From Pirellulaceae bacterium (lineage in GTDB: Bacteria; Planctomycetota; Planctomycetia; Pirellulales; Pirellulaceae), in contig BPJU01000002.1 of NCBI GenBank assembly GCA_026004775.1, positions 428,435 to 492,434 on the forward strand: a stretch of DNA of 64,000 nt, given 5' to 3'. Made by a program: the position numbers and the translations under genes. Positions within the stretch are counted from its first letter, which is position 1. Every line of letters begins with the position of its first letter. The notes under the pieces are model-generated. The model saw only the letters and a program-made list of their open reading frames with translations, searched no databases and was not told the DNA's origin. Shown here one piece after another: positions 1 to 64,000 of this stretch.

Positions 1-1855
1 ACCATGCCAGGAACGAGTAACGAGGATCGTTGGCCGGATCGACCACGCCGATCACACCCACGCGGTCCCAATACACTGTGCCGCCAAACTGCGTCAGAGC
101 AAATCCGGTGATGACGTCACCGGCTTTCAGCCCCAATCGTTCGGCCGGTACCTCCAGCTTTACCCACTGGCCGGCCGGCACCATGGCACCCACCAGCACG
201 CGCTCCGTGGTGTTCTTGCGCCCCCAATCAATCGCCTCGTAATCTCCCCACACCGCGCGATGCAACCAGCCGTTCTTGTAATATTGGAGCATCAGCGTGC
301 GCGGCACATCCTGCGGGTCGATCCAGACATAGGCAAATAATGTGGCTTGAGGGGGGATTTCCAAGGGGCCGGTGTTCTCGAACACATCCTGAGCCAATCC
401 GGTGTCCGATCTTTTGAGAGCTTGCGAGCCACTGAACACTTGACCGCGATCGCTGCCGACCAGTTCCGTCGGATGGCCGGGACTGGCCTTGACCGAAGCC
501 CCGGCGGGAAAGGTGTCGTCGAACCATACCCATTCCACTTGCCGAGGCTCGGGACGAGGATCGACCGTAGCCGGATCAACGTACAAGATCGAGGCGGTCT
601 TCGCCTCCAGCTCCCGTTCCACATCGGCCAACTGCCGGTCCCACTCTGCCAGCCGCCGGCGATCTTCGTCAGTCATCAGTTTGATCGTCGGCGCAGTCAG
701 CAATGCATTGCCATCCAGCGCCGGGTCAGCCGATGAGTAAAAGAAAGCGTACAGCGAATAAAACTCCCGTGACGTGATCGGGTCGTATTTGTGGTCGTGG
801 CACACACAACAGCCGATCGTCAACCCCAACCAGGTCTGGCCCATCGTCACCGTGCGATCGACCGCATTGCGAAACAGCCACTCCTCCACAATCGAACCGC
901 CCTCGCCCGTCGTGACGTTGCAGCGGTTGAAGCCGGTGGCCACCAACTGGTCGGTAGTCGCGTTGGGCAGCAAGTCCCCCGCCAACTGCTCAATCGTAAA
1001 CTGGTCGAAAGGTAAATTGCGGTTAAAGGCTTGAATCACCCAGTCGCGATATGCCCACATCTGCCGCTCATTGTCGAGATGCAGCCCATGCGTGTCGCCG
1101 TACCGGGCCGCATCCAGCCAGTGCCGCGCCATTTCTTCACCGAACGCCGGCGATGCCAGATAGTAATCGACCATCCTCTCATAAGCATCGGGACGCGTGT
1201 CCCGCACAAAACGCTCCACCTCGTCCAGCGTCGGCGGCAAACCGGTGAGCGTGAAAGCCAGCCGCCGAATGAGCGTATATCGATCGGCCTCCGGGGAAAA
1301 GTCCAATCCCTGCTTGTGCAGTTTTTCCAGCAAGAATGCGTCCACCGGGTTGACTCCCTGGCCGGCTACGGCCGGAACCGTCACACGAACCGGCGCGATG
1401 AACGCCCAGTGAGGCTGGTACTGAGCGCCTTCAGCGATCCAACGGCGGATGAGTTGTTTTTGCGCATCGGTGAGTGTCTTATGGCTGGACGGGGGCGGCA
1501 TTTGGACATCCGGGTCGTCGGAAAAAATGCGCCGAATCACCTCGCTCTTTTCCGGATCTCCCGGAACAATCGGGACTACTCCCGAATCGGTCGGTTTCAG
1601 CGCGTGCTCGGGCGAGTCCAGCCGCAGACCTGCCTCCTGAGTCGCCGGACCATGACACTTAAAACAGGTGTCGGACATGATCGGCCGGATATCGCGATTG
1701 AAACTGACCGGCTCCTCGGCCCGAGCTATCCTGACTGGAGCAACCAAGAGCAGTGCAACCGGCAACCACAACCCGAGGCAAGGCCCGAACGGAGAAGCTG
1801 GGACTTTGCCGTTCAATGCGATACCCAACCGCGTGATGCGCCCGTTGCCTTTCAT
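1..1855 (-). CDS. PSC1/DUF1549 planctomycete cytochrome c protein (3' end outside window)
   Basis: This secreted planctomycete cytochrome family protein runs off the left edge, so its C-terminus is not visible. The ATG at 1855 is preceded by a GGAG motif and begins a signal peptide with a hydrophobic stretch (LWLPVALLLVAPVRIARA) and cleavage before EE. Residues 60-150 match the PSC1 domain, with a heme motif C64-x-x-C67-H68 and the family hallmark QMPPP (here VQMPPPSSHK). From about residue 170 a DUF1549 (PSCyt2) domain follows, and near residue 350 there is a second CxxCH in the characteristic CVCHDHKYDP context. The last visible part is a concanavalin-like linker (VYWDRVGVID) that in relatives precedes DUF1553. 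Such genes are usually paired with DUF1501 genes; that partner would lie to the left. The exact substrate or electron role of the family is unknown. Confidence 0.9.
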   Translation of the reverse strand, partial: MKGNGRITRLGIALNGKVPASPFGPCLGLWLPVALLLVAPVRIARAEEPVSFNRDIRPIMSDTCFKCHGPATQEAGLRLDSPEHALKPTDSGVVPIVPGDPEKSEVIRRIFSDDPDVQMPPPSSHKTLTDAQKQLIRRWIAEGAQYQPHWAFIAPVRVTVPAVAGQGVNPVDAFLLEKLHKQGLDFSPEADRYTLIRRLAFTLTGLPPTLDEVERFVRDTRPDAYERMVDYYLASPAFGEEMARHWLDAARYGDTHGLHLDNERQMWAYRDWVIQAFNRNLPFDQFTIEQLAGDLLPNATTDQLVATGFNRCNVTTGEGGSIVEEWLFRNAVDRTVTMGQTWLGLTIGCCVCHDHKYDPITSREFYSLYAFFYSSADPALDGNALLTAPTIKLMTDEDRRRLAEWDRQLADVERELEAKTASILYVDPATVDPRPEPRQVEWVWFDDTFPAGASVKASPGHPTELVGSDRGQVFSGSQALKRSDTGLAQDVFENTGPLEIPPQATLFAYVWIDPQDVPRTLMLQYYKNGWLHRAVWGDYEAIDWGRKNTTERVLVGAMVPAGQWVKLEVPAERLGLKAGDVITGFALTQFGGTVYWDRVGVIGVVDPANDPRYSFLAW

Positions 1856-2065
1856 GACTCGACTCCAAAACTCTCTGGAACAAGCTGTCCGTGGTTGGTT
1901 TGTTTCGTGTGGCGGGACCATAGCGTCTGCTGCAGCAGAAGCCATGGCGACGATGAAGGCACAGGGGCACACATTGCAACCCCTATATCAATTTTACGCG
2001 CATCGGTTGCCGGTAAAAGAGTAATCCTTGGCGAAAATGATACCGCATGGGTGCAGGGCGAGCCA

Positions 2066-3187
2066 TCAGCCGAAGGGCAAACCTTCCAGCACGAAATAGT
2101 GCGCCTCGGCCGGTACCCCGAGTGAGGCACTGTGCGGCACGTACATCGTCAGGGCAGCGCCGCGTTCAGCTTGCTCCGCCACCAGTTTGCCGCCGTGGGC
2201 TTCCATGATCCGCCGAGCAATCGCCAGTCCGAGGCCGGTGCCTTTGGATTTCGTGGTGAAGAACGGCTCAAAGACCTTGTCGAACTGAGCCGGATCGATC
2301 CCTGGTCCTTCATCCTGGATCGTCACCGCCCAAGCCGGCTGGCCGCCCACCTGCGCGTTGCGGCATTTGACGATAATACGCCCTTCAGTGGGACTGGCGT
2401 CGATGGCGTTCTCCAACAGGTTGCGCAACACCTGGCTCATTGCAAACGGATCGACATGGCACGAGCAGTGCTTCTCGTGTGAATATTCTTCCAGTCGTAA
2501 CTTTTTATCTTGGTGCCGGTACGACAATTCTTGCCAGACGTGCCGCCACAATTCGCGGAGGTTGCACTCCTGGCGCTCCAGCACGATCGGTGCCGCGTAG
2601 GCTCGCACTTGTTCGTGCAGACGCGTCAGTTCCAAGACGGCTTGTTCGATTTGGCCGCACAATTCCAGGGCGCCGGACCGGTCTGCGATTTCCAGCCTGA
2701 GCATTTCCACCGACGTCTGGATCCGCTGGAGTGCGTTCCGGCTTTCGTGCGCCAGTCCCGCGACGGTTTGCCCGATGGCGGCCAGGCGTTCGGATTGTAA
2801 GGCCCGGTCACGCGCATCGCGTAATTGCCGCAAACGCCGCAAACTGGCCCGCAAGGCTTCCGGGTTGATCGGTTTAAGAAGGTAGTCATAGGCACCGTAA
2901 CGCAGGGCGGTGATCGTGCTGTCCAGATCCGCGTACGCCGTGACGATCACGATGGCTGCCCGGGGCGCCATCCGCCGCAGCGTGCCTAACCATCGGTCGA
3001 CCAGATCGTCGGAAAGGCGGCGATCCAGTATCACCAGGTCGACCTGAGGCCAGATCTCCAGCGTTAAGGCTTCACGGATCGACCCGGTGCTCCAAACCGC
3101 ACAGCCCTCCAATTCCAGGATGTCTTGCAGGTTGGCTCGGGCGTCGGAGTCGTCCTCGACAATCACCACGCGCATTTCGTCTATCAT
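2066..3187 (-). CDS. Response regulator receiver fused to histidine kinase
   Basis: A 373-residue cytoplasmic signalling protein with an N-terminal receiver domain and a C-terminal kinase core. The receiver shows the acidic pair E11/D12, phosphoacceptor D55 (LVILDRRL), T83 and K105 (YLLKPIN). The kinase part has the phospho-His H147 (GLAHESRNALQRIQ), an N box (LLENAIDAS), a G1 box (DEGPGI) and FEPFFTTKSKGTGLGLA. The start is chosen at MIDEM because its ATG overlaps the TGA of the upstream kinase gene (ATGA), which implies translational coupling. No transmembrane segment or DNA-binding domain is present, so output must go through phosphotransfer to another protein. The receiver is presumably fed by the neighbouring globin-coupled kinase, and the fused kinase could relay or reverse the signal; this wiring is inferred from order only. 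Confidence 0.88.
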   Translation of the reverse strand: MIDEMRVVIVEDDSDARANLQDILELEGCAVWSTGSIREALTLEIWPQVDLVILDRRLSDDLVDRWLGTLRRMAPRAAIVIVTAYADLDSTITALRYGAYDYLLKPINPEALRASLRRLRQLRDARDRALQSERLAAIGQTVAGLAHESRNALQRIQTSVEMLRLEIADRSGALELCGQIEQAVLELTRLHEQVRAYAAPIVLERQECNLRELWRHVWQELSYRHQDKKLRLEEYSHEKHCSCHVDPFAMSQVLRNLLENAIDASPTEGRIIVKCRNAQVGGQPAWAVTIQDEGPGIDPAQFDKVFEPFFTTKSKGTGLGLAIARRIMEAHGGKLVAEQAERGAALTMYVPHSASLGVPAEAHYFVLEGLPFG

Positions 3188-4365
3188 GGGCTGCCCTCTT
3201 GTGTCGAACGAAAGCGGACTCGAGCGGTCGTCCCCTGCCCTACTTGGCTTTCCAGATCGAACGTGGCCCCATGCCGCTGGAGAATCATCCGCACCAGGGC
3301 CAGCCCCAACCCCATGCCGCGGGGTTTGGTGGTGAAGAGCGGGTCGCACGCTTTGGCCAGCACTTCCGGAGTCATGCCGCAGCCGTCGTCGCGTATTCGT
3401 AGCTCCACGCCCTCAGCAGACCGCTCCACCACGATCTCCACCGTTCCGTTTTCACCTATGGCGTCACGGGCATTGGCCAGCAGATTCCGCATCACCACGC
3501 CCAATTGCCGCTGGTCACCACTGACCGTTACCGGCTCATCCGGCAGTCGCAAATGGATCACCGTGCCTTTGCGCCATTGAATATCGCGGATCAGATCGCG
3601 AAGACACCGGCCCAGGTCGACCGGTTCGCACACAGGAAGGGGCAAACGCGCATAATCATTCAACGCCGCAATCACACGCTCCGCGTTCCGTACTTGTCGC
3701 TCGATCCGCTCCAAGTGATTGTTTCTTTTCTGGGGTGGGGCGTCACGAACCTGCTTCAGATAGTAAACCGACGTCTGGATGACGTTCAGCGGATTGCGCA
3801 GCTCGTGAGCGATCCCGCCCGCCACTTGTCCGATGGTCGCCAGACGTTCCATTTGTTGGAGCCGCCGGCGGTACTCGGTTTGATAGGCGTCGTCGATCAG
3901 AGCCAGCTCCAGGTCCAACGCCCGATCCAAAGCCGCCAGGGTTTCCATCAAATCGTGAGCGTTACCTTTCCAATCCGCAAGCAGTCGTGTTACCAGTCCA
4001 ATCCGCAGGCGGCTCATCGCCGCACTGACGTACTCGGCTTGCAACCCAATATCGACGTGCCGATAGCCTACAAACCAGCGCCGAGCCGCATAGGGGGCGT
4101 CGCGATCAGCCTGGAACAACTCGGCCAGCCAGGCAGCGAGCGTCAACTTGAGTCGAGCAATCTGTTGGCTGCCGCCGGTGATGATGCGAGCCGTTTCCGG
4201 CTCGCGCTGGATCGCGGCATAGAAATCTTCCACTAAGCTTGTCACGTGAGGCTCAACAAGAGGCCAAGCCGTGCGCAGCCGCGTCAAGTCGGCCGCCGTC
4301 CAGCCAACGTAGGTCTGGAGACGCTGGTACAGTCGGGCAATACGTTCCAGATCGGACTGGCTCAA
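3184..4365 (-). CDS. Globin-coupled sensor histidine kinase
   Basis: A soluble histidine kinase of about 393 residues with a protoglobin/globin-coupled sensor domain in front. Residues 10-165 carry the signatures of that fold, including VEDFYAAIQREPE, a conserved RLKLTLAAWLAELF helix and the proximal heme ligand H103 in GYRHVDIGL. The family binds heme and senses oxygen or related gases. The kinase core follows: H187 in GGIAHELRNPLNVIQTS, N box LLANARDAIG, RDDGCGM and TTKPRGMGLGL. The start is not certain. I prefer a TTG at 4365 because AAGGAG lies 8 bases upstream and it leaves a normal globin N-terminus; a GTG at 4374 is the alternative, and the frame stays open further upstream without homology. 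The gene is first in a two-gene unit with the receiver-kinase fusion downstream. Confidence 0.88.
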   Translation of the reverse strand: MSQSDLERIARLYQRLQTYVGWTAADLTRLRTAWPLVEPHVTSLVEDFYAAIQREPETARIITGGSQQIARLKLTLAAWLAELFQADRDAPYAARRWFVGYRHVDIGLQAEYVSAAMSRLRIGLVTRLLADWKGNAHDLMETLAALDRALDLELALIDDAYQTEYRRRLQQMERLATIGQVAGGIAHELRNPLNVIQTSVYYLKQVRDAPPQKRNNHLERIERQVRNAERVIAALNDYARLPLPVCEPVDLGRCLRDLIRDIQWRKGTVIHLRLPDEPVTVSGDQRQLGVVMRNLLANARDAIGENGTVEIVVERSAEGVELRIRDDGCGMTPEVLAKACDPLFTTKPRGMGLGLALVRMILQRHGATFDLESQVGQGTTARVRFRSTQEGSP

Positions 4366-4745
4366 ACCTTTCACTCCTTGGCGCTCGGCGCACACAGCCC
4401 CCCGACACACCACGTGCCAGGGGACCTGGAATGCCTCGTGAAACTTTACCTCTTTTAAAACTATGCTTTTCTCCAGCGACCCAGGCGCATTGTACCATCG
4501 CACTGGCCTCTTCCCAGGACCGACGCGGGCCAGCCGTCTGCGCCCGAACGCCCCGAGGCGGAAGTTGGCCGTCCGGTACGTGTCTGCCCGAGCCGGTACG
4601 GATCTGGTAGGATAGGGGCGCGCGGGGAACTGAGGCGAAACAGACCGGCGGTGCCTAACAAGCCTGCCTTCAAAAAAGTGCCGAAGCCCCAAGGTTGTTG
4701 GCCATACTGTGGCCGATGTTTGCATGATTGCTAGGGAGCACGGTG
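4366..4745. other. Divergent intergenic region
   Basis: About 380 bases between the divergently transcribed globin-coupled kinase and thioredoxin-like lipoprotein genes. It should hold both promoters. I see no convincing coding sequence, repeat or clear sigma-70 promoter pair in it; the part next to the kinase is locally AT-rich. Confidence 0.5.
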
Positions 4746-5450
4746 ATGACGGGAGTTTCGCTGAGCGGCGACAATGCTGAGTTTTTCCTGGCGGTACGCC
4801 GGCCGAATGGTTGGCTGATCGTGTCGATGTGCCTTGTCGCGGTATGGCTGAGTGGTCTTGTGGGTTGCGGCCGCCCGGCGGCCACCGGTGGCGGGGCGAA
4901 CTCCCAACCGGCCTCCGCGACGGCGGATCAGGCCACAACCGAAGGCGATTCGGCGGGAAACACCACGCCGGAACCGCAAACGGCCTATCATGAGCCGCGG
5001 GTGGCTCGGTGGCAGGAAATCGAACAGTGGATCGGCCAGCAAAAGGGCAAGCCGGTCATTGTGGATTTCTGGTCCACGACCTGCGGCCCCTGCCTGCGTG
5101 AATTGCCGCATCTGGTGAAGTTGAACGAGGAGCTTGCCGGCAAGGTAGTCTGCGCTACGGTGGATCTGGACTACTACGGCGATCCGGAAAGCCCGCCCGC
5201 TTCGTTGGTGCCTCAAGTCTCGCAAGTCTTGCAGCGCCTGGGAGCCCGAACGGAGAATTTCGTGTGTGCCGACGCCGACTCTGAGGTACTTGCCAAACTT
5301 CAAGCCGCCTCTATTCCCGTTGTTCTGGTATATGACGCGGACGGAAATCTTGCCAAGAAGTTTACCAATGACGCAAATGAATATGGCCAAGAAGGGTTCA
5401 CCTACGAAAAGCATATTATTCCGCTGGTGCGGAAACTGTTAGAGCCATAG
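4746..5450 (+). CDS. Thioredoxin-like (TlpA-type) lipoprotein
   Basis: A 234-residue envelope thiol-disulfide protein. The ATG at 4746 is preceded by AGGGAG at 7 bases. A hydrophobic segment ends in a lipobox (SGLVGC), so the protein should be lipid-anchored on the periplasmic side. A Pro/Ala/Thr-rich linker follows, then a thioredoxin fold with the active site WSTTCGPCLRELPHL and the cis-Pro strand (SIPVVLVYDADG). TlpA/ResA-type proteins reduce disulfides, often in apocytochrome c maturation. That would fit a genome region full of multiheme cytochromes, but the specific target here is inferred. It is the first plus-strand gene after a divergent promoter region. Confidence 0.88.
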   Translation: MTGVSLSGDNAEFFLAVRRPNGWLIVSMCLVAVWLSGLVGCGRPAATGGGANSQPASATADQATTEGDSAGNTTPEPQTAYHEPRVARWQEIEQWIGQQKGKPVIVDFWSTTCGPCLRELPHLVKLNEELAGKVVCATVDLDYYGDPESPPASLVPQVSQVLQRLGARTENFVCADADSEVLAKLQAASIPVVLVYDADGNLAKKFTNDANEYGQEGFTYEKHIIPLVRKLLEP

Positions 5451-5525
5451 AAGTCGCGGGTAGCCAGAATATTGCGCGTTCGTCGCAGGCCGGTTGTGAC
5501 CAGACGGCCCATGAGGGGACAAAAC

Positions 5526-6431
5526 GTGCGCTGGTTGATTACAGGTGCCAGTGGCCAATTGGGAAGTTATCTCCTGCGCGAACTTCGCCGTGCCGGCGTC
5601 GAAAGTGTTACGGCCTGGACGGGAAAGACCAGCGGACAATTGTTCGGCTACCAACTGCTTCCGGTACCACTGGACGAGCCGCAGGAGGTGGCACGTGTCT
5701 GGCGGGAAACCCGGCCAGAGGTGGTGATCCACGCCGCAGCGATAAGCCGGGTACAGAATTGTTATCAAGAGCCGCGCCGCGCCTTTCAAGTCAATGTATC
5801 GGCTTCGGGGCAATTGGCCCAACTGGCTGTCCAGCATGGGGCACGTTTCGTCTATGTATCGACCGACCTGGTCTTCGATGGGGACCGCGGAGACTATCGC
5901 GAAGACGACGTTCCCCGACCATTGTCCGTCTACGGCTCGACAAAACTGGCGGCCGAGCGCTGCGTGCGGCAGTATCCAACGACGCTGGTAGCGCGGGTAA
6001 GTCTCTTATTCGGCCCCAGTCTTCAGGGAAGAGAAACGTTGTTTGATCAACAGATGCGCAGTCTTCGGGCCGGACAGTCGATAGTGGTTTTTTCGGATGA
6101 ATTCCGAACACCGCTTTTTCTGGCTGATGCCGCGAAAGCTCTCATCCAATTGGCCCAGTCGGAGGCTACCGGGATATGGCATTTGGGCGGGCCGGAGCGG
6201 CTGTCGCGTGCCGAGATGGGAGCCGAATTGGCTCGATTTCTGGGAGCACCGATGGAATTGGTGCACGCCATTCGGTCCGAGGATTTGTTTCCAGAGCCGC
6301 GTCCGCGGGATGTCTCCCTGGACAGCCGTCGATTCGCAGAAGCGTTCCCCGAAGTGAAAATCACCTCGTTTTCCGAAGCCTTGCCCCAAGCCGTCGCTCT
6401 TTATCAAGAGATCGCATCGCAGCGCACGTGA
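5526..6431 (+). CDS. RmlD-like NAD(P)-dependent sugar reductase (extended SDR)
   Basis: A 301-residue Rossmann-fold protein resembling dTDP-4-dehydrorhamnose reductase. It opens with the nucleotide-binding motif VRWLITGASGQLG, has HAAAISRVQNC in the position of the family's HAAAYT motif, the catalytic Ser/Thr segment VYVSTDLVFDG and the YxxxK pair in SVYGSTKLAAE. The GTG at 5526 is chosen because GAGGGG lies 7 bases upstream and the motif then sits at the N-terminus; an ATG at 5511 is possible. It lies 75 bases after the lipoprotein gene on the same strand. The sugar substrate cannot be read from sequence; the C-terminal region is typical of RmlD-like reductases that lack a clear RmlABC context. 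Confidence 0.85.
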   Translation: MRWLITGASGQLGSYLLRELRRAGVESVTAWTGKTSGQLFGYQLLPVPLDEPQEVARVWRETRPEVVIHAAAISRVQNCYQEPRRAFQVNVSASGQLAQLAVQHGARFVYVSTDLVFDGDRGDYREDDVPRPLSVYGSTKLAAERCVRQYPTTLVARVSLLFGPSLQGRETLFDQQMRSLRAGQSIVVFSDEFRTPLFLADAAKALIQLAQSEATGIWHLGGPERLSRAEMGAELARFLGAPMELVHAIRSEDLFPEPRPRDVSLDSRRFAEAFPEVKITSFSEALPQAVALYQEIASQRT

Positions 6432-6536
6432 AAGCGTCGTTATGGTCTGCAAAAGAGCGTTACGCACAAGTCCGGTATACGGGGCTCGTGGAAACAACCA
6501 GAGGTGGGCGCCTAGCAAGAGGCAGTGGCAAAAAAT

Positions 6537-6562
6537 GAGCGCCGGCTGTTACACCGGCGCTC
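6537..6562 (-). terminator. Intrinsic terminator of the selenoprotein gene
   Basis: A perfect 9-bp stem (GAGCGCCGG / CCGGCGCTC) with an 8-base loop lies 45 bases after the minus-strand stop at 6607. Read on the minus strand it is followed by ATTTTTT, a normal rho-independent terminator. The hairpin also lies after the plus-strand gene ending at 6431, where no comparable T-run follows. Confidence 0.8.
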
Positions 6563-6606
6563 CGAAAACTTCCGGGATGGGCTTGAACGAATAACCGCAG
6601 CCGAAG

Positions 6607-7167
6607 CTACTTGAGGATTTCTTTGGTACCTTCGACGATCTTCTTCACCACGTCAGCGTCCGCCAGCCCCTGGTCATCGACCGCCAGGTTGAAGCGGACG
6701 ACTTTGTTGCGATAGTGCATGACCGTCAAAGCCGCGTCGTCACTGACCTTGAACTGGTCGGCATCAGCCGTCACGGTTACCGCGATGTTCTTCAGGCCAG
6801 CTTTTTCGGCGAACTCTTTGATCTGCTTCATGTAATCGTCGGTCGGTTCGCCGGTGAAGTTCAGAACGGCCGCCATCTGCCGCGACGAGTTCTCACCGAC
6901 CACTTTGTCCAATTCCTTGACCACACGGGCCAAGGCGTCCGACGGAGCCTTCGCAAACAGGAAGGCTACCGGACGACCGCCGAGCCGTCACGTATAGCAG
7001 AGCGACGCGCCGACCGGCACCCCATCCTCGGCACCACCACATTTGGTGGTCGAGTAGGCACCGACCGATCCACCTACGGGTATACCACTCTTGACCTCTC
7101 CGGCGCTCACTACGTCGGCCAATACCATGGCCGCCAGCGCCGCACTGGCTACAAGCACACTTCTCAT
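6607..7167 (-). CDS. Secreted thioredoxin-like selenoprotein candidate (CxxU, in-frame TGA)
   Basis: An exported thioredoxin-fold protein of 186 residues if the TGA at 6990-6988 is read as selenocysteine. The ATG at 7167 follows AAGGAG at 5 bases and starts a clean signal peptide (MRSVLVASAALAAMVLADVV, cleavage near SAG). The frame is open on both sides of the TGA and the protein reads continuously: SLCYT-U-RLGGRPVAFLFAK, then thioredoxin-like helices and strands to ILK. The motif is C57-Y-T-U60; planctomycete relatives as I recall them have CxxC here. A strong hairpin follows the TGA (separate entry) and a terminator closes the unit. A nonsense mutation is the alternative but would not explain the exact CxxU position or the hairpin. 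The function is presumably periplasmic thiol or peroxide chemistry; the substrate is unknown. Automatic annotation would break this gene in two. Confidence 0.82.
6943..6971 (-). promoter_or_regulatory. SECIS-like hairpin after in-frame TGA
   Basis: Starting 16 bases after the TGA (6990-6988), the minus strand can form a 7-bp perfect stem AGCCUUC / GAAGGCU around the loop CUGUUUGC. Three more pairs below it (CGG / CCG) are separated by a bulged U. The apical loop starts about 27 bases after the TGA and contains GU. Bacterial SECIS elements recognised by SelB lie directly after the UGA, with an apical loop roughly 16-37 bases away that carries a G early in the loop, so the geometry fits. It lies inside the coding sequence, as expected for bacteria. 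Confidence 0.72.
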
Positions 7168-7303
7168 GCGCTCTCCTTTCCCAATTACGAAGACCCGAAC
7201 CAGGGCATATTGACAGCCCATCCCTTCCCGATTCTGTCCAACAGTATACCCTATTTGGGAACCCTATGCCAAGAGTTTATCGACAAAATAATTCTTTTGA
7301 AGG

Positions 7304-8428
7304 CTATCCGCGATCGGCTTCCAATTGGATCGGCACCTTCAGTTGCTCGCCTCCACGCACAATCGTTAATTCCACGGTTTGTCCCACGCGGTACTTTTCC
7401 AACAGGTCCAGCAACTCACGCGGCGACCGAACCGCCTCGCCATTGACCGCCACGATCCGGTCGCCCAGCACGATCCGACCGCCGCGCGTCCGCCGTGTGG
7501 GCTGGAGGCCCGCTTGCTCAGCCGATGAACCGGGACGGACATCCAATACGAGCACCCCTTCTAACCCCAGGGCTTGCATGACGCGATCCGAAGCCGCCGT
7601 GATGGCGATCGTGGGGCGGATGATCCGCCCGTATTGGATCAATTGTGGGACCACCCAATTGACAGTATCAACCGGGATTGCAAAACCGATGCCGGCAAAC
7701 GCCCCGGACGGGCTCAAAATGGAAGTGTTCACGCCGATCAAACGACCGGCACTGTCCAGCAGCGGACCTCCGGAGTTGCCCGGGTTGATCGCCGCATCGG
7801 TCTGGATGACGTCTTTGATCTGGCGATTGGTCATCGATGTGATTTCGCGCCCCAGGGCGCTGATCACACCGGTCGTCAATGACTGGTCCAGGCCGAACGG
7901 GTTGCCGATGGCAAACACTTTCTGGCCCACTTGAAGGTCATGAGAAGTGCCGACCGGAATCGGTTGCAGCACGTCCTGCGGCGCTTCGATTTTCAGTACG
8001 GCCAGATCTTTGTCCGGCGCGACACCGACCAGGCGAGCCGGCCAGGTCGAGCTGTCAAAGAGCGTTACTTGGGCCGCCCCGGCATCGGAAATCACGTGGA
8101 AATTCGTGACGATGTGGCCCTGCTTATCCCATACAAACCCGGATCCGGTTCCCTGAGGGATTTCCAAAACGTTCAGCGTGAAGATATCCGTGACTCGAGC
8201 GACCGACGTGATGTGCACCACGCTGGGCGAGGCGCTGCGAAAAAGCGCGATCGTTGCCTTTTCGTCCTGGTCAAGATCGCCGCGAGGTGTCACGGCCCGC
8301 GGCGAAGCCTCGCCGCCTTGAATCCCCAAACGCCCGGTCGGGATCTGCCCCAAGTACCGCCCCAGCAAGAAAGCCAGTGCAATAAGAAGCAGGAAAATGT
8401 AACTTTTCTGAGAACGTAGCTGGCTCAT
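7304..8428 (-). CDS. HtrA/DegP-type trypsin-like serine protease with PDZ domain
   Basis: A 374-residue membrane-anchored S1C protease. One N-terminal hydrophobic helix (YIFLLLIALAFLLG) places the rest in the periplasm. The catalytic triad is visible as H111 (TNFHVISD), D141 (PDKDLAVLKI) and S219 (NPGNSGGPL). A single PDZ domain follows from about residue 275, with GLEGVLVLDVRPGSSAEQAGL and the GDRIVAVNG turn. The ATG at 8428 is preferred because GGGAG then sits 9 bases upstream; an ATG two codons earlier is only 3 bases from it. DegS/DegP-like proteins degrade or sense misfolded envelope proteins. It stands between the thioredoxin-like selenoprotein and the cytochrome cluster, consistent with envelope protein quality control. 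Confidence 0.93.
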   Translation of the reverse strand: MSQLRSQKSYIFLLLIALAFLLGRYLGQIPTGRLGIQGGEASPRAVTPRGDLDQDEKATIALFRSASPSVVHITSVARVTDIFTLNVLEIPQGTGSGFVWDKQGHIVTNFHVISDAGAAQVTLFDSSTWPARLVGVAPDKDLAVLKIEAPQDVLQPIPVGTSHDLQVGQKVFAIGNPFGLDQSLTTGVISALGREITSMTNRQIKDVIQTDAAINPGNSGGPLLDSAGRLIGVNTSILSPSGAFAGIGFAIPVDTVNWVVPQLIQYGRIIRPTIAITAASDRVMQALGLEGVLVLDVRPGSSAEQAGLQPTRRTRGGRIVLGDRIVAVNGEAVRSPRELLDLLEKYRVGQTVELTIVRGGEQLKVPIQLEADRG

Positions 8429-8521
8429 ACGCATCGGCTCCCTGGTCCGAACAATCAGCCCGTCACGGTGCAGTGGCTGTTTCGAGGCACCTTCCCTGCC
8501 ATGCGATCGTTCATGGCTTTT

Positions 8522-10009
8522 TCAGTATGTGTTGCCCGAGGCCAGTTGCTTAATACGTTCGTAGGAGCGTCCATGGTACTGATGGCAGTCGACGCACCGT
8601 GTGGGTGCCGAGCCACTCGAGGCCCTGCTTCCACTCGATACGTGACACCGCAAACATACTTCCCGCGACGGCAGCAAAAGGTCGGCCGTATCCTCCGATT
8701 CAGTGGCGCCCGGCCCTTCCTGCCCGTCATAATGGCAATCCACACAGCGAACGAACTGATGGCTCTGGTGCGAAAAACGCGCCATCGGCATCCACCGCGC
8801 CGGCATCCGCGGCTCGGTTACCTGCCAGCCGATCGAGCCTCGATCCTGTTGGGGCATAACTTCGTGGCAATAACCGCATCCGGTCTTGAGCTGCCGGTGC
8901 TCGGCCCCCGGTTCCCCCGCGTAAAGTACCGACGGTGACACAACCGCACCGCTCAACTCCTGCCACCGCCGCTCGACCCACTGCCAGGCGCGGGCCTGGC
9001 GAAGCTCGGGGGTTTCTTCTCCGGTCGGCGTCAGTGGCTGTGGGCCGGGCAACACAGACCGGTCCACAGCCTCCGAATCGACCTCTTGCGGATGCCTTTG
9101 CAAGTAGCGCATGAGTCGATCGCGAAGCACCCCCAAAGCTAACTGGATGTCTCCGTGCGGCAGCGGCCCGTCTTCGGCCAGAGCGAAACGGAACTCCAGC
9201 CGGTGGCACGGCTGGCAATGCTGCTCGAAACGAATCGGTTGCATCGCCCGCCCATCCACCATCGGCTGGTGGCAGTCCTGACACTCCAGCCGCTTCAGGT
9301 GATGGTTGCCCTGATAGTCGGGATGATCCGGGGGAATCGGGATTCCGTCGGGATCCAGGTGAACACGATGGTTGAAGCGAAGCGCCGTTCGGTCACGCCA
9401 GCGTTGCCGTCGTTCGTCGTACTGAGCCAGTTCGTCGAGCAGACCAGCAGTCGCGGCCGAATCTTTGGGGCGCTTGCCGGCGAATTCCGGGTGTTTCTGC
9501 CAGGAGACGACTTGGGAGCGAACATGGGGAGTTTGGTCACTGCGGCACGCGAGGACCAGATCGGCGTGGCACGCCACACACGCCGTGTCGGCCACCTCGC
9601 GCACCGATCGGCCTCGATGCTCCTGATGGCATTCCATACAACTGGCCGGTCCGCCGTGGGCCAGCATCTGTGGATGGTGGTCATCGCACCGCTGCTCGTG
9701 GCAAGCCTGGCAGGCTTGGTCGCTTACCGAATGGGCCCCTGCAACTCCCGCCAGGCGTAGCAGAGGCTGGCCGTGCCGGTCGTGGCACCGGCGGCAATCG
9801 GCTTCGAACAGCCGATGGGGGGCGCTCAGCGGCCGGGCCATGAAGGGGCGGTGGTCCCCAGTAACCAGCGGGTAGGAGACGAACAGTAATCCGGCCAGCG
9901 CCGCACACCAGCCGGCACGCCCGCGCCACCGCCGCCACCGATTCGGATACCGCCGCCAATCCAAGTCGTACCGTTCGGCGATGGCCGGAATCTGACGGGC
10001 ATCGGTCAT
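8522..10009 (-). CDS. Membrane-anchored decaheme c-type cytochrome
   Basis: A 495-residue multiheme cytochrome. After a short cytosolic, basic N-terminus there is one transmembrane segment (GWCAALAGLLFVSYPLV); the rest should be periplasmic. Ten CxxCH motifs can be counted: CRRCH, CQACH, CMECH, CVACH, CQDCH, CQPCH, CGYCH, CVDCH, CLRCH and CVDCH, with extra His residues available as distal ligands. The start is the ATG at 10009, where a GAGGCG motif and the membrane helix make sense; the frame stays open upstream but without homology. The gene begins 35 bases after the membrane protein gene at 10045, in the same direction. The layout suggests it takes electrons from that membrane protein or from quinol and passes them to periplasmic cytochromes; this role is inferred. 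Confidence 0.85.
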   Translation of the reverse strand: MTDARQIPAIAERYDLDWRRYPNRWRRWRGRAGWCAALAGLLFVSYPLVTGDHRPFMARPLSAPHRLFEADCRRCHDRHGQPLLRLAGVAGAHSVSDQACQACHEQRCDDHHPQMLAHGGPASCMECHQEHRGRSVREVADTACVACHADLVLACRSDQTPHVRSQVVSWQKHPEFAGKRPKDSAATAGLLDELAQYDERRQRWRDRTALRFNHRVHLDPDGIPIPPDHPDYQGNHHLKRLECQDCHQPMVDGRAMQPIRFEQHCQPCHRLEFRFALAEDGPLPHGDIQLALGVLRDRLMRYLQRHPQEVDSEAVDRSVLPGPQPLTPTGEETPELRQARAWQWVERRWQELSGAVVSPSVLYAGEPGAEHRQLKTGCGYCHEVMPQQDRGSIGWQVTEPRMPARWMPMARFSHQSHQFVRCVDCHYDGQEGPGATESEDTADLLLPSREVCLRCHVSSGSRASSGSAPTRCVDCHQYHGRSYERIKQLASGNTY

Positions 10010-10044
10010 CGGTTCGCCTCTTACTCCCACAAAACGCTCTTGCT

Positions 10045-10899
10045 TCAATACCAGACAGAAGCCACGGCGTGCGCGGCGGCCAACACCAGCAACAACACCG
10101 ACACCGGTACGTGCAACAGCAGCCAGCCATGCAGCCAGCCATGGATCGTCGATTGCCATTGAAGCTGCTGGCGCTCCGAGACGATATCCAGAAGCTGGTC
10201 GACCACCGGCTGGAGGTCGTCCGGCATGGCGTGTTTGACTTCCAGGAGCTTCAGCCGCAGTTGCCCGTAGTGGCCCGCGCCCCGGTCCGACCAACGTAAC
10301 CGGCCTCGCACTTCGTGCAAATAGAACTCTACCAAAGCCCGTTCCGGCTGATAGGAAGCGGCGTCTTTGGGCTCGTGCCATTCCGGCACGGCAAGCGTGC
10401 CGCAGCGGGCGGCCACCAAAGCGTCGGCTTTCTTGCACAGAGCCTCACAGGCCGCCGGAATCTGTTCGTAAATGGCCTGAGCCGGCACGACGTTCGACAG
10501 CACCCGCGGCAGGAATTGTTGGAGGGCAAGCCCCACGATGCCGCTTATATACACGACGAAAAACACCGCCAGCGTCGCTTGTTCCAGCATCCCGCCCCAA
10601 CGAAAACCGCAATGGAAAAGTATGAGCGGCCCGCTCAACAGCCCCAACCAGATATGCCCAGCCATCCAGGTGCGAGCCGATCCGAGCCAAGTCCAGCGGG
10701 GCAAGCGTTTTTTCCATGAGAATGCCCCAGCATACAGCATCAGGGCACTGCCGAGCAGCCCGAAGGTGAGCCCCACGGGACTGCCCCCCAGCACGCCATC
10801 GGGTGAACGATAGGCGGCCACACCGTAAATAACACTGGCTATGCCCAGTGCCACAAGTGTCGCCAGCCCCCAACCGAAATGCGATCGATCAACTAACAC
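10045..10899 (-). CDS. Multi-pass membrane protein, possible b-type cytochrome of the multiheme cluster
   Basis: A 284-residue membrane protein with about five hydrophobic helices: three near the N-terminus, one around residue 120 and one at the C-terminus. His residues sit inside or at the ends of helices in patterns seen for heme b ligands: GHIWLGLLSGPLILFH and, near the end, IHGWLHGWLLLH followed by AAAHAVA. A roughly 100-residue soluble segment lies between helices four and five. The start is a GTG at 10899, with no strong ribosome site. It is sandwiched between cytochrome genes (33 bases after one, 35 before the next), so it is probably the inner-membrane electron-entry subunit. I do not recognise a named family, and heme binding is a prediction from the His pattern. 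Confidence 0.75.
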   Translation of the reverse strand: MLVDRSHFGWGLATLVALGIASVIYGVAAYRSPDGVLGGSPVGLTFGLLGSALMLYAGAFSWKKRLPRWTWLGSARTWMAGHIWLGLLSGPLILFHCGFRWGGMLEQATLAVFFVVYISGIVGLALQQFLPRVLSNVVPAQAIYEQIPAACEALCKKADALVAARCGTLAVPEWHEPKDAASYQPERALVEFYLHEVRGRLRWSDRGAGHYGQLRLKLLEVKHAMPDDLQPVVDQLLDIVSERQQLQWQSTIHGWLHGWLLLHVPVSVLLLVLAAAHAVASVWY

Positions 10900-10932
10900 A
10901 GCGCCCGCAATCCTGTTTGGCTGAATAGCTAC

Positions 10933-12561
10933 TCACCGAGACGTTCCAGCCGATGGGCTGCCGCCCAGCATCTCGCGCAATTGGCCGACACTCTGCCGAA
11001 GCCGTTGCGGATCGAATCGAGCACTTACCTCCAGCAATTCGGCCAGCCGCTCGGTCAACTCGACCTTCTGGCCTGCGGGAAGTACCAGAGCCAGTTGCCT
11101 GTCGAGTTCCGCCCGGCCCAATGTCGCCTGCCGCGCGGCTTGCCGTGACGCCGTTGCTTGCTGGTGGTACTCTTGCCACAAAGACAGGTCCGCCGAAACG
11201 CGCTCCTGTAACGCCTCAGCTTCCGCCGGCAACGGATCCGGATTCCGGAACGCCTCAGGATACCGCACCGCCTGCTCGCCCACCAGCGCCCAAATGGTCC
11301 AGCCCAGGAGCCGAGCCGAGGCGTAGTCTTGGGCGTCGTGCAGGGAATCGACCAGCCGTGCCAGTAGTTGCTCGGACAATAGAGAATCGGCTCCGGCCGA
11401 CTGGCACAGGGGCAGCAGGTGTTTTTCCAGCCAATCGGCGATTTCGGAGGAAGCTGTGGCCACACCGGCTGGATCACCCAACGGCCGCCCGGTGAACGCT
11501 TCCAGACGCTTGCGCTTCATAGCCTCCCATTGTTCCAGCAACATGTCGCGCTGGCCGGCCTCCTTGGCCACCACCTCGATAACCGCTGGCACAACGGCCA
11601 GATACGAATCGGCGGGCACAGGACGTCCCGGGACGTAGCCTTGGTAGCCCCGCTGCTGCCTCCAGGACGGATACCGCAATTCATGATGACAGGCAGCGCA
11701 GTCGAATAGCACCAGATCCAATCCGCCGTCGGTTTGCTCGGCCAGCTTGCTCTCCAGGCGCAGGGCAGATATCGCCGCCATCAGGTCGCCCAACAACACT
11801 TCTCGCAGCACCGGCAACTGCTGTCGGGCTGCGGATGCCTGCGGACCAAAGTTGACTTCCAAGAACTTGGCTTCGTTCTGAAGAGCGCCTTTTTCACACA
11901 GATACCGCCAGTGGCGCGGCATCTGTTCGGCGAACGCCGCCGCCTCGAACGGCGGCAGCGGCGGATGGCCCGCCGCATACATTTCGTGGGTTACCACCTT
12001 GCCCTGTTGGGCATCACCGACGTGGCATGAGGCACATTGCCGTACGCGTTCGATCGGATTGCGCACGTCGACCATGCCCAACGCAGCTTTTTCGGCAGGG
12101 CTCTTGGTGCGCCAATCGGGACGCTGATGGAGCAATTCGTACAGCGAACCCGGCCCGTGACATGCTTCACAGCCGACCCCCTCCTGCACCACCTGCCCGA
12201 AGTTTTCCACGGGTGCCACATCAGCCCGCAGATTCGCATGGCATGAAAGACACCGCTGGTCCTCGGTCACCTTCCAGCCCAGCCGCCGGCCGATGGCCTG
12301 TCCCAGTGGCCCTTCCAGAACCTTGTAGGCCAGTGCATGCTTGTCCAAGTCGCGGAGGATCGTTCCTTCGTTCAATAGTATCAGATCGCGATGAAAAGGC
12401 CGCACGTCGTCCTCCAAGCGGCGGCTGTGACAAAAGGTGCACGTCGCCCCACCCTTGAAAAGCGGAGTAGCCTGAGCCATCGCTTCAGAAGCTGTAATGG
12501 CCCACAGGACAGGCAGCCATCCGAAACGCCACGCCAACCGGCTGATCGGTCTGCCGCTCAT
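10933..12561 (-). CDS. Pentaheme cytochrome c554-like protein
   Basis: A 542-residue exported cytochrome. The signal peptide ends at SEAMAQA, and five CxxCH motifs follow: CTFCH (C41), CLSCH, CEACH, CASCH and CAACHH. The EGVGCEACHGPGS and CASCHVGDAQQGKVVTHEMYAAGHPP segments match the cytochrome c554 family layout, including the free HEMYAAGHP histidines used as distal ligands. After the fifth heme (about residue 300) a long helical tail without heme motifs extends to the end. Its ATG overlaps the stop of the upstream paralogue (ATGA), so the two are probably co-translated. Relatives transfer electrons in the periplasm; no catalytic motif for hydroxylamine or nitrite chemistry is evident. Confidence 0.85.
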   Translation of the reverse strand: MSGRPISRLAWRFGWLPVLWAITASEAMAQATPLFKGGATCTFCHSRRLEDDVRPFHRDLILLNEGTILRDLDKHALAYKVLEGPLGQAIGRRLGWKVTEDQRCLSCHANLRADVAPVENFGQVVQEGVGCEACHGPGSLYELLHQRPDWRTKSPAEKAALGMVDVRNPIERVRQCASCHVGDAQQGKVVTHEMYAAGHPPLPPFEAAAFAEQMPRHWRYLCEKGALQNEAKFLEVNFGPQASAARQQLPVLREVLLGDLMAAISALRLESKLAEQTDGGLDLVLFDCAACHHELRYPSWRQQRGYQGYVPGRPVPADSYLAVVPAVIEVVAKEAGQRDMLLEQWEAMKRKRLEAFTGRPLGDPAGVATASSEIADWLEKHLLPLCQSAGADSLLSEQLLARLVDSLHDAQDYASARLLGWTIWALVGEQAVRYPEAFRNPDPLPAEAEALQERVSADLSLWQEYHQQATASRQAARQATLGRAELDRQLALVLPAGQKVELTERLAELLEVSARFDPQRLRQSVGQLREMLGGSPSAGTSR

Positions 12562-14072
12562 CGCGATACCTCCGCGTCCGTCAACAGGGAACGGACCAAT
12601 GCCTCCACCTGCGCGCGCACCTGCCGCCGGCGTACCGCGACGTCTTCCTGCACCGCATCAAATGAGCCGGGGCTGTTTTGGCCAGGATCAAATGCCAGCG
12701 CCTGGTGCAGTATCCGCAGAGCCTGTGCGGGTTGTTCGGATCCGCCATCGCTGTTGCTTTTCGTCCCCGCGTAGGCGCGCAACATCAAATAAAGCTGCGC
12801 ACACGAATCCCACTCTTCCTTGTCGACCGGCAATTGGCTCGTCTCGCCGGACACAAGACGGCTGCGAAGGACGGCCGCCACGGCTGCTCGATCCGGTAAT
12901 TGGTGCGGCATTTGGGCAAGAGCATCCACCAGTTCCTTCGACTGCTGTGCGACCTGCTGGCGATCCGGCACGGTCTTTTGCGCGAAAAGTTCCGCCAGTT
13001 GGTCAATCAGGCCGTCCACCGCCTTACCTTGCTCGTCCGGTGGATAGCTCAAGGAGACCCAGCGCCGATACCAAAGATTCCAGAACATAGCTCCTGGCCT
13101 TCGGCTGCTGTAACCGCGCTCTTGACGCCAACTGGGCCAGCTCAAGTCATGATGGCAGGCGTAGCAATCCCATTCGGCCAGTTCTGGCCAGGGACGTTGC
13201 AGGTCCTGAGCGCGCGCCAAAGTTTGACGAGCCACAGCCTCCAGGGCTGCCCGCTGGCCGAAACACCACAATTGCCAATCCAGATCCGGCCACCGCTGCC
13301 GTTCACGCTCGCCATCCCAGTGCTTCGGATAGATCGCATGCCATGCCGAAAGCTCGAATTTCAATGCGGGGTGACCTGCTGCAATCAAATCATGATTCAC
13401 CTCGCCACGTCCAGCCACGTGGCAACCGGCGCAGAGCTTGGCTCGCGTCGCCAGATCCTTCGTGTCGGTCATGCCTAGCTCGATTAGTTGCACCCGGGAA
13501 ATGCCCGGGCGATAGTGAACCGTCCGCCACCGTTCGGCTGCGCCGTGGCACGCTTCACACGAGACGCCTTCCCCGGAAGCCGTGTAGCTGTCGAATCTCT
13601 GTCCCTCGGCGGGCCGAGGATTGTGGCAGGCCTCGCAATTGGCGAGCCCCCGAGCGTCGACAACCCGGCCATCCCGCACGATTCCCAGTTGCTCGAGCAT
13701 CGCCAGCCCGCCCGGCGAACTCAGTGCATCCCCGGCCCGGGCGTGGGGATCCCGTTCCAGCCAAAACACGTACTCGCTCCCGGCACGCGAATCGATGTTG
13801 GGAACGGCGGCCAGCCCGTGACAAGCCGTGGCGGCACAAGATAGTGCCCCAGTGTAGCGGGCCGAATTTGCCGCAGCCGGTTGGCTCGTGGATTGGCTTG
13901 TGGTGAGGCCCTGGTCACCTTGCTGTCCGGGAAACGGATGAGGGGCTGACACGGGTACCGGAGGCGTGCCGCTGACCGACGGCGCGCTGGCCCACCACAA
14001 AAACGCAACAAGAATGGTACTGCCAGCCCAAAGGCATAAGCTACAACGGCATACCCTGTGTCGCTTCGTCAT
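12558..14072 (-). CDS. Cytochrome c554-like multiheme protein with a CX4CH motif
   Basis: A 504-residue paralogue of the downstream cytochrome. The chosen ATG at 14072 gives a signal-anchor-like segment (LWAGSTILVAFLWWAS) and a Pro/Ser/Gln-rich linker; upstream in-frame ATGs lack homology. Four standard heme motifs are present (CEACH twice, CAGCH, CYACHH) plus an unusual C79-AATA-C84-H85, a CX4CH spacing in the position where the sister protein has CTFCH. The same HDLIAAGHPALKF ligand segment and CYACHHDLSWPSWRQERGY motif occur in both paralogues, indicating a duplication. The C-terminal third is helical and heme-free. Probably periplasmic, forming an electron relay with the sister protein. 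Whether the CX4CH site binds heme is not known from sequence. Confidence 0.85.
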   Translation of the reverse strand: MTKRHRVCRCSLCLWAGSTILVAFLWWASAPSVSGTPPVPVSAPHPFPGQQGDQGLTTSQSTSQPAAANSARYTGALSCAATACHGLAAVPNIDSRAGSEYVFWLERDPHARAGDALSSPGGLAMLEQLGIVRDGRVVDARGLANCEACHNPRPAEGQRFDSYTASGEGVSCEACHGAAERWRTVHYRPGISRVQLIELGMTDTKDLATRAKLCAGCHVAGRGEVNHDLIAAGHPALKFELSAWHAIYPKHWDGERERQRWPDLDWQLWCFGQRAALEAVARQTLARAQDLQRPWPELAEWDCYACHHDLSWPSWRQERGYSSRRPGAMFWNLWYRRWVSLSYPPDEQGKAVDGLIDQLAELFAQKTVPDRQQVAQQSKELVDALAQMPHQLPDRAAVAAVLRSRLVSGETSQLPVDKEEWDSCAQLYLMLRAYAGTKSNSDGGSEQPAQALRILHQALAFDPGQNSPGSFDAVQEDVAVRRRQVRAQVEALVRSLLTDAEVSR

Positions 14073-14170
14073 GGGTTGGTTGCCTGTAATGAGCGACACC
14101 GGCTCGATTCCGCAAAACGCCCGCATTATAGATGGCCGGCCGAGCCATGTCACGAATCGGTCTGGGGCAA

Positions 14171-14809
14171 TTACTCGTGTTGCAGCAGCCGTGGCCCTTC
14201 CGTCTGATAGCCTTCAATACCACCCTGATAGCGCCGCCCGTGCGTCCAATGGAGCCACACCGGTTTGCGCAACAGACCGTCGTAGTCCACTCCCCACGTG
14301 CCCTCGTGCGGGAAGCGAGCTTCTCCCAGCAAAGGCACGCTGCCGCCTACCCAAGCACCGGAATACTGGTTGTAAAGGGCCGACGGGACGGCAAAGCGCC
14401 GAACCGATTGGGGACAACCGCTGCGTAGGAACGGGTCCAGAAAGTAACGGCGGGAGGTGCGGTTTGTAGGAGCCAGCACGGCCCGGTCGTCCACCGAGGC
14501 GTGTACCGAGCCTTGTCGTTCGGGTGCCGATGCTTCCGGTTGGAGCGTGCCGGCCGCCACCACGACCGCCGACGACGGCGCTGTCGTATCCACAGGGGGG
14601 CCGCCCGATTCGACAGCTTTCAATTGGGCGACGAAAAAAGTCGTGAGCACGCTAAAGGCCAGCCGAATGACGGCCCGAGCGGGGGGCTTCCCACACGGAG
14701 GCACGGATGACCAGCCAGACAGCCGCCACTTGGCGCGAAGCGCCTGCGGGGCGCGAAGCTTTACTTCCCGTTGGTGGCCATTACGACTTGCCAGGCGTGT
14801 GAAGTTCAC
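14171..14809 (-). CDS. Hypothetical protein, first gene of the multiheme unit
   Basis: A 212-residue protein I do not recognise. A basic N-terminus is followed by a hydrophobic segment around residues 47-62 (VIRLAFSVLTTFFVAQL), suggesting membrane anchoring or export, then a low-complexity Ala/Val/Ser stretch. The C-terminal half looks folded, with many aromatic and Gly residues (YNQYSGAWVGGSVPLLGEA, GTWGVDYDG). No Cys pair or heme motif is present. It lies 98 bases upstream of the cytochrome genes on the same strand and could belong to their transcript. The start is uncertain; a later initiation nearer the hydrophobic segment is possible. Confidence 0.6.
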   Translation of the reverse strand: MNFTRLASRNGHQREVKLRAPQALRAKWRLSGWSSVPPCGKPPARAVIRLAFSVLTTFFVAQLKAVESGGPPVDTTAPSSAVVVAAGTLQPEASAPERQGSVHASVDDRAVLAPTNRTSRRYFLDPFLRSGCPQSVRRFAVPSALYNQYSGAWVGGSVPLLGEARFPHEGTWGVDYDGLLRKPVWLHWTHGRRYQGGIEGYQTEGPRLLQHE

Positions 14810-15278
14810 CAGCCTACCGTCCTCAGAAAAAACGCTATCGGCCTATTGAGCCGCGGGCGGTGCCTCCGCTCCAGTTTTCGGCGTGACTGGCCGGTGAATT
14901 CGCTATTTGGTGCATCCGGCGCATTATCGCCACATTGCCCAGAATTTTCCTATTCCGCAGAGCCCGCTTCAAACCGCAAAGCCCCTTTATGCCCGCAGCC
15001 CCACGCAACTTCAAGCGCACAGGTGTGGGCTTCGGGTCGACCACTCGGTTGAGGACAACGCGTCTCCGGCGGGGTGTTGGGCGGCTCTTGGATGGCCAAT
15101 CTCGTTCGGGCGCCGGCTCGGGCATATATTCCGTAATCTTTGTTCAACCGGCAAAGTTTTCCTAACCGATATATCCGACGTGAACGATTCCGGGATGGGA
15201 GCTGTGGCGTCCGGTGACGCTCCGCACCGGTTACCATCCGTCTTGTGCCAAGTCGGGTTCTGCATAAGCGAATGTCGA
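14810..15278. other. Divergent intergenic region of the redox cluster
   Basis: About 470 bases separate the minus-strand cytochrome unit from the plus-strand barrel gene. Some of it may be 5' coding sequence of the barrel gene, whose start is uncertain. An AT-rich patch around 15123-15175 is the best place for a plus-strand promoter, but no clear -35/-10 pair is visible. No repeat or RNA gene is seen. Confidence 0.45.
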
Positions 15279-17375
15279 GTGACACGCACGGTCACAAGGC
15301 TGCAATCGAGCTGGGGACCGGTGGCTGAGCCGGGACGAACAGGTGGCTGCACAGGGCACCTGTGGGCGCTGACAATCTGTATGTGGGTTGTTTTGTGCAC
15401 GGCGGCGGCTGGCCGCGCCCAGACGCCATTCGGTACGCCGCCCGGCTTCGAACCCGAGATGGGACCGCATTTATCCGGTACTTCACCCGCGGCCGTGACT
15501 GGCAATGAAGGGGCTTTGAAAGATGGCGCAACATGGCTGCGGCTTTCCGATCTGCCGGCCGAAGAGCAGCCACCGCCGATGGGCGGGCCTTTCCTTTCCC
15601 CGCCGGCTCGCTACGGCCAACCGCTCTTGCCTGCACCCGGTGCCAGCGGCCCGTTGATCCCTGGTCTGCCGGGCCTGGAAGAACCCCCGAGGTTGTTCAC
15701 CTACGAGGAGCACGCTCCGTTGGGCTATGCCGGACCTTCGGGCGTCCTTCCGCAGGAATACCAGAGCAACAACCATTTCGTGCCGATGGAAGACCGCTGG
15801 CGGATCGGCTTTCCGCGATGGGACCGCTACGGTAAAGGCCATCCACCGGTGGACGACTATCCCTATGTGGAAGGGAGCCTCTGGGACCCGTACAACCAGA
15901 ACGTGTTGAAGGGCGATTATCCGATTCTGGGGCAGCATCTGTTTCTTAAGATCACCGCCCAAAGCAACACCATTATCGAAGGGCGGCAGGTTCCCACGGC
16001 CACGACGCCCTTCGAATCCACTCTGCGACCTGATCAGGAAGAGTTTTTTGGTGATCCGGACCAATACTTTGCAAACCAGAATTTTCTGTTTTCGGTCGAT
16101 CTGTTCCACGGCGATGCGGCGTTCAAGCCGTTTGACTGGCGGGTGAAGGTAACACCCATCTTCAACTTGAACCACCTGGTGGCCGACGAGCTGGCTGTGG
16201 TGTCGCCGAATGTGCTGGCGGGCCAGTCGCGTTTCCGGCAGGATTTCGCGCTGGAAGAGTACTTTGTCGAGGTGAAGCTGGCGGACCTCAGTCCTAACTA
16301 CGATTTCGTTTCTATGAGGGCCGGGTCGCAGTTTTTCGTGAGCGACTTCCGGGGCTTCATCTTTGCCGATACCAACCGGGCCGTCCGGTTGTTTGGCACG
16401 CGCCACGCGAATCGCGATCAGTTCAATGTTTTATTCGTAGACCAGCAGGAAAAAGATACCAACAGTCTGTTGAATACCTTTGACGATCGCCATCAAAACA
16501 CGATTATTGTCAACTACTACCGGCAGGATTTTATCTGGCCCGGCTATACTGCGCAGTGGAATTTCCATTTCAACCACGACCGAGCCACAGTCAAATTCGA
16601 CAATAATGGCTTTCTGGTACGTCCCGACCCGGTGGGTATTTTTGCGCCACACGACATCAAATCATACTATTTTGGCTGGACAGGAAACGGACATATCAAT
16701 CGCATAAACATCAGCCACGCATTTTACTATGTTTTTGGCGTGGACGATCTCAATCCGCTGGCTGGGTCAAGGCAGGATATCGACGCGTATATGGCTGCGC
16801 TGGAGCTCTCCTATGACCGGGACTGGGTACGGTTCCGGTCGTCGTATTTTTTCAGCTCCGGAGATCCCGACCCGAATGACGAAAAAGCCGAGGGATTCGA
16901 CGCCATATTCGACAATCCAGCGTTTGCGGGAGGGGAATTCAGTTACTGGCAACGGCAGACGATCCGGTTGTTCGGCGTGAATTTGACGAACCGGATGAGT
17001 TTAGTACCGAACCTGCGGTCGAGCAAGTTCCAGGGGCAGACGAATTTTGTCAACCCAGGCTTGCATCTGTTTAATTTGGGCATGGACGCCGATTTGACGC
17101 CGAAGCTCAAGTTGATTCACAACACCAATTTCCTGTGGTTCGATCAGACGGAAGTACTCGAGCAATTCGTCTTTCAAGGAGATATCCGCTCGTTTATCGG
17201 CACGGACGTCAGTTTTGGAGTCGAGTATCGGCCGTTACTGAACAACAACGTGATCCTGGTCGGCGGTGTTTCCGGGTTGTTTGCCGGTGCCGGGTTCCAG
17301 GATTTGTTCCGCGAGCTGGAAGCGCCGGCCCGGGATCTATTTGCCGGGTTCGTGAATTGCATTCTGGAGTACTGA
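15279..17375 (+). CDS. Outer-membrane beta-barrel (porin-like) protein next to multiheme cytochromes
   Basis: A roughly 698-residue exported protein. A hydrophobic segment (ALTICMWVVLCTAAAG) ending in RAQ is a signal peptide. A Pro/Gly-rich N-terminal part (residues 40-170) precedes a long region with alternating polar/aromatic strands typical of outer-membrane barrels, such as WRVKVTPIFNLNHL, NTIIVNYYRQDF and RVRFRSSYFFSSG-like strands, and the chain ends near aromatic residues (CILEY). The start is uncertain: GTG at 15279 is used, with GTG 15321, ATG 15195 and GTG 15180 in frame. It lies 67 bases upstream of the giant decaheme gene and probably shares its transcript. The pairing resembles porin-cytochrome conduits, although I see no sequence match to MtrB. 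Assignment as a barrel is by strand pattern. Confidence 0.75.
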   Translation: MTRTVTRLQSSWGPVAEPGRTGGCTGHLWALTICMWVVLCTAAAGRAQTPFGTPPGFEPEMGPHLSGTSPAAVTGNEGALKDGATWLRLSDLPAEEQPPPMGGPFLSPPARYGQPLLPAPGASGPLIPGLPGLEEPPRLFTYEEHAPLGYAGPSGVLPQEYQSNNHFVPMEDRWRIGFPRWDRYGKGHPPVDDYPYVEGSLWDPYNQNVLKGDYPILGQHLFLKITAQSNTIIEGRQVPTATTPFESTLRPDQEEFFGDPDQYFANQNFLFSVDLFHGDAAFKPFDWRVKVTPIFNLNHLVADELAVVSPNVLAGQSRFRQDFALEEYFVEVKLADLSPNYDFVSMRAGSQFFVSDFRGFIFADTNRAVRLFGTRHANRDQFNVLFVDQQEKDTNSLLNTFDDRHQNTIIVNYYRQDFIWPGYTAQWNFHFNHDRATVKFDNNGFLVRPDPVGIFAPHDIKSYYFGWTGNGHINRINISHAFYYVFGVDDLNPLAGSRQDIDAYMAALELSYDRDWVRFRSSYFFSSGDPDPNDEKAEGFDAIFDNPAFAGGEFSYWQRQTIRLFGVNLTNRMSLVPNLRSSKFQGQTNFVNPGLHLFNLGMDADLTPKLKLIHNTNFLWFDQTEVLEQFVFQGDIRSFIGTDVSFGVEYRPLLNNNVILVGGVSGLFAGAGFQDLFRELEAPARDLFAGFVNCILEY

Positions 17376-17442
17376 TAGGTGTGGGGCGCTGACGGTAGCG
17401 ACGAAGAGGGAAGCGACACGGGCAACAAAGGGAACGGAATCG

Positions 17443-20400
17443 ATGCGACGAGTAGTGCCATTCTCGGGATGGGCGGGCGCTTTTGGGATTGCCGCCGCGT
17501 GCATCGGCTGTTTCCTGGGAGAGGGGCTTCTGCAGGCGCAACTGCCGGTAGCCGCGCAACGGAATCCGCCGGGGGCTGTGCCGTATCGCACGCCTGAGGC
17601 GGCCAGGCAACGGAGTGCCAGTTGCATTGCGTGTCACGGCGACGTCGGTGACATGCATCCTCCGGGGGTGGTCAATTTGGGATGTGCCGACTGCCACGGC
17701 GGCAACCCGGCAGCTTTTTCCAAAGAAGAAGCTCATGTGCAGCCGCGTTTTCCTGCGGCGTGGAAAAGTTCGGCCAATCCGGTGCGCAGTTACACGTTGC
17801 TGAATCACGAGTCGCCGGAGTTCATTCAGTTTGTCAACCCGGGCGACTTGCGCGTCGCGCAGCGGGCGTGCGGTCAGTGCCACCCGAATGAAGTGCTTCA
17901 AGTCCAAAAGAGCATGATGACCCACGGTTGTATGCTGTGGGGGGCGGCGCTGTACAACAACGGCGCTGTTCCCAACAAGTGGGCACGTTACGGCGAAAGC
18001 TACAGCATGCACGGGGTACCGCAACGCATCCAAACCGTGCCGCCCCCGACTCCGCAACAGACCGCCCGTTTCGGCATTCTGCCGTATCTGGATCCGTTGC
18101 CGAATTTTGAAATCTCTCAACCCAGTAACATTTTGCGGATCTTTGAGCGAGGCGGCAGGTTCCGGCCCGAAATCGGCATTCCGGAACGGCTCGAAGAGCC
18201 GGGACGACCTCGGGAGCGCGTCAGTACGCGCGGCTTGGGGACCGAGAACCGCACCGACCCGGTCTTTATTGGACTACAAAAAACGCGGCTGCTTGACCCG
18301 ACTCTCAATTTTCTCGGCACAAACGACCATCCGGGTGACTACCGTTCCAGTGGCTGCACGGCCTGCCACGTGGTGTATGCCAATGACCGCTCGCCAGTCC
18401 ACTCCGGGCCCTATGCGCGGTACGGGAACCGAGGCCGTGCGGCGGCCGAACCGGACGCCCTGGTGCGCGTCGTCGATCCGACGATCCCCAAAGACGAATC
18501 GGGGCACCCGATTCATCACCGCTTCACCCGCTCCATACCGACCAGCCAGTGTATTGTCTGCCATATCCATCCGGGTACCACCGTGCTCAATAGTTATTTG
18601 GGCTTTATGTGGTGGGATAACGAAACGGACGGCGAATTGATGTATCCGCCGCAACAGCGTTATCCGACTGCTGAAGAGTATGCCCAGGCTTTGCTGGCCA
18701 ATCCGGAGGAGGCCTCGGTACGAGGGCTGTGGTCCGATCCGGAGTTCCTTGCCGAACTGACGCAGCTCAACCAACAGACGCGCCACACCCAGTTCGCCGA
18801 TTTTCATGGGCACGGGTGGGTATTCCGCGCCGTTTTCAAGAAAGACCGCCAGGGGCGGTTACTGGACCATCGCGGCCGGGTTGTCAGCCAGGTGACGAAC
18901 GAAAAACTGCGGGCAGCGCTGGAGCCCCCTACCGCCGAGGAACGCCTGTTCGGCAAGAAACGTGACGATGTACCGGTGCATCTGATGGATATCCATCTGG
19001 AAAAAGGCATGCATTGTGTGGACTGCCATTTTCATCAAGACAACCATGGCAATACGCTCCTTTATGGAGAAGTGCGGGCGGCGATCGAGATTACCTGTGT
19101 CGACTGTCATGGATCGGCGTCCGAGAGCGTACTGGAACGGTTGGATCGAGCGGTCGCCGAGGGCCGGCCGTGGGCGATGCCGACCAGTGGCCCGGCGGCT
19201 CCTCCCGGCGGGCACAATCTGCTGGCATTGCGAACGCCGTTCGGGCAGAGACGGTTTGAAGTGGTTGTGGGCAGCGACGGCCGGCGACGACTTGTCCAGC
19301 GCTCGATGGTCGAGCCCGGGTTGAGTTGGGAAGTGGTACAAACCAAGGATACACTCGACCCGACCAGTCCCCACTACAACGTGCTGTCGCACATGGCCAA
19401 GACGGTGCGCTGGGCGGACGACGGCCGCATGACATGGGGGGGAGACCCCCGACAGTGCGCCCACCAGGACGCACGCCTCAATTGCATCGCCTGCCATTCC
19501 TCATGGAACCCAAGCTGCTTCGGTTGCCATCTGCCGCAAAAAGCCAATCGCAAGGTGCCGAATCTGCACAACCTGGGAGATGTCTCCCGCAACCTGGTCT
19601 CCTATAACTTCCAGACATTGCGTGACGACGTCTATATGTTGGCTCACGACGGCAATGTCACCGGAAACCGCATCGGGCCGGTCCGGTCGGCCTGCGCTAT
19701 TCATGTCAGTTCTTACAATCAAAATCGCGAAAACATCTATATCCAGCAGCAAACGATTTCCGCAGAGGGACTGAGCGGAATTGCCTTCAGCACGAATGTG
19801 CCGCACACGGTGCGAGGCGGCAATGGACTGGAGTATGAGAATGGGGAATTTTTGCCAGGGATTTATGAAACCAAAATGTGTACTGACTGCCATGTATCAG
19901 AGCGAAATGATAATAATGCTATTCTGGCACAACTTTTCATGTTAGGGACCGGATACACGAATTTCATCGGCCGCTATTGCTGGGTGGCGGCCGGCGAGCA
20001 CGGTCTGGAAGCGGTGATCGTCACCGAACAGGACGAACCGCAAGCGGTGATCGGCAGCACGCTGCATCAGTTGGCTTATCCTGACTACTATCGCAAACAC
20101 CTGGAGCGAGGCCGGGAACTGGAACACGCCCATGAACATCCGGGACGGGACATAATCGAGGTGTTGAGCCGCCGGTACCGGCATCCGGAAGTGCTGCACG
20201 TGCAGGCTCGCGGCGAATACCTGTACGCTGCCTGCGGGCCGGCGGGATTGCGGGTCTTCGACATCGCTTTCATCGACCACAAAGGGTTCTCGGAACGCAT
20301 CATCACCGCCCCGGTCTCACCGCTCGGCCAGCGCTTCTACGTACGCACCCAATATGCCACCTACGTTGCGGCTCCCTCCACGACCGCCCCAGATCCGACG

Positions 20401-21378
20401 CGTACGCATCGGCCGGAAAACTGCGAACCGGTTGTGCACCCCATGTACGGCTATTTGTATGTGGCGGACAAATATGAGGGAATCATTTTGGTGGGGGCCG
20501 GCACGCTCCTGGACGGCAATCCGCTGAATAATTTTTTGGAGCGGGCAGCGACATACAACCCCGATGGTATCCTTTCCGGGGCTCGGCATATCCAATTCGT
20601 CGGAACCCTGGCGTATGTCTGTTGCGACGCCGGGTTGGTGATTGTGGACTTCGACCGGCCGACAGAACCTCAAATCGTCAACGTCGTGTCGGCCCCGGCG
20701 CTGGTCGCCCCGCGAGCTACGGCGGCGCAGTTCCGCTACGCATTTGTCTGCGATGTTGAAGGGGTGAAAGTGCTGGATATTACCGATCCGCGCCAGCCGC
20801 GGCCGGCAGCGCGGCTGGAGTTGCCCGAAGCCAATTCCATCTATCTGGCCAGAACGTACGCCTACGTGGCGGCCGGCCCGATGGGGCTGGTGATCGTCGA
20901 TATTACGAACCCCGAGCAGCCGGTGATCGACCAGGTGTTCGATGCCGACGGCCAACTGAACGACGCTCGCGATGTGCAGCTTGGCATCACCAATGTCAGC
21001 CAATTCGCGTATGTGGCCGACGGCAAGAACGGGTTGCGGGTGGTGCAACTGACCTCGGCCGAAACACCCGGCAATGACGGTTTCAGTCCCCGGCCGACGC
21101 CGCGCCTGATCGCCACATACCGGATGCGGCACGGGGCCGAGGCCTTGCGCGTCTCTCGAGGCGTGGATCGGGACCGGGCCGTGGACGAGTCGGGAAACCA
21201 GTTGTCGGTGTTCGGCCGCGTCGGGGCGCGACCGCTTTCGCTCGAAGAACGACACCGCATGTATCTGAAGCCCGACGGGCAACTGTGGCGGGTAAGTGAT
21301 AACCCGTTCGACAGCCGCTTCTACCAGTTTCCTCCGGAATTGGCTCGATTGCCTCAGTTCCAGAAGTTTGTGCGCTAG
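17443..21378 (+). CDS. Giant decaheme cytochrome c with LVIVD beta-propeller
   Basis: A 1311-residue exported multiheme protein. The signal peptide (FGIAAACIGCFLGEG) precedes ten CxxCH motifs spread over residues 61-817: CIACH, CADCH, CGQCH, CTACH, CIVCH, CVDCH, CVDCH, CIACH, CFGCH and CTDCH. From about residue 870 the protein turns into LVIVD-type propeller blades (LYAACGPAGLRVFDIAF, AYVCCDAGLVIVDFDRP, AYVAAGPMGLVIVDITNP, FAYVADGKNGLRVVQL). LVIVD repeats are found in secreted surface proteins. The fusion of a decaheme electron-transfer part with a propeller suggests a surface-exposed or extracellular redox protein that docks a partner or substrate. It follows the barrel gene by 67 bases. The heme part does not match known OmcB/MtrC arrangements that I can recognise. 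Confidence 0.9.
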   Translation: MRRVVPFSGWAGAFGIAAACIGCFLGEGLLQAQLPVAAQRNPPGAVPYRTPEAARQRSASCIACHGDVGDMHPPGVVNLGCADCHGGNPAAFSKEEAHVQPRFPAAWKSSANPVRSYTLLNHESPEFIQFVNPGDLRVAQRACGQCHPNEVLQVQKSMMTHGCMLWGAALYNNGAVPNKWARYGESYSMHGVPQRIQTVPPPTPQQTARFGILPYLDPLPNFEISQPSNILRIFERGGRFRPEIGIPERLEEPGRPRERVSTRGLGTENRTDPVFIGLQKTRLLDPTLNFLGTNDHPGDYRSSGCTACHVVYANDRSPVHSGPYARYGNRGRAAAEPDALVRVVDPTIPKDESGHPIHHRFTRSIPTSQCIVCHIHPGTTVLNSYLGFMWWDNETDGELMYPPQQRYPTAEEYAQALLANPEEASVRGLWSDPEFLAELTQLNQQTRHTQFADFHGHGWVFRAVFKKDRQGRLLDHRGRVVSQVTNEKLRAALEPPTAEERLFGKKRDDVPVHLMDIHLEKGMHCVDCHFHQDNHGNTLLYGEVRAAIEITCVDCHGSASESVLERLDRAVAEGRPWAMPTSGPAAPPGGHNLLALRTPFGQRRFEVVVGSDGRRRLVQRSMVEPGLSWEVVQTKDTLDPTSPHYNVLSHMAKTVRWADDGRMTWGGDPRQCAHQDARLNCIACHSSWNPSCFGCHLPQKANRKVPNLHNLGDVSRNLVSYNFQTLRDDVYMLAHDGNVTGNRIGPVRSACAIHVSSYNQNRENIYIQQQTISAEGLSGIAFSTNVPHTVRGGNGLEYENGEFLPGIYETKMCTDCHVSERNDNNAILAQLFMLGTGYTNFIGRYCWVAAGEHGLEAVIVTEQDEPQAVIGSTLHQLAYPDYYRKHLERGRELEHAHEHPGRDIIEVLSRRYRHPEVLHVQARGEYLYAACGPAGLRVFDIAFIDHKGFSERIITAPVSPLGQRFYVRTQYATYVAAPSTTAPDPTRTHRPENCEPVVHPMYGYLYVADKYEGIILVGAGTLLDGNPLNNFLERAATYNPDGILSGARHIQFVGTLAYVCCDAGLVIVDFDRPTEPQIVNVVSAPALVAPRATAAQFRYAFVCDVEGVKVLDITDPRQPRPAARLELPEANSIYLARTYAYVAAGPMGLVIVDITNPEQPVIDQVFDADGQLNDARDVQLGITNVSQFAYVADGKNGLRVVQLTSAETPGNDGFSPRPTPRLIATYRMRHGAEALRVSRGVDRDRAVDESGNQLSVFGRVGARPLSLEERHRMYLKPDGQLWRVSDNPFDSRFYQFPPELARLPQFQKFVR

Positions 21379-21513
21379 CCGCCGACCAGCGCGGGCAAGC
21401 CGCAGCTACTTCCAGAATGCCCGTTGCGCGGTATGCTGGTGTAGGCTCGTTTCGAGCTGCCTTCGTGTAGTTATCATGGCAAGGCCGCGTGCGGCGACAG
21501 AGGAGTATTGGCG

Positions 21514-22725
21514 ATGAAAACGCGCCGGGTATCCAGCATTTTCGTTGTCTGGGCAGTCACACTGATGCTGGCACCATTACCGGTGCCGTTGCTCATTGCC
21601 GAGGAACCGACGCTGAAGATTGATGCCGAGCGCGCAGGATTCCATCCCGAGCGGCTAAGTGCCATCCGGCAGCGGATGCAGCAGTTTGTCGAACAGGGGG
21701 AAGCTGCCGGTGTGGTAACGCTGGTGGCCAAGGATGGAGTCATTGCCGCGTGGGATGCGGTGGGGTATCGCGACTGGGAAGCCAAGCAGCCCATGCAGCG
21801 CGACACGCTGTTTGCTATTGCATCGATGACCAAACCGATCACGGCAACCGCTTTTATGATCCTGGTGGATGAAGGCAAAGTGTCGCTGGACGATCCGATC
21901 GTGAAGTACTTGCCGGCGTTCAAAGAGACTCGCCTGGCAGATGGTTCGGCACCGCGCCGAGATATCACGATCCGTGATTGTCTCACACACACATCCGGGA
22001 TCGTGGGCGACCAGCGGAATACGGGGACGTTGGCGGAGACGGTGGAGCGGCTGGCGCGGCGGCCGCTGGCTTTTCATCCCGGTGAACGGTGGGCATACAG
22101 TCCCGGGTTGACGGTGGTCGGCCGGATCATTGAAGTGGTTTCCGGAGAACCGTACGAGCGTTTTCTGGAGCGGCGGTTGTTTGAACCGCTTGGGATGAAC
22201 GAGACCACGTTTCGGCCTGCCGGCGAGCAGCTCCAGCGGGTGGCTCGTTTGTACAAACCGGGGCCTAAACCGGGCACCCTCGCAGCGGCGACGCACTGGA
22301 TCAACGAACTGTCGGATGACCGCAGCCCGAATCCTTCGGCGGGGCTGTTTTCGACGGCGGGCGATCTATTCCGTTTTTATCAGATGGTGCTCGATGGAGG
22401 GCAGTTCGCGGGAAAGCAGATTTTATCAGCCGAAGCGGTGCGGCAGATGGTAAGCCTCCAGACGGGGGATTTGGCAACCGGTTTTACTCCGGGCAACGGT
22501 TGGGGGTTGGGCTGGTGTGTCGTGCGCGAACCTCAGGGAGTTACGGCGATGCTGCGGCCCGGCACGTTCGGTCATGGCGGGGCGTTCGGGACTCAGGGCT
22601 GGGTGGAACCGGAGCGGAGGTTGGTTTTCGTGCTGTTGGTACAGCGTACGGAGTTCGGCAACTCGGATGCCTCGGCTTTGCGCGCCGAATTCCAGCGGCT
22701 GGCGGTGGAAGCTTTAAGGCCATGA
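21514..22725 (+). CDS. Serine hydrolase of the beta-lactamase (class C) fold
   Basis: A 403-residue exported hydrolase. ATG 21514 follows AGAGGAG at 8 bases, and the N-terminus is a signal peptide (IFVVWAVTLMLAPLPVPLL). The catalytic S104-M-T-K tetrad (AIASMTKPITA) and a tyrosine motif (WAYSPG, replacing the usual YSN) match class C beta-lactamase/esterase/DD-peptidase relatives, and HGGAFG near residue 355 takes the place of the KTG/HxG motif. Family members include esterases and peptidases; true beta-lactamase activity should not be assumed. It stands alone, 135 bases after the cytochrome gene, and is followed at once by a repeat element. Confidence 0.92.
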   Translation: MKTRRVSSIFVVWAVTLMLAPLPVPLLIAEEPTLKIDAERAGFHPERLSAIRQRMQQFVEQGEAAGVVTLVAKDGVIAAWDAVGYRDWEAKQPMQRDTLFAIASMTKPITATAFMILVDEGKVSLDDPIVKYLPAFKETRLADGSAPRRDITIRDCLTHTSGIVGDQRNTGTLAETVERLARRPLAFHPGERWAYSPGLTVVGRIIEVVSGEPYERFLERRLFEPLGMNETTFRPAGEQLQRVARLYKPGPKPGTLAAATHWINELSDDRSPNPSAGLFSTAGDLFRFYQMVLDGGQFAGKQILSAEAVRQMVSLQTGDLATGFTPGNGWGLGWCVVREPQGVTAMLRPGTFGHGGAFGTQGWVEPERRLVFVLLVQRTEFGNSDASALRAEFQRLAVEALRP

Positions 22726-22728
22726 CTG

Positions 22729-22858
22729 GTGGCACGACCGTCCCGGCCGTGTGGGCCACCCAAGATGCTGGTTAAAGCCGGTGCACAGCGCGTGCTGCGT
22801 AGCCCCAACTTCCTCGTAATGGAGACTCAACTCCCCGCATGCAAGACGCCCGTGCCAC
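22729..22858. repeat. Inverted-repeat-bounded element, copy 1
   Basis: A 130-base element that begins 3 bases after the hydrolase stop. Its ends are imperfect inverted repeats: GTGGCACGACCGTC at the left, and at the right the reverse complement of GTGGCACGGGCGTC. The interior (GTGTGGGCCACCCAAGATGCTGG, here abbreviated) is shared with copies at 42279, 57446 and 57579. No open reading frame of note lies inside, so it is non-autonomous. Confidence 0.85.
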
Positions 22859-22877
22859 GGGCAAAACCCACCAGGCT

Positions 22878-23270
22878 CTAGCTCTCATCCGGCGGTGGAT
22901 CCAGGTGGATCTCCGGAATGAGCTCCGGGATTAACTCGCCTTGAGGTTCGGCTTCTTCCGTGTCGACGATCGACTGGCAGCAGCGGTACATCTGCTCCAA
23001 GAATGTGGCGACATTCAATCCCTGGTGTACCGGCGCGTAGGGCTCCAGGTATTTACGAGACGAGTGATACAACTTGCGGGCGCCGCGGAAGTTGCCGTTG
23101 CCAAAATGGTGCAGGCAGACAGCGGCTTGAATCAGGCCCTGGTAAAATGTGCGGTCCGGTCCCTGGTAGTCCGCCCACAGCTCCTCCCACGCTTCGTGAG
23201 CCTCGAAGAACTCACATTGATTGAAATAGTCGATTCCGCGGAGGTAACGCGGATCATACTCGCCGCTCAT
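22878..23270 (-). CDS. DUF309 domain protein
   Basis: A 130-residue small helical protein matching DUF309: YLRGIDYFNQCEFFEAHEAWEE, WADYQGPDRTFYQGLIQAAV and CLHHFGNGNFRGARKLYH are the family's conserved helices, with the His-containing EAHE and HH motifs. The ATG at 23270 is preceded by GGAGGAATCA, a good ribosome site. Function is unknown; the His/Glu cluster suggests metal binding. It is divergent from endonuclease III. The C-terminus is acidic and Pro-rich. Confidence 0.88.
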   Translation of the reverse strand: MSGEYDPRYLRGIDYFNQCEFFEAHEAWEELWADYQGPDRTFYQGLIQAAVCLHHFGNGNFRGARKLYHSSRKYLEPYAPVHQGLNVATFLEQMYRCCQSIVDTEEAEPQGELIPELIPEIHLDPPPDES

Positions 23271-23427
23271 TGATTCCTCCCCGGGCTGGCACACTGCTCG
23301 ATAGTCTCCTAAAGATCGTTCTAGAATTCCGGCCAGCCAGTGACTAGGGGGTACAGCCGATTTGTGGTATAACCAGCCGCAGTTCGAGTCTCCGGGTGAG
23401 TTGCGGGTAAGGAGCAAGGGATTTGCC

Positions 23428-24207
23428 ATGGCCAAACGCATGCCTGCGGGCGCCGCGCACGGCAAAAAGACGGCACGAGCCGCAAGCGCCGCGGACGAAA
23501 GTCCTCAGAAACTGCGCCACCGAGTCCGGCGCATCGTGCAGTTGCTCAATCAGGCATATCCGGGGGCGACCTGTGCGCTGCATCACCGAAATCCGTACGA
23601 ACTGCTGGTCGCCACGATCTTGTCGGCCCAGTGCACCGATGAGCGGGTCAACATGGTAACGCCGGAATTGTTCCGGCGTTTTCCCGATGCACAGGCCATG
23701 GCCAGCGCCCCGCGCGAGGAGCTGGAGCGGATGATTCAGAGTACGGGGTTTTATCGAGCCAAGGCGAAGAACATTCAGGAGTGCTGCCGGCAACTGGTGG
23801 AGCGACACCAGGGGCAAGTGCCGCCCGATATGGATGCTCTGGTGGCGCTGCCGGGGATCGGCCGCAAGACGGCCAATGTCGTTCTGGGCACGGCCTACGG
23901 GTTGCCGACCGGCATCGTCGTCGACACGCATGTTGCCCGAATTGCCAAGCGTCTGGGACTGACACGGCAGAACGACCCGAACAAGATCGAACAGGACTTG
24001 ATGGCGTTGGTTCCTCGCCAATCGTGGATCGATTTCTCGCACCAATTGATCCACCATGGCCGGCGGATCTGCAAGGCGCGCCGGCCTCTTTGCGACCAAT
24101 GCCCACTTGAGGAAGTATGCCCGAAGGTGGGTGTCGCGGCGGCACCCGCCCAGAAGACGTCGCCTTCCGCAAGCCGCAAACGGAGCGGTACGGATCCGAG
24201 AGCATGA
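23428..24207 (+). CDS. nth: Endonuclease III (DNA glycosylase/AP lyase)
   Basis: A 259-residue base-excision repair enzyme acting on oxidised pyrimidines. The core shows the helix-hairpin-helix LPGIGRKTANVVL containing the catalytic Lys, the catalytic Asp in VVDTHVARIAKRLGL, and the C-terminal [4Fe-4S] site C-x6-C-x2-C-x5-C (CKARRPLCDQCPLEEVC). An N-terminal basic extension of about 30 residues and a basic C-terminal tail flank the usual 210-residue core; both could help DNA binding. The ATG at 23428 is preceded by an AAGGG motif. It stands alone, divergent from DUF309. Confidence 0.95.
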   Translation: MAKRMPAGAAHGKKTARAASAADESPQKLRHRVRRIVQLLNQAYPGATCALHHRNPYELLVATILSAQCTDERVNMVTPELFRRFPDAQAMASAPREELERMIQSTGFYRAKAKNIQECCRQLVERHQGQVPPDMDALVALPGIGRKTANVVLGTAYGLPTGIVVDTHVARIAKRLGLTRQNDPNKIEQDLMALVPRQSWIDFSHQLIHHGRRICKARRPLCDQCPLEEVCPKVGVAAAPAQKTSPSASRKRSGTDPRA

Positions 24208-24313
24208 TCCCAACCGGCAGGCCAACTTGGGGCGGCGATGCATCGAGCGATACGTCCCTTGTTGCAACTCCAAAGGCGGGCAGTGACCCACTCACCAGTC
24301 GTACAGAACAGCC

Positions 24314-24874
24314 ATGATACTCACAGGACCGGAAATCGAGCGGGAACTTGGTAAGAACATCATCATCGAGCCGTTTGACCCGAAGCGGCTTAATCCCAAC
24401 AGCTATAATCTCACTTTGCACGACGAACTGCTCATCTACGAAGAGGTCATATTGGACATGAAACGTCCCAACCGGGTACGCCGGTTGCGCGTTCCGGACA
24501 GCGGTTTGGTGCTGGAACCGAATCGGATCTATTTGGGCAGGACCGTCGAATACACCGAGACCCACAACCTGGTTCCGATGATCGAGGGACGCTCTTCAGT
24601 CGGCCGCCTGGGCCTATTTGTTCATGTAACAGCGGGAGTGGGAGACATCGGCTACAAGGGATGCTGGACGCTGGAGATGTTCGCGGCTCAACCTGTGCGT
24701 ATTTATCCGGGCGTTGCCATTTGCCAAATACTGTTTTATCGCCCCAGCGGGGACATCCGTGAATACAGCAGTGCTAAGTACCAGGACAGCCGCGACGTGG
24801 TACCGAGCCGCATGCACCTGGAACTGAATCCCGACGGGCAATATGAGGATCCGCAGTTGCGGTTCCCTTTTTGA
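24314..24874 (+). CDS. dcd: dCTP deaminase
   Basis: A 186-residue trimeric nucleotide enzyme that converts dCTP to dUTP. Motifs are SYNLTLHDELLIY, the nucleotide-binding EGRSSVGRLGLFVH, the uracil-site strand AGVGDIGYKGCWTLE with the catalytic Glu, and a C-terminal tail (YQDSRDVVPSR) that closes over the phosphates. Length is normal for the family. Some relatives also hydrolyse dUTP to dUMP; sequence alone does not settle this. It begins 106 bases after nth on the same strand. Confidence 0.95.
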   Translation: MILTGPEIERELGKNIIIEPFDPKRLNPNSYNLTLHDELLIYEEVILDMKRPNRVRRLRVPDSGLVLEPNRIYLGRTVEYTETHNLVPMIEGRSSVGRLGLFVHVTAGVGDIGYKGCWTLEMFAAQPVRIYPGVAICQILFYRPSGDIREYSSAKYQDSRDVVPSRMHLELNPDGQYEDPQLRFPF

Positions 24875-25146
24875 CCGGACTCCGCCAAGAAAACGGACGA
24901 ACCCGGGTCACCTTGCCGGAACGACGATAGCAATCCGTGGCAGACGTGGTCCTCGCTACCGGTCGGGCGGCATCCCATGTGATACCGGCCAGACAGAGCA
25001 CGGCCAGAATTTTTCCGAAATAGTCCCAAATCGCTTGGAATGTCGGTGAAATTTTTGGCATAATAACGGCATTCGGGTTGATGTCGGCCGGAGGCGTTTT
25101 AGCGGTGCGCTGAGCATGCGAGGGCCTTATCGGCAAGGGTCTTGGT

Positions 25147-27318
25147 ATGCGTAATGTTGGTCTTTGGGCTTTCTTGCCCCTGCTGGTGGTGGCTGTGGCG
25201 GTCGTTTGTCTTGTCGGCTGCTCGAGCTCGGACGACTCCGGCTCTGTGGCCCAGAATTCCGCAGCCAGTTCCCCGACGCCTCCGTTGCCTCCAGAGCCTA
25301 TGACGGCCGGGGCGGGGGCATCCGGCGGAGGGGCTGCCTCGCCAGCCGGTCCACCGATGTCCGGAGGGGCGGAAGCCATGGACGATGGGGCGGATGCTGC
25401 AGCCGAGGGCTATGCCGGCGGTCCTCCGGGCGGCTATCCGGGTGGCCCTCCCGGCGGATTTGCCGGTGGCTCACCGGGAGGACCACCGACGGGTTATCCA
25501 GGTGGCTCTCCTGGCGGGCCTCCCATGGGTTATCCGGGCGGTCCACCGGGTGGTTATCCCGGCGGAGCTCCGGGTGGCCCGCCCGGCGCTTATCCTGGAG
25601 GTCCACCGGGCGGTCCGCCGGCTGCTTATCCAGGTGGCCCGCCGGGCGGTGCTCCCGGCGGTTTTCCGGTACCGCCGGGTATTCCGGGAGCCGAAGGGGA
25701 TGCCGGGGGGGTAACGGCACCGAGTCTACCTTTCCCGCCGGGTGGTTTCGGCGGGGCGGAAGGGGCACCGGATGGTTACGGCGATGCGGATGCAGCCGTA
25801 CCAGGGGCGTTTCCTGGCGCTCCGGGAAGCTATCCCGGTGCGCCGCCGGGTTATCCGGGGGCTTTTCCGGGCGCTCCGCCCGGTTATCCAGGAGCTCCTG
25901 GTGTTCCGGGAGTGGCTGGGGGGCCGGGAGGGCCGGCGGCCCGAGAGCCGCAGACGTTTGCGGAAAAGGCGGCTCTTGAGTTTGCTCGGAACAACTATCG
26001 ACAGGCGTTCCACTACGTGTTTGCTGACCTATTAACCAATGACAAGGAGGCTCGTGAACTGTTTGGCAAGATCAAGTGGGTGAAGGCCCTGGGCCGTCCT
26101 GTAGCAGCCTTGCGATGGGGTATTGGAGTAGAGTATCAAGCCGGAAATTACACGGGCGACCCCCACCCGATCGGCTCACCGCCCCAGACGCCCCAAGTTA
26201 CCGGGGGATTTGGACGTGGTGGGCGAGGTGCGCCGGTGGAACCTGGCGGAGTATCCAGTGGGCCTGCGTTTCCTGGGGCGCCGGGAGAGCCGTCCGGCGT
26301 GGGCGGGGGGTTCCCGGGATTTCCCGGAGCCGGCGGCGCGACAACGGCGGGTCCTACCGATCCGGTTATCGTGCGCACGACCGGTGAATTGGGAACTCGC
26401 GTCTTCGAGGAACTGAACGCCCGTTTCGACTCGCAAGCGTTCGGAGAACTATTGGATCATTATGCCGCCGCTGCGGCGGCAAGCACCGCACCGGGCTACC
26501 CGGGAGCCGGGGCGGGCTTCCCGGGTTACCCGGGCGCTCCGCCGGATGACGGCTCGGACGCAGCCGCTTTCCCAGGGGCTCCACCGGGATTTCCGGGGGC
26601 GGGCATTCCACCCGGTTATCCGGGAGCCGGAGCGCCGCCGGGATATCCGGGTGCGGGAGGCTACCCCGGCATGGCGGCACCGGGACGCGGTGCGGGGCGC
26701 GGTCGGGTTTCGGCATGGGCGGTGACGCCGCTGCGCCCCGGTTTTGTCTCTTTGGGGGAAGCCAGCAAGAGCGAAGATCTGTTGAAGAAAGCCCGCGCTC
26801 AGGAACTGGACGTCGTACTGATTTTCGAAGTGCAGGTGGAACAGAACCGCCGAACGTTAATGGTAAACAACACGGTGAAAATCCGTCTTTATGACGTCGA
26901 TTCCGGAACGCCGTTGTCCGACCTGAACCTCAAGACGCTGAACAATATTCAAGTGGCTCGGGCCCGAGAACGTGCTCGTGGCTCCGACAAAGATCCGGTC
27001 GAAGAGGTGGTTGGGCAGTTGGCGGCGTACATCGACGGGAATCTTGTGCTGGCGGATCCGCCAACCGACTGGAACCGCGACAAGGCGATCGAGCGCATCC
27101 GGAGCTTGATCGAGAAGCGCGACGAGCGAACGCTGGAGAAACTGGTAGAGATTCGCTACTACCGCAGCCGGCAGTGGCTATCCAACGAAGATATGGGTTA
27201 TGCCTACCAGCACATGTTGCAGGATGAATCGCTCGCCAAACAATTGGCTTCCGGTAGTGCTTCCGCCAAGAAGGAAGCGGTAGAATCGCTGCTTGGCAGG
27301 TCCGAGGGTGCTCGGTAG
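25147..27318 (+). CDS. Gly/Pro/Tyr-repeat lipoprotein
   Basis: A 723-residue lipoprotein. AAGGG precedes the ATG, and the signal peptide ends in a lipobox (VCLVGC) followed by SSSDD. Residues 90-270 are almost entirely short Gly-Pro-Tyr repeats (GGYPGGPPGG, GAPPGYPGA), and a second such block lies at about residues 355-520. Between them and after them are ordinary folded segments: residues 275-325 (NYRQAFHYVFADLLTN) and a C-terminal domain of about 200 residues rich in charged helices (WNRDKAIERIRSLIEKRDE). The repeats are probably extended or collagen-like and may span the surface layer. I do not recognise the folded domain. The repeats keep frame with varied codons, so they are old and under selection. 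Confidence 0.85.
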   Translation: MRNVGLWAFLPLLVVAVAVVCLVGCSSSDDSGSVAQNSAASSPTPPLPPEPMTAGAGASGGGAASPAGPPMSGGAEAMDDGADAAAEGYAGGPPGGYPGGPPGGFAGGSPGGPPTGYPGGSPGGPPMGYPGGPPGGYPGGAPGGPPGAYPGGPPGGPPAAYPGGPPGGAPGGFPVPPGIPGAEGDAGGVTAPSLPFPPGGFGGAEGAPDGYGDADAAVPGAFPGAPGSYPGAPPGYPGAFPGAPPGYPGAPGVPGVAGGPGGPAAREPQTFAEKAALEFARNNYRQAFHYVFADLLTNDKEARELFGKIKWVKALGRPVAALRWGIGVEYQAGNYTGDPHPIGSPPQTPQVTGGFGRGGRGAPVEPGGVSSGPAFPGAPGEPSGVGGGFPGFPGAGGATTAGPTDPVIVRTTGELGTRVFEELNARFDSQAFGELLDHYAAAAAASTAPGYPGAGAGFPGYPGAPPDDGSDAAAFPGAPPGFPGAGIPPGYPGAGAPPGYPGAGGYPGMAAPGRGAGRGRVSAWAVTPLRPGFVSLGEASKSEDLLKKARAQELDVVLIFEVQVEQNRRTLMVNNTVKIRLYDVDSGTPLSDLNLKTLNNIQVARARERARGSDKDPVEEVVGQLAAYIDGNLVLADPPTDWNRDKAIERIRSLIEKRDERTLEKLVEIRYYRSRQWLSNEDMGYAYQHMLQDESLAKQLASGSASAKKEAVESLLGRSEGAR

Positions 27319-27347
27319 CCGCTCGGTGCAGTAGTCGATCGCATGGC

Positions 27348-28580
27348 TCAGGGGCGTTCCTGGCGGAAGAAGAATACGCCTTTCTTGTTGGAGGTGACTA
27401 CATCCAGAAGGCCGTCACCGTCGACATCGGCGATTTCGAATTGGGTGCCGACACCGCTGTCGTGATCGAACTGGTGGCGTATCCAGATCGGTTTGCCGTT
27501 TTCGCGGCGTAGTTCGAACCAGCATATCACCGCTGGTTCATCGACTCCCGGATCGCCTTTGGCGTGTGCCCACCAGCGCTTGCCCGTGACGAAGTCCGGC
27601 AGGCCGTCGCCGTTGATGTCCGCCATCATGACGCTGTGCGTTTGCGAGAACGACCGGTCGATCTCATGCGTCACCCAGCCGTCCGGTCGCTGCTCGTGCC
27701 ACCAAATTCCATAGGCATGGGGGCTGGTGGTAAGCACATCGGCGTCGCCGTCGCCGTCAAAGTCATAGACGTGGATCTGGGCCGCGGCACCGGAAAAGGG
27801 TGCTTCGTGAAATCGCCAAGGCGCTTCGGATCGTTCGGCCGGTGCCTCCCACCAGCCGTGGGCAATCAGAATATCCAATCGCCCGTCGCCATTGACATCT
27901 CCGGCTCCCAGCCCATGGTAGTATCTCTGGGTGCCGACGGCGCCGGCGTGGCTGATGGCGGTCAGTTGCCACAGGGCATAGGGATCGGCCTGAGCTTTGG
28001 CCCATCCCATACGCCGCTCCGGGCCGTCGGGGTTGGCCGGATCGGGCGAAAAGGCCAGCAATAGTTCCCGCCTGCCGTCGCCATCCAGATCCAGGTACTG
28101 CGGGCTTTCGTTGTTGGTCACCGGTGTGCAGGTATGCCGCTTCCACGGGCCGGAACGATTTCCCGGGTTTTCGAACCACCAGGTGGGGGTTCCCGGAAAA
28201 TCGACCACGATCACGTCGACCCATCCGTCGTGGTTAAGGTCGTCGGCAAAGGTGCAGAACGAGTTGCTGTAGCCGACCGGATCGTATTCGGGGGCTTTTT
28301 CCAGGATGGTGTGCATCTTCCAATCCGGTGCTTCGTACCACACATAACCGGCAACGATATCGTTCTTTCCGTCGCGGTTGATATCGGCTACAGCGACCCC
28401 TTCGCTGCGGAAAGCACCATCCAAGCGATGCTTGACGAATTCGACACGAATCGGTGTTTCGGCTCTGGATGGCACAGCCAACGCCGCCAGCAGAACCACA
28501 ACACATGCCGCTGGGGCGGAGAGAATGGTTCGACGCACGGTTTGACTCTCCTGATCGCGATGGGTAGCCGGACTCTTCAT
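27348..28580 (-). CDS. Secreted FG-GAP/VCBS-repeat protein
   Basis: A 410-residue exported beta-propeller. A signal peptide (CVVVLLAALAVPSRAE) precedes repeated calcium-binding blades of the type D-x-N-x-D-G: ADINRDGKNDIVAGY, DLNHDGWVDVIV, DLDGDGRRELLL, DVNGDGRLDILIAHGWWE, DFDGDGDADVLTT, DINGDGLPDFVTG and DVDGDGLLDVVTS, about seven in all. The ATG at 28580 is used; a GTG at 28538 preceded by AGGAG at 9 bases is an equally good start and gives a more compact signal peptide. It is convergent with the lipoprotein gene and divergent from the protease fusion. Such proteins bind ligands or carbohydrates outside the cell; the ligand is unknown. Confidence 0.9.
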   Translation of the reverse strand: MKSPATHRDQESQTVRRTILSAPAACVVVLLAALAVPSRAETPIRVEFVKHRLDGAFRSEGVAVADINRDGKNDIVAGYVWYEAPDWKMHTILEKAPEYDPVGYSNSFCTFADDLNHDGWVDVIVVDFPGTPTWWFENPGNRSGPWKRHTCTPVTNNESPQYLDLDGDGRRELLLAFSPDPANPDGPERRMGWAKAQADPYALWQLTAISHAGAVGTQRYYHGLGAGDVNGDGRLDILIAHGWWEAPAERSEAPWRFHEAPFSGAAAQIHVYDFDGDGDADVLTTSPHAYGIWWHEQRPDGWVTHEIDRSFSQTHSVMMADINGDGLPDFVTGKRWWAHAKGDPGVDEPAVICWFELRRENGKPIWIRHQFDHDSGVGTQFEIADVDGDGLLDVVTSNKKGVFFFRQERP

Positions 28581-28702
28581 CAACCGCCGCCATTGTATAG
28601 TCGTCCTGGCTCGGCCACCAGTTAGCCGCTGCCAGCCGAGAGCGTATACTGATAGCTGGCGGCCGCGCTGCAACGCTCGCGAAGATCCCAAGGAGCGTGT
28701 TG

Positions 28703-30940
28703 ATGAGGCATTTGGGCAAAAGGCATTCTTTCGTTTTCGTGGCGCATGGGCTTCTTGTCGCCTCGACCCTGGCGATGACGGCGTATGCCGTCCGGGGGTT
28801 TGCCGAGGAAAAGGCGTTTCCGCTGGTGGAATTGGCCCAAGAACTGCGCTCGTCGCTGGTGGTGATCCGCTCGACGGACCGCGATGGACGCGGCGATTCT
28901 GGCGTAGGGACGGGGTTCGTCATTTCCAGCGACGGGCTGATTGTCACCAATCTGCACGTGATCGGTGAAGGCCGGCCCTTTGAAGTCGAAGCTTCCGATG
29001 GAACGGTGCTCCCGGTGGAGGCCGTACAGGCGTATGATGCCCACCTGGATCTAGCCGTTGTGCGTGTACGGTCCGAGAGGCCGCTGAAGGCTCTGAAGCT
29101 GGCTGACCAGCCGATACCGGTAGGCGAACAAGTGGCGGCCATCGGCAATCCGTTCGGTTTGAAGAACAGTGTCGTGACCGGTGTCGTCTCCGGCCAGCGG
29201 GTGATCGATGGCCGAGAGATGCTCCAGTTGGCCATGCCGATCGAACCGGGAAACAGTGGCGGCCCGGTGGTTGACCGCCATGGTCGCGTGCATGGGGTGG
29301 TGACGCTGAAGTCGGCTTTGAGTGAAAACCTTGGGTTCGCCACTGAAGCCAGTGCCGTGCGCAGTCTGCTGGAGAATCCTAATCCGGTTGCCATCGACCG
29401 CTGGGTGCGTCTGGGCGGCTTGCCCAGCCACTTGTGGGAAACCCGCTTCGGGGCTCGCTGGCGATCGCGCGGGGGATTGATCCACGTCGAGGGCGCCGGC
29501 ACGGGCTTTGGCGGGCGCAGTTTGTGTCTGTCAAAGCTGCCCGTTCCCGAAGGAGCGTTTGCTGTAGAGGTCGAAGTGCGTTTGGCGGACGAATCGGGGG
29601 CCGCGGGGGTGGTGTTTCACTGTGATGGGCAAAACCGCCATTACGGTTTCTATCCGTCCGGTGGGCGAATGCGTCTTACGTGTTTCAATGGACCGACGGT
29701 CTTCGAATGGCAGATATTGCGTGAGGAAGCGACGAGCGCCTATCGGCATGGCGACTGGAATCACTTGCGTGTCGAGGTGCAAGGGCCGACGATACGCTGT
29801 CTGGTAAACGGAACGGAGGTGTTCACAGAGCGCGACGCAACGCTCAGCGGTGGCCAGGTGGGGTTGGCCAAGTTTCGCGACACGGTGGCGGATTTTCGCC
29901 GCTTCCGAGTCGGGCCTTTAAAAGACGAATCTGCTTCGCCGGACGAGGAGCAGCGGTGGCGGCAGTTCCTGGTACAGCTCGATGAACAGCCCGAGATTTC
30001 TGGCCAGTTGTTAGCGCCGCTCTTGGCGGTGCCGCAGGCCGACGCGTGGTTTCGCCAGGAAGAAGAGCGGTTGGCCCACCGGCTGCGGCGCTTGCGCGAA
30101 GCGCGCCAGGAATGGCAGTTGGAAAACGCCTTGGAACACCTGGAGCGAGCGATGGCGGCCACCCCGCCCGACCTGTTACGCGGCGCCTTGTGGATCGGAT
30201 GTTTGGATGACCCGGATGTGGATGTCGAGGCCTACGTCGAGGAAGTCGAACAGATGGCGGCCGAGATCCGAGCAGCGCTGCCGCCCGGCGCCGGTGACTC
30301 GGAGCGTTTGGCGGCCCTGGACCGTTACCTTTTCGAACAGAACGGCTTTCACGGAAGTCGCCATGAATACTACCATCGGGCCAACAGTCACTTGCACCGA
30401 GTGATTTCGGATCGCGAAGGATTGCCCATTACGCTGTCGGTCTTGTACATCGAGCTGGCCAGGCGCCTGGAGCTACCCATCGACGGAATCGGTCTACCCG
30501 GGCATTTCATCGTGCGGTATGTGGCACCGAATGGCGAGACGCAATGGATCGACGTGTTCAACCGCGGCCGCCGGCTGACGGACGAAGCCGTGCGCACGCT
30601 GGTGCGGCAAGAAGTCGGCAATGACCAGCCGGTCGAACCATTTCTGGAACCAGCGGCCGCTCGCCAGATTTTGGAACGTATCTTGCGGAACCTGCTCAAT
30701 TCGGCGGAACGCGACGGCGAGCCTCACGCCATGCGCCGCTATCTGGAAGCGCTGGTGCGGCTCGATCCGAACAGCGTGCAGTACCGCGGTATGCGCGCCT
30801 TGACGCGATACCATACCGGTCGCGTGTATGGAGCAATCGCCGATTTGGACTGGTTTTTGGCGAATAAGCCCCAAGGGGCCGATCTGGAACGTATCAGCCA
30901 GATGCGCGAAGCGTTTGCCAGGCAAGCCGAGGGGCGTTGA
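28703..30940 (+). CDS. HtrA-like protease fused to lectin-like, SirB1/transglutaminase-like and TPR-like parts
   Basis: A 745-residue exported multidomain protein. AAGGAG lies 7 bases before the ATG. After a signal peptide the first 225 residues are a trypsin-like protease with H85 (TNLHVIGE), D116 (AHLDLAVVRV) and S185 (EPGNSGGPVV), but no PDZ domain. Residues 225-420 look like a concanavalin-like (DUF1080-type) domain, with VFHCDGQNRHYGFY and WNHLRVEVQGPTIRCLVNG. Residues 480-680 match the SirB1/Transglut_core2 family (LFEQNGFHGSRHEYYHRANS, GLPITLSVLYIELARRL, GLPGHFIVRY), and a TPR-like helical pair ends the protein. Each part is recognisable, but I do not know this combination. It may couple proteolysis to peptidoglycan or surface binding. 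Confidence 0.88.
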   Translation: MRHLGKRHSFVFVAHGLLVASTLAMTAYAVRGFAEEKAFPLVELAQELRSSLVVIRSTDRDGRGDSGVGTGFVISSDGLIVTNLHVIGEGRPFEVEASDGTVLPVEAVQAYDAHLDLAVVRVRSERPLKALKLADQPIPVGEQVAAIGNPFGLKNSVVTGVVSGQRVIDGREMLQLAMPIEPGNSGGPVVDRHGRVHGVVTLKSALSENLGFATEASAVRSLLENPNPVAIDRWVRLGGLPSHLWETRFGARWRSRGGLIHVEGAGTGFGGRSLCLSKLPVPEGAFAVEVEVRLADESGAAGVVFHCDGQNRHYGFYPSGGRMRLTCFNGPTVFEWQILREEATSAYRHGDWNHLRVEVQGPTIRCLVNGTEVFTERDATLSGGQVGLAKFRDTVADFRRFRVGPLKDESASPDEEQRWRQFLVQLDEQPEISGQLLAPLLAVPQADAWFRQEEERLAHRLRRLREARQEWQLENALEHLERAMAATPPDLLRGALWIGCLDDPDVDVEAYVEEVEQMAAEIRAALPPGAGDSERLAALDRYLFEQNGFHGSRHEYYHRANSHLHRVISDREGLPITLSVLYIELARRLELPIDGIGLPGHFIVRYVAPNGETQWIDVFNRGRRLTDEAVRTLVRQEVGNDQPVEPFLEPAAARQILERILRNLLNSAERDGEPHAMRRYLEALVRLDPNSVQYRGMRALTRYHTGRVYGAIADLDWFLANKPQGADLERISQMREAFARQAEGR

Positions 30941-30975
30941 CAAACAAGGTCGTCAAAACAACTGGATGCGGGCCG

Positions 30976-31263
30976 ATGCAGTATAGTCTTCGAGCACTTT
31001 TGGTGATTACCGCCACGGTGGCGATCGGTCTGGCAATCACGATGCCGGCAGGCGTGGCATGCCAAACCGCGATCATCGGCGGTTTGGTCTTGATGTGGTT
31101 CGGCCTGGCGCTATGCGGCTGGGGGGCTAGTGCGTTTTACCAGCACCGGTTTCTGAGCACGGTGGCGGTGTTGACCGGCCCGCTGATGGCTGCCGCCGGG
31201 CTGTGTCTGGCGAGCCTGGCGTGTAGCGCAGTGGTCAGCCGCCTGTGGTTCGGGGCTCCATGA
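30976..31263 (+). CDS. Small two- to three-helix membrane protein, planctomycete MxxSLRxLL type
   Basis: A 95-residue inner-membrane protein that opens with MQYSLRALLVITATVA, the pattern of many short planctomycete membrane proteins, followed by further hydrophobic helices (GLVLMWFGLALCGW, VLTGPLMAAAGLCLASL). It starts 35 bases after the protease fusion, so it is likely co-transcribed. An in-frame TTG at 30937 overlapping the previous stop is possible but the ATG start matches relatives. Function is unknown. Confidence 0.75.
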   Translation: MQYSLRALLVITATVAIGLAITMPAGVACQTAIIGGLVLMWFGLALCGWGASAFYQHRFLSTVAVLTGPLMAAAGLCLASLACSAVVSRLWFGAP

Positions 31264-31361
31264 ATCGGTTTTTCCGAGATTCCGTGTCTTCCGGTGCGCA
31301 CCGGCGAGCCGAGCGGGGCCGCCACGGGCAATGTGCACCGGCTGGCATTCGATGACAGATT

Positions 31362-32132
31362 ATGGCGCGAGCTGCGGACAGTTGGGGGACGATTCTTGCG
31401 GAAATGGCGGCGTTGACGTCGTTGGCCCTGGCCGGCTCGGCCTGGCTGGTGCGGCCGATGTCGGTGGCCGGGCCAGTTGCCGGTGAATCGCCTTCCCCGG
31501 TGGTCGAGCCGCTCCAGCCGCCCGTTACCGACGGCTATTGGGACGACGCCACGGGCACGTTGTTTCTTGCCAAGGCCGACGACCGGGAACTTATGGCACG
31601 CCTGCCCGATACCGGCCTAAGAACTCTGCTCGTTGACGATGGCCATCTTTCGGACCAAGTGCTCCGGCGGCTATTGCGATATCCGGAGCTGGAACATGTG
31701 CGGCTGCGTCGCGTGGCAGTGACGGACGCAGGTGCTGAGTCTTTGTCGAAGTTGCCACAACTGCGGATTGTTAACATTCCACACGCGGTGATTACCGACG
31801 AAGGGCTCAAGCTGTTGGCAACGTTGCCGCGACTGGAAATGTTGCGATTCGGTTCACCGAATGTGACCGACCGCGGGCTGCAAGCTCTGGCCGAAGCTCC
31901 TGGTTTGCGATTTTTGCATATCATCGATACGCCGATTTCGGATAAGGGAGTCCGCCGGCTGGTTGAGTGCCGGCGGCTGGAGTCGTTGTATCTGGACGGG
32001 GTGTCGTTGAGCGACGAGACGGTCGAGTTCTTGTTGTCGGGTTTGCCCAACTTGCATCTCCATTTGGACCAGAAGCATCACGATCGCGACCCGCGCCGCG
32101 CACATCCGGAGATGGCTGACCCGTTGCGGTAA
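31362..32132 (+). CDS. Leucine-rich-repeat protein with N-terminal anchor
   Basis: A 256-residue protein with a hydrophobic N-terminal segment (MAALTSLALAGSAWLV) and about five leucine-rich repeats from residue 90 on, of the internal type LxxLxxLxxLxVTDxGLxxL (AVTDAGAESLSKLPQLRIV, VITDEGLKLLATLPRLEML, NVTDRGLQALAEAPGLRFL, PISDKGVRRLVECRRLESL). These are typical of planctomycete proteins thought to mediate protein contacts in the envelope. The ribosome site at 31362 is weak, and an ATG 14 codons on (31404) is a plausible start. A His/Asp/Arg-rich tail (HHDRDPRRAHPE) ends the protein. Confidence 0.82.
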   Translation: MARAADSWGTILAEMAALTSLALAGSAWLVRPMSVAGPVAGESPSPVVEPLQPPVTDGYWDDATGTLFLAKADDRELMARLPDTGLRTLLVDDGHLSDQVLRRLLRYPELEHVRLRRVAVTDAGAESLSKLPQLRIVNIPHAVITDEGLKLLATLPRLEMLRFGSPNVTDRGLQALAEAPGLRFLHIIDTPISDKGVRRLVECRRLESLYLDGVSLSDETVEFLLSGLPNLHLHLDQKHHDRDPRRAHPEMADPLR

Positions 32133-32334
32133 CGCAAATGGGGAGTGGTCCGCCAGATGGATACCGAGTCACGCGCTGAGCCACCTGTGATGGGCCCCTT
32201 TCTCCGGCTGGCAGTCCGGTTCGGCCCGTGCTAGGATGGTTGCCGGCACGTGTAGGGGTTGGCCTCATTTCGGCCGGCGCGTTAGAAACAGCCGTAGGAG
32301 GCTGCGTGATACATCCAACGGGAGGCTGGATTCC

Positions 32335-33432
32335 ATGTGCGAAACGATGCGGATGACCGGACGACGAGGCTCTGCGCTAGATTCGGACAATGCGCGGTGG
32401 TATCGCTTTTTTTTGCTGGCCGTAATCGGGGTGGCTCTCGTAGCCGGTCTTGGCCGAGGCTACCGGCTGCTGGTGGAGCCTCTTGAGGGGCTCGAACAGG
32501 CGGCCGTGCGTTTCCTGGACAGCCTTGACGAGAACCAGCGCAATGTAGCGCTTCTTCCCTATGATTCGCCGCAACGGGTCGACTGGCATTTTATTCCCAA
32601 GAACCAGCGCAAAGGGCTCCAGATTCGTGACATGAATTCCAAGCAACGCGAAGCGGCTCTTGCGCTGCTGCGGATTTGCTTGAGTCAGGTCGGATATCAG
32701 AAAGCCACAAAGATCATGGAATTGGAGAAGGTGTTGCACGAGTTGGAAAGGTCGCGCCAGGGTGGGCCACTGCGGGATCCGGAACGGTATTATTTTACGC
32801 TTTTTGGCCGCCCTGGTCAGGGCCGTTGGGGCTTGAGCGTGGAGGGGCATCACTTGTCGTTGAATTTTGTGATCGAGCACGGCAGAGTCATCAGTTCGAC
32901 CCCTTCGGTATTTGCGGCCAATCCGGCGGAAATGAAAGCGGAAGTGGCCGGCGTGCCGCGGGGATTGCGGTTGTTGGCGGACGAAGAGCAGTTGGCTTTC
33001 GAGTTATTGGCCAGCTTGTCCGAGCAGCAGAAAGCCCGCGCGATTATCGCTCGGGAACCGTTGCGCGAAGTACGAGCCGCCGGTCAACCGCAGCCGCCGC
33101 AGACGCCGCCGGAAGGCATTCCGGCTTCTGAGCTGACCGAAACACAGCGCGAACAGTTGCGCAAACTGGTCAGTGTCTATGCCGGCAATTTGGCTGATCC
33201 GATTGCTGCGGATCGTTTGGAAGCGATCGACCGTGCCGGATGGGAAAAAGTCCATTTTGCCTGGGCCGGGGCAACTCAGCCCGGCTCCGGACACTATTAC
33301 CGGGTGCAGGGGCCGACGTTCTTGATCGAGTTTGTCAATACGCAGCCAGATGCGGCCGGGAATCCGGCCAATCATATCCACAGCGTGTGGCGCGACATGC
33401 GCGGCGATTTTGCCTTACCGATCGGCGAATAA
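32335..33432 (+). CDS. DUF3500 family protein, membrane-anchored
   Basis: A 365-residue protein with one N-terminal transmembrane helix (FFLLAVIGVALVAGL) and a DUF3500 domain. Family features include AAVRFLDSLDENQRNVAL, WHFIPKNQRKGLQIRDM, LLRICLSQVGYQKATKIMELE and, near the end, FVNTQPDAAGNPANHIHSVWRD, where the NHIHSVWRD His residues look like a metal or catalytic site. A GGAGG motif sits 9 bases before the ATG. Homologues are common in planctomycetes as secreted proteins of unknown function. It follows the LRR gene by about 200 bases. Confidence 0.88.
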   Translation: MCETMRMTGRRGSALDSDNARWYRFFLLAVIGVALVAGLGRGYRLLVEPLEGLEQAAVRFLDSLDENQRNVALLPYDSPQRVDWHFIPKNQRKGLQIRDMNSKQREAALALLRICLSQVGYQKATKIMELEKVLHELERSRQGGPLRDPERYYFTLFGRPGQGRWGLSVEGHHLSLNFVIEHGRVISSTPSVFAANPAEMKAEVAGVPRGLRLLADEEQLAFELLASLSEQQKARAIIAREPLREVRAAGQPQPPQTPPEGIPASELTETQREQLRKLVSVYAGNLADPIAADRLEAIDRAGWEKVHFAWAGATQPGSGHYYRVQGPTFLIEFVNTQPDAAGNPANHIHSVWRDMRGDFALPIGE

Positions 33433-33468
33433 CTGTGAAGCAAGGCGACCGCCTGCGGTGGAAGGCCG

Positions 33469-34200
33469 TCATCCGGAGCTGTATTCCCAACTGTCAACAA
33501 GAGTGAGCATCTCACCCATGGCGGCCATATCCAGCAGATGTCCGCCTTGCCAGTAGTGGTATTCCAGGCAAGTCAGCATCCTCGCCACCCATTCTCGGTG
33601 CGATACGATGCGCAGCGACGGGCCGTTGTACGGTCGGCTCAGGTTATGGGCCGGCAGAGGCTGGCCGTTCCGAACAAGCTCATCGCGAGCGACGACACGT
33701 CCGCCTTGGCTGACGTCGACGAGCTGGGGAGGCTCTTCGGACAGAACCAAAATCAGAAATCGGTCGCCGTTGGTAACGGCAACAGCAGAAAGTCCGGCCC
33801 GCCGGGCAATCGCCTTGTAGATAAGCGCCAGTGTCACATCTACGGCACGGTGCAAAGCAAGGGCTGTCGGCAGGTAGACATGCAGTGGCAGGTGACCGCC
33901 CAGCGGCGGGCCGAACCGTTCTTCCTCAAAAAGCACTTCATGCAAGTGAGCCAGAATGGCTGTGGGAGTCGGATGGTGGAGGCGCTGCGTGACCTTGCAC
34001 GCCAGACGATCCAGTTCTGCCAGCGGTTCGTTCGTATCCATATCTTCAAACGCGTGCAGTGCGATGGCGACGGCTGCCGCCTCCAGCCCCTCGGCCGTCT
34101 CGATTGCCGGCTTCTGATCGGCCAGCATGTCGTAGGCGCGCACCCCGCAAAGCGACCGCCGTAACGCATTAGCCGCGAAGGAATTGCTACGGTCGTTCAT
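33469..34200 (-). CDS. SirB1/transglutaminase-core-2-like protein
   Basis: A 243-residue soluble protein. The middle (HLHEVLFEEERFGPPLGG, DVTLALIYKAIARRAGLSAVAVTNGDRFLI) matches the SirB1-like transglutaminase fold also present in the protease fusion at 28703. Here the usual GxPxTL segment is DVTLALIY, and the expected nucleophile Cys is not evident, so it may be a non-catalytic relative. The ATG at 34200 is preceded by GGGGTG. It is convergent with DUF3500 and divergent from DUF1326. The assignment is by pattern and moderate. Confidence 0.72.
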   Translation of the reverse strand: MNDRSNSFAANALRRSLCGVRAYDMLADQKPAIETAEGLEAAAVAIALHAFEDMDTNEPLAELDRLACKVTQRLHHPTPTAILAHLHEVLFEEERFGPPLGGHLPLHVYLPTALALHRAVDVTLALIYKAIARRAGLSAVAVTNGDRFLILVLSEEPPQLVDVSQGGRVVARDELVRNGQPLPAHNLSRPYNGPSLRIVSHREWVARMLTCLEYHYWQGGHLLDMAAMGEMLTLVDSWEYSSG

Positions 34201-34485
34201 GGACACCCCGCAAAAAACCAGCCGGTCCAGGCACGGGCACAAAGCACCGCGCTTTTCGTGCCTCACTAATAAAACGCGGTACGGGGCTCAAACTGTACAA
34301 GTCGAGCGGAAGTTTTTTTGAGAAATCGGCGGGAGGGAGGTTTTGCGCTGGCCCCCTTGGCTCGACGTGGAGAAGGTGTAGCAAACCGGCTCTCTGGGCG
34401 GTACAATAAGTTGCCAGGGTGAGCGATGGAGTCCCGGTTCGCAGGAATCGGGCGATCAAGCGGTGTATTGTACGGGAGGTCTGTT

Positions 34486-35148
34486 ATGGTACGAGCGTTA
34501 GCGTTGGGCGTGATGTTGGCGGTGGCCAGCGTGGCGCAGGCCGGCCAGATTCGCGGGTTTTATCTGGAGACACGCACGTGCCAGGTATACACGGGACCTT
34601 GTTTTGCCAACAGTGAAATGGGCCTGACAGGCCGCGATGCAATCATGGCATGGCACATCGACCAAGGTTCACTGGCCGGTGTGGATCTTTCCGGGTTGAA
34701 TGTGGTGCTGGTGCTGCGGGCAACGGATACGCTGGGACACCAGGGAATCGACGGTGCCGGAGAGGTGCGGTCGGTGCTGTTGCTCGATGAACGGGCGGAC
34801 GCCCAGCAGCGGGAGGCGTTGGCGTCTTTCGTCAAGCAGTATGCCGGGCGTGCGGCCGAACGGATCGTGGAAGTGCGGGTGGTTCCGATCCAAATGTCGT
34901 TGGATCAGAGCAACCTGGTCGGCACGCTGGTGGCTGGCCGCGAAGTGAAGTTGGCCACACGCAAGGCGCGAGCCACCGATTGCATCTGTTCGAACGAAGT
35001 CGCCTTTTATCCGCCGCTGGCGCCGGTCCATCAATTCGCCGCCGGTATTACCACCGAGGGCGAATTCCGTGGAACCGGATTGGGGGCGCGCTGGTCGACC
35101 CCGGAATCACGCAGTGCTTACGTAGGCATTTTCCGCTATGGTTCGTAA
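34486..35148 (+). CDS. DUF1326 domain secreted protein
   Basis: A 220-residue exported protein. GGGAGG lies 6 bases before the ATG, and the signal peptide ends at VAQAGQ. The DUF1326 domain is clear: GFYLETRTCQVYTGPCFANS at the start, GLTGRDAIMAWHIDQGSLAGVDLSGL in the middle and a pair of Cys (TDCICSNEVAF) near the C-terminus. The four Cys are candidates for disulfide or metal binding. Function of the family is unknown. A good terminator follows 77 bases downstream. Confidence 0.9.
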   Translation: MVRALALGVMLAVASVAQAGQIRGFYLETRTCQVYTGPCFANSEMGLTGRDAIMAWHIDQGSLAGVDLSGLNVVLVLRATDTLGHQGIDGAGEVRSVLLLDERADAQQREALASFVKQYAGRAAERIVEVRVVPIQMSLDQSNLVGTLVAGREVKLATRKARATDCICSNEVAFYPPLAPVHQFAAGITTEGEFRGTGLGARWSTPESRSAYVGIFRYGS

Positions 35149-35224
35149 GCCCGCCACCGGGTTGGTTTGCACCGGCGCTGGCTTAGGAGCATGACCGCAT
35201 TGCGTTCGTGGGGTTTCTCAAAAC

Positions 35225-35254
35225 AAGCGTCCGGTCAATGCTGGCCGGACGCTT
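35225..35254 (+). terminator. Intrinsic terminator after DUF1326 gene
   Basis: A 10-bp stem (AAGCGTCCGG / CCGGACGCTT) with a 10-base loop followed by a short T-run (five Ts), located 77 bases after the stop at 35148. Confidence 0.75.
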
Positions 35255-35308
35255 TTTGGTTGCAAAAGATATAGGCACTTGCCGGAATCCGCGTCGAGGA
35301 GCTCAAGC

Positions 35309-35965
35309 ATGCAAAGATCGCTGTTGTGGGCCGCTGCACTGGTGGGACTGCTGGCAGCGGCCGCTGTGGGCCAAGACTACCGTATCGAAGTGTTGTCTGA
35401 ATCGCCTGCCGCCGAAGGGTTATCCCCGGCCATCGCCTCGCAACTGGCTCCGCAGGCCGTACGCATTCTTCGGCGGAGCCGCCCGGTGTTCGATATCTGG
35501 TTGTGCCGTGAACTGACCGTGCCCACCTTGCAAGTACCGGCCGACGTTTTGTTTCCTCTTGAGCCGGGACAATTGGTGGGACTGATCCGTGTGCACCGCA
35601 AGACAATGGATTTCCGCGGGCAGGACATTGAACCAGGAACGTACACCTTGCGGTTCGGCTTGCAGCCGGTCGACGGGGCTCATGTGGGAACCTCGCCGAC
35701 TCGCGATTTCTTGTTGCTCCTGCCGTTGAACCGCGACACCGATCCAGGCAAGATCGAGTACAAGAAGCTCACCGAATGGAGTGCGGAAGTAGCCGGCACC
35801 ACGCATCCGTGTTTGCTGTCACTTCAGCGTGCCGCCGGCGACGGGCCGGTGCGCGAATGGGAAGAGCGCGGCTGGTGGCTGGTGCGGCTGGAGCTGCCTG
35901 TGGTGCATCAGGGCGCCAAACACCCGCTGTCGGTCGATCTGGTGGTGGAAGGCCAAGCCGAATAA
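35309..35965 (+). CDS. Exported hypothetical protein
   Basis: A 218-residue protein with a signal peptide (LLWAAALVGLLAAAAVGQ) and a GAGGAG motif 7 bases before the ATG. The body is beta-rich, with EPGTYTLRFGLQPVDGAHVG and WWLVRLELPVV segments; the EPGTYTLRFG motif is common in a family of exported planctomycete proteins that I cannot name. It is the first of two genes separated by 89 bases, the second being the Cys-rich protein at 36055. Confidence 0.75.
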   Translation: MQRSLLWAAALVGLLAAAAVGQDYRIEVLSESPAAEGLSPAIASQLAPQAVRILRRSRPVFDIWLCRELTVPTLQVPADVLFPLEPGQLVGLIRVHRKTMDFRGQDIEPGTYTLRFGLQPVDGAHVGTSPTRDFLLLLPLNRDTDPGKIEYKKLTEWSAEVAGTTHPCLLSLQRAAGDGPVREWEERGWWLVRLELPVVHQGAKHPLSVDLVVEGQAE

Positions 35966-36054
35966 TGCCGGCTGGCTGGCCGGAATCGGGCAGAGATTCC
36001 CACGTCCCTGGAGTGACCGGCGGCGTGGTAGCCGCGGTCGAGGGAGCATTGACG

Positions 36055-36564
36055 ATGGCGAGGCGCCTTTGGTTACAGGCCGCATGCGCGCTACTGTTGG
36101 CTGCAACTTCCGCTGATTCGGCCCCCCTTGCAGCCCAACAATCGGAAGCACGGCCTGAGTTCGAGACGTTCACGATTGCCGGCCGCATCGTGTGGCTCAA
36201 CGAAGCGCTGTCCCGGCGCTTCGGAATCCAAACGGTGCCGGAGGCTCGCGAACAGATGTTTGCTCTGGAGACGGACCAGGGCGAATTGTTTGGGATTGCC
36301 GAGGATATCCGCGGGCGGGCACTGCGCCGGGACGAACGGCTGCGGCAGTTGAAGCGCTGCGAGTTGCTGGTGCGGCGCTATCGGGGCTCGCCGGTCGTGC
36401 AGATCATTCGTATGTTCGAAGTCGACGGCGACAAGCGTTACGAGCTGGACTATTACTGCGACATTTGTGCGATCACGATGTTCGAGCTCAAAGCGTGCGA
36501 CTGTTGCCAGGGACCGATTCGGTTGCGCCGCCGCGAAGTCCCTGCCGATGGGAAGCTCCCCTGA
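36055..36564 (+). CDS. Exported Cys-rich hypothetical protein
   Basis: A 169-residue exported protein with AGGGAG 8 bases before the ATG and a signal peptide (LQAACALLLAATSADSA). The N-terminal half is an ordinary globular segment. The end carries five Cys in about 20 residues (YYCDICAITMFELKACDCC), an arrangement suited to metal or cluster binding. It may be functionally linked to the molybdenum hydroxylase operon starting 190 bases downstream, but that is only proximity. I do not recognise the family. Confidence 0.72.
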   Translation: MARRLWLQAACALLLAATSADSAPLAAQQSEARPEFETFTIAGRIVWLNEALSRRFGIQTVPEAREQMFALETDQGELFGIAEDIRGRALRRDERLRQLKRCELLVRRYRGSPVVQIIRMFEVDGDKRYELDYYCDICAITMFELKACDCCQGPIRLRRREVPADGKLP

Positions 36565-36753
36565 GGCGGGCTTGCGCCTGGGTAGCCCATGGTAGCCGGC
36601 CCGAGCTCGGTTCCGTTTGTTATGTGGCGGCGCACCGTTGTATTGCTTTTCGGAAAGCGTATAATCGGCACCAAAGCGGAGACGGCGCAGTGCACCTGTC
36701 AGCCGGTCAGTGCACCGCATAGCCGGGGCATTTTTCCAAAGAAAGGTGTTCTT

Positions 36754-37371
36754 ATGATGCACGCGCACGAGGATACCAGCCGGCGAAGTGGTTTTAGTCG
36801 GCGCGAATTCTTGAAAGGCTCGGGGGTTGCAGCCGCCGCCACGGCTCTTGCCCAACAGAGTGCGTCTGTGGCCCAGGAGCAAGGAGTCGAGGTGGTGCGC
36901 GGGAAGAAGCGCATCACGGTCGAAGTGAACGGTGAGCCGGTTTCTGTCGAGGTCGAGACGCGCACCACATTGCTCGAGATGTTGCGCTATCAGTTGGACC
37001 TGACGGGAGCCAAACCGGTAAGCACCGACGGCAGTTGTGGTGCCAGCACGGTGCTGGTCGATGGCAAGCCCGCGCTGGCGGCCGCCCTGCTGGCCATCGC
37101 TTGCGACGGCAAGAAAATCCAGACCGTCGAGAGTCTGGCTAAGCCCGAACTGGATCCGGTGCCCAAGGCGTTCGTCGAGCACGACGCGCAGCAGTGCGGC
37201 TTCTGTACTCCCGGCTTCGTGATGGCCGTGCGGGCCTTCCTCAACCAGCATCCCCATGCCACGGAAGAGGAGATCCGCAACGGACTGAATGGCAACATCT
37301 GCCGGTGTGGTACGTATGCCAATGTGTTTCAAGCGGTCCTCTCCTTGGTGAAAGGAGGCGCAAATGGCTAA
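36754..37371 (+). CDS. Molybdenum hydroxylase small subunit, Tat-exported, with altered N-terminal cluster ligands
   Basis: A 205-residue [2Fe-2S] subunit of the xanthine dehydrogenase/CO dehydrogenase family. An N-terminal twin-arginine signal (SRREFLKGSGVAAAATA) predicts export in a folded state. The C-terminal cluster site is complete: C148-GF-C151 and C183-R-C185. The N-terminal plant-type site is not: the family pattern C-x4-C-x2-C-x11-C reads S90-x4-C95-x2-S98-x11-A110, so three of four ligands are missing, although C117 is nearby. Either that cluster is lost or it is bound in an unusual way. The stop overlaps the next ATG by 8 bases. The substrate is unknown. Confidence 0.88.
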   Translation: MMHAHEDTSRRSGFSRREFLKGSGVAAAATALAQQSASVAQEQGVEVVRGKKRITVEVNGEPVSVEVETRTTLLEMLRYQLDLTGAKPVSTDGSCGASTVLVDGKPALAAALLAIACDGKKIQTVESLAKPELDPVPKAFVEHDAQQCGFCTPGFVMAVRAFLNQHPHATEEEIRNGLNGNICRCGTYANVFQAVLSLVKGGANG

Positions 37372-39559
37372 CTACGCATGGCCCAGCCGAGATGAAGCTC
37401 AAGTCATCGGCAAGAAGACCTCGCGGCTCGACGGGGTTGCCAAATCGACCGGAACTGCCAAATACACGTATGACGTGAACCTCAAAGGTCAACTGATCGC
37501 CAAAGCTTTGGGTTGCCCGCACGCCCACTGCCGCATCACCAAGATCGATACGTCGCCGGCGTTGCGTGTTCCGGGAGTGGTACACGTGGAGGTGTTGCGG
37601 GATGCCGGCAGTGAAATCGAATGGCAGGGAGAAATCCTGGCCGTGGTGGCTGCCGAGACGGAAGGTGCCGCAGCCGAGGGTGTGAAGGCGATTCGAGTCG
37701 AGTACGAACCGTTGGACGTGTTCGTCAAGGATTATGACCTGGAAGCGGCCGAGCGTGCCGGTCGCACGTCCAGCGGCGGCGGCCGCGTGCAGACCGAACG
37801 CGAACCAGGTCCCAACGACGACGAAGACAAGTTCGCCGATGCGGAAATCGAACGGCTGCTCAAAGCGTCGAAGTACGTCGTGGAAGGCTTCTACGGGATC
37901 GACCCCATTACGCACTGCTGCCTGGAGCCGCACGGTTCGACCGTGGAATTCAAAGACGGTAAGCTGCTGGCGTACCTATCGACCCAGAACGTTTCCGGCA
38001 CCGATGATGGTTTCGCTCGGGATTTGAACCTCACCGCCAGCGATGTGGAGGTGCGCTGCGACTATATCGGTGGGGGGTTCGGCAGCAAGTTTGCTCCGGA
38101 TTATTGGGGCGTGGCTGCTGCTCGGATCAGCCAAAAAACCGGACGTCCGGTGAAGTTCATGCTCGACCGGGATCTGGAACTGAAGCTGGCCGGCAATCGC
38201 CCCTCGGCTTATTTGAAAGTGCGGGTGGGTGCCGACGAAAACGGTGTGATTCAGGTGTGGGATTCTCACCACTGGGGTACCGGAGGCGCTACGGGTGGCG
38301 CGGTGAGCCAGAATGTGGTGCCGTATGTACTGGTACCGAAGAATTACCGGCGGCGCGTTACCAATATCAAGACGAACGCTGCACCGGCGCGGGCGTGGCG
38401 AGCGCCGAACCACCCGCAGGCCTGTGCCATCTCGCAAACCGTCATCGACGACCTGGCTCGCGTCATGGGCAAGGATAGCTACGACGTCTTCCTGGCCAAC
38501 CTGGTGAACGCCACCAATGGCAAGGCCGATGTGTACCGCGAGCAGATGCGGATTGCCGCCGAATTGATGGGGTGGAAGGAAAAGTACCACCTGCACGGCA
38601 AAGGGCCCCGCAATGGCTCGATCGTGGAGGGCCTCGGTATGGCCTTGCACACCTGGGGTGGTGCCGCGAACAACTCATCGTGCACGCTGCGCATCCGTCC
38701 GGATGGCAGCGTCGAGTCCTGGTGTGGTACTCAGGATCTTGGCACAGGCACGCGTACCGTGTGTGCGATGGTGTTGGCGGAGACGTTTGGTTTGAGCCCG
38801 GCAGACGTGCGCGTCAACATCGGCTCATCGAAGTATCCGGTAAGCGGTGCTTCGGGGGGCAGCACTACCGTCGGTGGTGTGTCGGAATCCCATCGCCGTG
38901 CCGCACAGGATGCGCTGGAAAAGCTGTTCGCCTTGGTGGCTCCGAAACTCGAGGCGCAAGCTGAGCAATTGGAAGCGGTCGGCGGGCGGATTCGCGTCAA
39001 AGGTGCCCCGCAGCGGAGCATCTCGTGGAAAGAAGCCTGTGCCCTGCTGGGCGACATGCCTCTGGAAGTCACGCAAAGCTACCGGTCCGGGACACCGAGT
39101 CCCTTGAGCAGCAGTCAGGTGGCCGGCGTGCAGATGGCTCATGTGGCCGTGGACTTGGAAACCGGAGTGGTCCGGATGAAGAAGTTCGTGGCGGTGCAGG
39201 ATCAAGGCCTGGTGATCAATCCCAAAACGTGCGCCAGCCAGATCTATGGAGGTGTCTGCATGGGGATCGCCGGGGCGCTGTTCGAACAGCGCATCATGGA
39301 CCCGGAAACCGGTGCCTTTGTCAATTGCGAACTGTCCGACTACCGCCTGCCTCGGTTGGGCGATGTCGGCGAGATCATCGTGCACTTGTATGAGCCGGAC
39401 AGCGAGCGGCAGCGGGGTGTGGTAGGTAACGGCGAACCGCCGGTGATCAGTCCCATTGCCGCTATATCCAATGCCATCTGTAACGCCACCGGCGTGCGGG
39501 TTCCGGTTGCTCCGTACACGCCGCAGCGGGTGCTTGAAGCCTTGCAGAGGAGGGCATAA
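37364..39559 (+). CDS. Molybdenum hydroxylase large (Moco-binding) subunit
   Basis: A 731-residue molybdopterin subunit of the xanthine dehydrogenase/aldehyde oxidase family, overlapping the small subunit gene by 8 bases. Visible family elements are the N-terminal hammerhead (RLDGVAKSTGTAKYTYDV), the Moco-binding YIGGGFGSKFAPD, the APARAWRAPNHPQACAI strand, CGTQDLGTGTRTV, and near the C-terminus VVGNGEPPVISPIAAI, which contains the catalytic Glu of the GxGE motif. No signal peptide is present; it would be co-exported with the Tat-targeted small subunit. The substrate is not deducible, but the periplasmic YagTSR-type arrangement suggests an aldehyde. Confidence 0.93.
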   Translation: MANYAWPSRDEAQVIGKKTSRLDGVAKSTGTAKYTYDVNLKGQLIAKALGCPHAHCRITKIDTSPALRVPGVVHVEVLRDAGSEIEWQGEILAVVAAETEGAAAEGVKAIRVEYEPLDVFVKDYDLEAAERAGRTSSGGGRVQTEREPGPNDDEDKFADAEIERLLKASKYVVEGFYGIDPITHCCLEPHGSTVEFKDGKLLAYLSTQNVSGTDDGFARDLNLTASDVEVRCDYIGGGFGSKFAPDYWGVAAARISQKTGRPVKFMLDRDLELKLAGNRPSAYLKVRVGADENGVIQVWDSHHWGTGGATGGAVSQNVVPYVLVPKNYRRRVTNIKTNAAPARAWRAPNHPQACAISQTVIDDLARVMGKDSYDVFLANLVNATNGKADVYREQMRIAAELMGWKEKYHLHGKGPRNGSIVEGLGMALHTWGGAANNSSCTLRIRPDGSVESWCGTQDLGTGTRTVCAMVLAETFGLSPADVRVNIGSSKYPVSGASGGSTTVGGVSESHRRAAQDALEKLFALVAPKLEAQAEQLEAVGGRIRVKGAPQRSISWKEACALLGDMPLEVTQSYRSGTPSPLSSSQVAGVQMAHVAVDLETGVVRMKKFVAVQDQGLVINPKTCASQIYGGVCMGIAGALFEQRIMDPETGAFVNCELSDYRLPRLGDVGEIIVHLYEPDSERQRGVVGNGEPPVISPIAAISNAICNATGVRVPVAPYTPQRVLEALQRRA

Positions 39560-39561
39560 CG

Positions 39562-40554
39562 ATGAAGCTATTCGAATATGCGGCACCACGCACCGAAGCC
39601 GAGGTGCTCCAGGTTTTGTCGCCTGAATTCGGCAAGACCGAAATCCTTGCCGGTGGCACGGACTTGATCGGCCTGATGAAGAAAATGATCGTCACCCCCG
39701 ACCGGGTGGTGAACATCATGAATGTGCCGACGCTTCAGGGCATCGAGCCGACGGACGAGGGGGGCGTGCGCATCGGCGCAGCCACCACGCTGGACGTCGT
39801 CCGCACCAGTCCCTACATGAAGCCCTATTCGGCCGTGCTCCAGGTGATCGCCGGCATCAACAGCCTACAGCTTCAGGCTCAGGGCACGATCGGCGGCGAA
39901 CTGTGCCGCCGGCCTCAGTGCTGGTTTTTCCGAAACGGCGAAGGGCTGTTTTGGAGTTCACGGCATGGGACCGGCGAGCGGGACGATCGCTATCACGCGA
40001 TCTTTGACAACGAAGGTCCCGCCCGGTTCGTCTCCCCGTCGCGAATCGCACCGGCCTTGATCGCGCTGGGTGCTCGCTTGCGGGTCATTGGACCGCGTGC
40101 TGAGGACGAGCAGTGGGTGCCGGCTTCGGCCTTTTTCCAGAAGCCGAAACATGAGCAGCAGAAGGAAACGATTCTGCGGCCCGACCAGTTGTTGACGCAC
40201 ATCGAGCTGCCACCGGTGGACGGTTGGTTAAGCGCGACATATGAGGTGCGGCAGAGCGTCGGGCCGGATGCGCCGCTGGCCGCCGCCGCTTGTGCATTCC
40301 GGCACAGCGGCGGGATTGTACGCGAAGCGCGGATCGTCCTTGGACAAGTAGCGCCCACGCCGTGGTATTCACACGAAGCGGTGGCGGCACTGGTGGGAAT
40401 GCCCGTTACGGTCGAAACGGCGGAAATCGCCGGCCAAGCGGCCGTTCAGCGCGCACGGCCATTGAATAACAACGCGTACAAGGTTCAGCTGGCGAAAGTG
40501 GCGGTGAAACGGGCCATTCTGCTGGCGGCCGGTATGAATCCCGGGGGATTTTAA
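39562..40554 (+). CDS. Molybdenum hydroxylase FAD-binding subunit
   Basis: A 330-residue flavin subunit, starting 2 bases after the large subunit stop. FAD contacts are visible in AGGTDLI (residues 30-36), IGAATTLDVV and LQAQGTIGGEL. A Cys pair, C115 and C120 in GGELCRRPQCWFFR, occurs where YagS/PaoB-like relatives have the first ligands of an extra [4Fe-4S] cluster. The following segment, FWSSRHGTGERDDRYHAIF, lacks the further Cys those relatives carry, so the cluster is probably absent or reduced. The C-terminal domain is a normal CO dehydrogenase flavoprotein domain. Confidence 0.88.
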   Translation: MKLFEYAAPRTEAEVLQVLSPEFGKTEILAGGTDLIGLMKKMIVTPDRVVNIMNVPTLQGIEPTDEGGVRIGAATTLDVVRTSPYMKPYSAVLQVIAGINSLQLQAQGTIGGELCRRPQCWFFRNGEGLFWSSRHGTGERDDRYHAIFDNEGPARFVSPSRIAPALIALGARLRVIGPRAEDEQWVPASAFFQKPKHEQQKETILRPDQLLTHIELPPVDGWLSATYEVRQSVGPDAPLAAAACAFRHSGGIVREARIVLGQVAPTPWYSHEAVAALVGMPVTVETAEIAGQAAVQRARPLNNNAYKVQLAKVAVKRAILLAAGMNPGGF

Positions 40555-40626
40555 CTGCCTTTCCGAAAACCGCCCGTGGCGAGGTTATCGATACTACATG
40601 AACAGGTTTACGGATAGGCTCGGAGT

Positions 40627-40863
40627 ATGCCGTTCGTCAAGAACTACGACCTGCCCGAACCGGTGACGCAGCCCCTGTGCGTGTTTTTGCGAGTCAAGGC
40701 CGTCTACTGTTCGCCCAATGTGCGCGACGGGGTGGCGAACGACGAGCCGGACAGCGAATACGCCTGGTGCACGCTCACCCAACACGTCTACGGTCCCGAC
40801 CAAAAGTACGTGGGGCGCCGCCACTGCGTGCCGGGTCGTAGCTGTTATCGGGAGACGTATTAG
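40627..40863 (+). CDS. Small Cys-containing hypothetical protein
   Basis: A 78-residue protein starting MPFVKNYDLPEPVTQPLCV, with four more Cys spread to the C-terminus. It begins 72 bases after the molybdenum hydroxylase operon on the same strand, and a strong terminator follows 83 bases after its stop, so it may be the last gene of that transcript. AGG is 8 bases before the ATG. I do not recognise a function. The terminator position and clean frame support a real gene. Confidence 0.62.
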   Translation: MPFVKNYDLPEPVTQPLCVFLRVKAVYCSPNVRDGVANDEPDSEYAWCTLTQHVYGPDQKYVGRRHCVPGRSCYRETY

Positions 40864-41186
40864 CCGGGTGTACCGTTTAGTCGGGTGTGTAATAGAGCGG
40901 TACAGCCCGTTCAACGACTTTTGCGTCGCGCAATGTGGATTTCCTGGTCCGGCAAGTAGAGAACTTGCCGGACTTTTTTGTTGCCCAGGGGAGTTGTTGC
41001 ACGGTGGACCGAGAAGAGCCTGGCGATTCGCGGCTTGCGGGAATAACAAACTGAGGCCACATCGGTAGAATGGGTGTAAGGCGAGCCGCTCCGGCATTCG
41101 GGTAGAGTGGGTTTGAAGGAGCGGTTTTGGCTGGTCGAGCCGGGCGAATGCCGGGAACCTATCCGTCGGGAGTGGGGAGAGCCGCC
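40864..41186. other. Intergenic region with a terminator
   Basis: 323 bases between the small Cys protein and the zinc-ribbon gene. It contains the terminator at 40947-40979. The rest shows no gene or repeat; the promoter of the next gene should lie here. Confidence 0.5.
40947..40979 (+). terminator. Intrinsic terminator of the molybdenum hydroxylase unit
   Basis: A perfect 11-bp stem (GTCCGGCAAGT / ACTTGCCGGAC) with loop AGAGA and a run of six Ts, on the plus strand downstream of the hydroxylase operon and the 78-residue gene. Confidence 0.9.
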
Positions 41187-42264
41187 ATGCGTGTTGTCTG
41201 TTCGCATTGTCGCAAGGCGTTCAGTGCGCCGGACCGCTGGAAAGGCCAGCACGTGGAATGTCCCAGTTGCGGGCAAGTGACGCGGGCGGAAGATTCCCCA
41301 GGGGCGTCGTCGGCAAAGCCGTCGCGAGGGTTGGCGGAGAATGCGGCTCCGAGCACCACCCACCGTGATCGTTCCACTGGTGGATCTAAGCCGCGGGCGG
41401 CGGTTCCTGTGCCGGACGAAGACGATGAGTTGCGGTTGCTACCGGAGGAAGACTCAAAACGTCCCAAAGTATGGGTGGGTGATTTGGAAGTGGAAGACTC
41501 CGGTTCTAGCCGGCCAGCGGCGCTCGCCGTCCGGTTCGGCTGCCGCTTCACGTTCGAAGCCCCAGTCCGTAGCACGCGCGGGAGCGGCGCCTGCTTCGAG
41601 CGGTACAACGGAGGAAGCGAAAGACTGTCCCAATTGTGGTGCGCGACTGCCGCCGGATGGCATGTATTGCATCGAATGCGGTTACCACATGGGGCTTAAG
41701 CGGGTGCTGCACGGCGACCTGTCGGATTTGGATTTGGATCTTTCGGTGGGCTATGTGCGTTGGTTCCGGCGGCAGATGGAAGAGGGAGAATCGCCGGCGG
41801 GGATTCTTTGGTTGTTGCATTTACTGGTGGCGATCGTGCTGAGCGTGGTCGGGGTGGTGGGGCACCCGCGGTTGTGGGCGCTGGTGGGGCTGGTGGCGCT
41901 GGGTTATGCCGCTTTTTGGCTGTGGATTTTGAAGCTCGGGGGCGTGCATCTGCTGGGCCGTTGGTTCTGGAATTGGCGACTTTTTCTGCTGCGCCGCTTC
42001 GTGTGGTCTCGCTTGGAGAGCTATCAAATCTTGCGACCGGAGAGTCGGGCTTTTGCCGACTCGGACCTGGCGGCGGTGGAAAATCTGGAAGAGCTGCGTG
42101 TGTTGGATGCTGAGGGGACAGCGCTTACGGATAGAGCTTTGTTGACACTTCAATACTGCAAGCGGCTTCAGGCGGCGGTGGTGCGTGGCACCCGCATGAC
42201 GCGCGACGGAGTGCTTCGATTGCAAATCATGATGCCTCATCTTTCCATTTGGCATGATGATTAG
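41187..42264 (+). CDS. Double zinc-ribbon membrane protein, apparent frameshift
   Basis: This looks like one gene split over two frames. GGGGAG precedes the ATG at 41187. The first frame gives MRVVCSHCRKAFSAPDRW and ECPSCGQ, an N-terminal zinc ribbon, and an acidic linker to about 41520. The downstream frame, shifted by +1, continues with a Ser/Ala linker, a second zinc ribbon (CPNCGARLPPDG, CIECGYHMGL), two transmembrane helices (ILWLLHLLVAIVLSVVGVV, LWALVGLVALGYAAFWLW) and an LRR-like tail ending at 42264. Neither part alone makes a normal family member, and zinc-ribbon-linker-zinc-ribbon-TM proteins are common in planctomycetes. The shift lies in the overlap 41500-41560, most likely one extra base. 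It may be a sequencing error or a recent mutation; I see no slippery site or stop to suggest programmed shifting. Confidence 0.7.
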
Positions 42265-42278
42265 GAGGGGAATAAAGT

Positions 42279-42409
42279 GTGGCACGGCCGTCTCGGCCGT
42301 GTGGGCCACCCAAGACGCTGGTCAAAGCCGGTGCACAGCGCATGCTGCGCAGCCCAGACTGCCCTCTGATGGAAGCTCAACTCCCCACGGGCAAGGACGC
42401 CCGTGCCAC
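42279..42409. repeat. Inverted-repeat-bounded element, copy 2
   Basis: A 131-base copy of the element also found at 22729, 57446 and 57579, here 14 bases after the zinc-ribbon gene stop. Left end GTGGCACGGCCGTC, right end GACGCCCGTGCCAC. It has no coding capacity. Confidence 0.87.
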
Positions 42410-42439
42410 CTGCGGGTGCCATCTGCCTAGGCCATGCTA

Positions 42440-43075
42440 TCAGCTACCCCCGGATTGTTGTTTCCCTAGCTGGTTCGGTTCCGGCAATATCGGGCCCTCG
42501 GCCGGGCCAGACGGTAACGGGTGCTCGAAATAGCTCGGATCCTCCAGCCCAAACGCGTCGGCTACTCGATTAAAAAACGCAAACAATGCCGTGATGTATA
42601 CCGCCTCGGCAATTTGCGCTTCTTCCCAGCCGGCCTGGCGCAGGCGATCCACATCCGCGGCCGTAGTGCGGTACGAATGCAAAGTCAGCAAGCGTACAAA
42701 TTCCAGCAACGCGCGCTCCTTAGGCGCAACGTCTGCCCGATCCAAATCGCCGGCTGCCAGAGCTTCCACCACCGATCTGTCGGCTCCCTGCAACTGCAGG
42801 AAATAACCGTGTGAGCCCACTCAGTACGGACACCGGTTCAATCCGGAAACATACGTGGCAATCATCTCTTTGATACGCCGCGACAGATGCCCTTCTGAGA
42901 AGTGGAGCCGATACGAAAAATCCAGCACACTTCGCAAAAAATCCGCGCGCCAACTAAAACATTTGAGAATCTCCGGCACTTTGTCTCGATGAGGGTTTGC
43001 CGCCCTCCAAAGCTGATACAATTCAGCAACCTCGCCCGTCGCTTCTGTCTCTTCAACCCACTTGATAAAGGGCAT
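42440..43075 (-). CDS. AhpD-like peroxidase-related selenoprotein candidate (CxxU, in-frame TGA)
   Basis: A 211-residue cytosolic protein of the carboxymuconolactone decarboxylase/AhpD peroxidase-related family if TGA 42823-42821 is selenocysteine. The N-terminal part has the family features MPFIKWVEETEATGEVAELY and HLSRRIKEMIATYVSGLN. The active site then reads C82-P-Y-U85-V-G-S-H89, exactly the AhpD CxxCxxxH motif with the second Cys replaced by TGA. The frame runs on for 126 codons with normal helices (ADVAPKERALLEFVRLL, AGWEEAQIAEAVYITAL). A two-part hairpin with an AGUU loop follows the TGA. GGGG lies 8 bases before the ATG at 43075. AhpD proteins reduce peroxiredoxins or peroxides with the CxxC pair; Sec would make it more reactive. 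AhpD-like selenoproteins are known in other bacteria. Confidence 0.87.
42782..42817 (-). promoter_or_regulatory. SECIS-like hairpin after in-frame TGA (AhpD-like)
   Basis: Four bases after the TGA the minus strand forms a lower stem GGCUC / GAGCC and, across a 12-base 5'-side bulge, an upper stem CCUGC / GCAGG closed by the apical loop AGUU. The loop starts about 26 bases after the TGA and carries a GU, as in bacterial SECIS elements. All ten pairs are Watson-Crick. Confidence 0.78.
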
Positions 43076-43360
43076 GTTCGTTTCCCCTTAATACAATGAC
43101 CACCTCGCCAACTTTCGATGATTCGGTGATATTTCACACATCCTTTCACATGGTAGGAATCCAAATAATACTACACCGGGTAGTAGGGTAGTAAAATGTG
43201 GTCTCTATGAAACGTAACAACACCCTCCCACAGCCGTTTGGTAGCAGGTGCTGAATATATCAACCCAAGCCAAAGAAACGCGAGCACATTCGGCTTGCCA
43301 GTATGGCCGCCGATCAGGAAAATGCCGAGGCGCGCACGTCCGATCCGGTGTTTTCTAATA

Positions 43361-46300
43361 TCAATCGGAAGCGTTTGCATGTTGTATCCACCGCCAGAAC
43401 CATGCCGGATTTTGACGCCTTGTTTGATAATTTCTGAGGTACTCCAGATACTCTGGTGACTGGGGGGCCGACCGTGGATCATAGGGGTACTCCGTCATCC
43501 CACGATAAGGCAGCGGCTCGACGCTCTGTCCCCAGATCGTATTCAAATCCGCGTCCTTATCCCATCCGACACAGTGCAACAGGAAGTCACGTTTCCAGCC
43601 CGGCCGAGGGCCAGGTGGCACAGAGAACTTAACGGCCAGTTCGTCACCGGAACCCATGACGACCAGCCGATCGTCCTGATCGGTCACCAGGCTGGTCACC
43701 TCTCCGTAACGCGTGAAGTATCCTCGCATAACCGGCCACCGCGGCGCAGGATCGACTCGTTCATAGACGTACCACTCGGGCTTATAGTCATGATACGGAA
43801 TGCGCTCTGAAAAGCCTCGGAACCTCAGGGCCGCCTCGCTGGCTGCAACGCGCCGTACCTCGACAGGAGCCGGCTCTTCATCCACAGTAAAAAATATCTC
43901 GTCCCAGTAGATCTCCGCCGACGACACGATGCGCAGCCGGTAGTCACCTGGCGTGAAAATGTTCGATACATCGACGACGATCGTTTTGGGTTTGCCGCCG
44001 GGGAAACCCATGAACGGGACCACTTCTTGCCAATTGCCTTGAGCGTCGGGGGCCCAGATGGCCGGGTATTTGGGGCCATCCAGGTCTGGATGGTTGGTGA
44101 AAGATACGTTCAGCGATGTATTGGTAGGGTAGATCCAGCCGGTCAAAAAAAGAAGGATTTTCCGGGGGCGGGGCAGATCTCCCAAATCCAATTCTACATA
44201 GTGGCGCTCGGTCAGACCCTGGCGGATTCGTGTTTGCCAGGCGGCCAGGTAGCGTTCGTCCCGAGCTTCGATCCAGGGCAACACATCGCGGCCCAGGTGG
44301 TCCCGAGCTGCGCGAGGCAGCCGCCGCCGGTGCACCGTATGCACCGCAAATGCCGCAATCTCGGGAGGCCCAACCTTCTCGTTGGAGTAGATTTCGATCT
44401 CGGCCGGATGATCGACCGTTAATAACTCGACCTTGTCAATGTACGCCGCCTCCCACAACTCCTCGGTAATCCGCAACTCGTAGTGGCCATCGCGTGGCCG
44501 CAACAGATCACCCGGAATCTTCACATATTCCCACGGCCGACTGGGCGCTAGGCGCCCGCGAGCCGACTGAAGCCCAAGCGGTGCCGCCCATAACAAGTCC
44601 GTAACGAACACGAACCTTTCCCCGTCCCAGGCATACAGATACGGACACGACCCTTTCAGTGTCATCACTTCGGTAACATATTGGTTAGCCGAAGGCCGAA
44701 GAATCGTCTGGGGCACACCATTGGTCCACACGATACGAGCCACATCGGCCTGGTTGGCCGCACCCAGCCCAAAGTGCGTGGTATCGGATTCGACGGTCTG
44801 AGCCTGGTAGTGGTGGCCCGTGCGCAGCTCGATCAAGCTTCCAATCCCGGTATGACCGGAACACCCCTTGTTGTCGCATTGGCCCACCAGGCGAAACTGA
44901 ATCCAGTGGTTTTGATTGCCGCCGTCGTTGCGACTCCAGAAAACGCGCCCGTTTTCCGTCCACACCAGATCCAGGTCCCCGTCGCGGTCGATGTCATAAG
45001 ACCGAACACGTTCCGGGTGGATATTTTCGGGCAACACCTGCCAATGTTCCCATCGCTTTGCCGGTGCCCCGCGGAAGGCTTGCCAACCGTTCGGCCCCCA
45101 TGCCACCAGGTCCGGGAACCCGCTGTTGTCCAGGTCGGCGGCTAAGAGTCGCTCATACGCACCTTGAGCAACCTCTTGTTGACTGGTAAATCGCACTTGG
45201 CCGTGCAAGTCAGTGGTCGTCCAGAGAACCACCAGTTGTTGGCCGGTAGCGACGGCCAGATCCCATGAGCCGTTGCCGTCGAAGTCCCCTACGACAAGAT
45301 CGCGAACCGCCACGGGCGACGGCGGCGCCAACGCTCGCCATGCCAGGTGACCATGAAGCAGGTTTTCCAGCAACGCCGGGCCGGCAAACCGATCAGCGCA
45401 CAGCAGATCCACGTCCGCATCGCGTTCCCAGTCCACCGCCACCAGACGCTGCACTTCGGCCTGTTGCGGCAACAGCGAGAAGCTCGAAAGGTCTTCGAAC
45501 GTTCCGTTACCTCGGCCCGACCAGCAACCGACCTGGGAAGGGGTGCTCCATACCAGGTCCAGGTCGGCATCATGGTCGAAGTCCACCAGCACTGCCGCTA
45601 TGACGTTTTGTGGCACGTGCTCGATATCGGGCTGCGAGAGCGGCACGAGCTGGCGCCCCTGGGGAGACGCTCGGTTTTCCAGCACGACTATACCCGATTG
45701 TCCGTAAACGACCAGGTCCAAGTCTGCTTGGTGCCATTTGGAGTCGGCGGCCGCGTCGCCGGTGGGGCTGTTCGTCGCTGGTTGTCGCGTTGCCAAATGG
45801 TCGTTGTCCAGGTCGCCGGCCAGAATGCCTCGCATTCCACCGGACAACTCGATGGAAGCGATCACCGAGCCGGGCAATCCGTTCGCCTGGCTGCGATAAA
45901 CTTCTACACCATCATCGAAGAGCACAATCCAGTCTGGCTGGCGATCCAGGTCAAAGTCAGCCACGATCAGATCGACCACACGACGGCCATCGGTTTTTTG
46001 GGCTGGCGACACTTCTTCCGGCGGCGCGTATGTCAACCGGATTTGCACGTCGGTTGGGGGCGGGAGGCCTTGATAGAAAGCGTCGCTGAAATCGTGCACC
46101 ACAAGGGCCAACGGGTGAGGCAGGACGCGTGCCGTATCATTGCGGTGCACGATCAAGGGGCCGATGCCGTTCTTGATTTGGCGGGCCAATACCAGCACCT
46201 GCGGCCACTGTTGTTGCTCGGCCGCGCGGATCGCCTCATCGATCATCTCCAGCACATTTCGGCCAAGGCTGCTTACTGCGTCGTCTCGGCCCAGATTATC

Positions 46301-47059
46301 GCCCCCTAAAATACTCCGCCACAACGGTCCGATCGTTTGCCGCGCTTGGCGCAGCGTCTGGATAATCTCTGGATCCCGCTGTTCAGCCTGTACCGGCAGC
46401 CACTCGGCCAGCACATGCAAGTTGTCCGAGGCCAAGCGATAGGCAGCGCCCAGTGCCTGGTAGGCTCGCTGAAGGTTGTCCGGTGCCGGGGACGCCAAGA
46501 GCGTTTCGTAAATCGCCATCGGATAAACGGCATTCTCCGGATCACGTTTTTGTGCTTCTTCCAGCAATTCGACGATTCTCGCTGCCCGCTGCGACTCATC
46601 GACCCCCGCCAACCGGCCCATAAATTGCGCGGCGATCCAATAGGCTTCCGCCGACGGGAATCGTTCCAACAACTGCTCGATCGCCTGCTGTGCCGACTGC
46701 CGGAGTTGGGGGCTGCCCGGCTCGTCATTGCGGATCGCCAACAACCGAGCGATCGCCTGGTTCTGCCACCCTAACCTCTCTTCCGGAAGTTTCTCGCACA
46801 CCGTGGCGAAGGTGGCCGCCGCCTTATCCAAGTCCGACTCGTTTTCAAGACGCCCTATCGCTTCCCACGTCTGCTGGAGAAGCTGCATTTTTTCGGCGTA
46901 GCCCAATGGTGGCCGCTGCGGTTGCAAAGCGGGTGGCTTGCGCCGGACGTAAACGACCGCGACTACCAACAGCAAGGCCGCACACCCAAGCAGCACGATC
47001 CACCACCATCCCCTTTTCCATGCGCGTGATCTGTGTCGGCCTTCCGGTACCGCGGACAT
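43361..47059 (-). CDS. Large membrane-anchored TPR/FG-GAP/ASPIC-UnbV protein
   Basis: A 1232-residue protein with one N-terminal transmembrane helix (WWIVLLGCAALLLVVAVVYV) and an extracytoplasmic rest. Residues 45-320 are helical repeats of TPR type. Residues 355-700 contain FG-GAP/VCBS blades (VADFDLDRQPDWIV, DFDHDADLDLVWS, DFDGNGSWDLAVA, DLDNSGFPDLVAWG, DIDRDGDLDLVWT). An ASPIC/UnbV domain follows (HWIQFRLVGQCDNKGCSGHT, DTTHFGLGAANQADVARIVW). The last 400 residues form a further domain (SCPYLYAWDGERFVFVTDL) ending in a Trp/Arg-rich tail. CRTAC1-like proteins of this type are common in planctomycetes. The ligand is unknown. It is divergent from the DUF1549 gene at 47324. Confidence 0.9.
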   Translation of the reverse strand: MSAVPEGRHRSRAWKRGWWWIVLLGCAALLLVVAVVYVRRKPPALQPQRPPLGYAEKMQLLQQTWEAIGRLENESDLDKAAATFATVCEKLPEERLGWQNQAIARLLAIRNDEPGSPQLRQSAQQAIEQLLERFPSAEAYWIAAQFMGRLAGVDESQRAARIVELLEEAQKRDPENAVYPMAIYETLLASPAPDNLQRAYQALGAAYRLASDNLHVLAEWLPVQAEQRDPEIIQTLRQARQTIGPLWRSILGGDNLGRDDAVSSLGRNVLEMIDEAIRAAEQQQWPQVLVLARQIKNGIGPLIVHRNDTARVLPHPLALVVHDFSDAFYQGLPPPTDVQIRLTYAPPEEVSPAQKTDGRRVVDLIVADFDLDRQPDWIVLFDDGVEVYRSQANGLPGSVIASIELSGGMRGILAGDLDNDHLATRQPATNSPTGDAAADSKWHQADLDLVVYGQSGIVVLENRASPQGRQLVPLSQPDIEHVPQNVIAAVLVDFDHDADLDLVWSTPSQVGCWSGRGNGTFEDLSSFSLLPQQAEVQRLVAVDWERDADVDLLCADRFAGPALLENLLHGHLAWRALAPPSPVAVRDLVVGDFDGNGSWDLAVATGQQLVVLWTTTDLHGQVRFTSQQEVAQGAYERLLAADLDNSGFPDLVAWGPNGWQAFRGAPAKRWEHWQVLPENIHPERVRSYDIDRDGDLDLVWTENGRVFWSRNDGGNQNHWIQFRLVGQCDNKGCSGHTGIGSLIELRTGHHYQAQTVESDTTHFGLGAANQADVARIVWTNGVPQTILRPSANQYVTEVMTLKGSCPYLYAWDGERFVFVTDLLWAAPLGLQSARGRLAPSRPWEYVKIPGDLLRPRDGHYELRITEELWEAAYIDKVELLTVDHPAEIEIYSNEKVGPPEIAAFAVHTVHRRRLPRAARDHLGRDVLPWIEARDERYLAAWQTRIRQGLTERHYVELDLGDLPRPRKILLFLTGWIYPTNTSLNVSFTNHPDLDGPKYPAIWAPDAQGNWQEVVPFMGFPGGKPKTIVVDVSNIFTPGDYRLRIVSSAEIYWDEIFFTVDEEPAPVEVRRVAASEAALRFRGFSERIPYHDYKPEWYVYERVDPAPRWPVMRGYFTRYGEVTSLVTDQDDRLVVMGSGDELAVKFSVPPGPRPGWKRDFLLHCVGWDKDADLNTIWGQSVEPLPYRGMTEYPYDPRSAPQSPEYLEYLRNYQTRRQNPAWFWRWIQHANASD

Positions 47060-47323
47060 GACCTGTCTCCGGGAATTTGCAGCAACTTGGTCCTGGTCCT
47101 AGCACAACGGCGATGATACGCACTTTGGCCGAAGAGCGGAACGAGGCCAGGGAAAAACACCAGGTGTCCAGCTTATGTCCTGACTGCTCGTTTTTGCTTG
47201 AAAAACTGCACCCCAGACGGTTTAATAGAGCGTCAAAACACGTGGCACGTTGGCGACCATAGTGGCATGTCCTCGGCGAGTGTTGGTTTTCCTGTACCGT
47301 TCGCCATAGGAGAAGGTTTGTTT

Positions 47324-49936
47324 ATGGGCAAAGTTGCGGCTGCCATAGCGCTTGCTGTGTGGACTTTTGGCGCCAGTGTCGGATGGGCGGACGAGCCTGC
47401 CGGGCAAATCGAAAAAGGTGTTTCGCAGGCGCCTGAGGCAGCCGCCAAGAAGCTTCTCACCTCTTCCGTGCAGGTGGCGCTCTATGCGGAGAATGTCCAG
47501 GAAAAATCCTGGGACTTCGAGCTACCATCGCCGTATTTGGAATACACGCAGCCCTGGTTTGTGTGGTGTGCGACGCCCAAGAGATATACCGAAACCGGGG
47601 TCATCGATCGGCAGCCGAATCCTTTCTTGCTGAGAGCCGAAAGCGACGTGCGGTTCCCGGCCGGCCGGTACCGATTCCTGCTCCGAGCCAAAAACGGAGC
47701 GAGGCTGTTCGTGGATGAAAAGCTCGTGGCCCAGACAGCATGGATGAGTCGAAACGCCAGCGGCCACGAACCGGTTGGCGACCTGGTGCCCCCTTTGGTG
47801 GCCGGGATGTGGTTGTGTCCTCCGGCCAATCAAGAAGTAGTTACCGAGGAGGTCGATCTGGACGGCCGGCTGCATCGGTTTCGCCTGGAGGCGATCGTGG
47901 GAGGCAAAGGGCTGCGTCCGGAGATCGGCGAGCTTACTGTGGCGTGGCGTCGTGTGGATAACAGCGACGAGTCGTTCTATGTGTTGGCTCCCGAGCGAAT
48001 GGATATTCCGTTTACCGAATCGGTAAGGGACGAATTGCTTGGCGAATCGCAGGAAATCTGCCGTGAAGTAGAAAAATCGGTACGGCGAGCCGCCTATCAG
48101 ACGCAGCGCAGCTATTGGGACAGCCGTCACCGGGCTGCACAAGAGCGACTGGGGGACCCGGCGTTTCTGCCGGTGAATCTTCCGCCGATTTCAGCACCGC
48201 ACGAAGCGGTGGATCATTTGCTCGAGCAGCGTGCGACGGGCGTGGAACTGGCACCGGTGGTATCGGACGAGGTGTTCTTGCGGCGAGCCTATTTGGACCT
48301 GGTGGGAGTGATTCCGACGGAAAAGGAGATGGATGCATATTGGCAGCAGCCACCACGGGAGCGGAGGAGGTGGTTGGTGGATCGGCTGCTGGCCGACGAT
48401 CGGTGGGCCGATCCGTGGGTGGCGTTCTGGCAGGATCTGCTGGCTGAGAATCCGGGAATCGTCAAACCGGAATTGAACAACACGGGGCCGTTTCGGTTTT
48501 GGATTTATGAGTCGATGCTGGACGAGAAGCCGCTGGACCGGTTTGTTACGGAACTGGTGCTGATGGAAGGAGGCAAGTACGAGGGCGGGCCGGCTGGCTT
48601 CAGCATGGCGACGCAAAACGACGTGCCGATGGCGGCCAAGGCGCACGTGCTGGCTCAGGCTTTCTTGGCCAAGGACCTCAGTTGCGCGCGGTGTCACGAT
48701 TCACCGCTTCAGCCGTACCGGCAACAGGAGCTGTTTTCGCTGGCGGCGATGCTGGCACGCCAGCCACTGGTGGTGCCGCCGACTAGCTCGGTTCCGGTAT
48801 CGCACGCCGGTCGCCGACCGGCTGTGGAAGTGACGCTCCATCCAGGTGACCAAGTCGATCCGCACTGGCCGTGGCAGTTTACTGCTGCCGGCTTTGCGCC
48901 GTGGAGGAATGCGAAGGACACGCGCGAGCAGGTGGCTTGGGCCATTACCTCTCCCGATAACGAACGGTTTGCTCAGGTAATGGCGAATCGCGTTTGGCAC
49001 CGGCTGATGGGCTGGGCGCTGGCCGAGCCGCTGGACGACTGGTCTGAGGTGCAATGGATTCGGCCTGAATTGTTGAACTACCTGGCACGTCAGTTCTTGG
49101 CCAACGGATACCAGCTCAAGCCGCTGGTGAGGACGATTGTCTTGAGTCGTGCCTACCAGCGTCCGGCGGTCGATGACGCCGGGACGGCGGCGGATCGAGC
49201 TGCTCCGATGGTTCGACGGCTTTCGGCTGAACAACTGGTTGATTCGCTTTTCGTAGCAGCGGGCAAGAGTTTCGATTGTGAGCCGATCACGATGGATCAA
49301 GAGGGCCGCCGTCCATATGAAACGTTTTTGAATTTGGGCCGGCCGCAGCGTGCCTGGCAGTTGGCCGGTCTGTCGAACGAACGGGACCGTCCGGCGCTGG
49401 CTTTGCCGGCAGCCCAGTCCCTAGTTGACTTGATGTCGGCGTTCGGCTGGCGCGACGCCCGGCCTCATCCGGCCAGTACACGCGACCACTCGCCGCAGGT
49501 TCTCCAGCCTCTTACGCTGGCAAACGGGGTGGCGGTTTATCGAGCGCTACGGTTGTCCGACGACAGCCGGCTGGTGGAAGTATGTCTGGAGGCAGAGTCT
49601 CCCCGACAGTTGGTGCGGCGGTTGTTCCGGCGGGTGCTGACGCGGGAGCCGACTGAAGAGGAGTATGAACTGTTTGCGGCGGTATTGGCCGAAGGATTTG
49701 CCGAACGAGCGACCGGGCTGTCGGCCGAACCGCTGCCGTATGATCGCCGCCTTCCGGAGCGTGTCTCCTGGTCGAACCATCTCAGCCCGGAAGCCACGCA
49801 ACTGAAGATGCAGTGGGAAGAGATTGTCCGCCAAGGGCCGCCACCGACGCGGCGCTTGACTCCATCGTGGCGCGAACGATGTGAAGACGTGATGTGGGCA
49901 CTGGTGAATAGCCCCGAATTCGTGTTCATTCCATAG
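47324..49936 (+). CDS. DUF1549/DUF1553 (PSCyt2/PSD1) secreted protein
   Basis: An 870-residue exported protein. GAAGG precedes the ATG, and a signal peptide (MGKVAAAIALAVWTFGASVG) ends before ADE. Residues 60-230 form a beta-rich N-terminal region in place of the usual PSC1 cytochrome domain. The DUF1549 domain follows (FLRRAYLDLVGVIPTEKEMDAYW, DRWADPWVAFWQDLLAENPG) and includes one heme motif, CARCHDSPLQP. The DUF1553 domain then begins near WAITSPDNERFAQVMANRVW and runs to the end (DVMWALVNSPEFVFI). It lies 62 bases before a DUF1501 gene, the standard planctomycete pairing. The pair is thought to act in the envelope, possibly on sulfated polymers, but no activity is established. Confidence 0.93.
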   Translation: MGKVAAAIALAVWTFGASVGWADEPAGQIEKGVSQAPEAAAKKLLTSSVQVALYAENVQEKSWDFELPSPYLEYTQPWFVWCATPKRYTETGVIDRQPNPFLLRAESDVRFPAGRYRFLLRAKNGARLFVDEKLVAQTAWMSRNASGHEPVGDLVPPLVAGMWLCPPANQEVVTEEVDLDGRLHRFRLEAIVGGKGLRPEIGELTVAWRRVDNSDESFYVLAPERMDIPFTESVRDELLGESQEICREVEKSVRRAAYQTQRSYWDSRHRAAQERLGDPAFLPVNLPPISAPHEAVDHLLEQRATGVELAPVVSDEVFLRRAYLDLVGVIPTEKEMDAYWQQPPRERRRWLVDRLLADDRWADPWVAFWQDLLAENPGIVKPELNNTGPFRFWIYESMLDEKPLDRFVTELVLMEGGKYEGGPAGFSMATQNDVPMAAKAHVLAQAFLAKDLSCARCHDSPLQPYRQQELFSLAAMLARQPLVVPPTSSVPVSHAGRRPAVEVTLHPGDQVDPHWPWQFTAAGFAPWRNAKDTREQVAWAITSPDNERFAQVMANRVWHRLMGWALAEPLDDWSEVQWIRPELLNYLARQFLANGYQLKPLVRTIVLSRAYQRPAVDDAGTAADRAAPMVRRLSAEQLVDSLFVAAGKSFDCEPITMDQEGRRPYETFLNLGRPQRAWQLAGLSNERDRPALALPAAQSLVDLMSAFGWRDARPHPASTRDHSPQVLQPLTLANGVAVYRALRLSDDSRLVEVCLEAESPRQLVRRLFRRVLTREPTEEEYELFAAVLAEGFAERATGLSAEPLPYDRRLPERVSWSNHLSPEATQLKMQWEEIVRQGPPPTRRLTPSWRERCEDVMWALVNSPEFVFIP

Positions 49937-49998
49937 ACAAGCTGATGTCTGAGACACGGACAGTGACCGCTGTGGGCAACGATCAAGAGGGATGACGT

Positions 49999-51348
49999 GT
50001 GATGGCCGGTTCTACGTGTGGTTCGACAGCGGTTGGGCGGCGATCTCTGCGGGTGAGCACGCGGCGTGCGTTTTTGAGGTACACGTCTCGGTGCGTGGCG
50101 GCGGCCGGTGTGGCGAGCCTTCTTCCCTGCGGGAGCACGAAGCGGGCAGCGGCCAACGTGCCGCTGGGAAAGGCCGATGCCTGCATCTTTATTTGGCTGG
50201 GGGGTGGCGCTTGCCATATCGATACCTGGGATCCGAAGCGCAAGTCGCCCGATGGAAAACAACCCGGTTCCTATTACGAAAAAATCCCGACAGCCATTCC
50301 GGGTGTGGAAGTGTGCGAACATTTGCCGCAGATGGCGGCCTTGCTGGATCGGTGTGTCATTATCCGTACGCTCCATCACGAGGTGATCGATGAGCATGCT
50401 GCGGCCGTAAACCGCTTGCATACCGGCCGCCCGCCCGCCAGCACCACCATCTACCCTTCGATCGGGTCAGTGGTGGCTTGGCAGTTGGGATCCGGACAGC
50501 CGGGAGTGCCGCCCTATATCGTGATGGGCTATCCGAGTCCGAGCCGGGGGCCGGGCTTTTTGGGGCCGGCCGCCGGTTATCTATATTTGTTGGACACCGA
50601 GGCGGGTCCGGCTGGGTTGAAGCCGCCCCCGGATCTTACGGCGGAGCGAGCCGACCGCCGCAGCCAGTTGCTGGCAGGATTGCGTGCCAACTACCAGGCG
50701 CGCCGCGGTGACTCGAAAGTTCTCGCCGATTACCTGGCGGCCGTAGACCAGGCCGCACGTCTGAGTAGCCCGGAATTCATGAAGGTGTTTGACCTGAAAA
50801 GCGAGCCCGCGCGCCTGCGCGAAGCCTACGGCTCAGAATTCGGCCAGCGATGCCTGCTGGCCCGGCGACTGGTGGAATGCGGGGTTCGGTTCGTCGAGGT
50901 CTCCTATAACTTGAACTTCGTCAACGGCACAGGGTGGGACACCCACAACCAGGGACAGCTCAAGCAGCACTTGCTCATCGCCGATTTGGACCAGGCGCTT
51001 TCTGCGTTGCTGCTGGACCTGGAACGGCGCCAGTTGCTCGATCGGACGCTGGTGGTGGTTGCCACGGAGTTCGGCCGGCCACCGGAATTCGACGCCGGAG
51101 GTGGTCGCGGGCACCATAGCAAAGCATTCAGCGTCGTGCTGGCCGGCGGAGGGCTCAGAACCGGCCAGGTAATCGGACAGACCGACGAACTGGGGCGAGC
51201 TATCGTGGAAGAACCGGTCAGCGTGCCGGATTTCCATGCCACCATCTACGCGGCGGTGGGCATCGACCCCACCAAGGAACTGTACGACGGAGACCGGCCG
51301 GTGCCCATCACGGATCAAGGCACCCCGGTAGCGCGACTGTTTGTATAA
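49999..51348 (+). CDS. DUF1501 family protein (secreted, sulfatase-like fold)
   Basis: A 449-residue exported protein paired with the DUF1549/1553 gene just upstream. It carries a Tat-like N-terminus (STRRAFLRYTSRCVAAAGVAS). Core family segments are DACIFIWLGGGACHIDTWDPKR, IIRTLHHEVIDEHAAAVNRLHTGR, GWDTHNQGQ and VVVATEFGRPPEFDAGGGRGHH, all with His/Asp residues that in the alkaline-phosphatase-like fold bind metal. The start is ambiguous: GTG 49999 has GAGGG at 7 bases and ATG 50002 follows at once. Substrate unknown. Confidence 0.93.
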   Translation: MMAGSTCGSTAVGRRSLRVSTRRAFLRYTSRCVAAAGVASLLPCGSTKRAAANVPLGKADACIFIWLGGGACHIDTWDPKRKSPDGKQPGSYYEKIPTAIPGVEVCEHLPQMAALLDRCVIIRTLHHEVIDEHAAAVNRLHTGRPPASTTIYPSIGSVVAWQLGSGQPGVPPYIVMGYPSPSRGPGFLGPAAGYLYLLDTEAGPAGLKPPPDLTAERADRRSQLLAGLRANYQARRGDSKVLADYLAAVDQAARLSSPEFMKVFDLKSEPARLREAYGSEFGQRCLLARRLVECGVRFVEVSYNLNFVNGTGWDTHNQGQLKQHLLIADLDQALSALLLDLERRQLLDRTLVVVATEFGRPPEFDAGGGRGHHSKAFSVVLAGGGLRTGQVIGQTDELGRAIVEEPVSVPDFHATIYAAVGIDPTKELYDGDRPVPITDQGTPVARLFV

Positions 51349-51734
51349 GCGGGCCGGCCGGACAGCCGCCGCGGACTCGGGCACGGTCTATTCGCGGTAC
51401 CTTTCGCGGCAGTCGGGGTTGCAATGTAGGGCCGGCCAAACGAAAAAAAGCGGTTCGTGGGTGGGAGTGCCGATAGTTTTCCGCGGACCGGCACTTCAAC
51501 CCCTCAATAGCACGCCAGCAGCGATTATAATCCAGACTTGTGGAAAATTATCATTCACATTGGCGGAGGGCGAATTATTAGACTCTTGTGGGAGTCGGTT
51601 TGCATCTGATTTGTGTGTTGTTTCTGCCGCACTGACTGCGAAAGTAGTTTGTGTACAAGTGTCATGGATGCCAAAGAAGGTAGTTGGCAATTAATAGGTG
51701 GTTATCGGGTGTAATACAGGTGGGAGAGGTCGCG
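51349..51734. other. Intergenic region, AT-rich in its second half
   Basis: 386 bases between the DUF1501 gene and the BNR/PDZ gene. The second half (about 51530-51720) is distinctly AT-rich compared with its neighbours and probably contains the promoter of the 1363-residue protein. No hairpin with T-run, repeat or RNA gene was recognised. Confidence 0.5.
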
Positions 51735-54700
51735 ATGTTCGGAGTCTTATTGAGATTCCGAATTTGGTTGCGTGCAGTGTGTTGGGTTGGTTGCTTCGCC
51801 GCGTTGGGTGTTACGATCGCCTATTGGGCGAGGGGCCAAGAGGGGAGGTCGGCTTCCGAACAGCAGCAGCGGCTGGAGCGTCTGGAGCGAGCGGCCGAAG
51901 AGTTATTGAACCAGGTACGGGCACTACGGCAGGAGCAGAGCCAGCCACCGCCGTCCACATCAACCAGCGGCCAAGAGCCCGGGCGGCGATCGCGTACGGA
52001 ACCGCTGCCCCCGGTCGTGCTGCCCGACTCGTGGTTGAAATGGATCCAGTGGCGCTCGATCGGGCCAGCCAACATGGGCGGGCGGATCGTCGATTTGGCT
52101 GTGTGTGAGTCGGATCCGAGCACGTTTTGGGTGGCGACGGCTTCCGGCGGGCTGCTCAAGACCACCAATAACGGCATCACTTTCGAGCACCAGTTCGATC
52201 ACGAAGCCACGGTGTCGATCGGAGCCGTGGCGGTGGCGCCTTCGGACCCCAACATCGTCTGGGTCGGTACGGGCGAAAACAATCCTCGCAATTCGGTCTC
52301 GTATGGTGACGGAGTCTACAAGTCTACCGACGGCGGCAAGACCTGGAAAAACATGGGACTTCGCGAAACGTTTCAGATCGGCCGGATCGTGATCCACCCC
52401 AACGATCCGAACATCGTTTATGTCGGCGCGTTGGGCCGCCTGTATGGACCCAATGAAGAACGCGGCGTTTTCAAAACGATGGACGGTGGGGAAACGTGGG
52501 AAAAGGTGCTGTACATCGACGAGCGGACAGGAATCATCGACCTGCGCATGCACCCGCAGGACCCCGACACGTTGATTGCAGCGGCCTGGGAGCGGCGTCG
52601 CGATATTTATGACAGTTGGCCGGGTAACGAAGAGCCGATTCCTGACGGCTACAATGTCTACGATCCGGTGGTCAAATGGGGAGCGGGTAGCGGCCTGTAT
52701 AAGACCACCGACGGCGGCAAGACGTGGAAAAAGCTAACCCAAGGCCTGCCCACCAGCGCATTGGGACGCATCGGTCTTGACTGGTACCGCAAAGATCCCA
52801 ACGTCGTTTTCGCCATCATTGACTGTGAAAACATAGCCAAAGGGCCTCGTCCACTAAACGTTTTCACCGGAATTGTGGCTCAGGACATCGACGGTACGGT
52901 GCGCGTCATTCAGGTAATGCCCGATAGCCCCGCCGAAAAGGCCGGCGTGCGGGTAGGTGACGAGGTGAAGGCGGTCGGTGAAAGCTCGATTAATAGCTTC
53001 GACCAGCTTCTCGAGACGTTGCGTCCGCGGCGTCCGGGCGAAAGTGTGCGGCTGAAACTGGTGCGCGACGGCGAGCCGATGGAAGTGGATATCGAGCTTG
53101 CGCAACGGCCTGGCACCGGACGGCCGAATCCGCTGCTGTTCGCCGGTGCCTGGTTTGGCGCGGCGGCAGAAACCCGCCAGGGCGTCCTGACGGTTACGAT
53201 GGTGGTGCCCGACGGTCCGGCGGATAAGGCGGGGCTGGAAGTCGGTGACCAGTTGCTGGAAGCCGACAAGCGCAAGTTGAGCGACGTATCCGACTTGGCG
53301 GAAGTATTACGAAGTCATGCACCGGGCGATCGACTGGTTCTGGTGCTGAAGCGCGGTGAAGCGACACAGGAGGTGGAAGTCGAGCTGGAAGAACGGCCGG
53401 CTGCTTTGGCCCGCTTGGGAGGACAGGCTGCCAGCAACGTCTTCATGGGTATCCAGGGCGAAGACGCGCCGGGCGGTGCGCGCTTGACACAAGTGACTCC
53501 GGATGGTCCGGCCGAAAAAGCCGGGCTGCAAGCCGGAGACATTATCACTCATGTGAACGACCAGCCGATCAGTGGCTATCAAGACCTGGTGCTGGCGATA
53601 CGGCAGCGCCAACCGGGAGACAAGTTGAAGGTGAAGGTGCGTCGAGGCGACGCCGAACGCGAGTTCGAGGTGACGCTTCAAGCTCGTGAAGGAACGACGA
53701 CTCGTCCCTATGCGTATGCCAGTGGAGGGCAGGCTCCGAATGTCCAAGACCAGCAAGGTTCCAAAGGATTCGAATATGGCGGTGTGTATAAGTCGATAGA
53801 TGGGGGCGAGACATGGACGCGCATCAACAGTTTGAATCCGCGACCGATGTATTTCAGCCAGATTCGTGTCGACCCGAATGACGACAAATATGTCTATGTG
53901 CTGGGGGTGTCACAACATCGTTCCACCAACGGTGGCGTGACGTTCGACAGCGATTATGGACGGGGTGTACATGCCGATGGGCACGCGCTGTGGATTGATC
54001 CGCGTGACGGCCGGCACATGATTATCGGCACGGATGGCGGCGTGTATGTCACGTATGACCGCGGGCAACATTGGGACCATTTGAATCATGCCGCCGTCGG
54101 GCAGTTTTATCACGTCGCCATTTCGCCCAGCACACCGTATAGAGTCACGGGAGGCCTTCAGGACAACGGCACGTGGCTGGGGCCCAGCCTGTCCAAGAAC
54201 GGTCAGGGCCCGATCAACGAGGACTGGATCAACGTCAACGGTGGTGACGGCTTCATGTGCCGAGTCGATCCGGAGGATCCGGACCTGGTGTATGCCACCA
54301 GCCAGGACGGGAATATGGTCCGCCGCAATTTGCGGACGGGCGAGCGGGTCAGCATTCGCCCGCGTCCTCCGGCCGGCGAGCGGCCGTACCGGTTCAATTG
54401 GAACACGCCGTTTATCTTGTCGAGCCACAACCCGCGGATTTTCTACTGTGCGGGCAATTACGTATTTCGCTCGCTGAACCGAGGCAGCAACCCGCAGCGC
54501 ATATCACCTGAAATTACCCGCACCAAACGCGGCAGTGCCACGGCGCTGGCCGAGTCTCCTCGCAATCCCAATGTTCTTTATGTGGGCACCGACGATGGGT
54601 ACCTGTGGGTTACGCAGGATGGCGGCCAGCATTGGGTAGAAGTGTCGGGCAATGTGGGGCTTCCCGGCCCCAGATGGGTGGCCACCATCGAAGCCTCTCG

Positions 54701-55826
54701 CTTTGCCGAAGGACGCGTCTACGTCGCCTTCGACGGCCACCGATCGGATGACGACGAGCCGTACGTCTTCGTGTCGGAAGACTTCGGCCAGACGTGGCGT
54801 TCGCTGCGAGCCAATCTGCCTCGAGGCTCGACGCGTTGCCTGCGCGAGGACGTTCAAAACGAAAACCTGCTGTTTCTCGGCACGGAATTCGGAGCGTGGT
54901 TTTCGCTCGATCGGGGCAGCTACTGGAACAAGTTCAATACGAATCTGCCCACGGTCGCCGTTCATGAGCTGGCTGTGCATCCGGGCAATGGTGAACTGAT
55001 CGCGGCCACTCATGGGCGCAGCCTGTGGATAACGGATGTGAGCTGGCTGCGGCAAATCCGGCCCGAACACTTGACCAGCGACGTCGTGTTGTATCAACCG
55101 AGTGAAGTAATCCGATGGCATCGAGAACCGAGTCGCGGCAGCACGAACAGGCGGTTTGTGGGCCAGAACCCTTCCAACGACGCGCAGATCTACTACGTGT
55201 TGCCGGAAAACGCTCAGAATGTGACGCTCCGCGTCCTGGACGTGGAAGGTAATGTGTTGCGCGAATTGCGGGCATCGAAAGAGCCGGGGCTTAACCGGGT
55301 CGTTTGGGATCTTACCCGTACTCGCAACGAGCGACCGGCTGGAGCGCCTTCCGGCCGGAGTGGCGGGGCGCTGGGCGGACGCGGTCGTAGTCAGGAGCGA
55401 CCGCCGATGAGCGGCGGGCAGCAGGAGCGACCGACCGAGCAGGCGCGCGAGCAGCCACGCGAAGCCTCGCAACAACCGGCCAGCCAAACAGAGCCGCCTG
55501 AAGAACAACGTCCCAGCCCCATGCGCTCGGGTATCGGCCGAGGCGGTTTCGGGGCGGCAGGACGGGGGGGCTTCGCCTTCGGCCAAGCGGCACGCCCGGT
55601 GCCCGCCGGTACCTATCGACTGGTGCTTTCCGTCGACGGCCGGGATGTACAACGTACCATCGTCATTCGCAATGACCCAAGTGCTCCAGCGGATGCCCTT
55701 ACGGCCGATTCGGAATTGTATTGGGAAAGTCTGGAGGTGGAAAACGAGGAGCAGGAAGAATTGTGGCGTGAGGAATGGGGTGGGGAAGCCGAGCTGGACG
55801 AAGCTCCGGATACATGGATTGACTGA
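51735..55826 (+). CDS. BNR/sortilin-type propeller protein with three inserted PDZ domains
   Basis: A 1363-residue exported protein starting at ATG 51735, with AGAGG just upstream, a signal-anchor segment and a coiled coil (QQQRLERLERAAEELL). Residues 75-370 are sortilin/BNR blades with the Asp-box motif S-T-D-G-G-x-T-W (KSTDGGKTWKNM, KTMDGGETWEKV, KTTDGGKTWKKL). Three PDZ domains follow at about 375-458, 462-555 and 568-655 (VMPDSPAEKAGVRVGDEV, VVPDGPADKAGLEVGDQL, VTPDGPAEKAGLQAGDII). Blades resume at about 670-1110 (KSIDGGETWTRI, VTQDGGQHWVEV, VSEDFGQTWRSL), and a Pro/Gln/Gly-rich, then acidic, tail ends the protein. The PDZ set is inserted inside the propeller. It is probably a surface protein that binds glycans or peptides. 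Confidence 0.9.
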   Translation: MFGVLLRFRIWLRAVCWVGCFAALGVTIAYWARGQEGRSASEQQQRLERLERAAEELLNQVRALRQEQSQPPPSTSTSGQEPGRRSRTEPLPPVVLPDSWLKWIQWRSIGPANMGGRIVDLAVCESDPSTFWVATASGGLLKTTNNGITFEHQFDHEATVSIGAVAVAPSDPNIVWVGTGENNPRNSVSYGDGVYKSTDGGKTWKNMGLRETFQIGRIVIHPNDPNIVYVGALGRLYGPNEERGVFKTMDGGETWEKVLYIDERTGIIDLRMHPQDPDTLIAAAWERRRDIYDSWPGNEEPIPDGYNVYDPVVKWGAGSGLYKTTDGGKTWKKLTQGLPTSALGRIGLDWYRKDPNVVFAIIDCENIAKGPRPLNVFTGIVAQDIDGTVRVIQVMPDSPAEKAGVRVGDEVKAVGESSINSFDQLLETLRPRRPGESVRLKLVRDGEPMEVDIELAQRPGTGRPNPLLFAGAWFGAAAETRQGVLTVTMVVPDGPADKAGLEVGDQLLEADKRKLSDVSDLAEVLRSHAPGDRLVLVLKRGEATQEVEVELEERPAALARLGGQAASNVFMGIQGEDAPGGARLTQVTPDGPAEKAGLQAGDIITHVNDQPISGYQDLVLAIRQRQPGDKLKVKVRRGDAEREFEVTLQAREGTTTRPYAYASGGQAPNVQDQQGSKGFEYGGVYKSIDGGETWTRINSLNPRPMYFSQIRVDPNDDKYVYVLGVSQHRSTNGGVTFDSDYGRGVHADGHALWIDPRDGRHMIIGTDGGVYVTYDRGQHWDHLNHAAVGQFYHVAISPSTPYRVTGGLQDNGTWLGPSLSKNGQGPINEDWINVNGGDGFMCRVDPEDPDLVYATSQDGNMVRRNLRTGERVSIRPRPPAGERPYRFNWNTPFILSSHNPRIFYCAGNYVFRSLNRGSNPQRISPEITRTKRGSATALAESPRNPNVLYVGTDDGYLWVTQDGGQHWVEVSGNVGLPGPRWVATIEASRFAEGRVYVAFDGHRSDDDEPYVFVSEDFGQTWRSLRANLPRGSTRCLREDVQNENLLFLGTEFGAWFSLDRGSYWNKFNTNLPTVAVHELAVHPGNGELIAATHGRSLWITDVSWLRQIRPEHLTSDVVLYQPSEVIRWHREPSRGSTNRRFVGQNPSNDAQIYYVLPENAQNVTLRVLDVEGNVLRELRASKEPGLNRVVWDLTRTRNERPAGAPSGRSGGALGGRGRSQERPPMSGGQQERPTEQAREQPREASQQPASQTEPPEEQRPSPMRSGIGRGGFGAAGRGGFAFGQAARPVPAGTYRLVLSVDGRDVQRTIVIRNDPSAPADALTADSELYWESLEVENEEQEELWREEWGGEAELDEAPDTWID

Positions 55827-55921
55827 CGATCGGAGACAGCCGACGAACCGCTCCGGTGCTCGACGGGTACCATCGCTGCCGGGGGCCGTCCTGCGCTCGA
55901 CCGACCAGGGAAACGAACGGG

Positions 55922-57364
55922 TTATCGGGCCAGGGTGAGCACCCAGTACATGATGGCGGCGCCCAATAACATCGAGCTGGGTACCGCGATCGCCAGCGCC
56001 ACGGCCACACAAACGGCGGTGCTGAGCGGCCGCGGGGCGTCGCTGGGATCCGGCAGAAAAATCGGGGGAGTAGCATACGGCGGGCGAGAGCGTTGCGGTC
56101 GTGTCTCTTGCGAATGCCCACTGGAAGCGTCCGTCACTTGGGAACCCGGCCAGCTTTCGGGACGGGAGTCGTATTCGTCGTCCAACGTCGAAAGGTTGGT
56201 GTCTTGATTATCCGGTTCGCTGCCGGTTGGCACCGGCGGCGGCATCCAGGGTGAGGCCGTCAGGCGGGAAGACGGGAAGATGGTTTGATAGCCCGCCCAC
56301 GGCTCCAGGCGCGCCACGACGTCGTCGGCCGTCTGGATCCGCTCAGCGGGATTTTTCGCCATCATGTCGGCGATGATCTCGACGAATTCTTCGGTCACAT
56401 CGGGATTGAAACGCCGCGGATTCCACGGAGTATCGCTCAAGTGACGCCGCAGTTTGTCGGCCGTACTGCCGCCGGGAAAGGGAACTTTGCCCGTAACGGC
56501 GTAGTAGAGCGTGCAGCCGAGTGAATAGATGTCGTTTACCGGCCGAATGTTGGTACTGTCTTCGATCAATTCAGGGGCGACGTAATCGGGAGTTCCCACG
56601 ATCCGCCCGCCACGCGGCTGCTCACCCGCTTCGTGGATAAACCCGGCTAACCCCAAGTCGGACAATTTTACGTGTCCTTCGGGAGTGACCAGAATGTTGC
56701 CCGGTTTGATGTCGCGATGGATCAGGCCACGTGAGTGGGCGTAGGCCAAGCCGGTGGCGGCCTGCACGATGATGTTTGCCGCTTGGCGCATCGACAGCGG
56801 GCCTTGGGAACGCACCAGACGGCGCAGGTCCGTCCCGGGCACATACTCGGTCACCAGATAGTGCACGCGGCCATCCTGGCCGGCATCGAAGGCACGTACC
56901 AGGTTGGGATGATCGAGCTGGGCCTGCATGCGGATTTCGCGGATAAACGTCTCGATCGCCTCCGGGGTGGACTTGTAAAGAGGCAACACTTTGACGGCCA
57001 CCACCCGTCCCATTACTTTGTGCACCGCTTTATAGACCTGACCCATGCCGCCTTTGTCGATGTAATCGGTGACCAGGTAGGGCCCCAGATTAAGTTTGGT
57101 GCGCCCGGCTTGAAGTTGCATGGCCTGGTACTGAGTTACGACACCGCGGCGAACGAGTTCTTCGGCCAGCATCTGGTCCGTGAAATCAGCTCCAACTTTT
57201 TGCCGGAGCTCGTGTTCGATGCGTTCCAAGTCATCACGGGCAAGTAGCCCACTCAAGACGACCGACTCGCGAAAGACACTTTTGGCCGGCACAGCAACCC
57301 CTCGACCTTTGCCCAAGCTCGCTACAAGCCGCGAAGCAAAAGGAGCGGCATATCTGGAAATCAT
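55922..57364 (-). CDS. Hanks-type Ser/Thr protein kinase with C-terminal membrane segment
   Basis: A 480-residue protein kinase. An N-terminal helical region of about 90 residues (LARDDLERIEHELRQKVG, the start of a planctomycete kinase-associated segment) precedes the catalytic domain: glycine loop IDKGGMGQVYKA, VAVKVLP with the ATP Lys, E of the C-helix (FIREIRM), the catalytic loop HRDIKPGN, the activation DLG (in place of DFG), and APELIED. A Pro/Ser/Gln-rich juxtamembrane segment and one C-terminal helix (AVCVAVALAIAVPSSMLLGAA) follow. Typical of planctomycete kinases whose target is unknown. It is divergent from nothing close; repeats lie upstream. Confidence 0.93.
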   Translation of the reverse strand: MISRYAAPFASRLVASLGKGRGVAVPAKSVFRESVVLSGLLARDDLERIEHELRQKVGADFTDQMLAEELVRRGVVTQYQAMQLQAGRTKLNLGPYLVTDYIDKGGMGQVYKAVHKVMGRVVAVKVLPLYKSTPEAIETFIREIRMQAQLDHPNLVRAFDAGQDGRVHYLVTEYVPGTDLRRLVRSQGPLSMRQAANIIVQAATGLAYAHSRGLIHRDIKPGNILVTPEGHVKLSDLGLAGFIHEAGEQPRGGRIVGTPDYVAPELIEDSTNIRPVNDIYSLGCTLYYAVTGKVPFPGGSTADKLRRHLSDTPWNPRRFNPDVTEEFVEIIADMMAKNPAERIQTADDVVARLEPWAGYQTIFPSSRLTASPWMPPPVPTGSEPDNQDTNLSTLDDEYDSRPESWPGSQVTDASSGHSQETRPQRSRPPYATPPIFLPDPSDAPRPLSTAVCVAVALAIAVPSSMLLGAAIMYWVLTLAR

Positions 57365-57418
57365 CTTAACCGGCTTGGCTGGGAATCACAATTCACAGTA
57401 AAAATCTTGGCTTAACGC

Positions 57419-57440
57419 GTAGCACGGCCGTCTCGGCCGC
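57419..57440. repeat. Partial left end of the repeat element
   Basis: A 22-base truncated left end of the repeat family, 5 bases before the first full copy at 57446. It shows the same GTAGCACGGCCGTCTC start, so the locus suffered insertion or recombination. Confidence 0.75.
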
Positions 57441-57445
57441 CAGAC

Positions 57446-57576
57446 GTAGCACGGCCGTCTCGGCCGTGTGAGGCATCCAAGACGCTGGTTAATAGTGGTG
57501 CATAGCGCGTGCTGCGCAGCCCAAGCTGCCTTAGGATGGATCGTCAACTCCCCACGGGCGAGGACGCCCGTGCCAC
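57446..57576. repeat. Inverted-repeat-bounded element, copy 3a
   Basis: A 131-base copy of the element found at 22729 and 42279. Left end GTAGCACGGCCGTC, right end GACGCCCGTGCCAC. The body closely matches the neighbouring copy 3b. Confidence 0.87.
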
Positions 57577-57578
57577 AC

Positions 57579-57709
57579 GTAGCACGGCCGTTTCGGCCGT
57601 GTGGGGCATCCAAGAGGCTGGTTAAAAACGGTGCATAGCGCGTGCTGCGCAGCCCAAACTGCCTTAGGATGGAACGTCAACTCCCCACGGGCGAGGGCAC
57701 TGCTGCCAC
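57579..57709. repeat. Inverted-repeat-bounded element, copy 3b (tandem)
   Basis: A second 131-base copy two bases after copy 3a, in the same orientation. Its right end is degraded (GCACTGCTGCCAC), while the interior is almost identical to 3a, so the tandem is a recent duplication. Confidence 0.85.
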
Positions 57710-57742
57710 GCCGTGTGGCAGATGCTTTAACCCTGCCAGCCC

Positions 57743-58477
57743 CTACCCCAACCGAGCACCCTTCGGCAAGTACTGCCGCCAGGCCGCCGGCAGTGGAGCT
57801 TCCACGGTGACATCCTGTCGCAGTGTCGGATGCGGAAAGACAAGACGGCGAGCATGCAAAGCAATGCCTTCAGGAAACGAAAGGCGTGAGCCGTACTGGC
57901 GGTCTCCTACCACAGGGCACCCGCGAGCACTCGCCTGGGCCCGTATCTGATGCTTCCTTCCCGTCACCAGCCGTATCTCGACCAGTGCCACTCGCCCAAA
58001 CCGCTCTAAGACCTGGTAACTTAATTCGGCTATCTGACCGCCCTCGGAAGGCTGCTGGGGAGTTTGTGGCGCAATTCGACCAACCCGTCGGTTTTTGACG
58101 CGCGTCACCTTGAGATCATCGTCCCGTATTAACTCATCCTGCCACGTCCCCTGCTCCGACTCAGGGCTCGGGCAAAGCAACGCCCAATAGAGTTTTTCAA
58201 CTCTCCGTTCGCGAAACGCCGCCGACAGTCGTGCGGCGGCTTTGGAAGTACGAGCGAAGAGCACTACGCCGCTTACCGGCTGATCCAAGCGACTTACCAC
58301 ACCCAAAAAGACATTGCCCGGTTTGCCGTATTTTCGTTTCACGTAGGCACATCCCCAGTGATACAAGCTCAGTTCGCGGCGGGCGGCTCCTTGCGTTACC
58401 ATTCCCGCGGGCTTGTTCAGCACCAACAAATGGTTATCTTCATAAAGCACTTGTGGCACCAGGGATGTATCGGCCAT
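57743..58477 (-). CDS. RluA-family pseudouridine synthase
   Basis: A 244-residue RNA modification enzyme. It has VVSRLDQPVSGVVLFART with the catalytic Asp of the RLDxxxSG motif, the N-terminal NKPAGMVTQG, and the RLVTGRKHQIRAQ and VGDRQYG segments typical of RluA/RluD-like synthases. No S4 domain is present. It should isomerise uridine in rRNA or tRNA; the target cannot be predicted. Divergent from maf. Confidence 0.93.
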   Translation of the reverse strand: MADTSLVPQVLYEDNHLLVLNKPAGMVTQGAARRELSLYHWGCAYVKRKYGKPGNVFLGVVSRLDQPVSGVVLFARTSKAAARLSAAFRERRVEKLYWALLCPSPESEQGTWQDELIRDDDLKVTRVKNRRVGRIAPQTPQQPSEGGQIAELSYQVLERFGRVALVEIRLVTGRKHQIRAQASARGCPVVGDRQYGSRLSFPEGIALHARRLVFPHPTLRQDVTVEAPLPAAWRQYLPKGARLG

Positions 58478-58518
58478 CGGCGGTCGGTTCGCGATCTTGA
58501 TAAGGGACGAAGCATTTG

Positions 58519-59103
58519 ATGTCTGGCATATCGGAACCGTTAATTCTAGCCAGTCAATCGCCGCGCCGGCGAGAGCTGCTGGCGGAGGCGGGATATTCGT
58601 TCATCGTAATACCGCCGTCGCAGTCTGCTGAGCCTGAGGAGCCAGGGCGGGAAAAGCCCGAGGAGTTGGTTGTCAGGCTCGCCCGGCAAAAAGCCGCTGA
58701 TGTGGCTGCTCGGGTCGAACAAGGAATCGTCATCGGTTGTGACACGGTGGTCGAATGCTGCGGTCAGATCCTGGGAAAACCGAAGAACCGCGGCCATGCC
58801 CGCCAGATTCTGCACTTGCTGCGCGGGCGCGACCACCGCGTTTACTCCGGTTTATGTATCATCCGCTGCCCACAGCAGGACGAACGTAGCGGCGTCGAAG
58901 TCACTCACCTCTTCATGCACCCCATACCCGATGGGCAGATCGAACGGTACCTGGACACCGGCCTATGGGAAGGTAAGGCCGGCGCCTTCGGCCTCCAGGA
59001 TCGCCTCGGCTGGATCGAAATCCGACAAGGCAGCGAATCGAACGTCGTGGGTCTGCCGCTGGAACTGCTCGAACGCCTGTTGGCCGGCTGGTATGCCCGC
59101 TGA
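58519..59103 (+). CDS. maf: Maf-like nucleotide pyrophosphatase
   Basis: A 194-residue house-cleaning enzyme that hydrolyses noncanonical nucleoside triphosphates. Motifs: ILASQSPRRRELLAEAG at the start, VIGCDTVVEC with the catalytic Asp, GKPKNRGHARQILHLLRGRDHRVYSG and GKAGAFGLQD in the centre, then SNVVGLPLELL at the end, all standard for Maf. AAGGGA lies upstream. The ATG at 58519 is used; a TTG one codon earlier is possible. Confidence 0.95.
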   Translation: MSGISEPLILASQSPRRRELLAEAGYSFIVIPPSQSAEPEEPGREKPEELVVRLARQKAADVAARVEQGIVIGCDTVVECCGQILGKPKNRGHARQILHLLRGRDHRVYSGLCIIRCPQQDERSGVEVTHLFMHPIPDGQIERYLDTGLWEGKAGAFGLQDRLGWIEIRQGSESNVVGLPLELLERLLAGWYAR

Positions 59104-59146
59104 GGGCCATGCCGTTTCCGCCGCCAGGGTTGCTCTCCGTGCGGCT

Positions 59147-59162
59147 GTACACCTAGGTGTAC
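59147..59162. repeat. Short palindrome between convergent genes
   Basis: A perfect 16-base palindrome (GTACACCTAGGTGTAC) lies between maf and the beta-helix gene, with further GCG/CGC pairing around it. It can form a hairpin shared by both convergent genes, but no T-run follows, so terminator function is uncertain. Confidence 0.5.
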
Positions 59163-59199
59163 CGCGAGTTTGTAAAGAGCCGGACCTGGTCTCGGCATG

Positions 59200-60417
59200 T
59201 CAGTCGTGCGGGACGACCAGGTTGTCTTCTATCAAGGAATCTTTAAGCTGTGGGTGATCAGTAGGGCTGTCCACAATGAGATTTCCGTGAAAAAGAATTC
59301 GCGAGGCATCCGAGCCGGAAACGTCCACTGCCTTGGGACGAAGTGACGAAAACAAGTTTCCTGAAAAAACGATCTGTCGAGTCGCATGCAATAGCACACC
59401 GGCCGCTGCCAAGTCGGAACTTCCTCGTTTCACTTTTCCTTCCCCGATGTAACTGTTACAAAAATTGTTTGCTGACACTGTAATGCGACCGCTGTTTTCT
59501 GATATGCGAAGTGCATATTTGTCATTGATAGTAAACGTATTGGCACTCACTGCACAACCATGAGCATCTTTCAGATCAATTCCTTCTCCATTGTGAGCGA
59601 TAACATTTGCACTCAAGGTGATTCCATAACAGTCTCGGTCCAGCACTATGGCTGCCCGGCGACATTCCTCGATCATATTTCCCGACACCACCGACCCATA
59701 GGTGTTTTCGATAATGACGCCATTGCCCAAGTGATCATCCAGACAGTTGCCCGTCATGCACAAATTGAAGCCATCGGTGCAGCGGAGCCCGTCGTTGTTT
59801 TCTTCGAATTGGTTGGCAGATACCACGATGTCGTGGCATCCCAGTAGGTTAAGACCGGTCCCTTTGTTGTAAGTAATGAGGCAGTCGCTGACGCGCGGAT
59901 CCTCGTAGCATTGGTCCAAACGTATGCCGTCCCCGCCGTGATAGCTGACGGTGACTTCCTGGATGAAAAGCTCGTTGACGGCTAAAGCTTCGATGCCGTG
60001 ACCGCTCTCAGGGTTGCCTGTCACCCGAAGATTGCTCACCATCACGCGCCATGGTCGCTCGGAAGCCGGTTGTTGTTCGGCGGTGCGGCCGATGCGTAGA
60101 GCCGGCTCACCTTGCCGGTTTGTGTTGACAATATGGGTGGCCGTGCCCGAGCCCTGGATGAGCACGTCGCTTTGGGTGATCAACAACGGCCGCTCGATGC
60201 GAAACTCGCCCGGTGGGATCAGCACGGCTCCTCCCTCTGCCGGCAACGCATCAATGGCGGCTTGCAGTGACGTAAAGCGGGATGCATCGATGACGATACG
60301 GGCCCCCGGCAGACGCGGCCCGGACGCCTGCTCCTCCTCTTGAACGCCCCACCCATAACATACGACACCGATGGTAACCAGAACAACGACTACCCATTGC
60401 CGAAAATGTTTCGCCAT
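59200..60417 (-). CDS. Secreted right-handed beta-helix repeat protein
   Basis: A 405-residue exported protein with a signal peptide (WVVVVLVTIGVVCYGWG) and a GGGGAG motif before the ATG. It starts with the PL-6/pectate-lyase-like N-terminal segment (SLQAAIDALPAEGGAVLIPPGEFRI) and then about ten parallel beta-helix coils, each with asparagine ladder positions (NRQGEPALRI, GIEALAVNELFIQEVTVSYHG, GNGVIIENTYGSVVSGNMIEE, GIDLKDAHGCAVSANTFTIND). Members are polysaccharide lyases or surface proteins; no catalytic residues can be named here. Confidence 0.9.
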   Translation of the reverse strand: MAKHFRQWVVVVLVTIGVVCYGWGVQEEEQASGPRLPGARIVIDASRFTSLQAAIDALPAEGGAVLIPPGEFRIERPLLITQSDVLIQGSGTATHIVNTNRQGEPALRIGRTAEQQPASERPWRVMVSNLRVTGNPESGHGIEALAVNELFIQEVTVSYHGGDGIRLDQCYEDPRVSDCLITYNKGTGLNLLGCHDIVVSANQFEENNDGLRCTDGFNLCMTGNCLDDHLGNGVIIENTYGSVVSGNMIEECRRAAIVLDRDCYGITLSANVIAHNGEGIDLKDAHGCAVSANTFTINDKYALRISENSGRITVSANNFCNSYIGEGKVKRGSSDLAAAGVLLHATRQIVFSGNLFSSLRPKAVDVSGSDASRILFHGNLIVDSPTDHPQLKDSLIEDNLVVPHD

Positions 60418-60720
60418 CGCTGTCTCCCCTGGCACCAAGCGCGACACCCTGCTTCCCAATAACCGGAGTGTAATCAGCTTGAGACGACGACACCACAATG
60501 CACTACTTTCTGCACGATGCAATCCGATACGCAGGGCATTTCAAGACCAACCCGGATGATCAAGGACAAGTAGGTCGGCACATGGGTGGACAACTTCTAC
60601 GCAAGAGTACGGTTCAGGCTATATGGGCGTGTTATCGCATGTGAATGGCGTTTGGCATATACTGCTCATTGCGGGAGCATACTAAGGCTGCCGGCTGTTG
60701 CTTAACCGAGGAGAGGCGGG
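60418..60720. other. Intergenic region
   Basis: About 300 bases between the beta-helix gene and the truncated cyclase-like gene. It contains no recognised gene or repeat. A stop codon at 60703 limits the fragment that follows. Confidence 0.45.
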
Positions 60721-61026
60721 ACGTCGGGAGGCTGGGCACAAACCGATGCTATGGAACCCGACGCGTACGCTACGGGCACCGCACTAGTAGCGCTACGCAT
60801 TGCGGGAGGCGTTTCCAGGGACCAGGCCGCTTACCAGGCTGGAGTCCGGTTCTTGCTTCGCACACAAGTTGAGGACGGTACGTGGCACGTCGCGTCGCGC
60901 AGCCAGCCGTTCCAGACCTATTTTGAAACGGGCTTTCCGTATGGGCCGGACCAGTGGATCTCGCTGGCGGCAACCAGTTGGGCTGTAACGGCGCTTGCCC
61001 TGGCATGCCCTCCTGCCGCGCCATAG
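60721..61026 (+). pseudogene. Truncated squalene-cyclase/prenyltransferase-like C-terminus
   Basis: An open frame of about 100 codons with the pattern GGWAQTDAMEPDAYATGTALVAL, RFLLRTQVEDGTWHVASRS, QTYFETGFPYGPDQWISLAA and a final Trp-Ala helix. This matches the C-terminal alpha-toroid repeats of squalene-hopene-cyclase-like/prenyltransferase-repeat proteins of planctomycetes, which are several hundred residues long. The preceding frame stops at 60703 and no upstream part of the gene is seen, so this is a remnant; it is on the opposite strand to both neighbours. Confidence 0.68.
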
Positions 61027-61141
61027 CCCGACCAGGCGCCACGCCATCGGCGGTCAGCTCGGTTGGTCGGCGCGCCGGATTTCCAGGGCCGAACAGGTTT
61101 CCCGGTTGAGGACGAACCGGCTGTTGGATAATGGGATGTGT

Positions 61142-62629
61142 TTATCGGATGGTTTGTGGAGGGCGCTGTCCGGGCGGAATCAAGCTGCGGTACGTGCGCC
61201 CTTCCATGCGTTGTTTGAAGTCTTCGCGAGCAGCGGCGATCCACCGCGGATCCTCAAAAAGATCCAGCGCCGACACAGCCAGCGTTTTCGCCGCGTACAG
61301 CATCCCTTTCTCACCGATGCTGGATGCGATGGTCGCCACGTTTTGCCAGCTATGACCGGGGGCTCCGGCAACGAAGCAAGCCGTCCGCAATCCACCCGTA
61401 GGTACACGCCAACTGATATCGCCCACATCGGTGGAACCCTTGGATAGCTCGGATTCCTGCTCTTCGCGTACCGTGGTCTCCAGAGGTTCCGGAAACTGCC
61501 AGCCGAATTCTCGTTCCAACGGTTCCTGGAGCCGGCGGGCGAACGTGCGCTCTTCCTCGGTGAACACAGGAGGCCCTACACGGCGCAAGTTGCGCGTCAA
61601 TAATTCGGCAAGCGGACGATTCGGGACAATTTCATGACAATCGGTGTCGATTTGCACCGACACGCGGGTGCGTGTCATGAGAGCAGCCCCTTGGGCGATA
61701 TCCCGCAGCCACTCGAAATAGTACTCGACATCCTGATGCTTGTCGGCTCGGACGTAATACCACACGGTGGCGCGAGCCGGCACCACATTGGGCTGGCCGC
61801 CTCCGTCGGTGATGACGTAGTGGATACGAGCATCCTCGCGGACGTGCTCGCGCATGAAATTGGCCCCTACGTTCATCAGCTCCACGGCATCCAACGCGCT
61901 GCGTCCCGCCTCGGGACTGACCGACGCATGCGCCGGCAGACCCTCAAAGGTGAACTTGGCCGACACCAGTGCCTTGGAGCTGGCAGCCCAGGCGGCGTTC
62001 TTGTCACTGGGATGCCAGTGCAAACAAATGTCCAAATCGTCGAATTGCCCATCCAAGGCCATGTAGACCTTGCCGATAACGGTTTCCTCAGCGGGGGTTC
62101 CGTAGAGGCGAATCGTACCGGGAATATGATGTTTTTCCAGTGCTTCCTTGATGGCGATGGCCGCTCCGACCGCCGCGGCTCCCAAGGCCGAATGACCACA
62201 GGCGTGCCCCGGTGCCCCGTCCCGAATGGGTTGGCGGTGAGGAGCGACCTCCTGAGACATCCCGGGCAAGGCATCGTATTCGGCCAGCAGACCGATAATC
62301 GGACGCCCGGAGCCATAACTGGCTACGAACGCCGTCGGCATCCCCGAAACGCCACGCTTGACCTGGAATCCAGCCTGCTCGAGCGCGTCGGCCAATAACC
62401 GGCTCGAGCGGTGTTCCTGCAATCCCAATTCGGCAAATTCCCACACGGCACGGTTCCACTGGCGAATCTGGTCTGCGTACTGGTCGACAGCTCCCAGAGC
62501 TGTTTGCTGGCTGGGGCGCCACGATTCTTCGGAGGGCTGAGCCGGCTCATGCCCTCGCAGCGGTAAGAGCATCGTCCACGCCGCTACAGAGCCCACAACT
62601 GCCAAAGCTCGATAGAAACTGTTCGCCAT
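61142..62629 (-). CDS. M20 family amidohydrolase (AbgB-like), exported
   Basis: A 495-residue hydrolase of the M20D group (aminoacylase/carboxypeptidase). A signal peptide (RALAVVGSVAAWTMLL) indicates export. Zinc ligands are visible in GHACGHSALGA, PAEETVIGK and near the end in PGHSWQNVA; the dimerisation domain includes GLPAHASVSPEAGRSALDAVE. Relatives cleave N-acyl amino acids or p-aminobenzoyl-glutamate. Divergent from nothing; the preceding gene on the same strand is pgk, 83 bases upstream. Substrate unknown. Confidence 0.92.
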   Translation of the reverse strand: MANSFYRALAVVGSVAAWTMLLPLRGHEPAQPSEESWRPSQQTALGAVDQYADQIRQWNRAVWEFAELGLQEHRSSRLLADALEQAGFQVKRGVSGMPTAFVASYGSGRPIIGLLAEYDALPGMSQEVAPHRQPIRDGAPGHACGHSALGAAAVGAAIAIKEALEKHHIPGTIRLYGTPAEETVIGKVYMALDGQFDDLDICLHWHPSDKNAAWAASSKALVSAKFTFEGLPAHASVSPEAGRSALDAVELMNVGANFMREHVREDARIHYVITDGGGQPNVVPARATVWYYVRADKHQDVEYYFEWLRDIAQGAALMTRTRVSVQIDTDCHEIVPNRPLAELLTRNLRRVGPPVFTEEERTFARRLQEPLEREFGWQFPEPLETTVREEQESELSKGSTDVGDISWRVPTGGLRTACFVAGAPGHSWQNVATIASSIGEKGMLYAAKTLAVSALDLFEDPRWIAAAREDFKQRMEGRTYRSLIPPGQRPPQTIR

Positions 62630-62712
62630 TGTCGGGTTCCTTGAGTGTAACGGGCGTTACTTGCTGCACGTGTACGCGCGATCGAGCTGCTGGAGAGGCT
62701 GACGCGGAACGA

Positions 62713-63891
62713 CTACGCGTCGTCGATTTCATCCAATGCGGGAAACGGCTGCCCTTCGAGCATCGCCAGGCTCGCGCCGCCTCCGGTGCTCACATGCGTG
62801 ACGCGGTCCGCGAATCCCAATAACTGAATGGCCGCTGCGCTATCGCCACCTCCGACGACGCTGACCGCCTGGCTTTCGGCCAGAGCCTGGGCGACGGCCC
62901 GCGTGCCTTCGTCGAACGGCGGCATTTCAAAGACTCCCATCGGTCCGTTCCACACCACGGTCTTGGCACTGCGGATCTGGTCGGCGTACAACTGTGCCGT
63001 CTTCGGGCCGATATCCATGCCCTGAAAGCCATCGGGAATCTGGCCGGCTGCCACAATCAGCTTCTGGCAATCGGGGCGGAAGTCGTCGCCGCAATGGGTG
63101 TCGACCGGTAGCACCAGACGATCACCTCCTTCGGCCAGAAGCTGGCGGGCCAAGTCCACCTTATCGGGCTCGACAAGGCTCTTGCCGACTTTTCCGCCCT
63201 GAGCCAGGAAAAACGTGTAGGCCATTGCCCCACCGATCAGTACGCGGTCGCAGATAGACAGGAGTTTTCGGATGACACCGATCTTGTCCGAGACCTTCGC
63301 TCCGCCCAACACCGCCACGAAGGGGCGTTCCGGATTCTGCAACAAATCACCCAAGTAGCGTATCTCTTTGGCTACCAGTAATCCGACGACGCGTGGCTTA
63401 CCTCTCATCGCTCGCGGCACGGCAACCATCGACGCATCGCTGCGGTGGCAGGTACCGAACGCGTCATTGCAGTAGGCGTCCCCCAGTGCAGCTAGTTGTG
63501 CGGCAAAAGCTTCGTCACCTTTACTTTCACCCGGATGGAACCGCAAATTTTCCAGCAGCAGAATGTCGCCCGGTTTGAGTTGTTCGGCTTGAGCCTGCAC
63601 TTGTGGGCCGACGACCTCTGCAGCAAATTCGACCGGTTTTCCCAGAAGCGCACTTAAGCGCTCGGCGACCGGCCGAAGGCTGAGCGACGGGTCCGGCCCT
63701 TTGGGCCGACCGAGGTGGCTCATCAGGATCAGACTCCCGCCGCGGTCGAGCACCGAACGGATGGTGGGTAACGCTTCCCGGATCCGCCGATCATCGGTGA
63801 TCTGCCCATTTTCCAAGGGAACGTTGAAGTCCACCCGTGTCAGGACTCGCTTGCCGGCCACGTCGATATCATTGATAGTCTTCTTGGGCAT
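62713..63891 (-). CDS. pgk: Phosphoglycerate kinase
   Basis: A 392-residue glycolytic enzyme transferring phosphate from 1,3-bisphosphoglycerate to ADP. N-domain motifs [11 protein letters not shown] and [18 protein letters not shown] bind the substrate, [14 protein letters not shown] is typical, and the C-domain has [25 protein letters not shown] and [12 protein letters not shown] for the nucleotide. The ATG at 63891 gives a canonical start ([20 protein letters not shown]); GGAG lies about 11 bases upstream. The window ends 109 bases upstream, and no other gene is visible there. Confidence 0.97.
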
Positions 63892-64000
63892 TTTGGTAGC
63901 GTCTCCATGCAAACTGATCGACTCAACTCGAAAACGATCAACCTTGGCATCCGCCCGGGATTTTAGCAATCGACGACCAGCTCGGCTATCCAGCGACAGT

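Follow-up and report, generated by a model that had tools for sequence, protein, structure and literature searches.

A putative exported thioredoxin-fold selenoprotein with a CxxU motif in Pirellulaceae and its selenocysteine and cysteine relatives across Planctomycetota

A reading frame on the minus strand of a Pirellulaceae genome is crossed by an in-frame TGA, and whether this codon ends the protein, specifies an ordinary amino acid or inserts selenocysteine (Sec) is the question raised by the locus. The window analysed here is a 64,000-nucleotide stretch of contig BPJU01000002.1, in which the frame occupies 6607-7167(-). That the frame is open across TGA 6990-6988, as the original prediction had proposed, is confirmed: it runs for 186 codons to a TAG and contains just one TGA in frame, yielding C57-Y-T-U60 in the context CYT-TGA-RLGGRP. 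The upstream ribosome-binding site, signal peptide and downstream terminator described along with it have candidates in a Shine-Dalgarno-like AAAGGAG, a hydrophobic leader read as ending in VSA, and a terminator-like hairpin at 6562-6537. The gene and its local signals are as follows.

6607..7167 (-): coding sequence (186 codons, then TAG) of a putative exported selenoprotein of thioredoxin fold with Sec as residue 60, from the open frame, homologues and purifying selection
6988..6990 (-): in-frame TGA, the proposed Sec codon (codon 60), the only in-frame TGA, aligning with TGA, TGC or TGT in homologues
6988..6999 (-): CYTU redox motif C57-Y58-T59-U60, three of whose positions (C57, Y58, C/U60) do not vary in the 40 rows of alignment A1 (TGA read as C)
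7102..7167 (-): putative N-terminal signal peptide, MRSVLVASAALAAMVLADVVSA, from sequence reading, low pLDDT at residues 1-20 and homologues with hydrophobic leaders
7173..7179 (-): Shine-Dalgarno-like AAAGGAG before the ATG, from sequence reading
7243..7272 (-): promoter-like TTGGCA-18-TATACT, from a consensus scan with one hit where 0.2 would be expected
6537..6562 (-): intrinsic terminator-like hairpin, 10 pairs followed by ATTTTTTG, from a consensus scan with two hits where 0.8 would be expected

Relatives were examined for the residue at position 60. Family matches occur in 118 of 196 related genomes, amounting to at least 150 matches. Of the 90 homologues examined, 45 have TGA at position 60 and the other 45 have a Cys codon (TGC or TGT), a 45:45 ratio set by the sampling, which took all 45 with TGA among the matches listed and 45 of the 105 others; all 90 were confirmed as family members by phmmer. 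A motif pattern finds 88 of them, with TGA in 43, TGC in 40 and TGT in 5, and the two outside the pattern, L058 (CYRU) and L077 (RYYU), are also TGA, L077 being the one homologue of the 90 without the first Cys. For the 45 TGA-keeping homologues in the matches listed, identity goes down to about 30%. The claim that the TGA stands where relatives have the second Cys of CxxC is borne out by all 45 sampled non-TGA matches, and in the homologue alignment the TGA column is Cys in these relatives (45 + 45 of 90). A random residue at this position, named at the outset as the outcome that would speak against Sec, was not encountered in the 90 homologues; the exception is L230 (G456:C96:6059-6532) of the phylum sample, which reads CYAS and lacks the second redox residue.

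The family extends beyond these genomes. A first contig scan with the single protein P0001 as query found no relative; a later scan gave 72 loci, of which 70 have the motif pattern, as 63 Cys and 7 TGA forms, a 63:7 proportion that is no frequency since the scan patterns favoured Cys forms. The two loci outside the pattern are L181 (CLYC) and L182 (CLFC). The 72 loci are labelled as planctomycetes, many of them Pirellulales/Planctomycetaceae, two Gemmata/Gemmataceae and some Candidatus Kuenenia, with one labelled only 'bacterium'. In a phylum-wide profile search, 36 of 294 genomes match, and nine loci outside the order carry ten TGA genes with CYVU, CYIU or CPVU, a count that excludes further TGA matches in G445 and G342 and a second in G339.

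Additional copies are found within single genomes. The host genome holds a second, distant family homologue without TGA (L235, C28:12450-12932, E 3.5e-11) in a 342-aa frame. Two distinct Sec copies occur in G005 (L059, L070) and in G070 (L063, L068, L069), both of genus g6; the third G070 copy is identical, lies on another contig of a bin with 8% contamination, and is perhaps an assembly duplicate.

Downstream of the TGA, dN/dS (NG86) is roughly 0.03-0.26 in six homologue pairs, one of which (L073/L074) has saturated dS (2.4); in the example pair L061/L062, dN is 0.010 and dS 0.345. Two more distant pairs have dN/dS of about 0.23 and 0.38 at dS 0.9-1.2. Evolution past the TGA is purifying, and the region after it is therefore most simply read as translated. 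Additionally, the exchange between Sec and Cys requires five changes on the tree, at least three of them forced by well-supported branches; this was a quick tree with position 60 masked, built from 87 of 88 rows, with L067 (short frame, internal TAG) left out.

All four genes sought for Sec decoding, selA, selB, selD and tRNA-Sec, are present in the host genome (6.14 Mb, 99.9% complete). The tRNA-Sec scores 72.6 bits and has the anticodon TCA. SelB lies at C5:196130-198022 (367.9 bits joined), directly followed by SelA at C5:198114-199475 (571.3 bits), and SelD lies at C2:496883-497797 (279.6 bits), 4.4 kb beyond the right end of the window. The SelD match (L108) sits in a 751-aa open frame, against 311 positions of the SelD model, and this frame may be a fusion, for example of the Ndh-SelD type described in PMC2398784.

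Across genomes, TGA forms accompany this machinery. Where a TGA form is present (39 genomes), tRNA-Sec occurs in 37, SelA over the cut-off in 36 and at least one of these in 38; where there is a family match but no TGA form is listed (79 genomes, 40 of them with Cys confirmed; G010 and G073 without a listed match), tRNA-Sec occurs in 16, tRNA-Sec or SelA in 22, and neither in 57. The association of tRNA-Sec with the TGA form has a Fisher p of 1.2e-15, calculated with the relatedness of the genomes ignored and from a tRNA-Sec search with strict filters (E up to 1e-9), by which weak tRNAs may be missed. G005 and G148 carry SelB. G002 has a TGA form and tRNA-Sec with no SelA over the cut-off; its SelA gap is probably one of assembly, because the contig ends about 2 kb short of the selA position in the syntenic sister G068. 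G101 (91% complete) has a TGA form with no tRNA-Sec, SelA or SelB over the cut-off and is the sole TGA genome with neither tRNA-Sec nor SelA.

Two other readings of codon 60 are weighed against this evidence. TGA ordinarily terminates in the host, ending 14 of 31 long ORFs picked from the ORF list of the window, and the codon could by that standard be a true stop, leaving a decaying relic or a 59-residue product. This is very improbable, since 45 homologues, with identities reaching as low as about 30%, retain this TGA, dN/dS past it is well below 1, and a promoter-like site, a ribosome-binding site and a terminator-like site are all present. The pseudogene reading was rejected on these grounds, in agreement with the earlier judgement that gene decay is unlikely. 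Alternatively, the codon could be read as another amino acid (Trp, Cys or Gly) through a reassigned code or plain suppression, with which the Cys at position 60 of the sampled non-TGA homologues would be compatible. TGA ends other window genes, however, four of the 14 ORFs having Pfam domains (3184-4938, 8522-10438, 10933-12561 and 43361-47059), so TGA is not reassigned in the host. Given also the canonical tRNA-Sec with SelA, SelB and SelD in the genome and the way in which TGA forms track the Sec machinery, insertion of another amino acid is scarcely credible; code reassignment was rejected, and the recoding of TGA that had been named as a possible refutation did not hold.

The RNA after the UGA can form the following hairpin.

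6937..6974 (-): SECIS-like hairpin with a 6-bp lower stem and an 8-bp upper stem with one bulge, from the minimum-energy fold and a class-level excess

The 7-bp perfect stem that had been placed sixteen bases past the TGA exists, as AGCCUUC/GAAGGCU, but begins 20 nt after the UGA (at the 21st nucleotide) and continues into the lower 6-bp stem. In the minimum-energy fold the apical loop is UGUUU at 6955-6959, its first nucleotide 29 nt after the UGA. The 54-nt minimum free energy (MFE) of this gene is -24.0 kcal/mol (z -1.54), with 17 of 200 dinucleotide shuffles folding as well, and z is -1.30 in the synonymous-shuffle test; taken alone, its hairpin is only mildly unusual.

RNAalifold on the SECIS region (A4, 43 rows) predicted no pair and no consensus structure. 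The hairpin seems to be held in position, not in sequence register, and the synonymous-shuffle test was used for this reason. Over the 51 nt after codon 60, mean z is -1.75 in 43 Sec genes vs -0.40 in 45 Cys genes (difference p 2.5e-8), the Cys genes themselves not being signal-free (Wilcoxon p 0.02); related genes are not independent, and these p-values are therefore optimistic. Pairs spanning nt 29/34, a centre window picked after seeing the 51-nt folds and controlled by Cys genes and synonymous shuffles, number 12.1 observed vs 7.2 in the null for Sec genes and 7.5 vs 6.6 for Cys genes, with at least 8 such pairs in 41 of 43 Sec genes vs 27 of 45 Cys genes. The enclosing-pair profile of Sec genes peaks about 32 nt after the UGA, that of Cys genes being flat and lower.

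The bSECIS rule quoted in PMC13188914 specifies a G in the first two nucleotides of a 3-9 nt apical loop, an upper stem of 4-16 bp, a spacing of 16-37 nt and an MFE of at most -7.5. The hairpin of this gene conforms to it, as do 15 of the 43 Sec genes, where the synonymous null gives 20.5, vs 31 of the 45 Cys genes, where it gives 26.0. The published loop rule fails to tell Sec forms from Cys forms and, if anything, points in the wrong direction. The excess in Sec forms, together with the failure of this rule, indicates that the hairpin is a class feature of Sec forms whose recognition details may differ from the published model.

With the frame, machinery, Sec/Cys exchange, downstream selection, hairpin excess, fold prediction and gene linkage all computed, we consider it very probable that 6607-7167(-) encodes a true selenoprotein, with predicted export, a predicted ResA/TlpA/peroxiredoxin-type thioredoxin fold, putative redox chemistry at C57-U60 and, in the nearest clade, a candidate TlpA-like partner. 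SelB with Sec-tRNA(UCA) would decode UGA codon 60, aided by the hairpin centred about 32 nt downstream, and Sec would enter the second position of the CxxC-type motif (C57-Y-T-U60). The signal peptide would export the chain, which outside the cytoplasm would take the thioredoxin fold, with C57 and U60 forming a reversible selenenylsulfide that acts on its substrate by thiol- or peroxide-type redox chemistry. The redox motif would lie before the central strand, with the usual CxxC site vacant, and members of the nearest clade would have their likely redox partner in a TlpA-like lipoprotein with CxPC whose gene lies nearby.

Family identity was sought in sequence and in predicted structure. With E allowed up to 1, P0001 has no match in Pfam or NCBIfam 20.0. 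For 40 family members against Pfam and NCBIfam, the lowest E is about 0.005, with scattered unrelated families, none matched by more than four members; the redox-related weak matches among them are the deiodinase family NF038285 (best E 0.041, two members) and Redoxin (E 0.086, one member). PDB sequence searches with the protein and with alignment A1 gave chance-level matches only (best E 0.14 and 0.49). AlphaFold with 37 alignment rows predicts a thioredoxin fold with pLDDT 91.5 and pTM 0.85. Compared with ResA/TlpA/DsbE structures, the top rows reach Z 16.6-17.0 with rmsd 2.0-2.2 over 131-137 residues (4nmu_D, Z 17.0; 3gl3_A, Z 17.0, rmsd 2.0 over 137). The protein resembles these in its predicted fold, its putative signal peptide and its two-residue redox motif, but differs in having no convincing PDB sequence match and in having Sec at the second motif position. 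Foldseek ranks the core of mouse iodothyronine deiodinase Dio2 third among its matches (E 4.1e-7, TMq 0.61); however, the sequence match to deiodinase/NF038285 is at chance level, and the protein described here is a small bacterial one with a putative signal peptide. The deiodinase motif is also a different one.

The location of the motif within the fold distinguishes the family further. AlphaFold places C57-U60 ahead of strand 67-72, and this strand runs into helix 77-92. Chain 2h1b_A 38-174 (137 residues, 133 aligned) maps to model residues 31-186. This leaves no more than four chain residues without a counterpart; the earliest model residue to which ResA C74 could correspond, provided that it is aligned, is 63, and CxxU is thus not at the ResA CxxC position (C74/C77, numbered from structure entry titles), an argument that combines a predicted model with a sequential alignment. 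Judged by secondary structure, the site equivalent to the ResA CxxC falls at about residues 73-77, where A1 shows no conserved Cys. In the predicted structure, the ResA CxxC position is vacant; ResA/TlpA proteins have their CxxC at the end of the central strand, whereas CxxU/C of this family is modelled before it and would lie towards the opposite end of the sheet. A1 has no conserved Pro before the invariant T148, a residue that may correspond to the one next to the cis-Pro that faces the active site in ResA/TlpA proteins (hhalign prob 1%). Description of the protein as thioredoxin-like accordingly holds for the predicted fold and not for the active site, CxxU being placed away from the usual thioredoxin position.

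A gene in the neighbourhood encodes a potential partner.

4728..5450 (+): gene for a TlpA-like lipoprotein that has CGPC and probably starts at the ATG at 4743, with Pfam Thioredoxin, Redoxin and AhpC-TSA over the cut-off

In the window this gene lies 1.2 kb from the selenoprotein gene, on the opposite strand and beyond ORF 5472-6431(+). A TlpA-like gene is near the selenoprotein gene in all eight nearest-clade genomes (own, G021, G080, G043, G103, G009, G001 and G072; L018-L025), downstream on the same strand in seven of them; the ninth CYTU member (G126, L192) is without such a neighbour. L201 and L203 have a TlpA-like gene about 2 kb downstream, and the neighbour occurs at 10 of 22 loci searched, the weak L205 match not counted. 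Seven TlpA-like copies were scanned: four exceed a Pfam cut-off of thioredoxin or redoxin type, the remaining three match beneath it, and all seven have a lipobox-like Cys and a CxPC motif. Profile-profile comparison of the family with its TlpA-like neighbours gave no support (prob 1%). In relatives, terminator-like hairpins seem, by eye, to separate the two genes, and the linkage therefore does not imply that they are co-transcribed. From the gene linkage, the TlpA-like lipoprotein is a plausible redox partner in the nearest clade. The HtrA-like gene (trypsin + PDZ) at 7304-8434(-), directly upstream, was considered as an operon partner and set aside, as it is not among the listed neighbour clusters of at least three loci, a listing that shows 12 members for each of the two largest clusters, which are the family and its antisense frames.

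A wider proposal would be that these proteins form a phylum-wide set of exported selenoenzymes whose thioredoxin fold has lost the usual active site and gained a new CxxU/CxxC centre, on the segment ahead of the central strand and close to the opposite sheet end, with a TlpA-like lipoprotein dedicated to servicing them in at least one clade; this we advance tentatively, at somewhat below even chances. A variant of the selenoprotein reading, compatible with Sec insertion, concerns the chemistry: Sec could act as the peroxidatic and C57 as the resolving residue in an exported peroxidase. The predicted fold also matches the peroxiredoxins Bcp, Tpx and AhpE at Z 15-16.6, and Sec peroxiredoxins likewise have Sec second in their motif (TxxU, PMC13188914 Table 1). 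Peroxiredoxins differ, however, in that none of the 40 members has a convincing AhpC-TSA or Redoxin Pfam match (Redoxin E 0.086 in one), and in that the motif appears, from model and alignment, to lie off the canonical site of their fold. The peroxidase variant is a real contender, though we lean slightly away from it.

Selenoproteins have been reported in two planctomycetes, P1 and P2 (PMC4807772). The family was recognised in no entry of Table 1 as given in the available part of PMC13188914, and the literature search identified no description of it, within the available parts of PMC4807772, PMC13188914, PMC12013277, PMC2398784, PMC1794560 and PMC9312934 among others; the S9 candidate table of PMC4807772 was outside this scope and may hold a member. 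This is very probably an undescribed exported planctomycete selenoprotein family, without a Pfam or NCBIfam model and with a variant placement of the redox motif. If so, it would add a selenoprotein family with Sec and Cys forms across Planctomycetota, whose Sec members would be truncated by gene callers reading TGA as stop, and would place selenium chemistry in an exported planctomycete protein. It would likewise offer many natural Sec/Cys exchanges for comparison, a SECIS set departing from the published G-in-loop rule and, through a redox motif placed away from where thioredoxins normally have theirs, an example of the fold being put to a distinct use.

The window contains one further gene with an in-frame TGA.

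42440..43075 (-): second TGA gene, AhpD-like and peroxidase-related, with CPYU and Sec codon 85 (42821-42823), from TIGR01926 (111.7 bits vs cut-off 81.8) and Pfam CMD

Its real stop is also TGA. The second such gene announced 36 kb away is real as a TGA gene but belongs to a known AhpD-like family (TIGR01926) and is not a paralogue. It shares with 6607-7167(-) the CxxU motif with Sec second and the genome, but the family (CMD) is unrelated and already known, AhpD-like CxxU proteins being a listed selenoprotein family (PMC13188914 Table 1).

Other genes of the window encode haem-related proteins. Multihaem cytochrome c genes lie near the selenoprotein gene, at 8522-10438(-) and 10933-12561(-), with Cytochrome_C7, doubled CXXCH and Cytochrome_C554, and 3184-4938(-) encodes a protoglobin-histidine kinase fusion that is likely a haem-based gas or redox sensor.
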